Source: Deltaproteobacteria bacterium
Lineage (GTDB): Bacteria; Myxococcota_A; Polyangia; Polyangiales; JADJMO01
Reading direction: 5' to 3'
NCBI GenBank assembly: GCA_022843175.1
Contig: JALHOE010000053.1
Span: 1-43,235, forward strand
Length of the DNA stretch: 43,235 nt
Of the stretch, positions 1-43,235 are shown in pieces. The notes under the pieces were generated by a model. That model was not told where the DNA came from and did not search any database. It saw nothing but the letters and a program-made list of their open reading frames with translations. The translations under genes were made by a program, and so were the position numbers. Positions within the stretch are counted from its first letter, which is position 1. The number at the start of each line of letters is the position of its first letter.

Positions 1-1191
1 CCGCCCGGTGGCGAGCGCCATCGCCGCGTCCGGCACGAGCGCGTGCATGCGCAGGACGCAGCGCGCGGCGCGCGTGGCTTGATCGGTCGCCGCACCGACG
101 CCCTCGAACGGCACGACCAGCGAGCCGTCGGCGATCGGCTCGAGCCGCCCGCCGTACTCGCCGCAGATCTCCTTGAGCGCCAGGAGCCGCTCTCCGATCT
201 CGTCGACCGCCAGCGTGGCCGCGTCGGTGACGACCGGCGCGTCGGCGCGCGGCATCAGGCGCGCGATCACCACGCAGAGCAGGCGCTGCTCGCCGGTGGT
301 GAGCGTCTGCGAGGAGGTGGCCGGCACCGAGACCCCGAGCGTGGTGCTCCGCGACGCGCTCGCCTCGACGGTGGAGACCGCGGAGATCACTTCGTCGGCG
401 GTGGCGAAGCGCTCGGCGGGATTCTTCGCGAGCATGCGCGCGAGCACCCGGTCGATCGACGACGGCAGCTCCGGGCGCAGGCTGCGGATGCGCGGCGCCT
501 CTTCGAGCACGATCTTGACCTGCACCGCGACGACGTCTCGGCCGACGAACAGCGGACGGCCAGCGAGGCACTCGAAGAGGACGCAGCCGAGCGCGAAGAT
601 GTCGCTCCGCCCGTCGAGATCGGGCGAGCCGCGGGCCTGCTCGGGAGACATGTAGCCCGGCGTGCCCACCACGAGGCCGGCGCGGGTGGCGTGGTGCAGG
701 GTGTGGAGCGCGCGAACGATGCCGAAATCGAGCAGCTTCGCGCGGCTGACGTCGGTCACGTCTCCCGTGCGCGGGAGGAAGATGTTGCTCGGCTTGATGT
801 CTCGATGAACGAGGCCGCGCGCGTGCGCGACCGCTAGCCCCTGCGCGATGCGCGCGGTGAGCGCGACGGCGTCGGGGAGATCGAGCGGCCCGCGCACCAG
901 GCGCTGCGCGAGGTCCTCGCCCTCGAGCCACTCCATCGCGAGGTAGGTGTCCCCGGGGGCGGTGGTGCCGTGCGCGACATAGCGAACGATGGCGGGGTGC
1001 TTGAGCTCGCACAGCACCATCGTCTCCCGCGCGAAGCGCTCGCTCAGCTCGGGGGAGTCGGCGTTCGCCATCTTGATCGCGACCAACTCCCCGGTCAGAC
1101 GATCGTGCGCGCGATACACCGAGCCCATCCCGCCGGCGCGGGCGAGCCCCTCAATCTCGAACCGGCCACCAAGAACGGTCCCGGGTCGCAC
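1..1191 (-). CDS. Ser/Thr protein kinase with degenerate nucleotide-cyclase-like domain (C-terminus beyond window)
   Basis: The minus-strand reading frame starts at GTG 1191, with an in-frame TAG four codons upstream, and is still open at base 1. It shows all Hanks-kinase signatures in order: a glycine loop (ARAGGMGSVYRA), the lysine motif VAIKM, the catalytic loop HRDIKPSNIF, DFG, the activation segment GTPGYMSPEQ and SDIFALGCVLFE. After the kinase domain comes a segment beginning GEQRLLCVVIARLMP and containing ADGSLVVPF. This matches the layout of class III cyclase-like domains in large myxobacterial kinases, but the first metal-binding Asp (usually FADL) is Arg here (IARL), so this domain is probably not catalytic. 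Such proteins often continue into AAA/TPR modules, which would lie outside the window. Role: phosphorylation signalling in the cytoplasm; substrate unknown. Confidence 0.93.
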   Translation of the reverse strand, partial: MRPGTVLGGRFEIEGLARAGGMGSVYRAHDRLTGELVAIKMANADSPELSERFARETMVLCELKHPAIVRYVAHGTTAPGDTYLAMEWLEGEDLAQRLVRGPLDLPDAVALTARIAQGLAVAHARGLVHRDIKPSNIFLPRTGDVTDVSRAKLLDFGIVRALHTLHHATRAGLVVGTPGYMSPEQARGSPDLDGRSDIFALGCVLFECLAGRPLFVGRDVVAVQVKIVLEEAPRIRSLRPELPSSIDRVLARMLAKNPAERFATADEVISAVSTVEASASRSTTLGVSVPATSSQTLTTGEQRLLCVVIARLMPRADAPVVTDAATLAVDEIGERLLALKEICGEYGGRLEPIADGSLVVPFEGVGAATDQATRAARCVLRMHALVPDAAMALATGR

Positions 1192-1219
1192 GTCTGCAGT
1201 CTACCCTCGGGACTGAGCC

Positions 1220-1225
1220 GGAGGG
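1220..1225 (+). promoter_or_regulatory. Ribosome binding site of the deaminase gene
   Basis: GGAGGG sits 8 bases before ATG 1234 and decides that start over upstream in-frame starts at 970 and after. Confidence 0.7.
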
Positions 1226-1233
1226 ACCGAAAG

Positions 1234-2238
1234 ATGTCGGACGACAAGCCGTACGTTCTCACACCGAATGCGCCGATCGCCAAGAAGTGGGAGCGACCGC
1301 TCAAGGAGGTGGCCACCCTGCCGCCCTACGAAGCGAGCGCCGAGGAGAAGGAGCGTCATCGCATCTACTCGCTGATGCTCTTCGCGCTGATGAAGCGCTT
1401 CTTTAACGGGAACAAGAACGGCGGGCGCGGTCAGTATCCCTGGCGAGAGGGCCAGCTCGACGACGACAAGGCGCGCTACCGCGGCGGGGACTACCTCGGC
1501 CACAACATCGGCGCGCTCGCGGTGGACGGGCGCGGCGAGGTCATCGACTTCGACTTCAACCACAACCAGCTCTTCAGCAGCTCCGCCGAGCACGCCGAGG
1601 CGCGGTTGATTCGCCGCGTGTTCAGCCTCACGCAGATCTACGACAGCTGGCAGACGCGTGGGCCGGACGATCCGCCGCGGGCCTTCGGCTACTCCACCGT
1701 GCTCTCCAACGTCACGGTGTACACGTCGCTCGAGTCGTGCGCCCAGTGCTCGGGGATCATGGCGCTCGGGCAGGTGGGCAAGGTCGTCTACCTGCAGCGC
1801 GATCCGGGCACGTATCACATCGGCAACATCATGTGGAACCTCACGGCCCGCGAGGTCGGCGGCGGCGAGGCTGCGCAGATCAAGGCCACCGCGCCGCGCC
1901 CGATCCCCGGCTCCGACATTGGCTTCGACTACTTCGACGAGCTCAACGAGAAGTATGCGGCATATTTCAAGGCCGTAAAAAAGAAGCCATTCCACATTGG
2001 CGACAAGCGCAAAGACCTATCGAGCGCGCTCACGAGCTTCCTCTGCTGCGACGACACGCTCGACATCTACTCGCGCGCGCAGGCCGAGTTCTTCAAGCTG
2101 GTGAAGAAGGGCGCCAAGTTCCCGAAGTACCGGCCGGACAAGCGCGCGCTCACCAACGCCGACGCGCTCGCGAGCGCCCAGCGCTTCTTCGATTACGCAG
2201 CCGACGTGGGCCGCCGCGGCACCCCGCACAATATGTGA
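1234..2238 (+). CDS. Deaminase-superfamily protein (HAE...CxxC zinc motif)
   Basis: A 334-residue protein. The ATG at 1234 is chosen because a strong Shine-Dalgarno GGAGGG lies 8 bases upstream; a longer frame upstream would run antisense to the kinase. The zinc signature of the cytidine/nucleotide deaminase fold is visible: HAE at residues 120-122 (zinc His and catalytic Glu) and SLESCAQCSGIM, with Cys 169 and 172. An N-terminal domain of about 110 residues precedes the catalytic core, and a Lys-rich C-terminal extension of about 100 residues follows. The architecture recalls the Bd3614-type deaminases described in Bdellovibrio-like bacteria, but this assignment is from memory of family layout. 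Substrate (free nucleotide, RNA, DNA) cannot be told. It diverges from the kinase gene (42-bp gap) and converges on the metallo-beta-lactamase gene with a 1-bp gap. Confidence 0.8.
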   Translation: MSDDKPYVLTPNAPIAKKWERPLKEVATLPPYEASAEEKERHRIYSLMLFALMKRFFNGNKNGGRGQYPWREGQLDDDKARYRGGDYLGHNIGALAVDGRGEVIDFDFNHNQLFSSSAEHAEARLIRRVFSLTQIYDSWQTRGPDDPPRAFGYSTVLSNVTVYTSLESCAQCSGIMALGQVGKVVYLQRDPGTYHIGNIMWNLTAREVGGGEAAQIKATAPRPIPGSDIGFDYFDELNEKYAAYFKAVKKKPFHIGDKRKDLSSALTSFLCCDDTLDIYSRAQAEFFKLVKKGAKFPKYRPDKRALTNADALASAQRFFDYAADVGRRGTPHNM

Positions 2239-2239
2239 A

Positions 2240-3481
2240 TCAACACTTCATCGTCAGGTCGATGAAGTGGCCGCCGGGGCCGCGCTTGAAACCCTTCGGC
2301 AGCTTCTCCGGCGGCTTGTCGCTGCGGACGGCGCGGGCGCCGAGGGCCTCGAGCAACTTGGGGAGGGGAATACCCTTGCGGAAATTCCCCTTGCCCGACT
2401 TCGTCGAGATCATCGCCGGGACCGACTTGCCGAGCATCTTCACGAGGTCCTCCGGCGTCGCGTTGTGACTCCCGTGGTGGCCGACCTTGAAGAAGCTGGC
2501 GGTCTCGAGGAGCTCCTTGCAGGCGTCGGCGTGGGCGCCGCCGGGAACGAGGCGCTTCCAGGTGCCCCACTCGGCGTCGCCGGGGAGCAGCAGGCGCGCC
2601 TTGCCGATGTCGAGCACCAGCAGCAGGCTCGTCGAGTTGATCATGTGGTCGACGAACTCCGCCGCGAACAGCGCATCGGCCTGACGCGCGAGGCTCTCGA
2701 TCCGCGCCTCGTCGGCGGCCGTGATGACGCGTTCGTCGTCGGGAGGCGCCCGCCACACCGGCGGAAACGGCGGCTCTGCGAGCCACGCGTTCTCGCCCCC
2801 GGCGTTGAGCGCGAGGCGCTTGAACGTCTGCGGATCGGGCGGCTCCTCCTCGACGATCTCGCTCGGATTGCGCGAGGGTCCGAGCACGTGGACGGTGACG
2901 CCGGGCAGCGCCTCGGGCTCGAACGTCTCGGGCACCTTGCGGGTGCGCGGCAGGTACCGTCGCTTCTTCGCGCGCCGGCGCAGCTTCTCGAGCGCGTCCT
3001 CGTTGCTCCAGGCGTTGAAGCCGAGCGCCGGGGCGCCCCGCTCGTCGATGCCGGCGTTCCACAACAGGAACTCGATCTCCTCGCGCTTCTCGGGCGCGAT
3101 CGGGAGCGACGGCACGGCGGCGGCGAGGTGCATCGTGAACGCGTGGTGCTTGCGCCACAGCTTGGTGGCCTCTGCGCTCTTCGGGTTGTCGACCCAGGGG
3201 AACCACACCTCGCCGAACTGCACCTCGTCCCACTGCGGGTCGTTGAACGCGAAGACGTGGTCGCGGTGGCGGTGGGTGGCGATGACCACGTCGATCCACT
3301 TCTTGCCGGTGAGGGCGACGACGTCGGCGATGACCTGCGCGACGAGCTCCTTGGCCGAGTAGTCGCCGGGGGCGTTGTTGTGGAAGCCGCAGTCGACGAG
3401 GATCGTTTTGTCGTCGGGGAGCGTGAGCAAGAAGCAGTCGCCGAAGCCGACGTTGTACATCCGGATACGCAGCTCGCTCAT
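2240..3481 (-). CDS. ComEC-like metallo-beta-lactamase-fold hydrolase
   Basis: A 413-residue protein without a signal peptide, beginning SELRIRMYNVGFGDCFLLTL, the typical opening of stand-alone ComEC/Rec2-type MBL proteins. The metal site is complete: THRHRDH (residues 69-75, the HxHxDH motif), Asp in LLLPGDAEW (about 302) and GHHGSHN (334-340), which is the ComEC-like version of the final His motif. In the family these are phosphodiesterase/nuclease-like enzymes of the cytoplasm; the substrate is not known here. An insertion of about 130 residues (150-280) separates the two halves of the fold. Its start codon overlaps the stop of the upstream metalloprotease gene (ATGA), which strongly suggests translational coupling. 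Confidence 0.88.
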   Translation of the reverse strand: MSELRIRMYNVGFGDCFLLTLPDDKTILVDCGFHNNAPGDYSAKELVAQVIADVVALTGKKWIDVVIATHRHRDHVFAFNDPQWDEVQFGEVWFPWVDNPKSAEATKLWRKHHAFTMHLAAAVPSLPIAPEKREEIEFLLWNAGIDERGAPALGFNAWSNEDALEKLRRRAKKRRYLPRTRKVPETFEPEALPGVTVHVLGPSRNPSEIVEEEPPDPQTFKRLALNAGGENAWLAEPPFPPVWRAPPDDERVITAADEARIESLARQADALFAAEFVDHMINSTSLLLVLDIGKARLLLPGDAEWGTWKRLVPGGAHADACKELLETASFFKVGHHGSHNATPEDLVKMLGKSVPAMISTKSGKGNFRKGIPLPKLLEALGARAVRSDKPPEKLPKGFKRGPGGHFIDLTMKC

Positions 3482-5340
3482 CGCCAACGCCTCCCGTCCA
3501 TCGCGCGCGACGAGAACGCCTCGCGGAGCGTGTCCCCCGGTCGGAGCTCGCGGAAGCCAGGGTTCCGATCGCGCTCGAACGCGCGCACCCACTCGCTGAC
3601 CCGCGCGCGGCGCTCCTTGGAGAAGGGCTTGCTGATCACGTAGCGGAGGCGCCCGTCGATGCCCGCGACGATGGTGGCGCCGGCGCTGAAGGCGAGGCCG
3701 CCGAGCTCGTCGTCGGGCGCGCCGGCTTGCACGAGGTGGGCGACCATCTCGACCAGGAGCTCGCCGCCGGCCGCGATGCGATGGACGGGGTGGAAGCCGG
3801 TGATCTGCACCGGTCTCTTCTCGTCGAGCCCGAGCTTCGCGCGCGTGCCCTCGGTCTTGGCCCACAGCCCGAGCTGCTTGCCGATGTCCGCCCAGTCCTC
3901 GTCCGGCTCGTCGATGTCGCCCTGTTTGTCGTCCTCCTCGCGCACCAGCTCGACGTGCTGCTGCTTGATGAAGTCCGCCGACGACTCGACCTTGGGGGGG
4001 GCCGGGCGGAGGAAGCGTTTCTCCTCCTTCTCGGCCATCGTGCTCCGCTTCATGTCGCGCATGCCGAGGTGGAGCAGCTCGCCGACGCACTTGGCGAGCA
4101 GCTCGTTGGGCGAGTCGGCGGGATCCCTCGGATCGAGCAGCAGCGACTCGACCGAGAGCGAACCGACGGCCTCGGGCCGGATGCCGTGGATACGGAACGC
4201 CTCGATCATCGAGGCGCGCAGGCGGATCTCGTCGGCCCGATGGAGCTCGTAGTCGGCGGTGACCATCGCGCGGAGAAAGTCGGAGAACGTCGGATCGACC
4301 GGCGGCAGGTAGTCGGTCGCGCGGATCACCATGGTGAGCACGAGCTGCGCGGTCTTCGCGCCCTCGCTGGCGAGGCGGGCGACGAGGTCGGGGTGGAGAT
4401 CGCCCTCGGGCAGACGCCCGCTTCCCCCGGTCGCGATGGCGATGAGATCTTTGGTGCGGCGCTCGAAGGCGCGAACGAAGCCCTCGTATACGGCGGCGAC
4501 GAGCACGCGCCCGAGTCGGTGCGGCTCGCGGGTCCGCGCGATCAGCGTGGGATCGGGCGCTTGCCCCACGGTGCGGAGCGCCTCGCCGAGACCGACCGCG
4601 GCGCCGAACTGCGCGCCGATCTCGAGCAGCGGGCTCCGCCGGAGGAGATCGCCGCGGGTGTCGCTCATCACGCGGCGCACGACCTCCGGGAACGTGAAGC
4701 GCTGGAGCATCGCGACGATGTCGGCGAACGCCTCGTGCAGCGCGGGCACGTGCGGGTTGGTGGGCTCGCGGAAGTGGCGGTGGAGGCGGTCGAGGACCGC
4801 GTGCGTGACCTCGTGCGCGACGATGTCGTGCGAGAGACAGGTGAAGACGAGCTGGCCGGGGAGGTTCGCGCCGGCGTCGTCCTCGTCGGCGCGGAAATAG
4901 CCGAACAGGACGCTGTTGGTCCCGGGATCGAAGAACGCGTTGCGCCCCTCGAACGCGTGGGGGAACAGCCGCAGGCGCTCGTTGCCCCAGAACCGCACCC
5001 GCCGGCCGAGCGCGCGGTCGAAGTTCTCGAGCACGCGCGCGGCGACGGCGTAGACCATCTGCTGGTGGAACTGCGGGTCGGCCTCCGCGGGCTCGACGCC
5101 GTCCTGCATCGCGATCTGCGCGTCGTCGAGCTGGATCGCGGTGTAATACGTGTTGTTGGCGCCGTCGTAGTCGATGACCTCGATGCGGTCGTCACGGAAG
5201 CCCTTCGGCCGCCACTGCATCTTCGAGTACGGCACGTCGATCGTCACGCGGTGATCTCCCGCGCGCGCGACCATCGGGTCGAAGGCGAAGATCTTGAGCG
5301 CACGCCGCTCGGGTCGAATGTCCTGCGGCGACTTGCGCAT
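3478..5340 (-). CDS. Gluzincin-type metalloprotease (HExxH...E) of unknown family
   Basis: A 620-residue protein with no signal peptide. The zinc motif HEVTH lies at 176-180 and the third-ligand motif HEAFAD at 202-207, the arrangement of thermolysin-like gluzincins (HExxH then NEAxSD about 24 residues later). The spacing here is about 27. The N-terminal 170 residues carry no motif I recognise. The segment from about 430 on is acidic and linker-like and leads to a C-terminal domain of about 120 residues. The lack of an export signal sets it apart from secreted thermolysins, so it may act in the cytoplasm. It is co-transcribed with the MBL gene (ATGA overlap) and lies 32 bp downstream of the PEBP gene. 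Confidence 0.8.
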   Translation of the reverse strand: MRKSPQDIRPERRALKIFAFDPMVARAGDHRVTIDVPYSKMQWRPKGFRDDRIEVIDYDGANNTYYTAIQLDDAQIAMQDGVEPAEADPQFHQQMVYAVAARVLENFDRALGRRVRFWGNERLRLFPHAFEGRNAFFDPGTNSVLFGYFRADEDDAGANLPGQLVFTCLSHDIVAHEVTHAVLDRLHRHFREPTNPHVPALHEAFADIVAMLQRFTFPEVVRRVMSDTRGDLLRRSPLLEIGAQFGAAVGLGEALRTVGQAPDPTLIARTREPHRLGRVLVAAVYEGFVRAFERRTKDLIAIATGGSGRLPEGDLHPDLVARLASEGAKTAQLVLTMVIRATDYLPPVDPTFSDFLRAMVTADYELHRADEIRLRASMIEAFRIHGIRPEAVGSLSVESLLLDPRDPADSPNELLAKCVGELLHLGMRDMKRSTMAEKEEKRFLRPAPPKVESSADFIKQQHVELVREEDDKQGDIDEPDEDWADIGKQLGLWAKTEGTRAKLGLDEKRPVQITGFHPVHRIAAGGELLVEMVAHLVQAGAPDDELGGLAFSAGATIVAGIDGRLRYVISKPFSKERRARVSEWVRAFERDRNPGFRELRPGDTLREAFSSRAMDGRRWR

Positions 5341-5372
5341 GCGAGAGATCTATCGCGAGCGCACCCGGTTCG

Positions 5373-5852
5373 TCACGCGGCATGACGCCGCTGATAGGTG
5401 CCGACGAGGACCGCCTCGGCGAGCTGGTGCCCCTGGATGGCGCGCATCACGTCCGCCTTCGTGGGGTGGGCCAGGTGGGCGAGCGAGCTGTCGAGCGCAA
5501 ACAGCCGATGAACGTAGCGATGCCGTCCGATCGGCGGCGAGGGCCCGCCGTAGCCGATCCGGCCCCAGTCGTTGCGACCCTCGCGGCACCCCACGGGCAT
5601 CGCGTGCAGGCTCGCGTTCTCCTCGAGCGCCTCGATGTCGGGCGGGAGATCCACCACGACCCAGTGCACCCAGGTCATGCGCGGATGAGTCGGATCCGGC
5701 GCGTCGGGATCCTCGACGATGAGGGCCAAGCTCTTCGTGTGGACGGGCACCCCCGACCACACCAACGGCGGCGAGACGTCGTCTCCCTCTGCCGTGAACC
5801 GCACCGGGATCGCACCGTGGTCCGCAAAGGCTGGAGATTGGAGCGTGAACAT
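5373..5852 (-). CDS. YbhB/YbcL-type phosphatidylethanolamine-binding (PEBP) family protein
   Basis: A 159-residue cytoplasmic protein, the usual size for bacterial Raf-kinase-inhibitor-like proteins. The ATG at 5852 gives the canonical opening MFTLQSPAF; longer upstream starts add only non-conserved arginine-rich sequence. Family motifs are present: FTAEGDDVSPPLVWSGVP, VEDPDAPDP, WVHWVVVDLP and the ligand-pocket stretch GYGGPSPPIGRHRYVHRLFAL. The biochemical role of bacterial PEBPs is poorly defined (small anionic-ligand binding). It is the first gene of the probable run PEBP, metalloprotease, MBL, and is divergent from the response regulator at 5921 with a 68-bp gap that should hold both promoters. 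Confidence 0.92.
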   Translation of the reverse strand: MFTLQSPAFADHGAIPVRFTAEGDDVSPPLVWSGVPVHTKSLALIVEDPDAPDPTHPRMTWVHWVVVDLPPDIEALEENASLHAMPVGCREGRNDWGRIGYGGPSPPIGRHRYVHRLFALDSSLAHLAHPTKADVMRAIQGHQLAEAVLVGTYQRRHAA

Positions 5853-5920
5853 GCCCCACCGACATGCGTCTCGTGGGCCAACCCGCGCGCGATGGCACAT
5901 GCTCTGCACGCCTCGACCGC

Positions 5921-6313
5921 ATGCTGTCGCACGCACGCGTCCTCGTGGCCGAAGACGATCCCGACATGCTGCGTTCGGTGACGCAAGCATTGCGGAGCCT
6001 CGGTGCAGAGGTCGTGACGGCGACGGACGGCGCCGAGCTTTTGCAGAAACTCGCGGACGAGGGTCCGTTCACGGTCATCGTTACCGACGTGTCGATGCCA
6101 TGGATGAATGGTCTCCAGGCCATGCACGCGGTGCGCTACGCCGGGCTCGGCACTCCGGTCGTCGTGATGACCGCGCTGCAAGATTCGCGTCTGCCGCAGG
6201 ACGTGCAGGCCCTCGGTGCGCACGTCGAGCTGCTGCGTAAGCCCTTTGGTATCGCCGAGCTGGAAACCGCGATTCACGCAGTGGCTGGCCGGGCGAGCCA
6301 TGACGCCGCGTGA
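5921..6313 (+). CDS. Single-domain response regulator (CheY-like receiver)
   Basis: A 130-residue stand-alone receiver. Acidic pocket EDD (11-13), phospho-acceptor Asp 56 in VTDVSMP, the Thr switch in VVMTAL and the conserved Lys in RKPFG are all present. The ATG at 5921 (MLSHARVLVAEDD) fits the receiver boundary; an upstream ATG at 5864 would add 19 residues with no homology. No output domain is attached. The 3' end overlaps the next gene by 14 bp, so this receiver and the DisA_N-like protein are probably made together and may work together. Confidence 0.93.
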   Translation: MLSHARVLVAEDDPDMLRSVTQALRSLGAEVVTATDGAELLQKLADEGPFTVIVTDVSMPWMNGLQAMHAVRYAGLGTPVVVMTALQDSRLPQDVQALGAHVELLRKPFGIAELETAIHAVAGRASHDAA

Positions 6314-7529
6314 GCACCACCCCCGCTGGTCCATCGCGGCGGCCCCGCCGCCGTCGTCGCGCCCTCCGCTGTTTCCGCCCGCGCTGGTGCCGCTCCTCCG
6401 GGAGCGAATCCACGAGGGCCCGCTGATGAACATGCGCGACGACGTGCTCGATCAGCTGCTGACCGTGGTGTTCTTCGCCGGGCTCGAGACCAACGAGGGC
6501 GAGCGCCACCCGATCCGGGTGGTCTTCCTCGGCGAGCACGCGCCCGACATCATCCTCGCCGACGGCGAACGCGGCGACATCGGGACCTATCGCTGGAAGC
6601 AGATGCGCTTCGAGAGCCCGCGCCCGTTCACGGTCCCCGAGCTGGTGAAGCTGTCGTTGGTCACGACCGACGAGAAGATGTACTGCGCGGTGCACCTCTC
6701 GGGCGACACGCTCGCGATCGCCGGGTTGGCGCGCGAGGGGCTCCATCTCGGCGACGACGTGCACTTCAAGATCCTCACCTCGCGGCCCGGGCGATTGACC
6801 ATTCGCAGCGGTCGCGAGCGCGTCCTCGAATACGACCGCGGCGCGCTCGTGTCCTATGGAGAGCACGTCGTGTTCTCGGCGGGCCCCGTGCGCGACGCGC
6901 TACAGGCGTCGGCGGACGCGTGCGGCATCTCGTGCAACCACACCGAGTACCTCGACGCGGTCCGCGCCCTCATCCGCGAGATGGCCGGGCACGGCCGCGG
7001 CGGCATCCTCATCGTGCACAACGAGGACCATCCGTTCGTCCCCCCGACGGCGCCCTATCGCATGATGCTCGACGGCTCGGTCGCGTCGATGCTCGGGATC
7101 GCGAAGCTGATCGACCGCTCGGATCACGTCCCGGCGACGACCGAGCGGAGGAGGAGCTTCGGCAGCATGCTCCGCGGCGCCTTCCTCGCCGAGGCCGAGC
7201 GACGCATCGAGGAGATCGGAGCGATGACGGCGATCGACGGCGCGACGGTGCTCAACCGCGCTCTCTCGGTCGTCGCCTTCGGGCTCGTGCTGCCGGTGGT
7301 GCACGACGTCAAGGTCTACGGCGCGGCGAGCGACGACGCGTTCACCCTCTCGCCGGTCGACTTCGGCAGCCGCGGAACGCGCCACCGGGCCGCCGCGACC
7401 TACGCGTCGCAACACCCGGGCAGCGCGGTGTTCGTCGCGTCCGCCGACGGCGATGTCTCGTGCATGCTCCGCCCGGGCCCGCGACAGCGGACGATGATGT
7501 TCCGCCTCGGCCCGCGCGACGCGGTGTAG
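6300..7529 (+). CDS. DisA_N/diadenylate-cyclase-like protein with N-terminal sensor-like region
   Basis: A 409-residue soluble protein. The C-terminal 110 residues carry the hallmark motifs of diadenylate cyclase (DAC) domains: DGA at 313-315 and GTRHRAA at 359-365, followed by HPGSAVFVASADGDVSCM, in the order seen in DisA/CdaA. These enzymes make c-di-AMP from two ATP. Both catalytic motifs look intact. The N-terminal ~300 residues are unlike DisA or CdaA (no transmembrane helices, no DNA-binding domain), and include GGILIVHNED at 234-243. The layout resembles the DACNV-type sensor-plus-DAC proteins predicted from comparative genomics; that name is from memory. ATG 6300 overlaps the receiver gene's end; internal ATGs at 6426 and 6432 are alternatives. 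Confidence 0.82.
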   Translation: MTPREHHPRWSIAAAPPPSSRPPLFPPALVPLLRERIHEGPLMNMRDDVLDQLLTVVFFAGLETNEGERHPIRVVFLGEHAPDIILADGERGDIGTYRWKQMRFESPRPFTVPELVKLSLVTTDEKMYCAVHLSGDTLAIAGLAREGLHLGDDVHFKILTSRPGRLTIRSGRERVLEYDRGALVSYGEHVVFSAGPVRDALQASADACGISCNHTEYLDAVRALIREMAGHGRGGILIVHNEDHPFVPPTAPYRMMLDGSVASMLGIAKLIDRSDHVPATTERRRSFGSMLRGAFLAEAERRIEEIGAMTAIDGATVLNRALSVVAFGLVLPVVHDVKVYGAASDDAFTLSPVDFGSRGTRHRAAATYASQHPGSAVFVASADGDVSCMLRPGPRQRTMMFRLGPRDAV

Positions 7530-7542
7530 CCGCGCTTGAGGA

Positions 7543-8835
7543 ATGTCAGGTCCTCCCGCCCGCTCGCCGCTTAGCTTGCGCGCGGTGGACGAGCGCACCA
7601 ACCTCACCTGGCTCATCAAGCTCCGCTGGGGCGCGGTCGCGAGCGAGGCCGCGCTGATCGTCCTCGCCGACCGCTTCACGGTCGCGCTCCCGCTCGGACG
7701 GCTGTTCGCGGTGCTGGCGCTGGTGCTCGCGACCAACGTCGCGCTCGTCGTGTACGGCCGGGCACGCGAGGGGCTGCTCACGGCCGTCCTCGCGTTCGAC
7801 GTCCTGGCGCTCACCACGATGCTCGCCTTCACCGGCGGGCCGCTCAATCCGTTCAGCTCGCTCTACCTCGTCAACATCGCCCTCGCGGCGGTCGTGCTGT
7901 CGAGCCGCCACATCTGGGCGATCGTCGGGCTCTCGGCGGCCGGCTACGCCGCGCTGTTCGGCGAGAGCGTCTGGTCGGGTGACTTCTTCGGGCCCGACCA
8001 TGCGCGCCATATGCGCATCCACCTCCAGGGAATGTGGCTCGCGTTCATGGTCGCGGCCGTGTTCATCGGATACTTCGTGCACCGGGTCCAACGCGCGCTC
8101 GCTCTGCGCGAGGCCGAGCTGGCGCGGGTTCGGGCGCAGCAGGCGCGCACCGAGAAGCTGTCGGCGCTGGCGACCCTCGCGGCCGGCGCCGCGCACGAGC
8201 TCGCGACGCCGCTCTCCACGATCGCGGTCGTCGCGCGGGAGCTCTCGTCGCAGCTCTCCGGCGCCGCGCTCGAGGACGCGAGGCTCATCCGGCAAGAGGT
8301 CTCGCGCTGCCGCGCGGTGCTCGATCAGCTCGCCGCCGACGCGGGCGGGACGGTGGGGGACGAGCCGGCGCTGATCACGGTGCCCGCGCTCCTCGACCTC
8401 GCGCGCGCCGGGCTCGCGGACGTCCCGCGGATCGAGACGGACGTCGCGCCCGAGCTCTCGGTGCGGGCGCCGCCGCGGTCGCTCGCGCTCGCACTCCGCT
8501 CGGTCCTCAAGAACGCGCAGGACGCGTCGACGCCGGAGCGCCCGGTCGTCGTGCACGCGCACGAGAGCGAACGAAAGGTCACCATCGAGGTCGAGGACAC
8601 CGGCAGCGGCATGGACGCGAGCACGCTCGCGCGCGTCGGCGATCCGTTCTTCACCACCAAGGAGCCGGGACGGGGAATGGGGCTCGGGATGTTCCTCACG
8701 CGCTCGGTGCTCGAGCAGCTCGGGGGCGACGTGCGCATCGATTCGAGAGAGGGCCGCGGCACCACCGTGGTCCTCTCGCTGCCCTTCCCCATGGAGGAAC
8801 GCGATGGACGCCGAGTCGCTGCTGCTCGTCGATGA
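7543..8835 (+). CDS. regB: RegB/PrrB-type redox sensor histidine kinase
   Basis: A 430-residue membrane kinase. About six transmembrane helices occupy residues 22-180. They include GGPLNPF (98-104), which matches the GGxxNPF heptapeptide known as the quinone-sensing site of RegB. The H-box AAGAAHELATPLSTIA (phospho-His 218) is the RegB version, and a Cys at 256 in QEVSRCRAVL lies where RegB carries its redox-active Cys. The ATPase domain shows N (LKNAQDAS), G1 (DTGSGM), F (DPFFTTK) and G2 (GRGMGLGMF) boxes. In known systems RegB responds to the ubiquinone pool and thiol state. It overlaps its partner regulator by 32 bp. A weak GAGGA ribosome site precedes ATG 7543. Confidence 0.92.
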   Translation: MSGPPARSPLSLRAVDERTNLTWLIKLRWGAVASEAALIVLADRFTVALPLGRLFAVLALVLATNVALVVYGRAREGLLTAVLAFDVLALTTMLAFTGGPLNPFSSLYLVNIALAAVVLSSRHIWAIVGLSAAGYAALFGESVWSGDFFGPDHARHMRIHLQGMWLAFMVAAVFIGYFVHRVQRALALREAELARVRAQQARTEKLSALATLAAGAAHELATPLSTIAVVARELSSQLSGAALEDARLIRQEVSRCRAVLDQLAADAGGTVGDEPALITVPALLDLARAGLADVPRIETDVAPELSVRAPPRSLALALRSVLKNAQDASTPERPVVVHAHESERKVTIEVEDTGSGMDASTLARVGDPFFTTKEPGRGMGLGMFLTRSVLEQLGGDVRIDSREGRGTTVVLSLPFPMEERDGRRVAAARR

Positions 8836-9337
8836 CGACGCGGTGTTCCGCCCGCGGCTCGCGCGCGCGTTGCGCGAGCGGGGCTTCGAGGTGCGCGAGG
8901 CCGGCGGCTACGACGAGGCGCTCGCGGCCGCGCGCGAGGAGTCGCCGGAGCAGGCGCTCGTCGATCTGCGCATGCCGGGCCGCTCCGGGCTCGAGGTGGT
9001 GCGCGATCTGCGGGCGCTCGACGCCTCCACGCAAATCCTCGTGCTCACCGGCTATGGGAGCATCGCCACCGCCGTCGAAGCCATGCGGCTCGGCGCGCTC
9101 GGCTACCTCACCAAGCCCGCCGACGTCGAAGAGATCCTCGCCGCGTTCGAACGCGCGAAGAAGCCGCCGCTCACGAGCCTCCCGGAGCTCGAGGCGCCCT
9201 CGCTCGCGCGCGCCGAGTGGGAGCACATCCAGCGAGTGCTCGCCGACTCGACGGGCAACGTCTCGGAGGCCGCGCGCCGCCTCGGCCTCCACCGCCGCTC
9301 GCTGCAGCGAAAGCTCCAGCGGCACGCGCCGCGCTAA
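8804..9337 (+). CDS. regA: RegA/PrrA-type response regulator with Fis-like HTH
   Basis: A 177-residue regulator: receiver at 1-120 with DDD (10-12), phospho-Asp 54 in ALVDLRMPG, LTGYGSIATAVEAM (the strongly conserved RegA helix region) and the Lys of LTKPAD. A short proline-containing linker leads to a C-terminal Fis-type helix-turn-helix, EWEHIQRVLADSTGNVSEAA followed by RRLGLHRRSLQRKL, almost the RegA/ActR consensus. In proteobacteria RegA controls respiration, cytochrome and carbon/nitrogen genes. The gene overlaps regB by 32 bp and converges, with overlapping stop codons, on the redoxin/cytochrome operon, which is an obvious candidate target. Confidence 0.93.
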   Translation: MDAESLLLVDDDAVFRPRLARALRERGFEVREAGGYDEALAAAREESPEQALVDLRMPGRSGLEVVRDLRALDASTQILVLTGYGSIATAVEAMRLGALGYLTKPADVEEILAAFERAKKPPLTSLPELEAPSLARAEWEHIQRVLADSTGNVSEAARRLGLHRRSLQRKLQRHAPR

Positions 9338-9720
9338 CGATCGAGCGTGTGGCAGGCGAAGCAGTCCGACTTCTTGCCGAGCAGCCGCGATAGCTCGGGC
9401 GTGACCTGCTCCTTCATGAAGCGCTCGAGCTCGTCGTGGTGCATCGCCTCGCGCGGATCCTCCAGGAGCAGGTCCGGGTTCGGCATCTTATAGCGGCGCG
9501 CCTCGCCGTCGGCGCCGTGGCACGTCGCGCAGGTCGTCTTCGGGTAGCGGTGCTCGTCGAACCGCGCGAACACGCGCTCCATCGCGGGCGTGAACGTGGT
9601 CTGCATGTACGCGAGCCGCTCGTCGTACGACATCGCGTCCCACGACCGGGTGCGCGGGCTCCGCGCGGCCGTGCACGCGGCGAGCAGCATGGCGGCGGCT
9701 ACCACTTGCGCAGAACGCAT
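9334..9720 (-). CDS. Dihaem c-type cytochrome lipoprotein
   Basis: A 128-residue exported lipoprotein: hydrophobic start ending in lipobox LLAAC (Cys 16), then two haem-attachment motifs, CATCH (64-68) and CFACH (120-124) near the C-terminus. It should be anchored on the periplasmic face and carry electrons. Last gene of the minus-strand redox operon. Its start at 9720 lies inside the end of the redoxin gene (22-bp overlap), and its TAG stop overlaps the regA stop from the other strand. There is no catalytic domain, so it is probably an electron carrier for the redoxin or a partner enzyme. Confidence 0.88.
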   Translation of the reverse strand: MRSAQVVAAAMLLAACTAARSPRTRSWDAMSYDERLAYMQTTFTPAMERVFARFDEHRYPKTTCATCHGADGEARRYKMPNPDLLLEDPREAMHHDELERFMKEQVTPELSRLLGKKSDCFACHTLDR

Positions 9721-10256
9721 CCGAGCGCCTTTCCCTCCGGGCGGCGCGGCGCCTTTCCGGCCAGGAGATCGTCGAGGGCGTCCTTCACGTACGGCGTCGC
9801 GCCGTCGTGGAGCTTGCGCTTGTCGGAGTCGATGCCGCCGCGGTAGCGGACCCGGGCCTCGCGATCGAGCACCACGGTGAAGGTCGCGTACTCGGCCCCG
9901 AGCGCGTTGGCCAACCGCGCGCGCGCGTCGACGACCACCGGGAACGGGAGCTCGAGCTCGCTCTTCGCGGCCGCGGCGCGCGCGGGCGTCGCGCCGACCT
10001 CGGAGTCGACCGCGAGGAACTGCACGCCCTTCGGCGCATAGATGGCCGACAGGTCGCGCAGACGCGCGAGGTGGGCGTGCAGACACGGACAATCGGCGGC
10101 GAGAAAGACGAGGACCGTGAGCGGAGCGCGCGCGGCGATCTCCCGGAGAGGGCGCTCGCCGTCGGGCGCGAGCAGCACGACCTTCTCCGGCGTGGTGGGC
10201 GTGGGGGTGGAGCACGCGGCAAGGAGAAACGGCAAGAGGACGAGGAGTGCTCTCAT
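9699..10256 (-). CDS. Redoxin (AhpC/TSA-like) lipoprotein with CPC motif
   Basis: A 185-residue thioredoxin-fold protein. The N-terminus has lipobox LLAAC (Cys 15). The active site is DCPCLHAH with Cys 56 and 58, a CPC rather than a classical CxxC, and the protein ends in GCVLRKW, a Cys-containing tail seen in redoxin proteins of this type. Fold landmarks include VLVFLAADCPC, VQFLAVDSE and FPVVVDARARLANALGAEYA. Likely a periplasmic thiol peroxidase or disulfide-handling protein. ATGA overlap with the upstream barrel gene and 22-bp overlap with the cytochrome gene place it firmly in the operon; the pairing with a dihaem cytochrome suggests haem-linked electron flow. Confidence 0.85.
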   Translation of the reverse strand: MRALLVLLPFLLAACSTPTPTTPEKVVLLAPDGERPLREIAARAPLTVLVFLAADCPCLHAHLARLRDLSAIYAPKGVQFLAVDSEVGATPARAAAAKSELELPFPVVVDARARLANALGAEYATFTVVLDREARVRYRGGIDSDKRKLHDGATPYVKDALDDLLAGKAPRRPEGKALGCVLRKW

Positions 10257-11173
10257 AGGTACGACCAGATGACGCCGAGGGTGGCGCCGGTGGTGACGGG
10301 TTGATTCATGCCGAACGAGGAGCGCGGCGGGTTGGCGGAGACGCTCGCGAGCAGGCGCAGCTGATCGCCGAGCGGCACCATGCCGGCGACGCTCAACGAG
10401 ATCACCCGCCGCGCGCTCTCGGGCACGCGCGCGCCGTTCGCGGTCGCGTCGCCCTCGGCCATGTACGACGCGATCACGGCGGCGGTGGCACCGCTCTCGA
10501 ACGCGTGGCCCGCCGAGAGCAAGAGCGTGTACTGCGGCGCGAGGCGCATCTGCGTGGTGCCGACGGTCCGCGCCGTGCGGAGCGAGGCGAGACCGCTGAC
10601 GCCGAAGAACCACGCGCCGAACGCCTGCTCGAGGGCGACTCCGCCGTTGACCTGCACGGCGCCGATCCCAGTGGCGTCGGTCGCGAGCGGGTTCCTCGCG
10701 GCCTCGGCGGTGCGCCCGGTCGGCAGGGTGACACCCGCGAGGAGGCCGAGCCCGGGCACGAGCTGCGACTGCCCGGCGAGCAGCACGTCGTAGCGCGCGG
10801 CGAAGTTGATGTCGCCGAGCCCGCCGCCGGTGGACGAGCGCCCGGCGGCCCGACGGTGCGTCTCGACGAACGGGACGAGGGCCGCGACCTGCCCGCGCTT
10901 CAGCACTCGGATCGCGCCGAACACGTTCTGCTCGAAGTTGAGCTCGCGCGCGTGGCTCGGGGTGGGCACGTACTCGCCGCGCGCGTCGTGCGAGCCGAGG
11001 TGGTGCGCCGCGCGGAGCTGCAGGCCGACGAGCGCGTCGTCGTCGAGCACGAGGCGCGCGGGCGTGACGACGCCGGAGCCCGCGCAGCAGGCCTGCGCGT
11101 GCGCCGGCGCCGCTCGGAGGAGCAGCGCGAGCGCGAGGGCGCTAGCGAACGTCGACCGGGATGATGGCGACAT
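10253..11173 (-). CDS. Outer-membrane beta-barrel-like protein
   Basis: A 306-residue exported protein with a clear signal peptide (cleavage after APAHAQ), then ACCAGSG. The mature part alternates polar and hydrophobic residues, with Gly/aromatic-rich strand patterns (VALVPFVETHRR, GLGDINFAARYDVLL, GVTLPTGRTAEAARNP, GVIWSYL with an aromatic-near C-terminus), as in transporter-like outer-membrane barrels. The specific ligand is unknown. Its start lies 32 bp inside the end of the FixH-like gene and its stop overlaps the redoxin start (ATGA). Confidence 0.75.
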   Translation of the reverse strand: MSPSSRSTFASALALALLLRAAPAHAQACCAGSGVVTPARLVLDDDALVGLQLRAAHHLGSHDARGEYVPTPSHARELNFEQNVFGAIRVLKRGQVAALVPFVETHRRAAGRSSTGGGLGDINFAARYDVLLAGQSQLVPGLGLLAGVTLPTGRTAEAARNPLATDATGIGAVQVNGGVALEQAFGAWFFGVSGLASLRTARTVGTTQMRLAPQYTLLLSAGHAFESGATAAVIASYMAEGDATANGARVPESARRVISLSVAGMVPLGDQLRLLASVSANPPRSSFGMNQPVTTGATLGVIWSYL

Positions 11174-11555
11174 CGTTCGCTGCTCCGGTGATGTTCATCC
11201 GCAGATCCCACCGCCCGGCCATGAACAGATCGACGTCCTCGGCGAGGTACACGCCGCCCCCTTTCGCGGTGACGCGCGGGACCACCGGCGTGCCGTGCCC
11301 CATCGAGGGCATCTCCGGCGCGATGTCGAGGACGAGCCCGTCGACCGCGGCGGCCCTCGCGTCGGTGATCGTGATCCGCGCGGTGACGGTGCCGCGCGAC
11401 GGCGGCTGCTCGGGCGAAGTGAACACCGCCACGCGCAGCTTGCCGTCTCGGCTCGTCACCGTGGTGAGCGGCTCCTGCTTGAAGGTCGAGTCCACCGGCG
11501 CCGCAGAGCCGCCGCAGGCCATCGTCAGCGCCAGCGCCAGCAGCGAACGCGTCAT
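11142..11555 (-). CDS. YtkA/FixH-like lipoprotein
   Basis: A 137-residue lipoprotein (lipobox TMAC, Cys 14). The single domain has an immunoglobulin-like FixH/YtkA pattern: RGTVTARITITDARAAAVDG, EMPSMGHGTPVVPRVTAKGG, GVYLAEDVDLFMAGRWDLRM. The MPSMGHG segment brings Met and His together, a possible copper ligand set, and FixH-like proteins are tied to copper delivery or oxidase assembly in other bacteria. Acting in the periplasm is certain only as far as the lipobox goes. It is joined by an ATGA overlap to the upstream lipoprotein gene and overlaps the barrel gene. Confidence 0.82.
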   Translation of the reverse strand: MTRSLLALALTMACGGSAAPVDSTFKQEPLTTVTSRDGKLRVAVFTSPEQPPSRGTVTARITITDARAAAVDGLVLDIAPEMPSMGHGTPVVPRVTAKGGGVYLAEDVDLFMAGRWDLRMNITGAANDVAIIPVDVR

Positions 11556-12451
11556 GGCGTCACCTTGAACGTCGCGGCTGCGTTGCTGGCGCCGGGTGCC
11601 TCGCCGTCGGTGGTGTAGTCCTTGCCGTTGATCTTGAGCTTCACCCGCACCGGCGACGCGAGGGAGACGGCGGCCGTGCAGCGCGCCGTCGCGTCGCAGG
11701 TCATGGGCGTCCAGGTCGCGCCGTCGGTCGACGCCGCGAGCTCGAGCGTCTCGATCGTGAGCGCATCGGTGAGCTTCAACCCGGTGGTCACCGGCGGCCA
11801 CACCATCATCCCCTCGAGGACGGTGGCGACGAAGACGGTGACGCGGTCCGCGGCGAACGTGTCGCGGAAGATCACGTAGTTGCGCGGCTTCGCCGAGCCC
11901 ATCGCGGCGATGGTGTCGCTCGCGTTCTTCAGCATCACGTGCGTGGTGTCGGTGCCCGCGGCCGGCTTGACCGTGACGGCGAGGCTGACCGGCGCCTGGT
12001 CGCCGATCGCGACGTTGAGCTTCCAATCGCCCGCGGGGTTTCCGCTCGCATCGACCGACGCCATCGTGAAGAACAGCGTCGCGTCGTAGGTCCCGGGCGT
12101 TGCGGTCTCGCGCACGGCGTCCACCGGGACCGGGTTCCCGTGCGACATCTTCGACATCGCCATCACCGGCGTGATCTTGATCGTCGGGGCGAGCCCCGTG
12201 GCCGGCGCGCCGCCGCGGGTGACGCGAAGCTGGACCGTGCTCTTTCCGACGGTCAGCGCGCCCTCGCCGGTCGAGACCACGTAGGCGCCGGAGACCTCGG
12301 CCGCTGCATCCGGTGCGGCGACCTCTGCGGCGGCGTCGGTCGGCGCGGCGTCGATCGGCGCGGCGTCGTGATCCTCCGGATGCGCCGCCGGCTCGGCGCT
12401 GCTGCAGGCGAGGAGACCAAGGCTGAGGAATGCGATGCGGTGTGAGGACAT
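11552..12451 (-). CDS. Lipoprotein with FixH/YtkA-like N-terminal domain and a second domain of unknown function
   Basis: About 299 residues from ATG 12451, which puts the lipobox LGLLAC in the right place; an ATG at 12487 would add 12 residues before the signal. After a DAAPIDAAPTDAA linker comes a FixH-like domain with MAMSKMSHG, the same Met/His cluster theme as the next gene, then GTYDATLFFTM and GDWKLNVAIGDQAPV. The C-terminal half (AGTDTTHVMLKNASDTIAA onward) is a second beta-rich domain that I do not recognise. First gene of the five-gene redox operon; the 195 bp upstream should carry its promoter. Confidence 0.78.
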   Translation of the reverse strand: MSSHRIAFLSLGLLACSSAEPAAHPEDHDAAPIDAAPTDAAAEVAAPDAAAEVSGAYVVSTGEGALTVGKSTVQLRVTRGGAPATGLAPTIKITPVMAMSKMSHGNPVPVDAVRETATPGTYDATLFFTMASVDASGNPAGDWKLNVAIGDQAPVSLAVTVKPAAGTDTTHVMLKNASDTIAAMGSAKPRNYVIFRDTFAADRVTVFVATVLEGMMVWPPVTTGLKLTDALTIETLELAASTDGATWTPMTCDATARCTAAVSLASPVRVKLKINGKDYTTDGEAPGASNAAATFKVTP

Positions 12452-12646
12452 GTTGGTGACGCGGAGATTGAGTCTCGGCGCCGCCATCCACCATGCGACA
12501 CGCTGTCGCAGGTCGACGCGCGGGTGACTTTCGTCAGCCCGGCTTCAGCGGTCGAGCGCGCGCAGCTCTTCGTCGATCCGTGCGTCTTCCTCGGCGGTCC
12601 GTGAGGACGCTGACGCCGCGGACTCTTGCGAGCCGCGGCCGAGCGA
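12452..12646. other. Gap upstream of the redox operon
   Basis: 195 bp between the BNR lipoprotein stop and the operon's first start. It should contain the operon promoter; no clear -35/-10 could be picked. The minus-strand frame of the BNR gene stays open for 33 codons past its TGA, to 12545, and that stretch has coding-like third-position GC. Confidence 0.5.
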
Positions 12647-15511
12647 TCACGGCTCCGGGCTACACGTCGCGCCCCGCACCGAAATCTCCTCCGCCCCGCT
12701 CCCGCGCAGCACCCACGCGTGCGCAAGATCGCGAGGCGTAACGAGCACCCTGGTCTTGGTGTCGTCGCCGGTGTGCTGTGCGCCGAGCGACTCGGTGCAC
12801 GCCGCGGTCGACCCCACGCGGAGCACGCGGTCGCTCCCGCGAAGGACGATCGGGGCGCTCTTCGGATCGTCGAGGTAGGCGACCTCGAGGACGCGGGTCG
12901 GATCCGCCGACGGCAGGCGGATGCCTCCCTTGATCTCGGCGCAGGCCGCCAACGGATCGTTCAGCGCGGCGAGCGAGGGGACGGTCAGGCCGTCGGGCGG
13001 ATCGTCGCCGAACGGGTCGAGCGGCTGAATGTACGTCGGCCCGACGATCGGCCCGTAGGCGATCGGAGACGGCGCGAGTCCGAGGAGCACCGGCCGGTTG
13101 TCGATCGCGCCCAACCTCGCGAGCGAGCCCATCGTCCACACCTTCGTGCGGAACGTCTTCCCGAAGTCGAGCGTCTCGGTGATGACGTCGTCGTAGCCGT
13201 ACCGATCCTTGAACAGGAAGCGATCGCCGAGCCGAACGGCGGACGACGGATGAAACAAGTTCCCCGGCATGGTGGGTTGCCCGAAGAGCTGCACCTTGCC
13301 GTCGTTCGACGCGAAGAAGAGCCCGCTCACGTCGTCGAGCTGAACGACGATGCCCCCCTCGACGATCTCGCGCATGAACGACGAGTACGTGTTGAAGTGC
13401 TCGGGGCGCTTCAGGCCCTTGGCGTCGGCGTGGTGCACCTTGCCGGTGCGGGCCGACCACCACGCCACGTGGACGTCCATTCGCTCGGCGGGGATCGGGT
13501 TGCCCTGCGTCCACTCGGTGGCGTCGAACGACACCCTGGCGGCCGTGATGCCGCCGTCCACGATCGAGTGACCGTCGAAGTGCGCCCGGCCCTTCGGAGC
13601 CTTCCACGGCGGAAGGAGCGCCAGCGTTTGCAGCTTGTTGTCGCGGGCGATGAGCGCGGTGAGCGCGTCGGTCTTGCTCCTTGTCGCGAGGGCGAAGCGC
13701 ACGCCGCCGTCGAGCGCGGCCGACACGTCACCCAGCGCCTGCGGATGCTTGCTCCACGCTCCGGTCGGCGTACACCGCAGCTTGCGCGTGACCGGCGTGG
13801 GCGGCGCCGCCTTCGGTGGGTCACCCGCCACGAGCGCCATCGCGTCTTTGGGCACCGCGCCGAGGTCGAGCTCCCAACCGAGCCGCGCGGTCCCGCTGTC
13901 CACGCAGCCCGCCGCGCTGCACTCGCGAACGATGAACCCGTGGGGCGCGGGGACGCGCGTCCAGTGCAGCCCGTCGTCGTTGGTCTCCCAAGTCGACTCC
14001 CCGCCGTAGGCCAGACCGCGCGGGCCCGCGAAAGCGAAGTGGGTCAGCAGCGGAACGTGTCGACGCGGCAGCTTCTCCCCCTTCGCAGAGAGGGTCTCGA
14101 CGATGGTCGGAGTGTCGGACAGGTCCCCCGGGGTCCCGAGGAACGTCATGAGCTCGCCGGACTGGGTGACGTGTCGCGCGGCGACGCCGCCGGAGGGGAG
14201 CGACGTCGTGAGCACCCGCAGGTCGCTGCCGTCGACCCTCACGCTGGTGACGGTGTTCGACTTGGGGGTGTCCGAGAAGATCAACACCCGCTTCTGCGAG
14301 GTATCCGCGACGACGGAGCTCAACAGCTCATCGCTCGGGATGGCGAGATCCTTCCACGCGCTCCCGACGCGCAGACGGATCGGTCCACACGCCTTTCGTT
14401 TGCACTGCGCCTGCGACACCATGGTGCCGTCCTCGGCCACTGCCAGGTAATCGGGGGTGTCGAGCACCGTGGTGAGGGCGGTCCCGTCCGTGGTGCGAAG
14501 GACGCGCGTGCTCGGCGGCTTGTAGCTGGTGACGATGAACAGGACGCCTTCACCGTCGCCGCGCACCGAGAGCCCCGAGCCCTCGGGGAACGCGGGCAGC
14601 GGACGGGCGACCGCGCCGGGCTCGAGCCCGGAGATCGTGACCGACCCCGCCTCGTCCTCGGTGAGGGTCACCATTCGATCGCCGGCCAGGAGGAGCGTCC
14701 GCCGCGGCGTCTTATCGAGGATTCCCATCCCGTCCTTCGGTACCGAGCGCGCGGGGACCGGTTTGCCACCGAGCTCGAACGCCTCTTTCGGCCGATCGAA
14801 GCGGAGCGCGCTCTTCGCGATTCCGACGAGCCACACGTCGCCCGCGGCGTCGTTGTCGATCGCGGCGGCGCCCATTCCGCCGCTCGCGACCCTGGACCAG
14901 GTCGCGCCGCCATCGCTCGAGCGCATCACCCGCTGCGGGTGGAAGAGCGCGAACAAATCGCCGTCGCGATGGGGCGCGACGCCCACTGCGCGGGACACGG
15001 GCGAGAGGTTGAGCGCGACCGGCCGAAAGGTCCGCCCCTTGTCGATGGAGCGCGAGAGCCGCCCGGCCGCGTCGACGACCAGAATCCCGTTTCCGACAGC
15101 GGCCTTACTCTCCGGATCGAAGGTTGGCCCGGGGCGTGACTCGACGAACGCGCCGAGCGGCGAGTTGGCGATCCAGGTGTCGCCGTGGTGTCCCACGAAC
15201 ACGTAGCGCTCCTCGTCGCGGAGGAGCCCGAGGAGCCTGCTGCCGGCGAGGGTCTTCGCCGTTTCGATCGAGCCGTCCGCGCGGAAGAGCCACCGCTTGC
15301 CGTCGTACCCCGCCTGCAACATCCCGATGCCGGAGAGCTCGGTCTGCAGGCTCGGCGAGTAGAAATCGAGCCGCGGGTCGATCAGCCAGCGCACCGGCGC
15401 GCGTGGGCCGGGCGCGGGTGGCGCCACGGTGACCGGCTTCGGCGCCTCCGGCGTGACGACCGCGGCCGGCGCGCACGACAGCAGCACAAGGAGCAGCAGC
15501 GAAAACCGCAT
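12647..15511 (-). CDS. Large BNR/sortilin-type beta-propeller lipoprotein
   Basis: A 954-residue lipoprotein (lipobox LLSC, Cys 13) followed by a Pro/Ala/Val linker. The body is a repeated beta-propeller with BNR Asp-box motifs: SIDKGRTFRPV, SSDGGATWSRV, TNDDGLHWTRV and TLDFGKTFRTKVW. Asp-box propellers bind or process glycans or act as scaffolds; no sialidase catalytic set is visible, so an enzymatic role is not claimed. It is divergent from the LRR gene at 15613 (about 100 bp between them). A 33-codon open stretch after the stop codon is noted separately. Confidence 0.85.
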   Translation of the reverse strand: MRFSLLLLVLLSCAPAAVVTPEAPKPVTVAPPAPGPRAPVRWLIDPRLDFYSPSLQTELSGIGMLQAGYDGKRWLFRADGSIETAKTLAGSRLLGLLRDEERYVFVGHHGDTWIANSPLGAFVESRPGPTFDPESKAAVGNGILVVDAAGRLSRSIDKGRTFRPVALNLSPVSRAVGVAPHRDGDLFALFHPQRVMRSSDGGATWSRVASGGMGAAAIDNDAAGDVWLVGIAKSALRFDRPKEAFELGGKPVPARSVPKDGMGILDKTPRRTLLLAGDRMVTLTEDEAGSVTISGLEPGAVARPLPAFPEGSGLSVRGDGEGVLFIVTSYKPPSTRVLRTTDGTALTTVLDTPDYLAVAEDGTMVSQAQCKRKACGPIRLRVGSAWKDLAIPSDELLSSVVADTSQKRVLIFSDTPKSNTVTSVRVDGSDLRVLTTSLPSGGVAARHVTQSGELMTFLGTPGDLSDTPTIVETLSAKGEKLPRRHVPLLTHFAFAGPRGLAYGGESTWETNDDGLHWTRVPAPHGFIVRECSAAGCVDSGTARLGWELDLGAVPKDAMALVAGDPPKAAPPTPVTRKLRCTPTGAWSKHPQALGDVSAALDGGVRFALATRSKTDALTALIARDNKLQTLALLPPWKAPKGRAHFDGHSIVDGGITAARVSFDATEWTQGNPIPAERMDVHVAWWSARTGKVHHADAKGLKRPEHFNTYSSFMREIVEGGIVVQLDDVSGLFFASNDGKVQLFGQPTMPGNLFHPSSAVRLGDRFLFKDRYGYDDVITETLDFGKTFRTKVWTMGSLARLGAIDNRPVLLGLAPSPIAYGPIVGPTYIQPLDPFGDDPPDGLTVPSLAALNDPLAACAEIKGGIRLPSADPTRVLEVAYLDDPKSAPIVLRGSDRVLRVGSTAACTESLGAQHTGDDTKTRVLVTPRDLAHAWVLRGSGAEEISVRGATCSPEP

Positions 15512-15612
15512 CCCCCGAAGCTATCGCGTTTCACAGATCGCGCGCGACAGACTGGCGGGGCCTGATATGCACGCACGATGAGCGAACCGTACCGGCCGGG
15601 GAGGTAAGTAGC

Positions 15613-16536
15613 GTGGACTGGACCCTCACGTTTCGGGAGTCACAGCCGGTCACCGTCGAGCTGTGCGAGCAAGCCCTCTCGACGTTTGTGGGCGGCCCGG
15701 TCTCCACGCATCGTCCGTCGTTTCGGGGCAACCCACGCGACGGCTTCTTCCGCGAGCTGACGATCACGGCTCCATGTCCCTCGCGCGACCTGACGCTCGT
15801 CCTCTCGCTCGGCCAAGAGGCGTGGACCGAGGGGGACAATCCAGCGGCCACCACGAGCCTCGGCAGCCTTCGCCTCGACGCACCGGCGGCGTCCTTCGCC
15901 ACCAAGCTCGCGGCGTGGCACGCGCTGCGCGAAGCGTTTCATCCCCTCGGCTGGACCGATGCCACGCTGAGCTCTTTCCCTGCACCGATCGTCGACGAAG
16001 CCGAGGCCGCGGGCGAGAGGGAGCATGCGGCACGCCTCCGCGCCGAGATCACCGCAGCGCTCGTCGCCCGCGCGCGGAACGCGGAGCACTTCGAGGCCAG
16101 GCTGCACTCCTGCCGCGCCGACGACCTCGAAGCGGTCCTCGAGGCGTACGTCGCTCCCGAACGAATCGTCTTCGCGACGCTCGCCCACTGCGGGCTCCGC
16201 GCGCTGCCGAGGGCGCTCCTGCGCTTTCCGAACCTCGAGATCCTTCACCTCGACAGCAACGCCATCGACGGCAGCGCGCTCCGGGTCTCGTTCCCGAAGC
16301 TCTACATGTTGACGCTCTCCCGCTGCGCGATCCAAACGCTCGGTCGAGACGACCTCGCGGGCTTCCCCGCGCTCGCCCACCTCGACGCCTCGAGCTGCCC
16401 GCTGCGCGAGCTCGAACCGACCATCCTCGAGGCCTGCCCGAAGCTCGCTCGCGTCGATATCAGGGACACCCCGCTCGCGAACGATGTCGCTCAGCTCGCC
16501 GAGCTGCGCGCCCGATGGGCGAACGTCGTGTTCTAG
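15613..16536 (+). CDS. Leucine-rich-repeat protein
   Basis: A 307-residue soluble protein from GTG 15613, without a signal peptide. The N-terminal ~190 residues form a domain I do not recognise. Residues about 190-300 are leucine-rich repeats of the bacterial type: CGLRALPRALLRFPNLEILH, LDSNAID, FPKLYMLTLSRCAIQTL, FPALAHLDASSCPLREL and CPKLARVDIRDTPL. LRRs usually mediate protein binding. The stop converges on the glycoside-hydrolase-like gene 17 bp away. Function unknown; an intracellular binding or sensing protein is the simplest reading. Confidence 0.82.
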   Translation: MDWTLTFRESQPVTVELCEQALSTFVGGPVSTHRPSFRGNPRDGFFRELTITAPCPSRDLTLVLSLGQEAWTEGDNPAATTSLGSLRLDAPAASFATKLAAWHALREAFHPLGWTDATLSSFPAPIVDEAEAAGEREHAARLRAEITAALVARARNAEHFEARLHSCRADDLEAVLEAYVAPERIVFATLAHCGLRALPRALLRFPNLEILHLDSNAIDGSALRVSFPKLYMLTLSRCAIQTLGRDDLAGFPALAHLDASSCPLRELEPTILEACPKLARVDIRDTPLANDVAQLAELRARWANVVF

Positions 16537-16553
16537 AGCGCGTACCGAGTGCG

Positions 16554-18433
16554 CTACTTGCCCGGCAGCGCGTATCCGAGCAACCCCACCGTGTCGAACA
16601 CCTCGCAGCCGGGGTCCGTCGAGACCATGTGGTCCGCGCCACCTGCCGAGGCACAGGCGTAGAGCGGGACGGTTCCCGTCACGTTCGAGGTGTAGATCCA
16701 GCCCACGGGTCCCATGGGTTGCTCGCCGCCGCAGGTCTGGTCGAGGGTGAGGAAGTTGTGCGCGCCCTTGGCGCACTCGAAGACCATCACCGTGCCGGGC
16801 TGGCGATCGCGGAAGAGCTTCCAGTTGCTCTCCTGGGTGAACCCCGAGGGGAGTAGCCGCGAAGACGCCCAGTGGCCGGAGCCGGCGCGGTAGCCGCGCC
16901 GAAGGATCGTGTAGGGCAAGTCCTGAAGCCGCAGTCGTACGAGCCTGCCTTGTTCATCCCGGCCCACCGGTACCACGACGGCTTGAAGGTATTGTCCCCG
17001 CGGACCAGGCCCATGGCCGAACCGTCCTCGAGCGCGCCGAAGTCCTTGTACCGATAGAGAATGAAGCTCGTGATATTCGGCGTTCCGAGCACGTTGCGGT
17101 GCGCGTTACAGAGGCCGGTATCCTGCAGCGCCTCGCTCGACCCCTTGGCCGAGTTGATGCCCTGCTCGGTGAGCTGCACTTCCCACGCGTGGGGCTTCGT
17201 CGGGAACTTCGCCATCAGGTGACCGACGATGACGCCGACGTTCCCGAAGGTCACCAGCGGCAGGTCCTTGGCATCGATGTACGGCAGCGACCAGCCCTTG
17301 GGATACGGGTGGAACGCCACGATCCATTGGCGACTGCCGGCGAGAGGAGCGAATCCGTCGATGAACTCCTCGGCCCCGATGAGCGGCCAGTCCGTGTTCA
17401 GGTTGGTGAGGCTGGTATCGAAGTTTTGATCGAAGGGAATCAAAACCTTCGCCGCGGACTGCTGGGCCTTGATCCGGTCATACGCTGCGTTGAAGTTCGC
17501 CGCGTAGTTTGCAATCCAAGTGGTCTTGTTGCACGCGACGACCACGCCCGCGGCGTTGCGACCGCAGCCGACGTCGTACCAAATGTTGTGATTCACCTCG
17601 TTGTGAATGATGAAGTCGGCGATTCGACCGTTGGCGCCCCCGTTGTACCGGCGAGCGAGCATGCCGGCGAAGCGCGCGAAGTCGTCCGCGTTCTTGGGCG
17701 CGCAGAAGTTCTGGAACCACGGATCCGCCGTGTATGGCGAGCACCCGTCGACCCGGGCCCAGGTGGGCACGCCCCAAATGGCAGCCGAGACGACCACGCC
17801 GAGGCTCGTCCACTTCTTGATGGCGTTGTCTGTCGCCGCGTCGACGCGATAGCAATATCCGTCATACTCCTGCTCGCCGCCGCCGCAGGGCGCCTTCTTG
17901 CGGCTCGGCTCCCAGCCATACCAGGGGAAGTCCAGCTTGATCCTGCCGGTCCTGTGCCCGGCGAGCGTCGCGGGATCCGCGCTGTCGGGCGTAATGCCCT
18001 TGATGGCATAGTTGTCGAGCACCGGGTACGCCGGACCGATCAGGGGCCCGGTGTCCGGGGTGCCCATCGACGTATCGGCGCCGCCGGAATCGGGTGTCGA
18101 CGTGGAGTCGGGTGTCGACGTGGAGTCGGGTGTCGACGTGGCATCGGGTTTCGATGTGGCGTCGGGCGTCGACGTGGCGTCGGGCGTCGGCGTCGCGTCG
18201 GGCGTCGGCGTCGCGTCGGGCGTCGGCGTCGCATCGGGTGGCAGCGTCGCGTCGTCGTCCGTCGGCGTCGCGTCGGTCGGCTCCGACCCATGGGCGTCGA
18301 CGGCCGTCTTGCCGCTGTCGTATCCCGAGCTCAGGTCATCGGCCGCGCTCCCCGCTGCGCACCCCTGGGCGTCGGCCAGCGCTGAGACGGCGACCAGCAA
18401 GACGACGACGCGGCGCATCGGACTTTTTGTCAT
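16554..18433 (-). pseudogene. Glycoside-hydrolase-like (TIM-barrel) lipoprotein, frameshifted near its 3' end
   Basis: From ATG 18433 the protein has lipobox-like AQGC, then a long PTPDAT linker, then a TIM-barrel-like glycosidase domain. Candidate catalytic acids are the Glu in IIHNEVNHNIW (acid/base) and the Glu in WEVQLTEQGIN (nucleophile), as in clan A hydrolases. Near 16921-16925 the frame breaks: after YDCGF the original frame goes into unrelated sequence, whereas the next frame continues sensibly (QDLPYTILRRGY through FECAKGAHNFL to GLLGYALPGK, stop 16554). One missing C would restore a single reading frame of about 625 residues. This is either a real mutation that removes the C-terminal ~120-residue domain or a sequencing error. 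The C-terminal domain, with HNFLTLD and HMVSTDPGCE, looks like a carbohydrate-binding or adhesion repeat. Confidence 0.78.
18086..18250 (-). repeat. 18-bp tandem repeats encoding the PTPDAT-type linker
   Basis: About nine imperfect 18-bp units code for PTPDAT, STPDAT, SKPDAT and STPDST in the linker of the glycoside-hydrolase-like lipoprotein. It separates the lipid anchor from the catalytic domain. The unit is a multiple of three, so copy changes alter linker length without shifting frame. Confidence 0.9.
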
Positions 18434-18600
18434 GGTGTCACATCCCCGGATCGTGGTGAGTGAGCGCCGTACGGCGACAACTGCACCGATCACCTTGGGC
18501 TGTGCTCCCGGCACGAGTACTTACATCATCTGTCGGCGCATCCGCGCACGTCCGCGCGGAAGATTTGCGACGTACGCGATCACGAGCTCGCGCAAGAATT

Positions 18601-19044
18601 CTAGAATGTAGCCGCGAGCGAGAGGCCGCCGAACGAGGGGGAGACGATCGGCGCGACCGCGAACGTGTCCCGCACGAGCACCGATCGCTTGGTGGTCAGG
18701 CCGACGATCAAGAGAGGCAAGCCGACCGCGGCCATGATCCCACCGGTCCACATCAGAATCTCGCCGCCGCTCCCCGGCGTGTCGGTGAAGCCCGGATCGC
18801 GCGGGAGCTCTTCGGCGCGTCGTCGCGCCGCGGCCTGCTCGGAGAGGCCGTACGCAAAGAAGATCGCGCCCGTCGCCGCGATCGCGCCGCCGGTGATCGC
18901 GAGGGCGGTGCGCGGACGCTCCTCGACGTGCCAACCCGGGGGCGTCCCCAACGATTCGTTATACGCGTAGGTCTTCTCGGCGTACGCCGAGGTCGTGGCG
19001 AGGAGAAGCAGCGAGGAGGCGAGGAGCGAAGAAGCGAGGCGCAT
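18601..19044 (-). CDS. Exported protein with two predicted membrane segments, unknown function
   Basis: A 147-residue protein with a good signal peptide (MRLASSLLASSLLLL..SAYA/EKT) from ATG 19044. Two hydrophobic segments follow: ALAITGGAIAATGAIFFAYG and MWTGGIMAAVGLPLLIVGL, with a charged Arg/Ala/Glu stretch between them. The C-terminus (SPSFGGLSLAATF) resembles the last strand of small outer-membrane or envelope proteins from myxobacteria. I do not recognise a named family. The gene stands alone between the glycoside-hydrolase-like gene and a 383-bp gap. Confidence 0.72.
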   Translation of the reverse strand: MRLASSLLASSLLLLATTSAYAEKTYAYNESLGTPPGWHVEERPRTALAITGGAIAATGAIFFAYGLSEQAAARRRAEELPRDPGFTDTPGSGGEILMWTGGIMAAVGLPLLIVGLTTKRSVLVRDTFAVAPIVSPSFGGLSLAATF

Positions 19045-19427
19045 GTCGTTCTCCTGAGCAATGAGCCTGCCATCAGAGAATTGCCGGGCGCGCGCGCTCC
19101 ACCGTGAACGCGGAGTCACGGGCGAACGGGCGCGCCAGGTTAGACGAACCCATGGGCCGGCTCGCGTCGCTGCTCCGGTTCGCCGGCTGCGCGGCCAAGC
19201 CCGTTCATGGCCCTCGCCGTCGACCCGTTTCGAGCACGCCGCCGTAGACGGCGCCGATCGCCTGCACCTGCCGGTGATGACCGCGGGGGTGCCGCACCAC
19301 ATCGTCATCGATGGGTAATCGCGCGCCGAGGCGACGCTGCCCCCGAAGGTCGCGCAGTGGGATCCGCGCGCGTGCAGCGGCGACCTCCACGGCACCTGTT
19401 CTCGCCCGTGCGTGATACTGGTGCCTC
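19045..19427. other. 383-bp intergenic stretch with no convincing gene
   Basis: No supported gene. A plus-strand frame ending at 19318 (RFEHAAVDGADRLHLP, then VMTAGVPHHIVIDG) has a protein-like tail but no plausible start or homology, so it may be a gene remnant. The promoter for the AraC gene at 19428 should lie at the right end. Confidence 0.4.
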
Positions 19428-20402
19428 ATGAGCAGCGCGACCTCGCTGGTGCGGGCGGTGCTGGCCCGGGCCGAGCGCGAGGGCGTGTCGGCGCGCGCGC
19501 TGCTCGGTCCCGCGGCGCTCGACCCGGCGGTCGTGGCCGATCGCGACGCACGCGTGCCGACGCCGGCCTATCTGCAGGTGTTCGCTGCGGCCGCCGAGCG
19601 CTCACGCGACGACGCGTTCGGCGCCTCCGTCGCCGAGCTGCTCGACGCGTCGGCCTTCGGCCTCCTCGGGTTCGTCGTCGCGAGCTGCGCCACGCTCCGC
19701 GACGCGTTCGAACGCTTCTGTCGGTACTCGCGGCTGCTCTGCGACGAGCTGCGCGTCGACGTCGTGGACCGTGGCGCCGAGGTCGCGATCGTCTACGAGC
19801 TGGACTGCACCCCCCGCGTGTCCGCGCTGTTCGAGATGGCGCTGACCCACCTCGTGCGGACCTCCCATCGCGGCACGTCGCGCCGCTTCGTCCCGCGTCG
19901 GGTGACCTTTCGCCACCGCTCGGCATCTCGAGCGCTCCGAGAGCGGCTCGGTGCCCCCGTCGAGCTCGGCGCGCCCGAGGACGCGGTGGTGTGCGCGGCT
20001 GCGGATCTCACGCTCCCCCTGCGCGGCCATCAGCCCGTGCTCCTCGACATTCTCGATGCGCAAGCCGCGCGCGCGCTCGAAGCGCTGCCGCACGACGACG
20101 ATCTCCTCTCTCGGGCCCGCGCGACGATCCGAAAGCTCCTCCCGCGCGGCGAGCCCTCGCTCGAGACGGTGGCGCGACAGCTCGGCATCGGCTCCCGCAC
20201 GCTGCAGCGACGGCTGCGCGATCAGAGCCTCACCTTCCGTGGCGTGGTCGACGATGTGCGGCGCGACTGCGCGATCGCGCAGCTGGCCCACCCGGACACC
20301 TCGGTCGCAGAGATCGCGTTCGCGCTCGGGTTCTCGACGCCGAGCGCGTTCCACCACGCGTTCCGTCGCTGGACCGGGCACAGCCCTCGCCGCCGCGGTT
20401 GA
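19428..20402 (+). CDS. AraC-family transcriptional regulator (Arabinose_bd type)
   Basis: A 324-residue cytoplasmic regulator. The N-terminal ~190 residues fit the Arabinose_bd domain of OruR/ArgR-like AraC proteins (ASAFGLLGFVVASCATLRDA, FERFCRYSRLLCDE). The C-terminal ~90 residues carry the paired HTH: SLETVARQLGIGSRTLQRRL and TSVAEIAFALGFSTPSAFHH, then AFRRWTGHSPRRRG. The effector is unknown. The next gene, an SMP-30-like lipoprotein, starts 94 bp downstream in the same direction, so co-regulation is possible. Confidence 0.93.
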   Translation: MSSATSLVRAVLARAEREGVSARALLGPAALDPAVVADRDARVPTPAYLQVFAAAAERSRDDAFGASVAELLDASAFGLLGFVVASCATLRDAFERFCRYSRLLCDELRVDVVDRGAEVAIVYELDCTPRVSALFEMALTHLVRTSHRGTSRRFVPRRVTFRHRSASRALRERLGAPVELGAPEDAVVCAAADLTLPLRGHQPVLLDILDAQAARALEALPHDDDLLSRARATIRKLLPRGEPSLETVARQLGIGSRTLQRRLRDQSLTFRGVVDDVRRDCAIAQLAHPDTSVAEIAFALGFSTPSAFHHAFRRWTGHSPRRRG

Positions 20403-20496
20403 ACCCTCCGTGTCGCGTCCGCGCACGCGTTTGTCGCGTTGACGCATCGCGCGCCCCTGGCTGCCTACCCATGGTTGGACGCGGAGGTACCCGTCC

Positions 20497-21582
20497 ATGG
20501 CTCACACGTTCCGGCTCGTCGCACTCGCCACCGTCCTCTCGACCGCCGCCTGTGGCAACGGCGGCCCCGCCGTCCCCGCCGACCTCGCCGATGAGGGCGC
20601 CCTCGTCGACCCGCCGGCAGCCGACGCGGCCGCCGATGCGCACGAGGCGAGTCCGCCCGACACGGGATCGACCATGGATGGCGGGGCCTCCGAGGTCGAC
20701 GCCTCGCCGCGCACCTTCCTCGACCGCTATCCGCTGACCGCGAAGTACCCCGAGGGTGGGACCTACGACGAGGGCGGGCACGCGTTCTACGTCGGCAGCC
20801 TCGGCGACGGCTCGGTGCACCGCGTCGATGCGACGACCGGCGAGGATTCGCTCCTCTTTCGCGAAACCGCGCCGGGCAAGTGGTGGACGCTCGGCATGAC
20901 CGTCGACGCGGCGGGACGGCGGCTGTGGGTCTGCGCGATGGATGACCGTTCGCCGAAGCGCGCAGGGTTCATTTGGATCTTCGATCTCACGACCGGCGCG
21001 CGCGTCGCAAACCACGCGCTCGCGAAGGCAGCTCCGGACGCCACCTGCACCGACGTCGCCCTCACCAAGGATGGGCGCGGCTATGTCGGCGATCGCGAGG
21101 TCGGGAACATCTATCGGGTCGGCGAGACGACCGCGCCGGAGCTCTTCGTGACGAGCACGAAGCTCGAGGGCGGCGTCGTCGGGCAGAACTCGATGGTCGT
21201 GCTCCCCGACGAGTCCGCCTTGCTGAGCCTGGTGTACCTCTCGCCACGGATCGTGCGCGTCGATCTCGCGACCAGGGCGGTGCGCGACGTGGAGATCACC
21301 GGCAACTTCTCCGACAAGTCGACGCTACTCGCCGGCGCGGACGGCATGACCTACCACGGTGGGTCGGTCTACGTGGCCTTCACGAGTGAGCTCGTTCGCG
21401 TGACGCCGCGTCTGGCGGACTGGTCGAGCGCCGACGCGAAAGAGATCGAGGTGCCGAGCGGCATGACCGACGTGGTCGCGACGCCGATCGGTCTGTACCT
21501 CCTCAACGGCCAGGCGGTGCGCTTCGCCACGGGCTCCACGCCCGATCCGTTCGCGCTGGTCCGCTTCGTCGGCGCGCTCTGA
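20497..21582 (+). CDS. SMP-30/gluconolactonase-like beta-propeller lipoprotein
   Basis: A 361-residue lipoprotein (lipobox STAAC, Cys 19) with an Asp/Ala/Thr linker up to about residue 70. The remainder is a propeller with SMP-30-like phrases: FYVGSLGDGSVHRVDATTGE, WTLGMTVDAAGRRLWVCAMD, VALTKDGRGYVGDREVGNIY, ADGMTYHGGSVYVA. Metal-ligand conservation could not be checked, so lactonase activity is only possible. A GGAGG ribosome site lies 9 bases before the ATG. It converges on the next lipoprotein with a 2-bp gap. Confidence 0.85.
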   Translation: MAHTFRLVALATVLSTAACGNGGPAVPADLADEGALVDPPAADAAADAHEASPPDTGSTMDGGASEVDASPRTFLDRYPLTAKYPEGGTYDEGGHAFYVGSLGDGSVHRVDATTGEDSLLFRETAPGKWWTLGMTVDAAGRRLWVCAMDDRSPKRAGFIWIFDLTTGARVANHALAKAAPDATCTDVALTKDGRGYVGDREVGNIYRVGETTAPELFVTSTKLEGGVVGQNSMVVLPDESALLSLVYLSPRIVRVDLATRAVRDVEITGNFSDKSTLLAGADGMTYHGGSVYVAFTSELVRVTPRLADWSSADAKEIEVPSGMTDVVATPIGLYLLNGQAVRFATGSTPDPFALVRFVGAL

Positions 21583-21584
21583 GC

Positions 21585-22295
21585 TCAACGAACGAGAGGC
21601 TCGAGCTTGTCGAAGCCCGCGGTGCTCGCCGTGAGCATGATGCATTTGACGTAGAAGGCGTCGAGCTCGGACGCGGCCTCCAGCACGAACACGCCCGGGA
21701 AGGTCTCGGAGCTCGGGTGGGTCTCGCGCCAACGCTTGGCTGCGGACTTCATCTCCGCGAGCAAGTTGGCGAGCACGACGGGTTTGGCGGCGGCCTTCGC
21801 TGCCGCTGCGTCGGCCAAGGTGTCGACCGGCTTGTAGTCGAAGAGGACCTTGTCGCCCTCGACCGTCACCACGGGCCCCTTCGGCAGCTTGGCCAGGAAC
21901 TCGAGCAGCGTGCACGGGCGGACGTTGGCGCCGATGTCCTTGGCGATTCCGGTGATGATCTCCGCGTAGGAATCCACCGCGACCCCGGGCTTGCTGAGCA
22001 TTTCGAATGGGTCGCGAGTGGCTTTGACCTTGGCGTTCTGGGCGACCCACCGCGCCGCGTCCTGCGCGCGCCGGCGGCGGTCGCGCTCCTTGGAACCGGA
22101 TAGCTCGAGCGACTTGCACACGAGCTCGGCGAACTCGGCCTTCGCGTCGACGGCGGTCGACGCGCTCGGATCCGGCGTGGCCGTCGCGTCCTGCCCCTTT
22201 TGGCATCCGACCGCGAGGAGCCCCGCGACAAGGTACGCGCGCCACCCGGAGACTGGACCGAGGCAGCGCACGAGATCGATGTCGGCGGGGCTCAT
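21585..22295 (-). CDS. Lipoprotein of unknown function
   Basis: A 236-residue protein from ATG 22295. The hydrophobic segment ends in LLAVGCQKG (lipobox), about 32 residues in, slightly late for a signal, so the true start may be downstream. The mature part is mostly alpha-helical, with basic stretches (SKERDRRRRAQDAARW) and helix-forming regions (ADAAAAKAAAKPVVLANLLA). No domain recognised. It is 15 bp downstream of the YciI-like gene on the same strand. Confidence 0.7.
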   Translation of the reverse strand: MSPADIDLVRCLGPVSGWRAYLVAGLLAVGCQKGQDATATPDPSASTAVDAKAEFAELVCKSLELSGSKERDRRRRAQDAARWVAQNAKVKATRDPFEMLSKPGVAVDSYAEIITGIAKDIGANVRPCTLLEFLAKLPKGPVVTVEGDKVLFDYKPVDTLADAAAAKAAAKPVVLANLLAEMKSAAKRWRETHPSSETFPGVFVLEAASELDAFYVKCIMLTASTAGFDKLEPLVR

Positions 22296-22310
22296 GGCGG
22301 GAAGCAGAGC

Positions 22311-22646
22311 CTACATGCCGGGGATGGGCATGATCTCGACCAATTCGATGAAGCCGTCCGGCATCATGAAGTGGGGATGTCCCTCGAGCGACTTGGCGAC
22401 GGCTTCCTTCGATTCGCCCTGGAGGATCGAGTAGCCGCCGAGGTCGTTGCGCTCGTCCCTGGCGCCCGCGGGGGTGACGCGCATGCCCTTCCCGAGCGGC
22501 GCGCCCATGTCGACGATCGCGGCCTTCGCCTTCGCACCCCACGCCATCCACGCGTCCATCCCGGCCTTCTGCTGCTCGGGCGTCGCCTTCATCATCTGCT
22601 CGAACGACGTCGACGGCGCTTTGTAGAGAACGAGAAACTTCTTCAT
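22311..22646 (-). CDS. YciI-like (YCII/DGPF family) protein
   Basis: A 111-residue cytoplasmic protein opening MKKFLVLYKAP, typical for YCII-related proteins. Later landmarks are GGYSILQGESKEAVAKSLEG and HPHFMMPDGFIELVEIMPI, with the conserved His of the ferredoxin-like dimer. An AGGGGG ribosome site precedes the ATG. The enzymatic role is uncertain (YciI has a putative active-site His-Asp pair; DGPF relatives sit with ECF sigma factors). No sigma factor gene is nearby. Confidence 0.9.
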   Translation of the reverse strand: MKKFLVLYKAPSTSFEQMMKATPEQQKAGMDAWMAWGAKAKAAIVDMGAPLGKGMRVTPAGARDERNDLGGYSILQGESKEAVAKSLEGHPHFMMPDGFIELVEIMPIPGM

Positions 22647-22722
22647 CGTCAGCCCCCTTTCGTGAGGACCGACGGGCGTAGCTCAATCCACCCGCATGCG
22701 GAAGCGGCATCGGCCGCTGCGC

Positions 22723-24096
22723 TCAGCGCGGGCAGGGCACTGGCGTCGGGCACGCGCCCTTGTCGTCCTTGGGATGGGTCTCGTGGCAGTACGCGACATC
22801 GGTGAACGTGTTGGTGGGAAGGAAGCTGATCGCAGCGCCGGCCCATCCGCGCTCGATGCCGTTGGCTGCGCTCTTGAAGATGGTGGTGTTGGTGATGAAC
22901 GCCCGGGTCGGGACGCCGAGGATGAGGACCGCGGCCTCGTTGCGGTTGGCATCGGTGCGGAGAGGGGTCCCGCAGGAGAAGTTGCTGGTGCCGGTGGTGC
23001 CTCCGGCGTACTCGATGCGCGCTCGATCGACGCTGTTCTTGTCGCTCGGGACGCCGCCGAACCAAACGCCGAGCCAGTCGCCGGGCGCGGGCGTGGCCTC
23101 GGCGCTGGTGAGCACCACCGGCTTGTCGACGGTGCCCTTGGTGACGAGCGCGCCCTTGCCCGGCGCGAGGCCGGTCGTGCGCTCGAGGAACAGCCCGCCC
23201 TTGGCCACGAACTTGAGCGTGACGCCAGCCTCCAGCGTGAGCACCGGAGTGGTTCCCACTTTGCCGACGACGGAGAGCTCGCCGAAGCGACCCTCGCCGC
23301 CGATGACGTACGGCACTCCTCGATCCCTCACCGTCACGTCCGTTTCGAGAATCTCGCCGGCGCCGGTGCCGCTGACGCGGATCGCATCGATGGTGTTGCC
23401 CGTGTACGTGCCCGTCGGAATGGTGCCGAGCGCCGGTGACGTCATGAGCATCGGCATCTGCATCGAGCCGCGAATGGTGAGCGCCTCGGAGGTGGTGTCG
23501 AACCCGGCGTGCCCCTCGGTGACGACGCCGTATTTCGCGCTGCCCTCGATGGTGACGTGGTTGACCTTGGCGAGCGCCTGCAGCGGTAGGTACTGGTCGC
23601 CGAAGAGGTGGAGCCCCGCGCCTCCGCGCGATGCAGCGCCGCCGCCGCCGGAGATCGTGGTGTACGAGAGATCGACCTTGCCCTTGGAGCTGACGAGGAC
23701 GTCGGCCCACGCGCCCGTGAGGCGCTCGATGAGCACCGGGCGCTCGGCGGTGCCCTTGGTGACGAGCGTGCCCCCGTCCCCCGCGTTGCCGGTGCCCACG
23801 GCGATCCCGTAGTTGACCGCGACCTTCACGACCACGCAGGGCTCGAGGGTGAGCGTGGCGTTCTTGCGAACACCGACGGTGAACTTCACGTGATGCACTC
23901 CTGCGGCCCACGTCTCGTCCTTGTCGATGTTGCCCGAGTGCTCGATCGGCGCGCCGGTGGGGGGAGGACATCCGGTGGGCGCGGTGTCGGCGACGACCTC
24001 GGGACTGGTGTCCTGCACGGGAGGCGTGTCCTTCAGGTCCGGCTCCTCGCTGCACCCGATGACTGCGACGATGAGGAAGGTAGAGGGTCGCAGCAT
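22723..24096 (-). CDS. Right-handed beta-helix lipoprotein
   Basis: A 457-residue lipoprotein from ATG 24096 (MLRPSTFLIVAVIGC, lipobox VIGC); an ATG at 24126 would be too far from the lipobox. A DTPPVQDTSPEVVADT linker follows. The body has pectate-lyase-like beta-helix coils, with repeated phrases such as GTLVTKGTAERPVLIERL and GALVTKGTVDKPVVLTSAEA, and TLEPCVVVKV and TLEAGVTLKF, showing two copies of the same module. No lyase catalytic residues can be named. Likely a surface carbohydrate-binding or structural protein. Confidence 0.83.
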   Translation of the reverse strand: MLRPSTFLIVAVIGCSEEPDLKDTPPVQDTSPEVVADTAPTGCPPPTGAPIEHSGNIDKDETWAAGVHHVKFTVGVRKNATLTLEPCVVVKVAVNYGIAVGTGNAGDGGTLVTKGTAERPVLIERLTGAWADVLVSSKGKVDLSYTTISGGGGAASRGGAGLHLFGDQYLPLQALAKVNHVTIEGSAKYGVVTEGHAGFDTTSEALTIRGSMQMPMLMTSPALGTIPTGTYTGNTIDAIRVSGTGAGEILETDVTVRDRGVPYVIGGEGRFGELSVVGKVGTTPVLTLEAGVTLKFVAKGGLFLERTTGLAPGKGALVTKGTVDKPVVLTSAEATPAPGDWLGVWFGGVPSDKNSVDRARIEYAGGTTGTSNFSCGTPLRTDANRNEAAVLILGVPTRAFITNTTIFKSAANGIERGWAGAAISFLPTNTFTDVAYCHETHPKDDKGACPTPVPCPR

Positions 24097-24165
24097 GCCG
24101 CCGACAGTAGCAGCTTCGACCCGCATGGCGGGGCGAGGCGCTCGCTGACGCGCGCGCCTGTCTGG

Positions 24166-24762
24166 CTAACGTGCGCGGAGGGGGAGGGTTGCCCATTCCG
24201 GGGCGGGCTGCGGATCTGGCTTCAGCGCTCTGAGGTCGGCGAGCTCGATGTTGTCGCGATAGATGCGACCATCGCGCGCGCACAGCAGGCGATTGTCGTG
24301 GTCGCGCCCCGACCAGTCTGCGCCCTCGACCTCGGTTGTCGACGCGTGCACCGGCGCCTCGCCCCCCACGATCTCGAGCCCGTGCGGCGGATGTTCCGGG
24401 TGCGCGGCGCCCGCTCCGCGCAGCACCAAACGGCGCTTGCCCGTGAACCTCCCGCCGCCGCCGTACGTCGTGTGCATCGGCCAGAGAGCGAGCGCGTGCA
24501 GCCACGGCGGCCTGCTCACCGCAGTCCAGGAGTCCGAGTAGCTCGTACCGAGGCGGCGACCCTGGTGCGCCGAATAGACGAACAGCTCGCCGTCGGGCGA
24601 CAGATCGCACTTCTCCGCGTAGATCCTTCCGCGAAACCACGCGCCCGGCGTGAACGTGTCCGTTCGCATGTCCCACAGCGTCAGGTGCACCCACGCCGAC
24701 GGGCCGCGGCGAATGACGACCGCGACCGGTGCATCGCGCGCGATGAGCACGAACAGCGACAC
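24166..24762 (-). CDS. Conserved hypothetical protein (cytoplasmic, propeller-like phrases)
   Basis: The frame runs from at least GTG 24762 (SLFVLIARDAPVAVVIRRGP) to TAG 24166, about 198 residues. I place the start here because sequence upstream in the same frame loses protein character. Phrases such as WDMRTDTFTPGAWFRGRIY, CDLSPDGELFVYSAHQG and TAVSRPPWLHALALWP give it a consistent composition, like a family of myxobacterial hypothetical proteins I recall without a name. No signal peptide or catalytic motif. Function unknown. Confidence 0.65.
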   Translation of the reverse strand: MSLFVLIARDAPVAVVIRRGPSAWVHLTLWDMRTDTFTPGAWFRGRIYAEKCDLSPDGELFVYSAHQGRRLGTSYSDSWTAVSRPPWLHALALWPMHTTYGGGGRFTGKRRLVLRGAGAAHPEHPPHGLEIVGGEAPVHASTTEVEGADWSGRDHDNRLLCARDGRIYRDNIELADLRALKPDPQPAPEWATLPLRAR

Positions 24763-24913
24763 GCCAATACCATAGACCAAGGGCGAGGGATCCTGCTCGG
24801 CCTCGCTCGGAGCACCGTGGCCCGAGCGTGCGCCACGAGCACGCGGTTGCGCGCGCCGTAATGCGCATCCGAGCGCTGCGTCTTCGGGACAGCCCGCACA
24901 AAAGGAGCGCCCG

Positions 24914-26311
24914 ATGCAGACGACTGCGAATCGCCTCACCGACACCCTCGCCCATTTCAAGGTGCGCCACTTGCTGTCCCTCTCGGTCTTCCTGGCGGCT
25001 TGCAGCAGCGGCAACGACGTCGAGCCGCTCGCCGATTCGAGCCCACAGGACTCCGCGACCGACACGCGCGATGCGGAGATTCAAACCGACACCGCGTTCG
25101 TCGATACGACGGAGCTCGACGACAGCAAGCCGGTCCACTGCGAGCGTCCCTTCAGCGACCTGCAGTGGGGATCCGCGATGGACGACGAGGTGCTCGGCCT
25201 CGCGAGCGATGCGAGCGGCGCCGTGTACGCGGTGGGCTACACCGGCGGCAAGCTCGGTGAAGCGAACGACGGCCCCACCGGCGACTCCAAGGGCTTCGTG
25301 CGCCAGCTGCTCCGCGGCGGCGCCGGCTTTGAGCGAATCGTCGACACCAACACGACGGACGCCGTCGACGCCGTCGCGGTTCACTGGGACGGGCAGGTGT
25401 ACTTCGCAGGACGGACGCGCGGAGCCCTGAGCGGGGCCACCAACAAGGGTTCATTCGATCTCGTCTACGGACGCGTCGACCCAGCCGGCGTGATGCACGG
25501 GCTCACCCAGCTCGGGACAGCGGCGCCCGACCACCCCATGCGCATCGCCAGTGAGGGTCCCGGTCTCGCGATCGGCGGCTACACCGATGTCCACGTTGTC
25601 GGTTCCGCCGTGGAGGCGTGGGAGGATCCATTTGTTGCGTTCTTCGACTTGCTCCCCGGCAGCGCACCGAACCGGCTCTGGACCTGGCACGCTTCGACCG
25701 AGAGCTCCGACCGAGGCCGCGCCATCGCAGTCAACGCTGCGGGCCACACCTTCGCTGTCGGATCAGCCGAGGCGGGAGCGGGCCGCGGCGCGATCATCAT
25801 CGAGCTCGATCGAGCGGGTCGCCTGATGCGTCGCCACGTGTGGAGCGCGGGCCCGCTCGAGACGATCGCTGCCGCGAAGTTCGCCAAGGACGGCGATCTG
25901 CTCATCGCGGGTTCCACCGCGCGGCGTTTGGGGGAAGCGCACTACGGCGGACAAGACGCCTTCGTCGCCAAGCTCGACCCGATAACCCTGAACGCAAGGT
26001 GGGTCAGGCAGCTCGGCCGCGCGAGCGCCGAATGGATCGAGGACATGGCCGTCTCGCCGAGCGGCGTCATCGTCGCGGTCGGCGAAACGGTGGGTGACGA
26101 TACGCGCGGTGGGTCGGACGCCTTCGCCATCGCCGTCGCGCCGACGGGCGCGGCGCTGTGGTCATGGCAGGGCGCCTCGGAGGGTGAGGACGCGTTCCAC
26201 TCGGTCACGATCGACGCCTGCGGGGACGTGATCGCGGGGGGCTGGTCGATGGGCGCGACGACGGGCGGCAAGCACCGCGATGCGGTCATTCGCAAACTGC
26301 CCGCGCTGTAA
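24914..26311 (+). CDS. SBBP-like beta-propeller lipoprotein
   Basis: A 465-residue lipoprotein (lipobox FLAAC, Cys 30) with a Ser/Asp/Thr linker. Repeats of the type LASDASGAVYAVGYTGGKLG, IAVNAAGHTFAVGS, KDGDLLIAGSTARRLGEA, MAVSPSGVIVAVGETVGDD and GCGDVIAGGW-like endings match SBBP (seven-bladed beta-propeller) repeats found in secreted proteins. A strong ribosome site, AAAGGAG, lies 6 bases upstream of ATG 24914. No catalytic residues; a cell-surface scaffold is likely. Confidence 0.83.
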   Translation: MQTTANRLTDTLAHFKVRHLLSLSVFLAACSSGNDVEPLADSSPQDSATDTRDAEIQTDTAFVDTTELDDSKPVHCERPFSDLQWGSAMDDEVLGLASDASGAVYAVGYTGGKLGEANDGPTGDSKGFVRQLLRGGAGFERIVDTNTTDAVDAVAVHWDGQVYFAGRTRGALSGATNKGSFDLVYGRVDPAGVMHGLTQLGTAAPDHPMRIASEGPGLAIGGYTDVHVVGSAVEAWEDPFVAFFDLLPGSAPNRLWTWHASTESSDRGRAIAVNAAGHTFAVGSAEAGAGRGAIIIELDRAGRLMRRHVWSAGPLETIAAAKFAKDGDLLIAGSTARRLGEAHYGGQDAFVAKLDPITLNARWVRQLGRASAEWIEDMAVSPSGVIVAVGETVGDDTRGGSDAFAIAVAPTGAALWSWQGASEGEDAFHSVTIDACGDVIAGGWSMGATTGGKHRDAVIRKLPAL

Positions 26312-26533
26312 CGGCCGTCGGGCGCGTGCGTCCGTGAAGGCAAGATGAGCGCTCCCCAGTCGCCCACCCGATGGCTCGCAATCGGCGATCCGCCGGAATG
26401 AGCGGCGAGCGCGTGACCGAGTACCCGTTGCTCGAGATCGGCGACGTCACCGTTCCGTGTTTGAGCGGGAGAGCGACCAGACGGGCGCGCCGGCGGAGAC
26501 GACGAGGAGTGAGGGGTCTGGCATGATGTCGAG

Positions 26534-27310
26534 ATGCGCGCGCTCCTGGCTTCTCTGCTCGTGACCACCGCCTGCTCGGGCAGCTCCACCCCCACTGCCG
26601 ATCCGAACGACGGGAGCACCACGACCGAGACCGCGACAGACACCGCGGTCGCCAGCGACACCGCGACGACGGGCGACGACTCGATGACGCCCGATACGTC
26701 GCCGGGAGACGCCGTCGTCGATGCGCCTGCGAGCACGCTCTCCTTCTTCATCACCAGCGTCGGGCTCGATGGCGGCAAGCTCGGTGGGCTCGCGGGCGCA
26801 GACGCGCACTGCGCGAAGCTCGCGACAGCCGTGGGCGCGGGTGGTCGAACCTGGCGCGCGTACCTGAGCGTGCCGGCGAGCGGCGGCACGGCGGCCGTGA
26901 ACGCGAAAGACCGGATCGGCGCCGGGCCGTGGCTCAACGCGGCCGGGGTAAAGATCGCGAGCAACGTCGCCGAGCTCCACAGCGCGATGAACAACCTCAC
27001 CAAGGCCACCGCGCTGAACGAGAAGGGCGCGGTCGTGAACGGTCGAGGCGACAGCCCGAACCAACACGACATCCTCACCGGCACGAAGGCCGACGGCACG
27101 GCGAGCACCGCCGATCCCGACACGACGTGCAAGAGCTGGACGAGCAACACGACCGGCAGCGCGCTCGTCGGCCACCACGACCGCGCCGGCGGCGGCGCAA
27201 ATCCCACGTCGTGGAACTCCGCGCACGCGAGCTCGGGCTGCAGCCAGGCGAACCTCGTGAGCACGGGCGGGAACGGGTACTTCTACTGCTTCGCCGCAGA
27301 CGCGAAGTGA
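26534..27310 (+). CDS. Lectin-like lipoprotein (C-type-lectin-like/endostatin-like fold)
   Basis: A 258-residue lipoprotein (lipobox VTTAC, Cys 14) with a Thr/Asp linker rich in DTAT units to about residue 65. The domain that follows starts FFITSVGLDGGKLGGLAGAD and includes AHCAKLA, TWRAYLS, RIGAGPWLNA, CKSWTSNTTGSALVGHHDR and SGCS, ending GYFYCFAAD. This is the Cys-bridged lectin-like domain common in myxobacterial surface proteins. It should bind glycans or proteins outside the cell. Its stop overlaps the GTG start of the next gene (GTGA). Confidence 0.82.
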   Translation: MRALLASLLVTTACSGSSTPTADPNDGSTTTETATDTAVASDTATTGDDSMTPDTSPGDAVVDAPASTLSFFITSVGLDGGKLGGLAGADAHCAKLATAVGAGGRTWRAYLSVPASGGTAAVNAKDRIGAGPWLNAAGVKIASNVAELHSAMNNLTKATALNEKGAVVNGRGDSPNQHDILTGTKADGTASTADPDTTCKSWTSNTTGSALVGHHDRAGGGANPTSWNSAHASSGCSQANLVSTGGNGYFYCFAADAK

Positions 27311-28095
27311 CAGGCGCCCCGTCGCGCGGTCTGCCCCTGCTGGTGCTGCTGCTCGCTTGTCAGCGCACGCAGCGGGCCACACCCGATCCCGCCGCGGGTT
27401 CGTCGTCCTCGGCCTCCGCCACGCCCTCGTTGGCGGGCCCGGTTCAAGCGACGCAGATCCTCGCCGCGTATGCCCACGTCGATCTCGACAAGCCTCCGGA
27501 CAACGCGTGGGCGGGTAAGGCCATCCGCATCTCCGGTCACCTCGCCAGCCGCTTCCCCGAGGAGGGCGCGGCGATGAAAATGTCGCTCGGCGCGACCTTC
27601 CGCGGCATCCACTGCAACCCGCCCGAGGAGGGACAGCCGACCGCGCACGTGGGCGACGTCGTGTTGGTCGAGGGCACGTTCAACGCGATCAAACATCGGC
27701 CGAACACGCCGCCCGGCGTTCCGATCGGCGACGAGCCGCGGCTGTTGCTCGAGGTGGCCGGCTGCAAGCTGATCTCGGCGCACCCGCGGACGTTCGGGGT
27801 GACAGCTTCGCAGCGCGGTGCCCGGGTGATGCCGCTCCTCCAATTCCTGGCCGACGTCGACGACACGAAGCTGCGCGCCTCGATGCTCGGCAAGGCCTTC
27901 GCCGTTCGGGGCATTGCGCGCGTGGACGACGGGTACGTCGAGGTTCGAGCGGCAACCCGCTCGGGTGCCGTTCGCTGCCCGGTGCTCGCCGAGGCACCCC
28001 TATTTACGAACGAGGAGGTGATGCTCGCGGGCACGCTCGCGAAGGTCGATGAGGTGGTCTCCACGTTCAAGGACTGCCGTCCCGTCGACCCCTAG
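27307..28095 (+). CDS. Lipoprotein with two OB-fold (tRNA_anti-like) modules
   Basis: A 262-residue lipoprotein read from GTG 27307, which gives VTGAPSRGLPLLVLLLACQR with lipobox LLAC. Two similar halves follow: QILAAYAHVDLDKPPDNAWA then GKAIRISGHLAS, and LQFLADVDDTKLRASMLGKA then FAVRGIARVDD. Each ends in a Cys-containing strand (GIHCN..GCK and VRCP..CRPVDP), resembling the tRNA_anti-like OB-fold of secreted proteins. Ligand unknown. GTGA overlap with the lectin-like gene suggests coupled translation. Confidence 0.8.
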   Translation: MTGAPSRGLPLLVLLLACQRTQRATPDPAAGSSSSASATPSLAGPVQATQILAAYAHVDLDKPPDNAWAGKAIRISGHLASRFPEEGAAMKMSLGATFRGIHCNPPEEGQPTAHVGDVVLVEGTFNAIKHRPNTPPGVPIGDEPRLLLEVAGCKLISAHPRTFGVTASQRGARVMPLLQFLADVDDTKLRASMLGKAFAVRGIARVDDGYVEVRAATRSGAVRCPVLAEAPLFTNEEVMLAGTLAKVDEVVSTFKDCRPVDP

Positions 28096-28108
28096 CAGTT
28101 CGCCGACA

Positions 28109-28330
28109 TCAGGGAGCAATCGTCACGACCGCACGGAAGCCGTAGTGATCGCTCCCGTGAACGTGACCAGCGTCGACTTCACGGCGCCCTTGTCGATCCA
28201 GGGTGGCCTGTCCGTAGTTGTCGAGCCCCGTCGCCATCGGCGACGAGTTCATGTCTCCGAGGATCACCGAGCGCCCGGTGCGCATCGCCGCCCACGAAAG
28301 GACCTGCTTGACCTGCATGTAGCGTCCCCC
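28109..28330 (-). pseudogene. C-terminal remnant of an endonuclease/exonuclease/phosphatase (EEP) family gene
   Basis: The minus-strand frame ending at 28109 reads RYMQVKQVLSWAAMRTG, then VILGDMNSSP (the GDxN metal motif) and HVHGSDHYGFRAVVTIAP (the catalytic SDH motif), as at the C-terminus of EEP enzymes. The usual N-terminal ~180 residues with the catalytic Glu and His are absent, and the spacing between GDMN and SDH is shorter than in intact members. The frame upstream of about 28330 is unrelated. It is therefore a gene fragment, not a functional nuclease. Confidence 0.72.
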
Positions 28331-28551
28331 GAGCGGCTCGCTCGCACGCAGAGCCGATGACGGCTGTGCCGGGCCCGTACAATCAACCCAAGCGAGAGAC
28401 CAGACAACGCCACGCAATCGACGCGTCGGACGCAGAGCTTGCGGCGCTCCAGGCGACGCAAACGCTCACGCCCGGTAGGCGCGGCTCGGCATGCCTGCTG
28501 CACGGAACCGACGTCGCGCGTCGTTCAATAAAGACCGCTCCGAGGAATCCC
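28331..28551. other. Non-coding gap before the TRAP gene
   Basis: About 220 bp between the EEP remnant and dctP, with no supported gene. A plus-strand frame runs in from 28357 but lacks protein-like character before ATG 28552. The dctP promoter should be here. Confidence 0.4.
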
Positions 28552-29553
28552 ATGCTGCGGCGAACCTCTCTCAAGCTTCTCGGTGGTGCGACCCTGGTCG
28601 GGGGCCTCGGCGCGACGGGCCGCGCCCGCGCCGCCGCCGAGACCATCAAGATCGGAACGCTGGCTCCGAAGTCGAGCCCCTGGGGAAAGGTCTTCGAGAC
28701 CTGGATCAAGGCCGTGAACGAGAAGAGCAGCGGGAAGCTCGAGCTCCAGTTCTTCTACAACGGTCAACAGGGCGACGAGGACGCGATGGTCGGGAAGATA
28801 AAGTCCGGCCAGCTCGACGGCGCCGTCGTGACCGGCGTGGGGCTCGGGAAGATCTACAAGCCGATCCTCGCGCTGCAGATGCCCGGGCTGTTCACGAGCT
28901 GGAGCAAGCTCGACAAGGCGCGCGACGCGCTGCGGGGCGACTTCGAGAAGGGCGCGCTGGACGCGGGCTTCTTCATCGCCGGCTGGGGAGACGTGGGTCT
29001 CGTGCGCATCATGTCGAAGGGCTTCGCAGTGAAGGTCCCCGACGACCTCAAGGGAAAGAAGCCGTTCTTTATCCGCGCGGACTCCAACACGCCGGCTCTC
29101 TTCAGCGTCATCGGCGGCGTCTCCGGCGTTCCGCTCAACGTTCCCGAGGTGCTGCCCAACCTGAACACCGGCGCGGTCAACGTCGTCGTCGCGCCCTGCC
29201 TGGTCGCGGAGCAACTGCAGTGGGCCGGCAAGCTCGACAACCTCGACGATCTCGTCACCGGCGTCGCCATTGGCGCGACCGTGCTCTCGAGTAAGCGCGC
29301 CAACGCGCTGCCCCCCGACCTCAAACAAATCCTGACCGACACCGCGAAGGTCGCCGCCTCGGCGCTCACTACGAAGATCCGCAGCGAGGACGACTCCGCG
29401 TTCGGACGCCTCAAGAGCAAGATGACCGTCACCACTCCCTCCGCCGACGACAAGGGGAAGTGGGAAGCCATCTTCAAGCAGGCGCGTCAGAAGCTCGCGC
29501 AGGGCACGTTCTCGAGCGAGCTCGTGACGAAGCTCGAGGGGTTCGCCAAGTAG
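28552..29553 (+). CDS. dctP: TRAP transporter solute-binding protein (DctP family), orphan
   Basis: A 333-residue periplasmic protein from ATG 28552. The N-terminus MLRRTSLKLLGGATLVGG is a Tat/Sec-like signal, followed by ETIKIGTLAPKSSPWGKVFE, the DctP opening. GQLDGAVVTGVGLGKIYKPI, GFFIAGWGDVGLVRIMSKG and the Arg-containing FFIRADSNTPALF region are typical; the conserved carboxylate-binding Arg probably lies in these last two segments. No DctQ or DctM membrane genes are in the window, so it is an orphan, which is common in this group. A GAGGA ribosome site is present. Confidence 0.9.
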   Translation: MLRRTSLKLLGGATLVGGLGATGRARAAAETIKIGTLAPKSSPWGKVFETWIKAVNEKSSGKLELQFFYNGQQGDEDAMVGKIKSGQLDGAVVTGVGLGKIYKPILALQMPGLFTSWSKLDKARDALRGDFEKGALDAGFFIAGWGDVGLVRIMSKGFAVKVPDDLKGKKPFFIRADSNTPALFSVIGGVSGVPLNVPEVLPNLNTGAVNVVVAPCLVAEQLQWAGKLDNLDDLVTGVAIGATVLSSKRANALPPDLKQILTDTAKVAASALTTKIRSEDDSAFGRLKSKMTVTTPSADDKGKWEAIFKQARQKLAQGTFSSELVTKLEGFAK

Positions 29554-29560
29554 CTCGCGA

Positions 29561-30271
29561 TTACCAGACGGGCGCGCGCGCACGCGTCCACATCGACGCC
29601 ACGATGGCGCCGGAGAGAAACGCGACGCCGCTCGCCATCAACAGCGCACCCGGCCCCGGACGGAGCGCACGCGCGAGCACCGGGGGCGGCACGGAGCGGA
29701 CGATGGGAGCGACGATGGCGGCGCCGTCGCGGAGGAAGTGCGCTTGGAATGACACGGCGATGACCAGGGCGTCCGCGTCGATGCGCAACTTTCCCCACGC
29801 AACCTTGAGGTCGATCGCGTCAATGGGATCGACGCGCGGCGGCAAGGGGATGAGCCGGGAGAGCGCGGTCGTGAAGTCCCAGGCCATGTCGTCTTGCTTG
29901 GCCGCGAGCTCGCGATTGACGCGGTCGGTGAGCGCCCCGTCGATGAACGAGGGGACATTGACCAGGTCCGCGTGCTCGATCTCGAGCCCGAACGAGAGCA
30001 CGTCCCCCGTCTCGCGCTTGACGATCACCGGACGCAACAGCACGGTGAGAGACTGCAAAGTGACTGGGATCGCGATCCCCGCGACGTCCCACCGGAGCTT
30101 CGCCTTGCAGGTGACCCGCAGCCCGGTCTCGGGCACGAGCACGACCTCGCCGAGATCGTAGAGCGCGAGCCAAGCGTCGTCGCTCGGGTCCCCGAGGCGC
30201 ATCTTGGCCGGAAGCAGCTCGTCGAGGAGCTGCCTGAGGTCCTCTCGGGAGAAGATCGTCTCGACCCACAT
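29561..30271 (-). CDS. Membrane-tail-anchored protein of unknown function
   Basis: About 236 residues from ATG 30271 (MWVETIFSREDLRQLLDELL). There is no signal peptide. Beta-rich segments such as LALYDLGEVVLVPETGLRVT and IPVTLQSLTVLLRPVIVKRE suggest a lipid-binding-like (TULIP/SRPBCC-like) fold, but I do not recognise the family. The C-terminus has one hydrophobic helix, GALLMASGVAFLSGAIVASM, then WTRARAPVW, so it may be tail-anchored. No clear ribosome site precedes the chosen start; the 103-bp gap to the divergent lipoprotein gene should hold its promoter. Confidence 0.68.
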   Translation of the reverse strand: MWVETIFSREDLRQLLDELLPAKMRLGDPSDDAWLALYDLGEVVLVPETGLRVTCKAKLRWDVAGIAIPVTLQSLTVLLRPVIVKRETGDVLSFGLEIEHADLVNVPSFIDGALTDRVNRELAAKQDDMAWDFTTALSRLIPLPPRVDPIDAIDLKVAWGKLRIDADALVIAVSFQAHFLRDGAAIVAPIVRSVPPPVLARALRPGPGALLMASGVAFLSGAIVASMWTRARAPVW

Positions 30272-30374
30272 GGAGAGGAGATGCTCGGCGCACAGTCGCG
30301 TCGCGGCTTCGCGGACTGCTCCTCCTTCTTCGTGAGCGGGCCGCGAACAGGCAATGGCGGTAAGCTGCACAGCG

Positions 30375-31370
30375 ATGCGCTCGGTCACCCTCGCCGCGCT
30401 CCTCCTTGGCTGCTCGGCCTCGGGCGGCGGCGAGCTCGCGGCGTTGGACGGCGGCCCACCCGCGAGCGATAGCGCTGCCATCGACGACGCGGCCGAGGAC
30501 TCCGCGGTCGCTCCCGAGGCGAGCAGCGACTCGAGCGCCCCGCCGGCCGACAGCGGTACCGGCGCGCGCGCGTTCCTCCACGCCGACCTGTGGAGCACGT
30601 TTTGGAACGATCGCACTCGCTGCGGCGCCGAGCGTACGTTCCTCGAAATCTGCAAGCGCCGCGGCGAGGCCGACTGCGCGAACGAGCAGAAGGCGTGGGA
30701 CGTCTGCGATCCGACGAAGACGGTCTACGGGCAGGTCGGTCCGGAGAAGTCGGGCGAGCCGCTCTGCCAGCGGAGCCAGTTCCCGGCCGTCGGCGGCTGC
30801 GACGCGAAGGCGTACGACTTCGAGAAGCTGCGCTTCTTCTGGTACGGCGCGGAGTGGGCGGGCAACTGGCCGTGGGCGACGCTCAAGCTCTTCGAGGACG
30901 GCAAGGACATCCGCGCCGGCGGTGAGACCATCGCGTTCAGCTCGATCCCGAACGCGGCGCAGTCGGCGATGTCTGGCATCGCGAACCACGGGCTGGGCTA
31001 CGGCTGCGCGCTCCGGGGCGTGACGACGGGCGACGACAAATACAAGAAGCCCTTCGGCGCGTTCGCGTGGATCGAGGTCCCGACCGGTCGACCGCTGACG
31101 ATCGCGAGCGTCTCCGCGACGAACTTCGGCGACACCGCGTTCGCGGGCTGCAACCGCGGCGCAGCCACGCAGTCGCCGTGGATCACCGGCGCGCGCGGCG
31201 CGCAGCTCGGGTGCGTGCACGTGCTCGAGAAGGTCGTCTTCTCGCCGGGCAAACACTACCTCCTGCAATACGGGAAGCTCACCGAGACGAGCGGACCGCC
31301 GCCGGCGATCGTCGCGGGCTTCAAGCTCGCGTCGATCGATGTCGGCACGCCCTCGGCCTGCAAGCTCTAG
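30375..31370 (+). CDS. Lipoprotein of unknown function with conserved Cys
   Basis: A 331-residue lipoprotein from ATG 30375 (MRSVTLAALLLGC, lipobox LLGC). A linker rich in Asp/Ala/Ser spans residues 20-65. The mature domain has many Cys and Trp residues: WSTFWNDRTRCGAERTFLEI, CKRRGEADCANEQKAWDVCD, FFWYGAEWAGNWPWATLKLF and GLGYGCALRGV. It looks like a compact disulfide-bonded domain. I do not recognise the family. Divergent from the tail-anchored protein gene. Confidence 0.72.
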   Translation: MRSVTLAALLLGCSASGGGELAALDGGPPASDSAAIDDAAEDSAVAPEASSDSSAPPADSGTGARAFLHADLWSTFWNDRTRCGAERTFLEICKRRGEADCANEQKAWDVCDPTKTVYGQVGPEKSGEPLCQRSQFPAVGGCDAKAYDFEKLRFFWYGAEWAGNWPWATLKLFEDGKDIRAGGETIAFSSIPNAAQSAMSGIANHGLGYGCALRGVTTGDDKYKKPFGAFAWIEVPTGRPLTIASVSATNFGDTAFAGCNRGAATQSPWITGARGAQLGCVHVLEKVVFSPGKHYLLQYGKLTETSGPPPAIVAGFKLASIDVGTPSACKL

Positions 31371-31463
31371 CCGTTCATCGCTCGCTGACCGCCAGCGGTC
31401 CCGAACGCAAACGCGGTGATGGAAGCCATTGAACGCGCCGGCCTCTCGTGCAACGAACCATGG

Positions 31464-34400
31464 ATGAGGTCCGTTCACCACCGCCGCGACCTCTCCCTCA
31501 TCGCTGCTGCGTGTTCTGCCCTCGCGCTGCTCGGGCTTTCTTGCTCGGCACACGAAGGCGCGCCCGAGCGGGCGCAACTCGCGGTCGCACGGCCCGCGAC
31601 TCTGGAGCTGGTCCGAGGCCTCTCGGCGTTCTCGGGACTCCTCAACGGAACCGGCTCGCTCCGGCGCGACGAGGACGGATTTCGATGGGTCGCGCCGTCC
31701 CTCCCCGGCACATCCATGGGGTGGTCGTCGCTCGGTCGCCTCGATGCTCGCCTGCCACGCACGTCGGGTGCGCCCCTTCGGCTGGCCATCGCCGCGCGGA
31801 ACGACACGTGGCTCGAGATCCAGCCGCTCGACGTCGTCGATCGACCGCCCGTCATCTCGGGCACCGCGCTTGTCATGGACCACGCACGAGTCGATACCGA
31901 TCTCGTGCTCGTGGCGGGCGCCTCGACGGTCGAGGAGCTGCGGGTGTTGCGGAGCGAGCGTGCCCCCGGGACCGCGCGCTACCACCTATCGCGCGGCCCC
32001 GGCATCGCGTCGGTGCGTGTCCGGGATGGACGCATCGAGGCCGTGGACCACGACGGGCGTGTGGTGTTCGACGGCGCGCCGCCCTTCGCGGTCGACGCAA
32101 CCGGCAAGCGGAGCGTCGTGTCGGCGTCCGTGACCGACGATACGTTGACGCTCGACGTGGACACGCGTGCGTCGTCCTTTCCGGTCGTGGTCGATCCCGT
32201 GTGGTCGTCCGTGGGCCTCACGCTCATCGAGAGGCGACATCACCACGCGACTGTACAGCTGCCCGACGGAAGGGTGCTGGTCGCTGGTGGTTCCGCTTGT
32301 TCCTACGACTCCATCACTCCCTGCATCGGCAAGGCGACCACGGAGTACCTCGACCTCGCGAAAGCGACGGCCAGCTCCGCTCCGAGCATGCCGCGCGCCC
32401 ACTACCGGCTCAAGACCGCGAGATTGACGGACGGACGAATCCTCTTCGTGGACCAAGACGCGCCGCAGGCCGAAATCTTCAGGCCCTCCACCGCGACGTG
32501 GGTGTCCACGAGCGCGATGGCTGTCGGACGCGCATGGGCGCTCGTGCCACTCCTCGACGGCCGCGTGATGTCGGTCTCCTGGCTCGACGGCGCCGAGATC
32601 TACGATCCGACTGCAGACACTTGGTCCGCTGTGCCTGCACCGGGGCTCGCCGCACAGGGAAAGAGCACCGCGATTCTTCCGGGCGGCGACGTGATCGCAG
32701 TCGGAGTGACAGGGATAGCGAAGATCTTCCGGACGTCGACGAGCACCTGGGTGACCGCGGCCGCAACGCCGAGCCCATCGCCCGGAGGCGTCGGAGCCGT
32801 CTCGCTCCTCGATGGGCGCGTGCTCGTCCCACCGTACGTGTTCCAGCCAACGACCGGGACGTGGTCGACGATCATCCTTCCGGGCTCGACGCCCCCCTAT
32901 TTTGGCGACGGGATTCGGTTCTCCGACGGGAAGGTGCTCCTCACCTCGTCTCCCAAGTTCACGGTGTTCGATCCGACGACGAACGTGCTCGCCAACGCGT
33001 CGCCGCCCTTCGTCGACTCCCCCGCGAGCACTGCCCTCCTCAGCGACGGCTCCGTCCTGTTCAGCGGCGGCTACTCGTACGTCGACGTCGACGGCGGCAC
33101 GAAGAACGTCGCTCGTTGGTCCCGACAGGTCGAGGGGAGCGCGTGCGACGGAGCGGGAGCCTGCCTCTCGGGCGCCTGTGTCGACGGCCGCTGCTGCCTC
33201 ACTGCTTCGTGTCCCTGCGGCATGCATTGCGACGCCACGGGGCGTTGTGGCCCGGGTGCGAAGGAGCTCGGTACGACCTGCGGCACCGGCTCCGAATGCA
33301 AATCCGGATTTTGCGCAGACCACGTGTGTTGCGATCGCGCGTGCAGTGGTCAGTGCGAGAGTTGCAGCGCCACGCCCGCGGGAACTTGCCGAACCAAGCT
33401 CGGCTTTCCCGAGTTCGGGCGCCCCGCGTGTACCAGCCCCCCACCCTCCAAGGGGGACTTGGAGTATTTGCGTTGCGGAGCGCGTTGCGACGGCATCGAT
33501 CCGCTCGCCTGTCACTTTCCTGCAGGCAACTCTTGCGCGAACGATTGCCTGAGCTTCGAGTACGTGCTCGCGAGTAAGTGCGACGGGGCGGGTCACTGTG
33601 TTCAGACCGCCACCGACTGCTCGCCCGGCTTATGCACCGGCAGCGGTGTCAGCAGTTTCTGCAAATCAACTTGTACGACTGCGGGGAATTGTCGCTCCGG
33701 CTACAACTGCGTCGCGGGCAAGTGCGTCCCACCATGCACGTCGCCCTCGGAGTGCGCGACGGGCTTCTGTGTCGACGGCGTCTGTTGCGACTCCGCGTGC
33801 ACCGGACAATGCGAGGGCTGCAACGTCTTCCCGAATGCGGGGAGCTGCAGGCCGACGACAGGCGTCCCGCGAGCTCCCCGCCCTCCATGCGTTGTCGATC
33901 CGGACAAACCCTGCATGACGGCGGCGTGCGACGGAATCAAGCGCACTGCGTGCACTGCGAGCCCTGCCCCGAGCACGACGCTCTGTCACCTCGCCGACTG
34001 CAACGGAAGTGCCTACACCCCCAAAACAGACTGCGACGGCAGCGGAGCTTGTCCCGCGGCCGCCGTCAGCTGCGGGGCCTACGCTTGTAGGTTGACCGGC
34101 TGCCTCAAGAGTTGTGGCGCCGATTCCGATTGCGCGCCCGGATACTCCTGCCGCGAAGCGACATGCCAACCTGCCGCGTGCCCCGCCGATGGCGGCGTCG
34201 ACGGGGGGGCGGATGCAGGCTCCGACGCGAGCGCGGATGCAGGCTTCGACACGGATGAGGGGATCGACGCGACGTTGGACGACGCGGCGGAGACCGCCGT
34301 CGCCGACACGTTCGAGGCCGTCGATACGGCTGCGGCGAGCGAAGTCGGGGTCGGGCCCGCCGATGGCGGAGAGGGCAGCGTCGGCGACGAAGGCGGCGGT

Positions 34401-34517
34401 TGTAGCCATTCCCGGTCACGCGCCGCTGGCGCGTCGTCCGCGATTCTCTGCACCGCGCTGCTGCTCGTGGTCCGGAGACGGCGACAGGCGCGAAAGCGTC
34501 GTGCGGCCCACGCCTGA
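31464..34517 (+). CDS. Large Kelch-like and Cys-rich surface protein with lipobox and MYXO-CTERM-like tail
   Basis: A ~1017-residue protein from ATG 31464 (MRSVHHRRDLSLIAAACS); lipobox LLGLSC. Residues about 50-250 form a beta-rich domain of unknown type. About 255-550 are Kelch/galactose-oxidase-like repeats (ATVQLPDGRVLVAGGSACSY, ARLTDGRILFVD, AEIYDPTADTWSAV). About 550-900 are Cys-rich modules such as GFCVDGVCCDSACTGQCEGC. An Asp/Ala/Gly linker then leads to GGGCSHSRSRAAGAS, a hydrophobic segment (AILCTALLLVV) and RRRRQARKRR, the MYXO-CTERM arrangement of Cys, membrane helix and Arg cluster. Probably exported and surface-anchored. Function unknown. Confidence 0.85.
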   Translation: MRSVHHRRDLSLIAAACSALALLGLSCSAHEGAPERAQLAVARPATLELVRGLSAFSGLLNGTGSLRRDEDGFRWVAPSLPGTSMGWSSLGRLDARLPRTSGAPLRLAIAARNDTWLEIQPLDVVDRPPVISGTALVMDHARVDTDLVLVAGASTVEELRVLRSERAPGTARYHLSRGPGIASVRVRDGRIEAVDHDGRVVFDGAPPFAVDATGKRSVVSASVTDDTLTLDVDTRASSFPVVVDPVWSSVGLTLIERRHHHATVQLPDGRVLVAGGSACSYDSITPCIGKATTEYLDLAKATASSAPSMPRAHYRLKTARLTDGRILFVDQDAPQAEIFRPSTATWVSTSAMAVGRAWALVPLLDGRVMSVSWLDGAEIYDPTADTWSAVPAPGLAAQGKSTAILPGGDVIAVGVTGIAKIFRTSTSTWVTAAATPSPSPGGVGAVSLLDGRVLVPPYVFQPTTGTWSTIILPGSTPPYFGDGIRFSDGKVLLTSSPKFTVFDPTTNVLANASPPFVDSPASTALLSDGSVLFSGGYSYVDVDGGTKNVARWSRQVEGSACDGAGACLSGACVDGRCCLTASCPCGMHCDATGRCGPGAKELGTTCGTGSECKSGFCADHVCCDRACSGQCESCSATPAGTCRTKLGFPEFGRPACTSPPPSKGDLEYLRCGARCDGIDPLACHFPAGNSCANDCLSFEYVLASKCDGAGHCVQTATDCSPGLCTGSGVSSFCKSTCTTAGNCRSGYNCVAGKCVPPCTSPSECATGFCVDGVCCDSACTGQCEGCNVFPNAGSCRPTTGVPRAPRPPCVVDPDKPCMTAACDGIKRTACTASPAPSTTLCHLADCNGSAYTPKTDCDGSGACPAAAVSCGAYACRLTGCLKSCGADSDCAPGYSCREATCQPAACPADGGVDGGADAGSDASADAGFDTDEGIDATLDDAAETAVADTFEAVDTAAASEVGVGPADGGEGSVGDEGGGCSHSRSRAAGASSAILCTALLLVVRRRRQARKRRAAHA

Positions 34518-34690
34518 GCGTGGCGTTCGGAACGTCCTCGCGAGTACCAAGCCCGATCGGTCCAGAAAGTAGCCGAGTCGGGCTAGCGCGCCGCACATCA
34601 TGATGGCGAGCAAGCCACTGCGCCGCCAACGCTACGCGCGGGCGACGTCTGCGTGGCGTAACGCGCCGCCAGCGGCGCCTACTCTTGAGC
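34518..34690. other. Intergenic stretch between two surface-protein genes
   Basis: 173 bp, no gene seen. It contains a perfect 7-bp inverted repeat with a 2-base centre at 34663-34678 (GCGCCGC, CA, GCGGCGC), with no T run after it. Confidence 0.4.
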
Positions 34691-35839
34691 ATGCTTCGCC
34701 TCTCCATCGTCACCCTGCTCTTGGTCGGCTGTGGCAGCACGGTCGTCGAGGCCCCCGCGAGCCCCGACGGCGGCGACGGCGACACGGGAACGCCCGTCGA
34801 CACCGGCTCGCAGGTCGACACCGGCTCGCAGGTCGACACCGGCTCGCAGGTCGACGCCGACGCGTCCTCGCCGGAAGCCGGCCCCGGGCCCGGCATCCCC
34901 GGTGCGACTCCGCCGCCGCGGCCGACGGCGATGGGCTCCGGGGGCGCGACCAAGTGGTTCGCGGTGCGCAAGCTGCAGCTCGGGGTCACTCATCGCGTCA
35001 CCGGCGTGGCCGATGCGAATGCGTGGAAGCAGTACGGCTTCGACCTCGACGCGCGCACCACCACCAAAGAGGACTCGAAGACGAGCAACAACTCCTGCAA
35101 GCGACGCGCGGGCTCGGCGAGCTTCGTTCTCACCGATGGCGAGCTCGGTCGCGACAACAACTTCGGCCAGCATTTCATGTCGGTCTTGAAGTCGCTGAAG
35201 GCCGACACCGAGGAGGCAGCCAACAGCATGATCGCCAGCGGCGAGTCCACGCTGCTGCTCCGCCTCGACAACGTCGGTGCGGCCGACAACGCCTCGGTCC
35301 CCGGCGCGCTCTTCGTCGCCGGCGCACACGCCGGGCCGCCGAAATGGGCCGGCGCCGACAAGTGGCCGATCGACACCTCGTCCGTCGACGCAACGAAGCA
35401 GCCGCTCTACAAGTTCCCTGGAGGGTATATGGCCGGCGGCGCCTGGGTGAGCGGCGAGCCCGGCATGGGCACTGCGATCGTCCCGGTGTTGCTCGTCCGC
35501 GCAACGATGCGCATCCCGCTCGACGGTGCGGTGATCAGCTTCGATGTAGCGACCGGCGGGTCGGGCACCATCGCTGGTGCGTCGAACACCGCCAAGTTTA
35601 TCGCCGCGATGGAGGCCGCGATGAGGAGCATCGGGATCTGCCCCGGCAACGCCACGTTCGAACAAATTGCGGCGATCGTGACCCAGTCGGCCGACCTGGT
35701 CAGCGGCGCACCGAAGCTGCAGGACATCACGCGCGAATGCGACGCGATGTCGGTCGCCGTCGGCTTCACCGCGGCGCCGATCGCGCCGAGCGACAGCTAC
35801 ACGAGCCCGGTGCCCACGCCCGACGAGTGCGCGAAGTAG
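34691..35839 (+). CDS. Lipoprotein of unknown function with VDTGSQ repeats
   Basis: A 382-residue lipoprotein from ATG 34691 (MLRLSIVTLLLVGC, lipobox LVGC); TTG 34685 is an alternative start. Three perfect VDTGSQ repeats and a Pro-rich stretch form the linker. The folded part opens TKWFAVRKLQLGVTHRVTGV and includes AWKQYGFDLDARTTTKEDSK, SASFVLTDGELGRDNNFGQH and LLLRLDNVGAADNASVPGAL. It resembles a myxobacterial hypothetical family without a known role. Downstream lies the double YCII gene, separated by 180 bp. Confidence 0.75.
   Translation: MLRLSIVTLLLVGCGSTVVEAPASPDGGDGDTGTPVDTGSQVDTGSQVDTGSQVDADASSPEAGPGPGIPGATPPPRPTAMGSGGATKWFAVRKLQLGVTHRVTGVADANAWKQYGFDLDARTTTKEDSKTSNNSCKRRAGSASFVLTDGELGRDNNFGQHFMSVLKSLKADTEEAANSMIASGESTLLLRLDNVGAADNASVPGALFVAGAHAGPPKWAGADKWPIDTSSVDATKQPLYKFPGGYMAGGAWVSGEPGMGTAIVPVLLVRATMRIPLDGAVISFDVATGGSGTIAGASNTAKFIAAMEAAMRSIGICPGNATFEQIAAIVTQSADLVSGAPKLQDITRECDAMSVAVGFTAAPIAPSDSYTSPVPTPDECAK
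34796..34855 (+). repeat. Perfect 18-bp tandem repeat, 3.3 copies
   Basis: The unit GTCGACACCGGCTCGCAG occurs at 34796, 34814 and 34832, with a six-base partial copy at 34850. It encodes VDTGSQ three times in the lipoprotein linker. The identity of the copies at DNA level indicates recent slippage or expansion. Confidence 0.95.
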
Positions 35840-36008
35840 CGAGCTCGGCACCACGCTGGGAGCGCAACCGGCCGGGCGTCCCGGATGCCGCGAGACTTCA
35901 TCAGTCATTTTCGCCACTTACAAAGAGAACCGCGGCTCCGTCGATCGGGCGGAGCGTCGATCGTCGCGTTCGTGAAGGAGCCGGCAGATGCCGCTCCGCG
36001 TTCACGCT

Positions 36009-36014
36009 AGGAGA
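36009..36014 (+). promoter_or_regulatory. Ribosome binding site of the double YCII gene
   Basis: AGGAGA just upstream of ATG 36020, supporting this as the true gene start and so the reality of the frameshift downstream. Confidence 0.6.
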
Positions 36015-36019
36015 CGACG

Positions 36020-36765
36020 ATGCGCTTCATGATGATGCACAACAACGATCCGAACACCGAGGCCGGCAACCCGCCGTCGATGGAGATCGTGAACAAGATG
36101 GGCGCGTTCATCGGCGAGCACGCCAAAGCAGGCCGACTCCTCGACGGAGCGGGGCTCGCGGGCAGCAAGACACGAACCCGCTTGGTCTTCCGCAACGGGC
36201 AATCCACGATCAAGCCTACCGCGGCGAGCACGAGCTGCCCGCGGCGACGCTGCTCCTCAAGGTGCGCACCCACGAGGAAGCCCTCGGGTGGGCGGAGCGG
36301 TACGGCAAGATCCTCGGCGACGGCGAGCTCGAGGTCGGCAAGGTCAACGAGCCGTGGGACATCGGTCTCATGCCCGCGCCCGAGAATCCCCCGTTGCAGG
36401 TGCTGCTCATCGACAAGGCCGACCGGGCCACCGAGTCGGGCGGCCGGAGCGCGCAGCAGAAGGCCGCGATCTCGCGCTTGAAGACGGAGATGACGAAGGC
36501 CGGCGTGCTGGTCCGCGCGCATTCGCTGCACCCGAGCGCGAAGGGCAAGCGTCTGGTGTTCACCAACAACGACCTGCAGGTGCACGACGGGCCCTTCGCG
36601 GAGTCGAAGGAGCTCGTCGGCGGCTTCGCGATCCTCGAGCTGTCGGGGATGGACGAGGTGATCGCACAGAGCCGGCTCTACGCGGAGATCCTCGGCGGCA
36701 CACTCGAGATCGACGTGCGCCTCGTGGAGGACGAACCAGGGACACCCCCTAATCCACCCGCTTGA
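36020..36765 (+). pseudogene. Double YCII-domain protein gene with a frameshift
   Basis: From ATG 36020, with ribosome site AGGAGA, the frame reads MRFMMMHNNDPNTEAGNPPS and on to RLVFRNGQSTIK, then loses sense. From about 36214 the next frame continues the same family: YRGEHELPAATLLLKVRTHE and EALGWAERYGKI, then a second YCII unit ending in HDGPFAESKELVGGFAILEL, with the DGPF motif. One missing base near 36211-36216 would fuse them into a protein of about 249 residues, as in two-domain YCII proteins. It is a true frameshift or a sequencing error. Its end overlaps the convergent lipoprotein gene by 17 bp. Confidence 0.8.
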
Positions 36766-37243
36766 TCGGGAGCGCGAAGTTGAACGAGACCTGCACCGGC
36801 GACCCCGGCTTGTCGTCGTCCTCGCGCGCGAACTCGAGGAACGTGCCGCTGACCGTGCCCTTCGCCTCTTTGTCGTCGGCGCTCTGCACGGTCAGCGTGA
36901 GCTTGTGCCCCTGGTAGCGCTTGCCCCCGAGGCTGAAGTGGGTCTGAACGATCTCTGCGTACTCGAGGCCGGGGTTGTCCTTCTCGAAATCGAGCTGCAT
37001 GGGCTTGCCCACGGTCTCTGCGAGCGAGCTCGCCGGCGTCATCACGAGGACGTTGAGGTCTTCCTTGCCGTCCTTCATACACGTGAGATCGATCGAGTGG
37101 TTCGAGCCGAGCAGCTTCTGGTGAACGATGAAGCACTGGGACCACGTGTTCCGCTGCGCCCCGATCTGCACGTCGAGCGGACCGTCCTCACGCTTCTTTC
37201 CACAGGCAACGAGCAGGAGCGAGAGCAGGAGGATGCGTCGCAT
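36749..37243 (-). CDS. Small lipoprotein of unknown function
   Basis: A 164-residue lipoprotein (MRRILLLSLLLVACGKK, lipobox LVAC). The mature domain is beta-rich: WSQCFIVHQKLLGSNHSIDL, GKRYQGHKLTLTVQSADDKE, KGTVSGTFLEFAREDDD and VQVSFNFALPIKRVD. Two Cys (SQCF and LTCM) could form a disulfide. No family recognised. It is 50 bp downstream of the hydrolase gene on the same strand and overlaps the end of the convergent YCII gene. Confidence 0.78.
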   Translation of the reverse strand: MRRILLLSLLLVACGKKREDGPLDVQIGAQRNTWSQCFIVHQKLLGSNHSIDLTCMKDGKEDLNVLVMTPASSLAETVGKPMQLDFEKDNPGLEYAEIVQTHFSLGGKRYQGHKLTLTVQSADDKEAKGTVSGTFLEFAREDDDKPGSPVQVSFNFALPIKRVD

Positions 37244-37293
37244 CGGGATAAACTACCGGCTCGCTGGCCGACCTCCAAGGTCACGCCAGCGTC

Positions 37294-38157
37294 TCACGCC
37301 GCGAGCGGCGTCGAGAGCGCGACCGACTCGATCCAATCGAGCGTCTCGTTCCACAGCTCCACGTGCTGCTTGCGGAAGAAGCCCAGGTGCCCGATCCCGC
37401 GGACACCGAGGCGCTGCGGGGAGCGCACCCGGCGCGTGATCGGCGCGTTCGCGTACCACGACAGCAGCTCCTCGATGGAGCGACCCGGCGCATAGTCGTC
37501 GTCGGTGAACGCGTAGGAGAGGATCGGCGCGTGGAGCGCGCGGAAGTACTGACGTTCGCGCGGCACGACGCCGGTGAGGTAGCCAGGGGTGCGGCACCAC
37601 TCGGCCCACTCGCGCGCCACATCCGCGGGGAGCGCCTCGCCCATGGCCCAGGAGGGCACCTCGCCGAACACCCGCACGAGACCGGGGACGATGCCGTGCC
37701 ACATCGCGGCCATGCGGAGGCGCGAGGGCATCGGCCAGTGCCCGTAGAAGCCGCTCTGCGCGGCGATCAACACCGCCGAGGCGAGCTCCTTCGATGCGCT
37801 CGGCATCAGGCCGAGAACCTGCCCGCCGAAGCTGTGGCCCACGTGGACGATCGGCGCGTCGGCGGCGCGCTTGCGCATCCAGCGGAGGACTTGGTCGGCG
37901 TCGGCCGCCCAGGTGGTCATGCCACCGTCGGCGCGACGACCGCGCGACTCGCCCATGCCGCGGTAATCCCACGTCAACGCGAGGAAGCCCGCGGAGGCGA
38001 GGTACTGGGCATAGGGTCGATAGAAGCGTTGCGGAATGCCCGTGCCGCCCGCGATCGTGACGACCGCGCGGGGCGCGCCCCCCGGGTGGAAGAGATGGCC
38101 GATCAACGGGAAGCCGTCGCTCGTCTCGATGGTGATCTGCTCGATGGAGTCGCTCAT
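37294..38157 (-). CDS. Alpha/beta hydrolase
   Basis: A 287-residue soluble enzyme from ATG 38157. The nucleophile elbow GHSFGG, the oxyanion region AVVTIAGGTGIPQRFYRPYA, the acid in SYAFTDDDYAPG and the catalytic His in RGIGHLGFF are all visible. YLASAGFLALTWDYRGMGES marks it as an esterase/serine-aminopeptidase-like member (Hydrolase_4 type). Substrate unknown. It is divergent from the LysR gene with a 96-bp gap bearing a LysR-type operator, so its expression is probably controlled by that regulator. Confidence 0.9.
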   Translation of the reverse strand: MSDSIEQITIETSDGFPLIGHLFHPGGAPRAVVTIAGGTGIPQRFYRPYAQYLASAGFLALTWDYRGMGESRGRRADGGMTTWAADADQVLRWMRKRAADAPIVHVGHSFGGQVLGLMPSASKELASAVLIAAQSGFYGHWPMPSRLRMAAMWHGIVPGLVRVFGEVPSWAMGEALPADVAREWAEWCRTPGYLTGVVPRERQYFRALHAPILSYAFTDDDYAPGRSIEELLSWYANAPITRRVRSPQRLGVRGIGHLGFFRKQHVELWNETLDWIESVALSTPLAA

Positions 38158-38203
38158 GGACGAGACGATTGGTTCGGCCGCACGCTCGCACCACCGGCAG
38201 ATC

Positions 38204-38230
38204 TGCAAGCGAGGATTGCGGAACGTGCAA
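38204..38230. promoter_or_regulatory. LysR-type operator (TTGC-N7-GCAA) between divergent hydrolase and LysR genes
   Basis: The inverted repeat TTGCGGAACGTGCAA at 38216-38230 contains a T-N11-A core, the LysR-family box. A further GCAA half-site at 38205-38208 lies exactly 11 bp from the next half, giving three half-sites at about one helical turn. Position in the short divergent promoter region supports autoregulation and control of the hydrolase. Confidence 0.65.
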
Positions 38231-38253
38231 GTTGTCCCCAGGATCGGCGACAC

Positions 38254-39108
38254 GTGATCGACTGGAGCCACCTCCCCTTCCTCCTCGCCGCGAGCCGCGC
38301 GGGCTCGCTCTCCGCCGCAGCGCGCGCGCTCGCGGTGGACCCGGCCACCGTCGGCCGCCACGTCGCCGCGCTCGAGCAGGCGGTGGGCGCGAAGCTCCTC
38401 CGCAAGAAGGGCAAGGCGCTCGAGCCCACCGAGGCCGGTGCGCTGCTCCTGTCGGCGGCCGCGAGGACCGAGGACGCGATCGGGCAAACCCTCCGCGAGG
38501 TGCGCGCGCAGAGCACCAAGCCGAGCGGACAGGTGCGCATCACCACCGTCGAGATCCTTGCGACGAGCTTCGTCGCGCCCCGTCTCATCGAGCTGCGCGC
38601 GAAGCACCCCGACCTCGTGGTCGACATGGTCGTCACGCCGCAGATCCTCGATCTGTCACGCCAGGTCGACGTCGCGCTCCGCCTCGTCCGCCCGACCGAC
38701 GACGCGCTCGTCACCAAGCGCGCGGGGTCGCTCGCGATGGGCGTCTACGCAAGTAAGAGCCTGGTCAAGCAGCGGCACCTCGATCCCGATGCCGTGCCCG
38801 CGACCCTCGAAGCCATCGCTTACGGCGACCACTTCTTTCAGGTCGAGGAGAACGCCTGGCTCCATCGCGTCGACGCGCGCGTCGTCGCGCGCATGACCAG
38901 CGTCAACGCCGCGATCGTCGCCGTCGCGAGCGGTCTCGGCGCGGCGATGATCCCCGTGTCGCTCGCGGAGGCCCGCGGAGATCTCGTGCGACTCCGCGCG
39001 CTCGGGGGCACGACGCGCGACGTGTGGCTCGCCATGCACGCCGATCTCGCGAAGAGCCCGCGCGTCCGCGTCGTCGCCGACTTCTTGTGCGCCGCGATCG
39101 GGAAGTGA
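38254..39108 (+). CDS. LysR-family transcriptional regulator
   Basis: A 284-residue regulator from GTG 38254. The N-terminal winged HTH reads IDWSHLPFLLAASRAGSLSA then ARALAVDPATVGRHVAALEQ, standard for LysR. A substrate-binding domain follows (GQVRITTVEILATSFVAPRL, LRAKHPDLVVDMVV, VDVALRLVRPTDDALVTKRA). The initiation at GTG is set by the fold; longer frames upstream are antisense to the hydrolase. It is likely to control the divergent alpha/beta hydrolase. Confidence 0.92.
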   Translation: MIDWSHLPFLLAASRAGSLSAAARALAVDPATVGRHVAALEQAVGAKLLRKKGKALEPTEAGALLLSAAARTEDAIGQTLREVRAQSTKPSGQVRITTVEILATSFVAPRLIELRAKHPDLVVDMVVTPQILDLSRQVDVALRLVRPTDDALVTKRAGSLAMGVYASKSLVKQRHLDPDAVPATLEAIAYGDHFFQVEENAWLHRVDARVVARMTSVNAAIVAVASGLGAAMIPVSLAEARGDLVRLRALGGTTRDVWLAMHADLAKSPRVRVVADFLCAAIGK

Positions 39109-39118
39109 GCGCAACGCT

Positions 39119-39607
39119 CTACGAATGACACTCGGGGATTTGCCCGACGTCGTCCTTCGTGCTCTCGCGGGCGAAGGTCCAAGCCGGTCCGATGAGCTCC
39201 CCGCCGGTCTCGCTGATGTGCGACTCCTCCCCGGGGATCGCCAACACGAAGCTGTCCGGCGCCTTTCGCCTCCAGATGTGCGTGTAGCTGGTGAACGCGT
39301 CGTACTTGCAGCTGTTCTTCTTGACGTCGAACGTCATCGCATCGCCCTTCACCGCGTAGGTGCCCATCATGCAGCAGCGCTCGTCGGGGCCGGTGTTGAG
39401 CGAGGCGCGGAAGCGACCGTCGTGGCCGAGGATCACCGTGGCGCCCGACTGATCGCCCGCCGACAACGCGCTCCACGTTCCGGGCCAACCCATCGGCGCC
39501 GGCGCGGGCGCGGCGCTCGAAGCAGGCGGGGATGCGACCGCGGGCGGCGTGGTGCCGCTGTTGGCGCAGGCCACGAGGGTCGCGGCGAAGAGAGCGCGAG
39601 GGAGCAT
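39119..39607 (-). CDS. Small lipoprotein of unknown function
   Basis: A 162-residue lipoprotein from ATG 39607 (MLPRALFAATLVACANSG, lipobox LVAC). A Pro/Ala/Ser linker is followed by a beta-barrel-like domain of the lipocalin-like type: GWPGTWSALSAGDQSGATVI, GHDGRFRASL, RCCMMGTYAVKGDAMTFDVK and YTHIWRRKAPDSFVLAIPGE. Several Cys (RCC, NSCK, PECHS) may pair. No named family assigned. It converges on the LysR gene with a 10-bp gap. Confidence 0.75.
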   Translation of the reverse strand: MLPRALFAATLVACANSGTTPPAVASPPASSAAPAPAPMGWPGTWSALSAGDQSGATVILGHDGRFRASLNTGPDERCCMMGTYAVKGDAMTFDVKKNSCKYDAFTSYTHIWRRKAPDSFVLAIPGEESHISETGGELIGPAWTFARESTKDDVGQIPECHS

Positions 39608-39664
39608 CTCTCGATGGTCGGACGTCGCGGCGAGAGTGGTCAAGGCGTCGAACGGCGGGCGGCG

Positions 39665-41014
39665 TCACGGCTTGAAGATCGCCCCGTCCGCGTACGCCAC
39701 GGTGCCGTTGTACCCGCCCCACACGTATGCGTGGCCGCTCGTCGGGTTCACCACGGCGGTCGGGTAATAGCGCGCGGACGGCGCCTTCGCGCTCGGCATC
39801 GCGCTCCACGTCTTGCTCGCCGGATCGAACGAAGCGCCGGTGTTGGTGGCGGCCCACCCCTCGCTGCCGCGACCGCCCCACACGTAGAGGCGATCGCCGA
39901 GCCACCAGCCGGTCGGGCCCTCGCGTTTGGGGTTCGGGAGGATCGTCGCGGCCGGCTCGGTGAGCATGGTGACTGCGGTCCCGTCGAAGAAGAGACCGTC
40001 GCCGCGGAGATCGGTCGTCGAGAACGACGCGCGACCGCCCCAGAAGGCGACCTTGCTGCCGTTCGCGAGGCCGGGCGTGGTGCCGTTGCGACCGGAGTAC
40101 CCTGCCGGCGGCGCGATCGACGCCCACGTATCCGTCACCGGATCGTAGGCGAACGCGTCGTTGGCGTACCCGCCGCCGATCCCGCCGCCGATGAGGATCA
40201 TCTTGGTGCCGTTCCACGCGGCGGCGTGCGCGTTGCGCGCGCTCGGGGCGGAGGCGGCGCTGAGGGTGCGCCACGTCTTGGTCGACGGTTTGTATGCGTA
40301 TCCGTCGTTGAGGTTGGCGCTGCCGGAGAACCCTCCCCAGACGAGGAACTCGTTCGTCGTCGTTGACCACACCGCGGTCGCCGAATAGCGCGCCGAGCCG
40401 GGGAGCGAGATCGGCGAGGACCAGGTGTCGGTCGCGGGATCGTAGAGCGCGCCGTCCTTCGCTGCGGTGTATCCGAACGGGCCCGACGCGGTGATGCCGC
40501 CGATGACCAGCATCTCGGTGCCCGACCACGCGGCGGCGTGGAGGTATCGCGGCAGGAGCCCCGCGTCCTTGACGACCTTCCAGGTGCTCGTCGTGGGGTC
40601 GTAGCTCGCGCCGTCGCCGTGGATCGGCTTCTCGCTTCCTCCGCAGCCGCCCCACACGATCATGCTCGAGCCGCCCCACACTGCGGTGTGGCTGCGGCGC
40701 GCCGCGAGGGTCGTGGCGGGGAGCGGTGTCCAACCAGATCCGATCGGGCCCGTGTCGACCGCGGTGTCCGCGACGAAGGTGTCGACGGCAGCGGACGTGT
40801 CGAGGAACGTGAACGAGTCCTCCGGAGTCGCGGTGTCGGGGATGAGCGTATCGACCGTCGTCGTGTCGTCACGCGCGCTGTCGATCGGGCCCTTGCCCGT
40901 GTCGACCGACGAATCCGTGGCGACGCCGGAGTCCTCCGCGGCGGCGGCGGGATCGCTCGCCTCGCCGCTGCAGGCAACCAGAGCGAACGCAGTCAGCGGG
41001 AAAAGCCAGCGCAC
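39665..41014 (-). CDS. Kelch-repeat lipoprotein
   Basis: A 449-residue lipoprotein (lipobox LVAC, Cys 15) with a linker of Asp/Thr-rich sequence (SSVDTGKGPIDSARDDTTTV) to about residue 95. The body has Kelch repeats with the usual double Gly and spaced aromatics: RRSHTAVWGGSSMIVWGGCG, RYLHAAAWSGTEMLVIGGIT, GALYDPATDTWSSPISLPGS, RNAHAAAWNGTKMILIGGGI and GRNGTTPGLANGSKVAFWGG. Six blades are visible. A binding scaffold at the surface is likely. Confidence 0.9.
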   Translation of the reverse strand: MRWLFPLTAFALVACSGEASDPAAAAEDSGVATDSSVDTGKGPIDSARDDTTTVDTLIPDTATPEDSFTFLDTSAAVDTFVADTAVDTGPIGSGWTPLPATTLAARRSHTAVWGGSSMIVWGGCGGSEKPIHGDGASYDPTTSTWKVVKDAGLLPRYLHAAAWSGTEMLVIGGITASGPFGYTAAKDGALYDPATDTWSSPISLPGSARYSATAVWSTTTNEFLVWGGFSGSANLNDGYAYKPSTKTWRTLSAASAPSARNAHAAAWNGTKMILIGGGIGGGYANDAFAYDPVTDTWASIAPPAGYSGRNGTTPGLANGSKVAFWGGRASFSTTDLRGDGLFFDGTAVTMLTEPAATILPNPKREGPTGWWLGDRLYVWGGRGSEGWAATNTGASFDPASKTWSAMPSAKAPSARYYPTAVVNPTSGHAYVWGGYNGTVAYADGAIFKP

Positions 41015-41118
41015 GAGACCTCCAGTCGACAGCGTTAGACGCCGCCCCGGGTGGTTTGTTCAATCGCTCGAGGTCCATGCTGTGCGCCACCGTCGTCGTC
41101 GGGGCCCGCGGCGAGCAG

Positions 41119-41511
41119 CTACAGCGGCCGCATCGCGCACGGACCGCCGAGCACGTTGATCGGGCGCGACCCCACCTCGCCGTAGGTCACCTTGCCGATC
41201 AACGTCGCGCCGCTCGGTCGCACGATCTGGCTGCGGCTGATGAGCATGCGCTTCATGGTGCCGGCGTCGCCGCGGCTCGCGCGCACGATGTACTGCCGGA
41301 TGCACGCGGCGTCGTGCGACGTGCTGAAGCAGGCGTGAGTGGGAGCGCCGCGACCATCGGCGCCGAACCGCACCTCGACGACGGAGCCGTAGACGTCGCC
41401 GGCGGGGATGCACCGCTGCAGCTCCTGCGGAGCCTCGACCATCTGCAGCGCCGGATCGCGCTTGCACCCGAGGAGGAGGACGATCGCGATCAGGGTGAAT
41501 GCGCGCTGCAC
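41119..41511 (-). CDS. Small Cys-containing lipoprotein of unknown function
   Basis: A 130-residue lipoprotein (MQRAFTLIAIVLLLGCKRD, lipobox LLGC). The mature part is short, with Cys at IPAGD-flanking QRC, HAC, AACIR and GPCAM, and a YGSVVEVRFGADGRGAPTHA strand pair; this resembles small periplasmic domains in myxobacterial TonB/energy-taxis-like proteins but no family is named. It lies 62 bp downstream of the ferric-reductase-like gene on the same strand. Confidence 0.72.
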   Translation of the reverse strand: MQRAFTLIAIVLLLGCKRDPALQMVEAPQELQRCIPAGDVYGSVVEVRFGADGRGAPTHACFSTSHDAACIRQYIVRASRGDAGTMKRMLISRSQIVRPSGATLIGKVTYGEVGSRPINVLGGPCAMRPL

Positions 41512-41573
41512 GAGGATGGTATCTAATCACGGCGTTCACCACCGCGCCGCAAGCCGGAAGACCGTCGTGCGCG

Positions 41574-42143
41574 TCAGCGAGGCGCAGGAGCGCGCGGTGA
41601 CTTCGCAGCGCTGACGACCCGCGCGAGGAGCAACAGGCCGATGAGCGCCGCTGACACGAGGTAGATCGCGCGGACTCCCGCTCGGTGGCTGTCGGTTCCC
41701 GCGAGGACGCCGTGCGCGGTCGCGAGACCGTACACGCCGAACGAGGCGAAGTGCAGCGTGCGCCACAGACGCTGGCCGAGCTGCTGCCGCACGCGAAAGC
41801 TCACGTGCACCATCCAGGTCAGCCACACGGCGACGACGCCGAGGCCCACCGCGAACGGGCGGTATCGTGCGACGAATGGGACCACCAGGTCGACGACGTC
41901 GAACGGCTGGACCCGATCGAAGAGCAACGCCGAGGCGTGCGCGACGACGAGGAGCAGCGTGGCGCGCGACAGCCACCGATGAAGCTCGATGCTCCGTGCG
42001 CGCGCGATCCAAGCATCCGCCGCGCCGGTCGAGAGGAACATCCCGAACGCGATCTCGATCGAGAGCGCGACGTACGCGGTAACCCCACCTGCACGCGACG
42101 CGAGCCACGCGCCGGGCCCTTCGACTCTAAGCAGCTCGATCAT
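41574..42143 (-). CDS. Ferric-reductase-like transmembrane protein
   Basis: A 189-residue membrane protein with about five hydrophobic helices and several His positioned within or beside them: ELHRWLSRATLLLVVAHASA, MVHVSFRVRQQLGQRLWRTL, HFASFGVYGLATAHGVLAGT. This fits the haem-binding ferric-reductase-like/MsrQ-type domain (cytochrome b-like). It would pass electrons across the membrane. ATG 42143 overlaps by 17 bp the end of an ApbE fragment, recalling the ferric reductase, FMN-binding protein and ApbE sets of extracellular electron-transfer systems. The FMN-binding protein is not here. Confidence 0.83.
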   Translation of the reverse strand: MIELLRVEGPGAWLASRAGGVTAYVALSIEIAFGMFLSTGAADAWIARARSIELHRWLSRATLLLVVAHASALLFDRVQPFDVVDLVVPFVARYRPFAVGLGVVAVWLTWMVHVSFRVRQQLGQRLWRTLHFASFGVYGLATAHGVLAGTDSHRAGVRAIYLVSAALIGLLLLARVVSAAKSPRAPAPR

Positions 42144-42282
42144 CGATCACCTCCACATCTCCCACCACCGAGACCTTGCCATTCGTGTGAACGAGCACTG
42201 CGGCGACGTCCGGCAGCGCCACGAGGAACGTGCGCGCCGCGCGCGCGCCCATGAGAAACAACGTCTTGGCGAGCACGTCACC
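42127..42282 (-). pseudogene. apbE: C-terminal remnant of ApbE (FAD:protein FMN transferase)
   Basis: The minus-strand frame ending at TAG 42127 reads GDVLAKTLFLMGARAARTFL and then LPDVAAVLVHTNGKVSVVG, the C-terminal motif of ApbE, in which the Asp of the DVLAKTLF-type motif helps bind metal. Upstream of about 42282 the frame loses ApbE character and the rest (about 250 residues) is missing, replaced by a stretch before the plus-strand gene at 42454. It overlaps the ferric-reductase-like gene start by 17 bp, so the two were once an operon. Confidence 0.72.
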
Positions 42283-42453
42283 GTGGCGCTGCCGCTCGCC
42301 TGACGCACGCTGCGCCGGCGGCGCGGTGACAGATTGTCGTGACCTTCCGCAGGGCGCTGCCGGAACCAGCGCGCGCGCAGGTGCGGCCGCGCGAAATCGA
42401 GCGCTTTCTGCCGCTCCGGACGCTGGTGCGCCGGTTGCTCTGCGAGCGCGACG
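42283..42453. other. Breakpoint region between ApbE remnant and secreted-protein gene
   Basis: About 170 bp. No supported gene. A plus-strand frame reads REIERFLPLRTLVRRLLCER just before the next gene but has no clear start or family, and continues as a shadow of that gene. It should contain the promoter for 42454. Confidence 0.4.
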
Positions 42454-43235
42454 ATGACGACACGGCTTCCGCTCTTCCTCGTCTCGCTTCTCTCGATCTT
42501 GCTCTTCGCTGGCGCGGCGTCGGCCTTCGAGCTCTCGACCGGCTATCCGAAGCGCACGAACACCGCGCGTTCGGCGCCGCCGCCGGGGCTCTTCGATCTG
42601 GCGGCGAGCGACGCGGGGATCAACCGCAAGGACTGCTTCGACGCGGGGCAACGGTGGCGCTTCTCGCTGATCGATATTCCAACCGACACAACATCCGTGG
42701 AGATCTGGGCGCGCGCCGACGCGACGAGCTGCGCCCCGGCCGCCGAGCGCTCCGGCACGACGGAGGCGAAGTCTCCACACTGTTATCGCGTCGCCAAACT
42801 GACAGCGGCGCAAGTGGACTCCGGCAAGGAGTTCGAGCTCGACAACCTGTCGATCGTTCAAGCGATCGACAAGAAGACCAACGCGGAGTCCCCGCTCGAC
42901 GCCGCGCGAGTCTGCAAGAGCGACCCGATGGTGCCGGCCGAGGTGCACCTGCACGTGCTCGCGTTCCGAGGGGCCGACGTCGTCGGCTACACCGGCGGCG
43001 CCGACTCCAAACCGGCCGAGATCGACTACGTCACGCTCTACGATCTGGCCGGCCCCGCGGCCCCCACGGGCCTCACCACGGGCGCGGGCGAGGGCCTGCT
43101 GACGGTGAAGCTGAACGCCAAGGGGGCCGCGCCGCGCGACTTCAAGCAGTACCGCGCCTACTGCTTTCACGTGGCTCCGAAGCCCGCGAGCGACGCGGGC
43201 GCGAGCGACGCGGGCGCGAGCGACGCGGGCGCGAG
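42454..43235 (+). CDS. Secreted protein, FN3-like, with Ala/Ser/Asp/Gly repeat (right end beyond window)
   Basis: Open from ATG 42454 to the window's right edge, at least 260 residues. The signal peptide is MTTRLPLFLVSLLSILLFAG then AASA/FELS. A domain of about 180 residues with several Cys (KDCF, TSCAP, PHCYRV, RVCKS) follows; then YDLAGPAAPTGLTTGAGEGL and FKQYRAYCFHV, resembling a fibronectin-type III module. The frame then enters perfect 15-bp ASDAG repeats. A transmembrane or sorting tail may lie beyond the window. Function unknown; probably a cell-surface or secreted protein. Confidence 0.8.
   Translation, partial: MTTRLPLFLVSLLSILLFAGAASAFELSTGYPKRTNTARSAPPPGLFDLAASDAGINRKDCFDAGQRWRFSLIDIPTDTTSVEIWARADATSCAPAAERSGTTEAKSPHCYRVAKLTAAQVDSGKEFELDNLSIVQAIDKKTNAESPLDAARVCKSDPMVPAEVHLHVLAFRGADVVGYTGGADSKPAEIDYVTLYDLAGPAAPTGLTTGAGEGLLTVKLNAKGAAPRDFKQYRAYCFHVAPKPASDAGASDAGASDAGA
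43186..43235 (+). repeat. 15-bp tandem repeat encoding ASDAG, at window edge
   Basis: The unit GCGAGCGACGCGGGC occurs at 43186, 43201 and 43216 with a partial fourth copy at 43231. All copies are identical and the array continues past the window. It encodes the linker of the secreted protein. Confidence 0.95.

What the first reader, a model, noticed from the sequence alone, without database searches (positions are those of the whole stretch)
5921..7529. Receiver domain translationally linked to an unusual DisA_N-type c-di-AMP cyclase-like protein
The DAC motifs DGA and GTRHRAA are intact at the C-terminus of a soluble protein whose 300-residue N-terminal region is unlike DisA, CdaA or CdaS. 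A stand-alone CheY-like receiver overlaps it by 14 bp, and a RegB/RegA redox pair starts 14 bp later in the same direction. This suggests a phosphorelay- or redox-gated nucleotide messenger unit. Motif presence is seen; c-di-AMP synthesis by this family is established; coupling to the receiver and RegBA is inference.
Basis: partly seen in the sequence, partly recalled or inferred. Interest (0 to 1): 0.75.

Follow-up and report, generated by a model that had tools for sequence, protein, structure and literature searches.

The report
Receiver-paired DACNV-type c-di-AMP cyclase
A myxobacterium-like genome carries a probable c-di-AMP signal-making enzyme whose gene stays joined to one particular stand-alone phosphorylation-switch gene across related bacteria, even when the two genes swap order, which suggests that a phosphorelay controls the enzyme.

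Summary
Window 6300-7529 (+) encodes a 409-aa soluble protein with DGA (aa 313-315) and GTRHRAA (359-365). It just passes the Pfam DAC cut-off (28 vs 27 bits), and an AlphaFold2 model (pLDDT 86) has a DAC domain at aa ~187-405 (Z up to 12.5 to known cyclases). The N-terminus is Pfam's DACNV 'probable sensor', so the architecture is known. The receiver (5921-6313) overlaps it by 14 bp.

New here: the pairing is conserved. In five of six intact members of a small clade in the same order, the orthologous stand-alone receiver sits beside the cyclase gene on the same strand: upstream in two, downstream in three. Other flanking genes are mostly unrelated; the linked receivers form one clade. The sixth member lacks the receiver. 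RegB orthologues in relatives lie far from the pair, so the redox link is not supported.

A lead: the DACNV region's own model matches only DAC domains among the solved structures compared (Z to 7.7), without sequence support; it may be a degenerate DAC.

Best reading: a phospho-receiver gates a second, signal-specific diadenylate cyclase. Enzyme activity, contact and direction of control are untested.

The parts
5921..6313 (+). Stand-alone CheY-like receiver, 130 aa, phosphorylation residues intact (D12 D13, Asp in TDVSMP, T in VVMT, K in RKPF)
   Evidence: Pfam PF00072 74.7 bits; alignment of orthologues
6300..6313 (+). 14-bp overlap of receiver stop and cyclase start (ATGACGCCGCGTGA)
   Evidence: sequence
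6300..7529 (+). DACNV-DAC probable diadenylate cyclase, 409 aa, soluble
6438..6731 (+). DACNV probable sensor domain (aa 47-144)
   Evidence: Pfam PF21751 43.8 bits, cut-off 27
6420..6851 (+). Region (aa ~41-184) whose own model resembles a DAC domain without DGA or RHR (lead)
   Evidence: no sequence-level support
6858..7514 (+). Catalytic-type DAC fold (aa ~187-405)
   Evidence: VIA-align Z 12.5, rmsd 2.7, 139 aligned to 2fb5
7236..7244 (+). DGA motif (aa 313-315)
   Evidence: sequence; D313 and A315 invariant in 48 relatives
7374..7388 (+). GTRHR motif (aa 359-363)
   Evidence: sequence; G359 R361 H362 invariant in 48 relatives
7543..8835 (+). RegB/ActS/PrrB-like histidine kinase with GGPLNPF and a single Cys (C256); neighbour, not a conserved part of the unit
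8804..9337 (+). RegA/ActR/PrrA-like response regulator; neighbour, not a conserved part of the unit

Best explanation
The two overlapping genes encode a dedicated pair: a single-domain receiver and a soluble DACNV-DAC cyclase. A histidine kinase phosphorylates the receiver, which then acts on the cyclase by direct protein contact, most simply through the N-terminal half, shifting DAC domains into or out of the head-to-head pair needed to make c-di-AMP. It would be a second, signal-specific source of c-di-AMP beside the housekeeping CdaA of the same genome. Shown here: both genes, the motifs, the predicted DAC fold, intact phosphorylation residues, and conserved pairing of orthologues with swapped gene order. 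Inferred: cyclase activity, direct contact, direction of control, identity of the kinase.
For: DAC fold and motifs. Receiver with the full set of phosphorylation residues in all five pairs. Orthologous receiver adjacent on the same strand in window, G057, G182, G153, G152, upstream in two and downstream in three; it is the best match of the window receiver in each genome, 146/125/110/95 bits against 75 or less for the next. Linked receivers form one clade and linked cyclases one clade, SH-aLRT 99 each. Other flanks not shared except between the sister pair G152/G153 and generic kinase similarities. A remnant in G001 also joins receiver and cyclase sequence. Separate folP-CdaA-CdaR locus in the genome.
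Against: No biochemistry. The clade is small (6 intact proteins, one of them, G001:C50, without a receiver within 6 kb). T360 and R363 vary in some members, so activity may not be general. Physical contact between receiver and cyclase was not tested. Gene adjacency could reflect co-expression only.
Confidence: 0.6

Rival explanations
1. RegBA gates the unit: redox-sensing RegB phosphorylates the stand-alone receiver, or RegA controls the operon, making c-di-AMP output redox-dependent in this organism.
For: RegB-like ORF begins 13 bp after the cyclase on the same strand; RegB signature GGPLNPF and a single Cys present; NCBIfam ActS/PrrB/RegB 223 bits and ActR/PrrA 182 bits, both below the equivalog cut-offs.
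Against: RegB orthologues in G001 (77% identity), G003, G057, G152 and G182 are located away from the receiver/cyclase pair; no relative has RegBA beside the pair. G057 has a different kinase (PAS-GAF) next to its receiver.
Confidence: 0.12
2. The receiver and cyclase only share an operon; the receiver works in another pathway (for example as a phosphate sink or shuttle) and has no contact with the cyclase.
For: Adjacency alone does not show contact; stand-alone receivers often act in relays (established knowledge of two-component systems). One member lacks the receiver.
Against: Gene order is reversed between sub-clades while near-overlap persists and other neighbours differ, which suits a protein pair more than a chance operon.
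Confidence: 0.2
3. The cyclase-like protein is not an active c-di-AMP synthase but a nucleotide-binding regulator or an enzyme with another product, read out by the receiver pathway.
For: DAC score is only just over the cut-off; some clade members have GVRHR, GARHQ or GARHH instead of GTRHR; the SxDG motif replaces the Glu-containing motif of CdaA.
Against: DGA and RHR, the motifs needed in DisA (PMC3328451), are intact in the window protein and most relatives; DAC fold predicted with confidence.
Confidence: 0.2
4. Adjacency is an accident of shared ancestry in a few related genomes.
For: Few members, all in one order.
Against: Swapped order with kept adjacency in at least four different gene contexts; rough density of stand-alone receivers in the genome is low (about 20 of 150 scored receiver domains lie in ORFs of 170 aa or less).
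Confidence: 0.05

Closest known systems
DACNV-DAC proteins (Pfam PF21751 + PF02457)
   Same: Both Pfam domains above cut-off in the same order, soluble, collinear with 47 relatives
   Different: A divergent clade with its own stand-alone receiver gene; most other DACNV-DACs in the order have no receiver beside them
DisA (DNA-scanning diadenylate cyclase)
   Same: DAC fold, DGA and RHR motifs
   Different: DAC is C-terminal here and no DisA linker or HhH region was found
CdaA/DacA with CdaR
   Same: DAC fold and motifs
   Different: No CdaA_N membrane domain; a true CdaA with CdaR is present elsewhere in the genome
REC-GGDEF response regulators (c-di-GMP), by analogy
   Same: A receiver proposed to switch a cyclic-dinucleotide synthase (inference)
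   Different: Separate polypeptides, DAC chemistry, no biochemical proof; comparison rests on general knowledge

Membership tests
DAC (diadenylate cyclase domain, PF02457) | Pfam score above curated cut-off | tested here: met
   28.0 bits against 27
DAC (diadenylate cyclase domain, PF02457) | DGA and (G/T)RHR motifs | tested here: met
   aa 313-315 and 359-363
DAC (diadenylate cyclase domain, PF02457) | DAC fold | tested here: met
   predicted model, Z 12.5 rmsd 2.7 139 aligned to 2fb5; Z 12.3 to DisA 9y4s
DAC (diadenylate cyclase domain, PF02457) | synthesis of c-di-AMP from ATP | not testable with these tools
   needs an enzyme assay
DACNV-DAC architecture | DACNV domain N-terminal to DAC | tested here: met
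   43.8 bits against 27, aa 47-144
DisA | N-terminal DAC followed by linker and HhH domain | tested here: not met
   DAC is C-terminal; no such Pfam match
CdaA | N-terminal CdaA_N transmembrane domain | tested here: not met
   no Pfam match in the window protein; the genome's CdaA does have it
CdaS | short helical N-terminus before DAC | tested here: inconclusive
   best single fold match is 2fb5, called CdaS in PMC8573169, tied with other DACs; the N-terminus here is DACNV
Receiver (CheY-like, PF00072) | receiver domain with acidic pair, phospho-acceptor Asp, Thr/Ser and Lys | tested here: met
   74.7 bits; residues kept in all five orthologues
RegB/RegA equivalogs | NCBIfam equivalog cut-off | tested here: not met
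   223 bits against 350 and 182 against 250, though best-scoring families in each case
DACNV as a degenerate DAC domain | DAC-like fold | tested here: inconclusive
   only DAC chains among the rows shown, Z 6.1-7.7; Foldseek E 0.03
DACNV as a degenerate DAC domain | sequence-profile similarity to DAC | tested here: not met
   hhalign probability 0.6% and 0.2%

The most novel reading that the evidence does not exclude
The DACNV 'sensor' is itself a decayed DAC domain, so DACNV-DAC proteins are tandem DACs in which a pseudo-DAC (no DGA, no RHR) lies beside a catalytic DAC. In this clade a phosphorylated stand-alone receiver decides whether the pseudo-domain caps the catalytic face or releases it for head-to-head pairing: a phosphorelay-gated c-di-AMP synthase with a built-in pseudo-partner.
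Probability: 0.25. Interest if true: 0.75.

Novelty: new variant of a known kind. Interest (0 to 1): 0.52.

Why it matters
Input signals of most diadenylate cyclases are unknown. A receiver conserved beside the cyclase gives a concrete, testable route from a histidine kinase to c-di-AMP, comparable to what REC-GGDEF proteins do for c-di-GMP. No such link was found in the held literature, where c-di-AMP acts on a two-component system (KdpD) rather than the reverse. If the DACNV domain is a decayed DAC, that would also give a first structural idea for a sensor domain that has had only a name.

Tried and rejected
A single-protein query of genome contigs found nothing; the alignment query found the Polyangiaceae MAGs and distant Bacteroidota relatives at 26%. 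No match in plasmids or phages. A phylum-wide draw of 379 genomes gave no clade member beyond the own genome and G057 at E <= 1e-30. No c-di-AMP riboswitch in the genome. DHHA1 proteins exist but are too general to name a c-di-AMP phosphodiesterase. hhalign between DACNV and either DAC alignment gave no signal; Foldseek alone on the N-terminal model is not significant. Chemosensory genes (MCP, CheW, HEAT, CheR, CheB) near DACNV-DACs in two other genera were considered as the same theme, but the link is inconsistent among near-identical loci, so it is not counted. Two papers on DAC architectures and nucleotide systems that I recall are not held, so earlier notice of receiver pairing, or of the nature of DACNV, cannot be excluded. 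The own genome was not available as a file, so the density of stand-alone receivers is a rough count.

Full report
OBSERVATION. The receiver is 5921-6313 (+), 130 aa; the cyclase-like ORF is 6300-7529 (+), 409 aa from ATG 6300, so they overlap by 14 bp. Residues invariant in the clade begin at P26, which supports the 6300 start. Pfam gives DACNV (43.8 bits, aa 47-144) and DAC (28.0 bits, aa 301-389; cut-off 27), and a plain response-regulator receiver (74.7 bits). DGA is aa 313-315, GTRHR aa 359-363.

STRUCTURE. AlphaFold2 on 48 collinear sequences gives pLDDT 85.7, pTM 0.78. Residues ~187-405 have the DAC fold: Z 12.5, rmsd 2.7, 139 aligned to 2fb5 (called CdaS of B. cereus in PMC8573169), Z 12.3 to DisA 9y4s. 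The DAC domain thus starts well before aa 300, with an insertion of about 70 residues between its first strand and DGA. E66, D313, A315, G328, G359, R361, H362, S381 and D383 are invariant among the 48. In M. tuberculosis DisA the RHR motif is essential (PMC3328451), and c-di-AMP formation needs two DAC domains head to head (PMC8573169).

THE N-TERMINAL REGION. Folded alone (aa 22-194, 43 sequences, pLDDT 86.9), it matches DAC domains: among 990 chains aligned, 57 reach Z 2 or more, and every row shown (one per entry, Z 6.1 to 7.7) is a diadenylate cyclase, the best 7dfx_B (Z 7.7, rmsd 3.9, 121 aligned). Foldseek's first two hits are CdaM at E 0.03-0.06. Z below 8 may mean only a common arrangement, and profile comparison finds no sequence signal. 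I treat 'DACNV is a degenerate DAC' as a lead at about even odds. What speaks for it beyond the score is that the nearest fold is the very domain that follows in the same protein.

PAIRING. Among genomes of the same order the five nearest full-length relatives are 39-54% identical. Four of them (G057, G182, G153, G152), like the window, have a stand-alone receiver gene on the same strand beside the cyclase gene: upstream in window and G057, downstream in G182, G153 and G152. The junctions are a 14-bp overlap (window, G182), an ATGA overlap (G153), a 4-nt gap from the nearest ATG (G057), and in G152 either a gap of about 70 nt or an overlap, depending on the start codon. In each genome this receiver is the best match of the window's receiver by a wide margin. 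The linked receivers form one clade and the linked cyclases one clade (SH-aLRT 99 each); G152 and G153 group in both trees, window and G057 group in the cyclase tree and lie together, unresolved, at the base of the receiver clade. Apart from the sister pair G152/G153, no other neighbouring gene is shared except generic protein-kinase, histidine-kinase and receiver similarities. The fifth relative, G001:C50, lacks a receiver within 6 kb, but G001 also carries at C83 a remnant in which receiver codons 1-40 run into cyclase codons ~302-409 in another frame. Adjacency kept through a change of gene order is stronger evidence for coupling than shared order alone. As a rough yardstick, about 20 of 150 scored receiver domains in this genome lie in ORFs of 170 aa or less, so a random gene would rarely touch one.

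REGBA. The kinase and regulator downstream are RegB/RegA-like. RegB orthologues in G001 (77% identity), G003, G057, G152 and G182 lie elsewhere, and no relative has RegBA at the pair. Co-transcription in this genome is likely from the 13-bp gap (inference), but the redox link is a local possibility only. G057 has a PAS-GAF kinase divergently next to its receiver, so the kinase partner is open.

HOW IT MOST LIKELY WORKS. Kinase to receiver to DACNV-DAC to c-di-AMP, by contact between the receiver and the cyclase that alters DAC pairing. Activity, contact and sign are inferred. The same genome has a canonical folP-cdaA-cdaR locus, so the window protein would be a conditional, additional source. 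Within the clade T360 and R363 are not always kept (GVRHR in G057, GARHQ in G182, GARHH in G001:C50), so activity may differ among members.

KNOWN OR NEW. The architecture is known to Pfam. The dedicated receiver and its conserved pairing were not found in the held literature, though two papers that I recall on DAC architectures are not held. I call it a new variant of a known kind.

Noticed in passing
L041:7740-8175 (G001:C83): Remnant in a genome of the same genus: receiver codons 1-40 run directly into cyclase codons ~302-409 in a different frame, as after a large internal deletion.
   Followed up: partly
L030:7351-10383 (G000:C24): Canonical folP-CdaA-CdaR locus in the same genome; its DAC motifs read LHDGS and GSRHR instead of DGA and GTRHR.
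   Followed up: partly
L071, L072, L074, L082 and L104, L079: In two other genera a DACNV-DAC gene lies beside a REC-CheB gene; in L071 and L104 this is part of an MCP/HEAT-repeat/CheW/CheR-type chemosensory cluster. Not consistent among near-identical loci (L077, L078 lack it).
   Followed up: partly
L021:6804-10287: A GAF-PAS hybrid histidine kinase with C-terminal receiver sits directly upstream of another DACNV-DAC gene on the same strand.
   Followed up: no
window 9337-11555 (-): Cytochrome c, redoxin/AhpC-TSA, Phenol_MetA_deg and YtkA-like genes face RegBA; possible RegA targets (inference).
   Followed up: no
window 3481-5340 (-): 620-aa protein with an HEVTH zinc-protease-like motif and no Pfam match at 0.001.
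   Followed up: no
window 12650-15511 (-): 954-aa ORF with no Pfam match at 0.001.
   Followed up: no
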